Counted from the first letter of the stretch, positions 1 through 6,452 are shown. The stretch: DNA of 6,452 nt from Candidatus Fermentibacterales bacterium (GCA_016928495.1 JAFGKQ010000230.1:1-6452); one strand, 5' to 3'. Made by a program: numbers and translations. The notes: generated by a model from the letters alone, not told the origin.

Positions 1-1023
1 CCTCCTCTGGGCGAACAGGGCTATCCCCGGAAGGGCGAGCAGGGCGCAGACCGCCGGTATCGCCGCGCGTAGCCCGCGCGATCCGGACGCCCCGGCGGAG
101 GCCGGGACAATGCCCGTCCAGACTGCAAGGGAGATGGCCGCCGAGGCCAGGAAGGGCACGTAGTACCTCATCTGGAAGTAGGCGTTGGGTTGGGTGAGGA
201 GTGCGGCGAGCAGCAGGAGCCCCGTAGCGAGGATATGCGGGCGCAGGCGTCGCTCCCGATGCAGGGCCGACAGGGGCAGCAGGGCGAGCATGAGCGGGGA
301 GGAGAGGGCAAGGCCCTTGAGCAGGCCTACGATGTCGACGGAGCCTCCCGATCCCGCCAGGGCCAGGGCCGCCTTCGCGTAGAAGGGGGCTGGAAGCGGT
401 CTGCCTGTCGAGTAGAGGTTCCAGCTTGCCCACAGAGAGCCCGCCACGATCGCCGGCAGAAGCAGGGGCGCAAGGGATGCACCGCCTCTCCTGCCCGCGC
501 GCGCTGCAAGTGCGAGAGGCAGCGCCAGCACTGCCATCTCGGGTCTGACCAGGATCGCAACCCCCAGCACGATGCCGGCGCCTGCAGTTCCTGAAGTCGA
601 GTCGTATAGCTTGTCAAAGTAGTTATGTGTAACCACAACTATCAACACAGCTAGACCGGTCTCCATCCCCGAGGAGGAGTGGAACAGGAAGGGCCCCGTC
701 AGCAGAAGCGGAACGGTCCACCGTCGTCTCGAGGCCACGAGCAGGGCGAGAGCCGCAGCCCCGGCTCCCATGAGCATGATGACTCGCGGTGCGGCGCTTC
801 CCGAGGTTGCTGCCACGGAGGCCAGCAGCGTCCAGAGAGGCGAGGTCGTGCCGGAGGAGGGGGCTGCTCCGTGAGAGTAGCGCATGAACTCGCCCTGCAC
901 GATGCTCCGGCCGTAGGTGAGATGTATGTAGGTATCGTCCATGGGCGGGACGCCGTATGGATGCACTGCTATGAGGATGGCCAGTCCCGCCAGGAACAGA
1001 CAGATCGGAGCGGCAGCACGCAC
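1..1023 (-). CDS. GT-C (PMT/ArnT-like) membrane glycosyltransferase, C-terminus cut by window edge
   Basis: The minus-strand frame stays open from a GTG at 1023 to the left edge, giving 341 N-terminal residues. It is strongly hydrophobic, with many predicted membrane helices, the first at about residues 5-20. A short loop follows with the Asp-Asp pair D29-D30 (PMDDTYIHLTYGR), the usual position of the catalytic acidic residue in lipid-phosphate-sugar-dependent GT-C enzymes. Further family-like marks are SGTTSPLW (57-64), SGMET (118-122), RPE (160-162), a loop resembling NLYSTGRPLPAPFYAK, and a late MRYYVPFLA segment. The GTG was chosen because a G-rich Shine-Dalgarno-like run lies just upstream (minus strand ACCGGGGGGTATCCA) and a signal-anchor helix begins at once. 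The likely role is transfer of a sugar from a polyprenyl-phosphate donor at the membrane; donor and acceptor cannot be told. It is transcribed divergently from acpS and probably unrelated to that operon. The family call is confident, the exact subfamily is not. Confidence 0.8.
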   Translation of the reverse strand, partial: MRAAAPICLFLAGLAILIAVHPYGVPPMDDTYIHLTYGRSIVQGEFMRYSHGAAPSSGTTSPLWTLLASVAATSGSAAPRVIMLMGAGAAALALLVASRRRWTVPLLLTGPFLFHSSSGMETGLAVLIVVVTHNYFDKLYDSTSGTAGAGIVLGVAILVRPEMAVLALPLALAARAGRRGGASLAPLLLPAIVAGSLWASWNLYSTGRPLPAPFYAKAALALAGSGGSVDIVGLLKGLALSSPLMLALLPLSALHRERRLRPHILATGLLLLAALLTQPNAYFQMRYYVPFLASAAISLAVWTGIVPASAGASGSRGLRAAIPAVCALLALPGIALFAQRR

Positions 1024-1079
1024 TGGATACCCCCCGGTGAGGTCAGGCAGAAGACAGAGATGGCGTCGACGTATCGGTC

Positions 1080-1108
1080 TGGACACCCCGCAGGAATATA
1101 GCTAACAT
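1080..1108 (+). promoter_or_regulatory. Candidate sigma70-like promoter of the acpS-acs-acp-kbl-satP operon
   Basis: TGGACA at 1080-1085 (5 of 6 to the -35 consensus) is followed after 17 bases by TAACAT at 1103-1108 (4 of 6 to -10). This is the only AT-rich island in the divergent intergenic region and it faces acpS. Transcription would start near 1115, inside the hairpin at 1110-1138, leaving a leader of about 75 nt. This is a consensus match only; the sigma factor preferences of this organism are unknown. Confidence 0.35.
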
Positions 1109-1109
1109 T

Positions 1110-1138
1110 CGGAACCGGCGCCTCGTGCGCCGGTCCCG
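1110..1138. repeat. Strong inverted repeat (hairpin) in the divergent intergenic region
   Basis: ACCGGCGC (1114-1121) pairs perfectly with GCGCCGGT (1127-1134) around the loop CTCGT. Past one A-C mismatch the stem continues for three more pairs (CGG 1110-1112 with CCG 1136-1138). No T-run follows on either strand, so it does not look like an intrinsic terminator. It could be an operator for a dimeric regulator of both divergent genes, or a 5'-end mRNA structure if the candidate promoter is correct. Confidence 0.55.
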
Positions 1139-1191
1139 TAACAGGAATCTCAGACGGCGGGGGGCGGCACGGACTTGGGAGGCTCCGCGGT

Positions 1192-1578
1192 ATGATCCTC
1201 GGCGTCGGGATCGAGATCGTAGATGTTCCGGAGCTCCGTGAGAAGCTGGACGGCTCTTTCGAGAGCGGGATCTTCCTTGCGTCGGAGCTGGACTACGCTC
1301 GGTCCCTTCTGCGCCCATGGGAGCACATTGCCGCAAGGCTGGCCGCGAAGCGGGCCCTGTGGAAGGCTCTGGGAGCCTCTCCGGGAGCTTCCATGCTCGA
1401 CGTGGAAGTGACGCGCCGCGCCAACGGAGAGGTTGGCATCTCGCTACACGGGGAGGCTCGCCGGATCGCGATCGAAGCTGGCGTTGCCGCATGTCATGTA
1501 TCGCTCTCGCACACGGCCGGCATGGCGGTGGCTGTGGTGCTGACCGAGGGCCGTTCGCCGGGGAAGGAGCAGGATTGA
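1192..1578 (+). CDS. acpS: AcpS-type holo-[acyl-carrier-protein] synthase (4'-phosphopantetheinyl transferase), divergent active site
   Basis: This 128-residue protein has the length and order of the AcpS family, which transfers 4'-phosphopantetheine from CoA to a serine of a carrier protein. Visible marks are the N-terminal strand MILGVGIEIVDV, F28-to-Y35 (FLASELDY) matching the family 'F-x-x-x-E' stretch, the long helix RLAAKRALWKALG (49-61), and the C-terminal HVSLSHTAGMAVAVV (102-116). Start: ATG 1192, with GGGAGG at 1177-1182 nine bases upstream. Two expected Mg-binding acids are changed: the Asp of the GxDI motif is E8, and the Glu of the 'AAKEA' helix is R54 (codon CGG). The enzyme may therefore be altered, non-catalytic, or tuned to a particular partner. 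It is the first gene of the operon and its stop overlaps the next start, so its natural target is probably the carrier protein two genes downstream. The family call is strong; activity is uncertain. Confidence 0.85.
   Translation: MILGVGIEIVDVPELREKLDGSFESGIFLASELDYARSLLRPWEHIAARLAAKRALWKALGASPGASMLDVEVTRRANGEVGISLHGEARRIAIEAGVAACHVSLSHTAGMAVAVVLTEGRSPGKEQD
1564..1577 (+). promoter_or_regulatory. Ribosome binding site that fixes the TTG start of the acetyl-CoA synthetase
   Basis: AAGGAG (1564-1569) lies five bases before TTG (1575-1577). The TTG overlaps the acpS stop TGA (1576-1578) as TTGA, an arrangement typical of translational coupling. The frame is open further upstream to an ATG at 1317, but that stretch is acpS read out of frame, whereas similarity to acetyl-CoA synthetases begins just after the TTG (SYEERLRGFDW). 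Confidence 0.75.
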
Positions 1579-3326
1579 GCAACATAGGATCCTACGAGGA
1601 AAGGCTCAGAGGCTTTGACTGGACCATCGCGCGCAAGGCTCTGGACTGGGACGAGAGCAGGGACATCCTCAACATCGGCTGGATCTGCTCCGATCGGGTC
1701 TGCGAGCGAATGGGCCTGGCGGACAAGACCGCGCTGATCTGGGAAGGCTTCGGCGAGCGCAGGTCGGTCTACACCTACGACGATGTCAGGGTCTACTCGA
1801 ACGGCTTCGCGAGCTTCCTCGCAGGTCTGGGCCTCGAGGTGGGGGACAGGGTCTGCATCTTCATGGACAGGATTCCCAGTCTCTACATCTCGTTCCTTGG
1901 TGTCCTGAAGGCGGGTTGCATCGCTCAGCCTCTCTTCTCCGCCTTCGGCGACGAGTCCCTGGAGGTCCGGTTGGCCAGCGCTGAGACCCGCGCCATCCTC
2001 ACAACGCAGAAGCACGTGAAGAAGGTCCGGAAGATACTCGAGAAGCTGCCTTCCCTGGAGCTCGTGATCCTGGTCGAGGGAGAAAGCGAGAAGCTGAGAG
2101 AGGGCGAGATCCTCTACGAGATGGAGAAGGCCCCCCGAGTCGAGAGCTTCGAGGTGAGGGCCTCCGGGCCCGAGGTGCCGTCGGTTCTGCACTATACCTC
2201 GGGGACCACGGGCATGCCCAAGGGCGCCCTGCACGTCCACGGCTCCATATGGGGCCAGGCGCTGACGACTCTATGGGTGCTCGACCTGAAGCCGGACGAC
2301 ATCTACTGGTGCACTGCCGACCCCGGCTGGGTCACGGGAACCAGCTACGGCATCATCGGACCATGGTCGCTTGGCATCACTCAATGCGTTCTGGACAGCG
2401 GGTTCACCGCTGAGAGGTGGTACAGGTTCATCCAGGAGAACAGGGTCACGGTCTGGTACTCGGCCCCGACGGCCATCCGTTCCCTGATGAGAGAGGGCGA
2501 CGAGGTCGTCCGGAAGCACGACCTGTCCAGCCTCAGGCATCTGGCGTCGGTGGGTGAGCCCCTCAACGCCGAGGCCGTCATCTGGAGCCAGAAGGTCCTC
2601 GGGTTGCCCTTCCGTGACAACTTCTGGCAGACGGAGACCGGCTCCATCATGATCGCCAACTACCCCGGGATGGAGATAAGGCCGGGCTCGATGGGCAAGC
2701 CCTTCCCCGGCATCGAGGCTACCGTGCTCGACCTGAAGACCCATGCGCCGATCGAGCAGCCCGGCAGGGTCGGCCTGATCGCCTTCCGCCCCGGCTGGCC
2801 CGCGATGTTCAGGGAGTACTGGAACAAGCCGGATGTCTACAGGAGCAAGTTCTACGGCGACGTCGGGAGCAAGAGCCCCCGGGAGCTCAGGCTCGATCCA
2901 GGCGTCTGGTACTCGTCGGGCGACAGGGCCAGCATCGACGCAGACGGCTACTTCTGGTTCGTGGGCCGCGATGACGACGTCATCAACACCGGCGGGCACC
3001 TCGTGGGGCCCTTCGAGATCGAGTCTGCCCTGATCGAGCACGAGGCGGTTGCAGAGGCGGCCGCCGTCGGCAAGCCGGACGAGGTCAACATGGAGGTGGT
3101 CAAGGCCTTCGTTACTCTGAACCCCGGGTTCGAGCCTTCCGGCGACCTCGAGCTCGACATCATGAACTTCATAAGGAAGAGGCTCTCGCCTCTTGCCATG
3201 CCGCAGGAGATCGAGTTCACGGAGAAGCTGCCCAAGACCAGGTCGGGGAAGATACTCAGGCGCTACCTTCACGCACTGGAGTGGGGAGAGGACGTGGGCG
3301 ACCTCTCGACACTCGAGGACGACTAG
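1575..3326 (+). CDS. acsA: AMP-forming acetyl-CoA synthetase (acetate--CoA ligase), AcsA-like
   Basis: The 583-residue length equals the Bacillus AcsA type. It activates acetate with ATP to acetyl-AMP, then transfers the acetyl group to CoA or possibly to a phosphopantetheine arm. ANL-family motifs appear in order: P-loop YTSGTTGMPKG (207-217), DIYWCTADPGWVTGTSYG (242-259), VWYSAPTA (293-300), SVGEPLN (325-331), FWQTETG (350-356), SSGD (447-450), hinge GRDDDVI (464-470), and the C-terminal LPKTRSGKILRR with catalytic Lys K559. W351 matches the Trp that limits the acyl pocket to acetate in Salmonella Acs, arguing for a small acyl substrate. K559 sits in the PKTRSGK context known to be controlled by lysine acetylation in Acs enzymes. 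Oddities: the adenine-side Trp is F350, and the Arg of the usual SGHR/SGYR hinge motif is L476 (GGHLVG, 473-478). It is coupled to acpS by a TTGA overlap, and the acp start lies 49 nt downstream. A propionate- or acyl-ACP-directed variant remains possible. Confidence 0.88.
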   Translation: MSNIGSYEERLRGFDWTIARKALDWDESRDILNIGWICSDRVCERMGLADKTALIWEGFGERRSVYTYDDVRVYSNGFASFLAGLGLEVGDRVCIFMDRIPSLYISFLGVLKAGCIAQPLFSAFGDESLEVRLASAETRAILTTQKHVKKVRKILEKLPSLELVILVEGESEKLREGEILYEMEKAPRVESFEVRASGPEVPSVLHYTSGTTGMPKGALHVHGSIWGQALTTLWVLDLKPDDIYWCTADPGWVTGTSYGIIGPWSLGITQCVLDSGFTAERWYRFIQENRVTVWYSAPTAIRSLMREGDEVVRKHDLSSLRHLASVGEPLNAEAVIWSQKVLGLPFRDNFWQTETGSIMIANYPGMEIRPGSMGKPFPGIEATVLDLKTHAPIEQPGRVGLIAFRPGWPAMFREYWNKPDVYRSKFYGDVGSKSPRELRLDPGVWYSSGDRASIDADGYFWFVGRDDDVINTGGHLVGPFEIESALIEHEAVAEAAAVGKPDEVNMEVVKAFVTLNPGFEPSGDLELDIMNFIRKRLSPLAMPQEIEFTEKLPKTRSGKILRRYLHALEWGEDVGDLSTLEDD

Positions 3327-3375
3327 CGCCGGAAACCAACCGGGTTCACCGGGACTGAGAAGGGAAGAAGATCAG

Positions 3376-3630
3376 ATGGACGACATCAAGGATGCCGTGC
3401 TCGAGTACGTAGTCGACGAATACGTCGACGAGGACGACGACATCGAGGTCGGTTATGAGACTCCCCTGATTTCATCCGGGCTCGTGGACAGCTTCTCGAT
3501 GGTCTCCCTGAAGGTCTTTCTCGAGAAGAGGTACAGCATCAGCCTTCCGGACAACGAGGCGACCCCCGAGGCTTTCGACAACGTCAACTCGATAGCGAGC
3601 CTGGTTCGCAGGCATCTGGGCCAGGGCTAG
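3376..3630 (+). CDS. Stand-alone acyl carrier protein (phosphopantetheine-binding)
   Basis: This 84-residue acidic protein has a four-helix carrier-protein pattern. The phosphopantetheine site is S39 in SGLVDSFSMVSL (34-45), with DSF instead of the common DSL. Then come a helix II/III region (LKVFLEKRYSIS, LPDNEATPEAFDNVNSIASLV) and a short C-terminal helix. The N-terminus is very acidic (DEYVDEDDDIEV, 14-25). Start: ATG 3376 behind AGGGAAGAAG (3361-3370); the frame is open upstream to 3193, but that part overlaps the synthetase gene in another frame. The overall look is closer to discrete carriers working with AMP ligases (DltC-like, or those near serine palmitoyltransferases) than to fatty-acid-synthesis AcpP. 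It sits between acetyl-CoA synthetase and Kbl, with an AcpS homologue in the same operon, so it probably carries the acyl group handed from one to the other. That role is inferred from position only. Confidence 0.88.
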   Translation: MDDIKDAVLEYVVDEYVDEDDDIEVGYETPLISSGLVDSFSMVSLKVFLEKRYSISLPDNEATPEAFDNVNSIASLVRRHLGQG

Positions 3631-3642
3631 ACGAAGCGGAGA

Positions 3643-3673
3643 GTGGACGCCCGCCCGCATCCACGGGGCGGGC
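3643..3673 (+). repeat. Two mutually exclusive hairpins in the acp-kbl spacer
   Basis: In the 75-nt spacer, GCCCGCCC (3649-3656) pairs perfectly with GGGCGGGC (3666-3673) around a 9-nt loop. An alternative stem pairs GTGGA-C-GC (3643-3650) with GC-A-TCCAC (3657-3664), seven pairs plus one mismatch. Both use 3649-3650, and the loop of the first stem supplies one arm of the second, so only one can form. No U-run follows, so this is not a normal terminator. It could stabilise or process the mRNA between acp and kbl, or modulate kbl expression; its function is unknown. Confidence 0.5.
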
Positions 3674-3705
3674 AAGCTGCGCTCAACGAAAGGAAGTGAG
3701 GCTGG

Positions 3706-4953
3706 ATGGCCTACTCGGATACCGTAAGGAAGATCTTCGGTCAGGAGATCGAGGAGATCAAGAGCAGGGGCCTCTACAAGGAGAAGCGCTTCATCTGCTC
3801 TCCCCAGGATGCGACCATCCGCGTGGAGTACCCCGAGGGGGCCGAGACGACCGAGGTCCTGAACTTCTGCGCCAACAACTACCTCGGCCTATCCAGTCAT
3901 CCCGAGGTGATCAAGGCTGCCCGTGAGGGTCTCGAGTCCCGCGGCTACGGGATGAGCTCCGTCAGGTTCATCTGCGGAACGCAGGACATCCACCGCGAGC
4001 TCCAGACGAAGCTCACCGACTTCCTGGGGACGGAGGACACGCTTCTCTTCCCTTCCTGCATGGACGCGAACGCCGGCGTGTTCGAGGCCGTACTGGGCAA
4101 GGAGGACGTGATGATAGCCGACAGGCTCATCCACGCCTCTCTCGTCGACGGGATAAGGCTCTGCTCCGCCGAGTACGACACCTTCAAGCACATGGACACG
4201 AAGCACCTCGAGAAGAAGCTCCAGCAGCACAGCGACAAGAGGGCCAGGATGGTCGTGACCGACGGCGTCTTCTCGATGGACGGAGATCTGGCCCCACTGG
4301 ACGAGATGGTGGCTCTCTGCGAGAAGTACGATTCCATGATCCTTGTAGACGACTCTCACGCCTCGGGCTTTATAGGGAAGACCGGAAGAGGCACCCACGA
4401 GCACTTCGGGGTGATGGGCAGGATCGACATCATCACCACGACACTGGGCAAGGCGCTCGGAGGCGCCTCCGGCGGCTGCGTCTCGGGCCGCAGGGAGCTC
4501 GTCGAGCTCTGCAGGCAGAAGGCCAGGCCCTACCTGTTCAGCAACTCCCTCTCTCCGGTCATAGTGGCCGCATCCATACGTGTGATAGACCTGATCTCGA
4601 AGACGACCGAGAGGCGCGACAAGCTCGAGTGGAACACGAAGTACTTCAGGGAAAGGATCACGGCCGCCGGGCTCAACGTGAGGCCGGGCGAGACGCCGAT
4701 CGTGCCCGTCATGCTGTACAACGCCAAGCTCGCTAACGACATGGCGCGTGACATGTACGCCGAGGGCATCTACGTGATCGGTTTCTTCTTCCCGGTCGTC
4801 CCGGCAGGCGCCGCCAGGATAAGGGTCCAGCTCTCCGCCGCGCACGAGAAGGAGCACATAGACAAGTGCGTCGAGGCCTTCAGGAAGGTGGGGAACAAGT
4901 ACGGCATCCTCGGCCTGGACAAGAACGGCATCATAGAGAAGTACGGGATGTAG
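3706..4953 (+). CDS. kbl: Glycine C-acetyltransferase (2-amino-3-ketobutyrate CoA ligase)
   Basis: This 415-residue PLP-dependent alpha-oxoamine synthase reversibly condenses acetyl-CoA and glycine to 2-amino-3-ketobutyrate plus CoA, in the cytosol. It follows E. coli Kbl closely: LNFCANNYLGLSSHPEVI (52-69), SVRFICGTQDIHREL (85-99), HAS (143-145), TDGVFSMDGDLAPLDE (185-200), VDDSHASGF (214-222; D215 binds the PLP ring nitrogen, H218 lies by it), TTLGKALGGASGG (245-257; K249 is the PLP lysine), RPYLFSNSLSP (274-284), GFFFPVVPAGAARIR (359-373; R373 should bind the substrate carboxylate). All expected catalytic residues are present. A short C-terminal extension beyond the E. coli end (LGLDKNGIIEKYGM) is unusual. 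Start: ATG 3706 after AGGAAGTGAGG (3691-3701). The usual partner, threonine dehydrogenase, is absent here; the neighbours are acetate activation, a carrier protein and an acetate transporter. Related serine palmitoyltransferases and AONS enzymes are less likely given the very Kbl-like substrate-side sequence. Confidence 0.92.
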   Translation: MAYSDTVRKIFGQEIEEIKSRGLYKEKRFICSPQDATIRVEYPEGAETTEVLNFCANNYLGLSSHPEVIKAAREGLESRGYGMSSVRFICGTQDIHRELQTKLTDFLGTEDTLLFPSCMDANAGVFEAVLGKEDVMIADRLIHASLVDGIRLCSAEYDTFKHMDTKHLEKKLQQHSDKRARMVVTDGVFSMDGDLAPLDEMVALCEKYDSMILVDDSHASGFIGKTGRGTHEHFGVMGRIDIITTTLGKALGGASGGCVSGRRELVELCRQKARPYLFSNSLSPVIVAASIRVIDLISKTTERRDKLEWNTKYFRERITAAGLNVRPGETPIVPVMLYNAKLANDMARDMYAEGIYVIGFFFPVVPAGAARIRVQLSAAHEKEHIDKCVEAFRKVGNKYGILGLDKNGIIEKYGM

Positions 4954-4990
4954 CTCGCTTCAGGGCCTGATAATCCGACAGGGGGAGGAC

Positions 4991-5542
4991 ATGGGGGAAA
5001 GCAGAGCGAACCCTGCGCCGCTGGGCCTCATGGGTTTCGGCATGACCACGGTTCTGCTCAACATCCACAACGCGGGGCTCTTTGCCATGGACACGATGAT
5101 CCTCTCCATGGGCATCTTCTATGGCGGCCTGGCCCAGATCATCGCGGGGATCATGGAGTTCAGGAACGGCAACACCTTCGGCCTGACCGCGTTCACCAGC
5201 TACGGCCTCTTCTGGCTCAGCCTGGTGTTCATCGTCCTGAAGGGTGGAGCCGATCCCGTCTTCATGGGCTGGTACCTCTTTATGTGGGGGCTCTTCACGG
5301 GCTACATGTGGCTGGGCACCTGGAGGAAGAACAGGGCCCTGCAGACGGTCTTCCTGTCGCTCACGGTGCTGTTCTGGCTGCTCGCAATAGGCCACTGGGC
5401 CGACTCGACGGTCTTCGTGAGGATAGCCGGCTGGGAGGGCATCTTCTGCGGCATGTCAGCCGTGTACCTGGCCGCTGCCGAGGTGCTCAGCGAGGCGAGG
5501 GGAAAGGCCCTGCTCCCGATCGGGGTGGTCGGCAGGAGGTAG
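4991..5542 (+). CDS. satP: Acetate/succinate:proton symporter, SatP (YaaH/GPR1/FUN34) family
   Basis: This 183-residue inner-membrane protein has six hydrophobic segments, at about residues 11-32, 35-56, 62-83, 90-110, 116-136 and 143-166. The family signature NPAPLGL is at 7-13, followed by GFGMTTVLLNIHNAG, MGIFYGGLAQIIAGIMEF (40-57) and GNTFGLTAFTSYG (60-72), which match E. coli SatP almost residue for residue as I recall it. The C-terminal part (LTVLFWLLAIGHWA, AGWEGIFCGMSAVYLA, LLPIG) also agrees. The family moves acetate (and succinate) with protons as a homohexameric channel-like transporter. Start: ATG 4991 directly after GGGGGAGG (4981-4988). It lies 37 nt after kbl as the last gene of the cluster, which fits supply of acetate to the acetyl-CoA synthetase, or export of acetate if the pathway runs backwards. 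Its 3' end overlaps the convergent minus-strand reading frame by 56 bp. Confidence 0.93.
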   Translation: MGESRANPAPLGLMGFGMTTVLLNIHNAGLFAMDTMILSMGIFYGGLAQIIAGIMEFRNGNTFGLTAFTSYGLFWLSLVFIVLKGGADPVFMGWYLFMWGLFTGYMWLGTWRKNRALQTVFLSLTVLFWLLAIGHWADSTVFVRIAGWEGIFCGMSAVYLAAAEVLSEARGKALLPIGVVGRR

Positions 5543-6005
5543 CGCCGGTCCCGTCCGGGCTGTACCATCTGGGCCTGCGGGGGGACTCGCCCGTCCTGCC
5601 GGAGCCATTCCGGAGGTACGAGACCGGCCCCGCTCCGGGCAGGTCCCTGACGGCCGGACCTCCCCCTGCGGTCTCGGGCAACTCCGGCGCCCGGGATATC
5701 GCGAGCCTGACCACGGGCCTCTTCAGGATCATCACGGTCCCGCCCATCGCGTCACCCAGGGCAGCGACCTGCCAGCCTTCGGACTGGTGCTCGGCGATGA
5801 TGGAGGCCATGCTGTCGCGGAGCTTCCAGAACAGCTGGATCACCTGGTGCTCGTAGCTCGTTCCGTCCCTGGCCATGACAAGGACGTTGCGGCCCGACAT
5901 CTCACCCAGGGAGACGACGCTCCAGCCGTTCTCCTGGCCTGACGAGATCACCCTGGCGAGCTGGGCCCTGCTCTTCCAGTCCGCCGGCACGATCATGTGC
6001 TCCAT
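5487..6005 (-). CDS. Hypothetical protein with two tandem 50-residue repeats (DUF4177-like) and a Pro/Gly-rich tail
   Basis: The call is 172 residues from ATG 6005, preceded on the minus strand by AAGGA seven bases upstream; the frame is open further up but without family-like sequence. Residues 2-46 and 52-96 are tandem copies at a gapless 50-residue offset, sharing E-H, W-K, R, A, I, Q, G-W, V, L-G, G, V and R. Each copy reads as a strand, a helix, then GW-x-V-x-x-LG and a closing strand; the second ends in ILKRP. This resembles the small DUF4177-type fold, where a GW motif precedes two strands, but I cannot confirm membership. Residues 98-172 are rich in Pro, Gly, Arg and Ser and probably disordered; this tail overlaps the end of satP on the opposite strand. 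No signal peptide or membrane helix is seen, so it is probably cytosolic. Function is unknown. The repeat part is convincing coding sequence; the tail is less so. Confidence 0.68.
   Translation of the reverse strand: MEHMIVPADWKSRAQLARVISSGQENGWSVVSLGEMSGRNVLVMARDGTSYEHQVIQLFWKLRDSMASIIAEHQSEGWQVAALGDAMGGTVMILKRPVVRLAISRAPELPETAGGGPAVRDLPGAGPVSYLRNGSGRTGESPRRPRWYSPDGTGATSCRPPRSGAGPFPSPR
5620..5675. repeat. Nested inverted repeats downstream of satP
   Basis: GAGACCG (5620-5626) pairs with CGGTCTC (5669-5675). Inside it, AGGTCC (5641-5646) pairs with GGACCT (5656-5661) around a 9-nt loop. The two stems can stack as one interrupted hairpin between the convergent genes, inside the Pro/Gly-rich tail of the minus-strand frame. 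It could end or protect the satP transcript, but no U-run follows, and short stems are common in GC-rich DNA. Confidence 0.3.
5718..6002 (-). repeat. Tandem protein-level duplication within the hypothetical gene
   Basis: Copy 1 spans 5868-6002 (residues 2-46) and copy 2 spans 5718-5852 (residues 52-96), read on the minus strand. The alignment needs no gaps at an offset of 50 residues and gives about 16 identities in 45 positions, including W10/W60, K11/K61, G27-W28/G77-W78, L33-G34/L83-G84 and R46/R96. The DNA copies have diverged well beyond simple repeats, so the duplication is old and the shared residues have been kept. Confidence 0.75.
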
Positions 6006-6190
6006 CTCGCGTCCTTCTCTACCCCTCAGCACCCGGTGAAGCAATCCGCTTGCCAGACTCCGATGACAAGCAAGAGACGCCAGGAGGCAATAAAAGGAAC
6101 CGGTCGCTACCCTCGGCAGTGGTCGGGCGTTGGCTTCCGCAAACTCGTGCACATCGGGTATCCGGGCATGCATACCTGCCGCTGGCGGCC
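6006..6190 (-). other. Intergenic stretch between two minus-strand genes, no firm feature
   Basis: These 185 bp lie between the stop of the right-edge gene and the start of the repeat protein gene. A short stem, GCCGC/GCGGC (6178-6182 with 6185-6189), lies one base past the upstream stop with only a 2-nt loop, and GGTAT/ATACC (6157-6161 with 6172-6176) is a weak inverted repeat. A TTGTCA box on the minus strand (6064-6069) resembles a -35 element but has no good -10 partner. The promoter of the downstream gene is probably here but cannot be placed. Confidence 0.3.
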
Positions 6191-6452
6191 TCAGTAGGCC
6201 CTCGAGGCCTCCCGCCTGAGCCCGAGCCTCCTCGAGACCTCTTCCAGCCAGGGTCGCCGGGACCCCATCTCGAGGTCCATTCCGCTTCCCTGCGGACCGG
6301 AGCTTACGATCACCGGGAACGGCGCCCGGCTCAGAAGCCAGGACCGGGAGCTCTCCAGATCGAACAGCGCCCATCCCTCGGAGACGCCTGAGGGAGCCAT
6401 GCGCTCGAGACTGCCGGTGAGCGGGTCCACCAGCGAGATCGTTGCGGCTCCC
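6191..6452 (-). CDS. Unidentified protein, C-terminal end only (N-terminus beyond the right edge)
   Basis: The minus-strand frame is open from the right edge to TGA at 6191-6193, giving about 86 residues. It contains LVDPLTGSLERM, GWALFDLESSRSWLLS and APFPVIVSSG, then a charged, Arg-rich end (WLEEVSRRLGLRREASRAY). The 'VDPLTGSLERM' phrase followed by alternating strands resembles a beta-propeller blade or similar beta-rich domain, but this is only an impression. A GTG at 6430 could be a start, yet the reading continues sensibly upstream (ISL before VDP), so the gene more likely begins outside the window. Not recognised; no function proposed. Confidence 0.5.
   Translation of the reverse strand, partial: GAATISLVDPLTGSLERMAPSGVSEGWALFDLESSRSWLLSRAPFPVIVSSGPQGSGMDLEMGSRRPWLEEVSRRLGLRREASRAY

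Follow-up and report, generated by a model that had tools for sequence, protein, structure and literature searches.

What might a discrete acyl carrier protein (ACP) be doing between the genes of an acetate-activating ligase and a glycine C-acetyltransferase (Kbl), when textbooks write the reaction between acetate and glycine with acetyl-CoA? The question is raised by a window of 6,452 bases, the whole stretch of DNA analysed here, which is an entire contig of a metagenome-assembled genome (MAG G000, 81% complete). Its features of interest are as follows.

1080..1108, + strand: sigma-70-like promoter (TGGACA-17-TAACAT) upstream of the operon, a match to consensus only
1192..1578, + strand: acpS-like 4'-phosphopantetheinyl transferase (PPTase), 128 aa, over cut-off for both TIGR00556 and Pfam ACPS
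1575..3326, + strand: AMP-forming acetate-activating ligase, 583 aa, TTG start, PRK04319; proposed acetate:[carrier protein] ligase
3000..3002, + strand: codon of ligase L476, at the position of Acs Arg526, with Leu fixed across the cluster ligases
3376..3630, + strand: discrete acyl carrier protein, 84 aa, assigned by an invariant Ser and a predicted carrier fold
3490..3492, + strand: codon of Ser39 (VDSFSM), to which phosphopantetheine is attached; invariant in 81 sequences and placed by the model at the N-terminus of helix II
3706..4953, + strand: KblA, an ACP-linked glycine C-acetyltransferase subfamily, 415 aa, assigned by TIGR01822, clade, subfamily residues and model
4991..5542, + strand: SatP/YaaH-family acetate transporter, 183 aa, over the AceTr_1 cut-off

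The five open reading frames (acpS, ligase, acp, kbl and satP) are co-directional and closely packed, just as the initial annotation had described. The acpS stop is overlapped by 4 nt by the ligase start at 1575, the remaining genes are separated by gaps of 49, 75 and 37 nt, and no terminator-like site was found between genes inside the operon. The unusual TTG start is supported by related ligases, whose proteins also begin (M/L)SNIGSYE. The PPTase scores 60.3 against a cut-off of 45.35 for NCBIfam pantethn_trn (TIGR00556) and is the presumed converter of apo-ACP to holo-ACP, and the transporter scores 250.8 against 50 bits for NCBIfam AceTr_1.

The ACP itself falls below every curated cut-off in NCBIfam and Pfam. 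Its best NCBIfam match is the OlsHI ornithine-lipid ACP (NF052616; 64.6 against a cut-off of 130 bits), a model whose best E-value among 30 relatives is 1.9e-19 and which matches the window copy similarly (7.8e-18), while Pfam PP-binding gives 18.3 for a gathering cut-off of 20.8. Despite these scores the product can be assigned as a carrier protein, because its Asp-Ser39 pair is invariant across 81 sequences and because the structure model (pLDDT 88.9) adopts a carrier fold in which helix II begins at that serine. The nearest solved folds, at only 21-30% sequence identity, are PigG, PltL and DltC, stand-alone carriers that are each directly loaded by a dedicated ligase.

A scan of GTDB genomes with an alignment of this ACP yielded at least 533 relatives, and the best 80 loci, chosen by carrier similarity and mostly from MAGs, were examined. 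Among the 62 loci having room on both sides, the ligase, ACP and Kbl genes follow one another in the same order and on the same strand in 54; five of the others hold ACP and Kbl only and three hold ligase and ACP only, whereas the ACP stands alone in none. The conserved co-occurrence of acp with acs and kbl, which the initial annotation had proposed as a check, is borne out, with at least one partner always beside the carrier, in at least 16 phylum-level groups, a tally taken from record titles and stated as a minimum because some MAG labels are doubtful. The names represented among the best 80 loci are Fermentibacterota, Eisenbacteria, Krumholzibacteriota, Gemmatimonadota, Latescibacterota, Fibrobacterota, Zixibacteria, Aminicenantes, Acidobacteriota, Ignavibacteriota, Bacteroidota, Chloroflexota, Planctomycetota, Elusimicrobiota, Armatimonadota, Riflebacteria, Coatesbacteria and KSB1. 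Recurrence across so many phyla rules out a unique or chance gene order.

Since 54 of the 62 loci keep the full trio, the other eight keep one partner and none has the carrier alone, the ACP appears to be a hub between both enzymes. Indeed, the occurrence of two distinct pairs around one carrier is the strongest argument that it may serve both. Of the three genomes with a ligase-ACP locus, two encode a KblA at another place, and in the third (L113) none was found. No cluster-type ligase was found elsewhere in the genomes of the five ACP-Kbl loci, one of which (L103) retains a short ligase-like remnant. As most loci come from MAGs, such absences may be gaps. Natural fusions of the carrier with the ligase or with Kbl were not found in the 80 loci.

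Within Fermentibacterota the ACP occurs in 34 of 42 genomes, its relatives being 65-77% identical, and ligase and Kbl adjoin it in nearly all of the loci read; outside the phylum it was found in 3 of 18 sampled genomes. The chief Acs-like protein across this panel of Fermentibacterota is the ligase of the cluster. With the sole exception of G018, ACP-positive genomes possess an Acs-like ligase, and ACP-less genomes are without one except for a single fragment (G031, an incomplete genome). Other members of the operon are less constant. For instance, acpS is carried by 42 of the 80 related loci and stands ahead of the trio in about half. The acetate transporter, which had been listed as part of the operon, is indeed present here, but elsewhere it lies near the trio in 10 of 80 loci and is best regarded as a frequent accessory rather than a core partner.

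The Kbls linked to this carrier form one clade of 72 sequences (support 99 in a FastTree phylogeny, no bootstrap), which an insertion and fixed residues set apart as well. E. coli Kbl, the second Kbls of these loci and the canonical Kbls of relatives all fall outside it. The window member of this KblA subfamily scores 585.9 against a cut-off of 493 bits for TIGR01822 and displays a PEG insertion (residues 43-45), Met119, Thr245, Asn339 and a C-terminal extension that folds as a confident helix in the structure model (residues 406-413). In E. coli numbering the fixed residues are F112M, G240T, L264C, S268A and D334N, of which F112M and G240T lie near the cofactor. The PLP lysine, H136, D210, H213, R368 and Asn50, the substrate and catalytic residues of E. 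coli Kbl, are invariant in all 72 sequences. Score, identity and tree rule out a mislabelled serine palmitoyltransferase (SPT) or BioF. KblA is nearly always linked to the ACP in the loci read. In about half of 38 trio genomes no second Kbl was found; many others carry a CoA-type Kbl as well, sometimes directly downstream, so KblA is not the sole Kbl everywhere.

The ligase is barely over the cut-off of NCBIfam PRK04319, acetate--CoA ligase (730.7 against 729). It retains V253, T254, V326 and W351 together with the catalytic K559. The first four correspond to the acetate pocket of Acs (V310, T311, V386 and W414 in Salmonella/E. coli numbering), which is conserved in 64 of 64 cluster ligases at three sites and in 63 of 64 at W414. 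This pocket and the invariant catalytic residues of KblA back the view, already put forward in the initial annotation, that the ligase would be specific for acetate and the synthase for glycine. A chemistry of acetate, glycine and 2-amino-3-ketobutyrate (AKB) is, as far as sequence can indicate, well supported for the trio.

These features suggest a private acetyl-carrier system, a reading whose chances we place slightly above even: the ligase would load acetate on the carrier, and KblA would interconvert acetyl-carrier and glycine with AKB. AcpS would arm the small carrier with phosphopantetheine, and acetate, whether taken up through SatP or produced internally, would be activated by the AMP-forming ligase and transferred to the carrier thiol. 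KblA would then convert acetyl-S-ACP and glycine reversibly to AKB with release of holo-ACP, and where a threonine dehydrogenase (Tdh) adjoins the trio, AKB could be exchanged with threonine. We lean towards the synthetic direction, in which acetate and glycine would give AKB and then threonine or aminoacetone, since condensation could sensibly be driven by a private carrier together with an AMP-forming ligase, and since the one characterised analogue runs this way. An irreversible ligase charging a private carrier could hold the ratio of acetylated to free carrier far above that of the CoA pool, and at such a ratio KblA could run towards condensation in a cell whose ordinary, CoA-dependent Kbl works in the cleaving direction. 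The five ACP-KblA loci that are without a ligase are awkward for such a scheme should acetyl-ACP have no source other than the ligase.

Kbl chemistry favours cleavage, which is also what the Tdh-Kbl pair is known for. From that perspective, the same module could run in reverse: threonine would be oxidised to AKB, KblA and holo-ACP would yield glycine and acetyl-ACP, the ligase would work backwards to turn acetyl-ACP, AMP and PPi into acetate and ATP, and SatP would export the acetate. The genomic context lends this some weight. The initial annotation had set the operon apart from Tdh, a separation that does not hold, since at least 17 of the 80 loci have a zinc-type (MDR) or SDR-type threonine dehydrogenase no more than 8 kb from the trio, in some cases co-directional and directly upstream (L101, L109 and L114). 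Tdh often partners the only Kbl of the genome, roughly twelve sole-Kbl trio genomes also having a threonine dehydrogenase by a hand tally. The 10 loci with SatP nearby fit export as well, and several hosts are, judged by name, anaerobic fermenters. On the other hand, CoA would do equally well for cleavage and many hosts already hold a CoA-type Kbl with Tdh, activation is the usual course of AMP-forming ligases, and in about half of the diverse set of trio genomes examined no recognisable threonine dehydrogenase turned up. We regard a reversed module as unlikely, if still the most serious competitor.

The absence of a recognisable Tdh from about half of these genomes also implies that threonine is not a universal partner, and the link of the trio to threonine is a partial one. 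An extension of the private-carrier reading would be a widespread CoA-independent synthesis of threonine from acetate and glycine, in which a private carrier, a dedicated Kbl and reduction by Tdh would bypass homoserine and, by being separated from the CoA pool, could run against the normal direction of Kbl; this is a tentative idea that we would not expect to hold. A genome search revealed no clean link between ThrC presence and the trio. Replacement of ThrC-dependent threonine synthesis by KblA was considered and rejected, because ThrC is missing from trio-negative relatives too and is present in most of the trio genomes that have no Tdh.

A more conservative explanation would dispense with the acetyl-carrier altogether, taking the ligase as an ordinary acetyl-CoA synthetase, KblA as an ordinary CoA-dependent Kbl and the ACP as a component of another process that is merely co-regulated. 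Both enzymes do exceed the cut-offs of their conventional families, acetate--CoA ligase and TIGR01822, and the structure closest to the ligase is a solved short acetyl-CoA synthetase (9g79_B). Bearing on CoA use are Arg191, Arg526 and Arg584 of Acs, which are important for CoA binding and thioester formation, although laboratories disagree on how large the effect is for 526 and 584 (PMC10455477). Arg584 is kept in 64 of 64 cluster ligases, as is the catalytic lysine in the window protein. Arg191 is mostly lost among them, in a region where the local alignment is uncertain, and it is likewise missing from 9g79_B, so that only the change at Arg526 is telling. This position is Leu in all 64 cluster ligases (L476 in the window) and Arg in 9 of 11 other Acs proteins from the compared genomes. 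Given the retained Arg584 and the Arg191 loss shared with 9g79_B, the cluster ligase may still use CoA. What speaks against two ordinary enzymes, besides the replacement of Arg526, is that the ACP gene is sandwiched between those of ligase and Kbl across phyla and is never alone, and that KblA is a separate clade often coexisting with a CoA-type Kbl. Taken as a whole, this explanation is improbable, more so than a module running in reverse.

Carrier-linked oxoamine synthases are found elsewhere in the pathways to sphingolipids, prodigiosin and saxitoxin. That the trio instead converts some substrate besides acetate or glycine into a secondary metabolite or lipid head group is very improbable. 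In its favour, dedicated ligase-ACP-oxoamine synthase sets are known from lipid and natural-product loci (PMC9386255), and two of the fixed KblA substitutions (F112M and G240T) are close to the cofactor. Against it stand the retained acetate pocket, the intact set of Kbl substrate and catalytic residues and a distribution across many phyla that suggests core metabolism; moreover, no tailoring, lipid or NRPS/PKS genes recur near the trio in the 80 loci.

If the private-carrier reading is true, a textbook acetyl-CoA reaction would have a second, carrier-protein form across many bacterial phyla that have received little study. It would come with a ligase, a carrier and an enzyme subfamily of its own, the first and last of which databases now label as ordinary acetate--CoA ligase and glycine C-acetyltransferase. 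Ligase-ACP-oxoamine synthase assemblies would then have arisen in core amino-acid metabolism too, beyond lipids and natural products, and metabolic models would be corrected for hundreds of genomes, many from uncultured organisms. No description of a carrier-dependent Kbl was found in the openly licensed literature. The interpretation offered in the initial annotation, of acetate loaded on a dedicated carrier for Kbl, is as a whole partly supported.

Each component can be set beside a better-known relative. KblA shares the TIGR01822 family, the catalytic residues and a frequently neighbouring Tdh with the Kbl of the Tdh-Kbl threonine pathway, from which it differs in its separate clade, PEG insertion, M/T/C/A/N signature, C-terminal helix and ACP linkage. 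Similarly, the ligase resembles the short form of AcsA (PRK04319; 9g79) in family score, acetate pocket and catalytic Lys, and differs by Leu in place of Arg526 in 64 of 64 sequences and by its ACP partner. DltA-DltC, PigI-PigG, PltF-PltL and the glycine:[carrier protein] ligase also pair a small discrete carrier of the same fold with a dedicated adenylating enzyme that loads it directly, but there the cargo is an amino acid and the pathways served are different.

The parallel with bacterial sphingolipid loci drawn in the initial annotation is apt, as the AasR-AcpR-SPT module of rhodobacterial sphingolipids comprises a dedicated AMP-forming ligase, a dedicated ACP and an alpha-oxoamine synthase in the order ligase-ACP-synthase (PMC9386255). 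AasR transfers acyl groups to its own AcpR alone, not to CoA, and acyl-AcpR is the preferred substrate of SPT (PMC9386255). The predicted substrates here are acetate and glycine, as opposed to a fatty acid and serine. Orthology between the two systems is ruled out by low identity (23% for the window ligase and AasR, 25% for ACP and AcpR, 31% for Kbl and SPT), the window Kbl being far closer to E. coli Kbl at about 53%. The operon would thus work like the sphingolipid module without belonging to it. E. coli BL21 has a reductase-type SDR gene between ligase and ACP, an arrangement comparable to the SDR-type Tdh beside some of the trios.

An additional Kbl of the CoA type (ordinary E. coli-like glycine C-acetyltransferase), sharing ~51-53% identity with the window Kbl, adjoins the ligase-ACP-Kbl trio in many of the related loci found through carrier similarity:

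L035, 4407-5582 and 7773-8993: kbl genes, including a second, CoA-type copy
L045, 9700-10914: second CoA-type Kbl
L074, L075, L079, L081, L083, L090, L092 and L119: second CoA-type Kbl beside the trio

The presence of this neighboring enzyme suggests that one cell may operate a pair of Kbls, each with its own thiol partner.

In Anaerolineae, a divergent Kbl-like gene (40-42% identity) lies immediately 3' of KblA, the trio-linked Kbl, and the two copies scored reach 449-450 bits, below the TIGR01822 cut-off of 493:

L071, 9710-10861
L086, 9712-10860
L104, 1907-3058
L108, 9704-10882

The trio can also be incomplete. ACP and KblA occur without the ligase in L049/L036 (genome G018), L059, L095, L103 and L122, with L103 retaining only a short ligase-like remnant (7781-7906) 5' of the ACP gene. 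L113 (CP070707) carries a ligase and ACP pair at 6006-8249 in a genome where no Kbl was found but an SDR threonine dehydrogenase is present.

Two further reading frames flank the operon in the window:

1-1086, minus strand: membrane protein weakly resembling the LA_3751/LA_3752 glycosyltransferase family
5487-6008, minus strand: ORF whose two halves resemble each other (GWSVVSLGEMSGRNVLVMARDG / GWQVAALGDAMGGTVMILKRP)

The ORF, with no family match, is convergent with the acetate transporter gene satP and overlaps its end. A homologue of the membrane protein (39-41%) lies divergently 5' of the trio in several Fermentibacterota. Finally, the KblA proteins of L069 and L093 are near-identical (tree branches 0.021 and 0.006) despite record titles of Fibrobacter and Latescibacterota, and one of these two MAGs is probably mislabelled.
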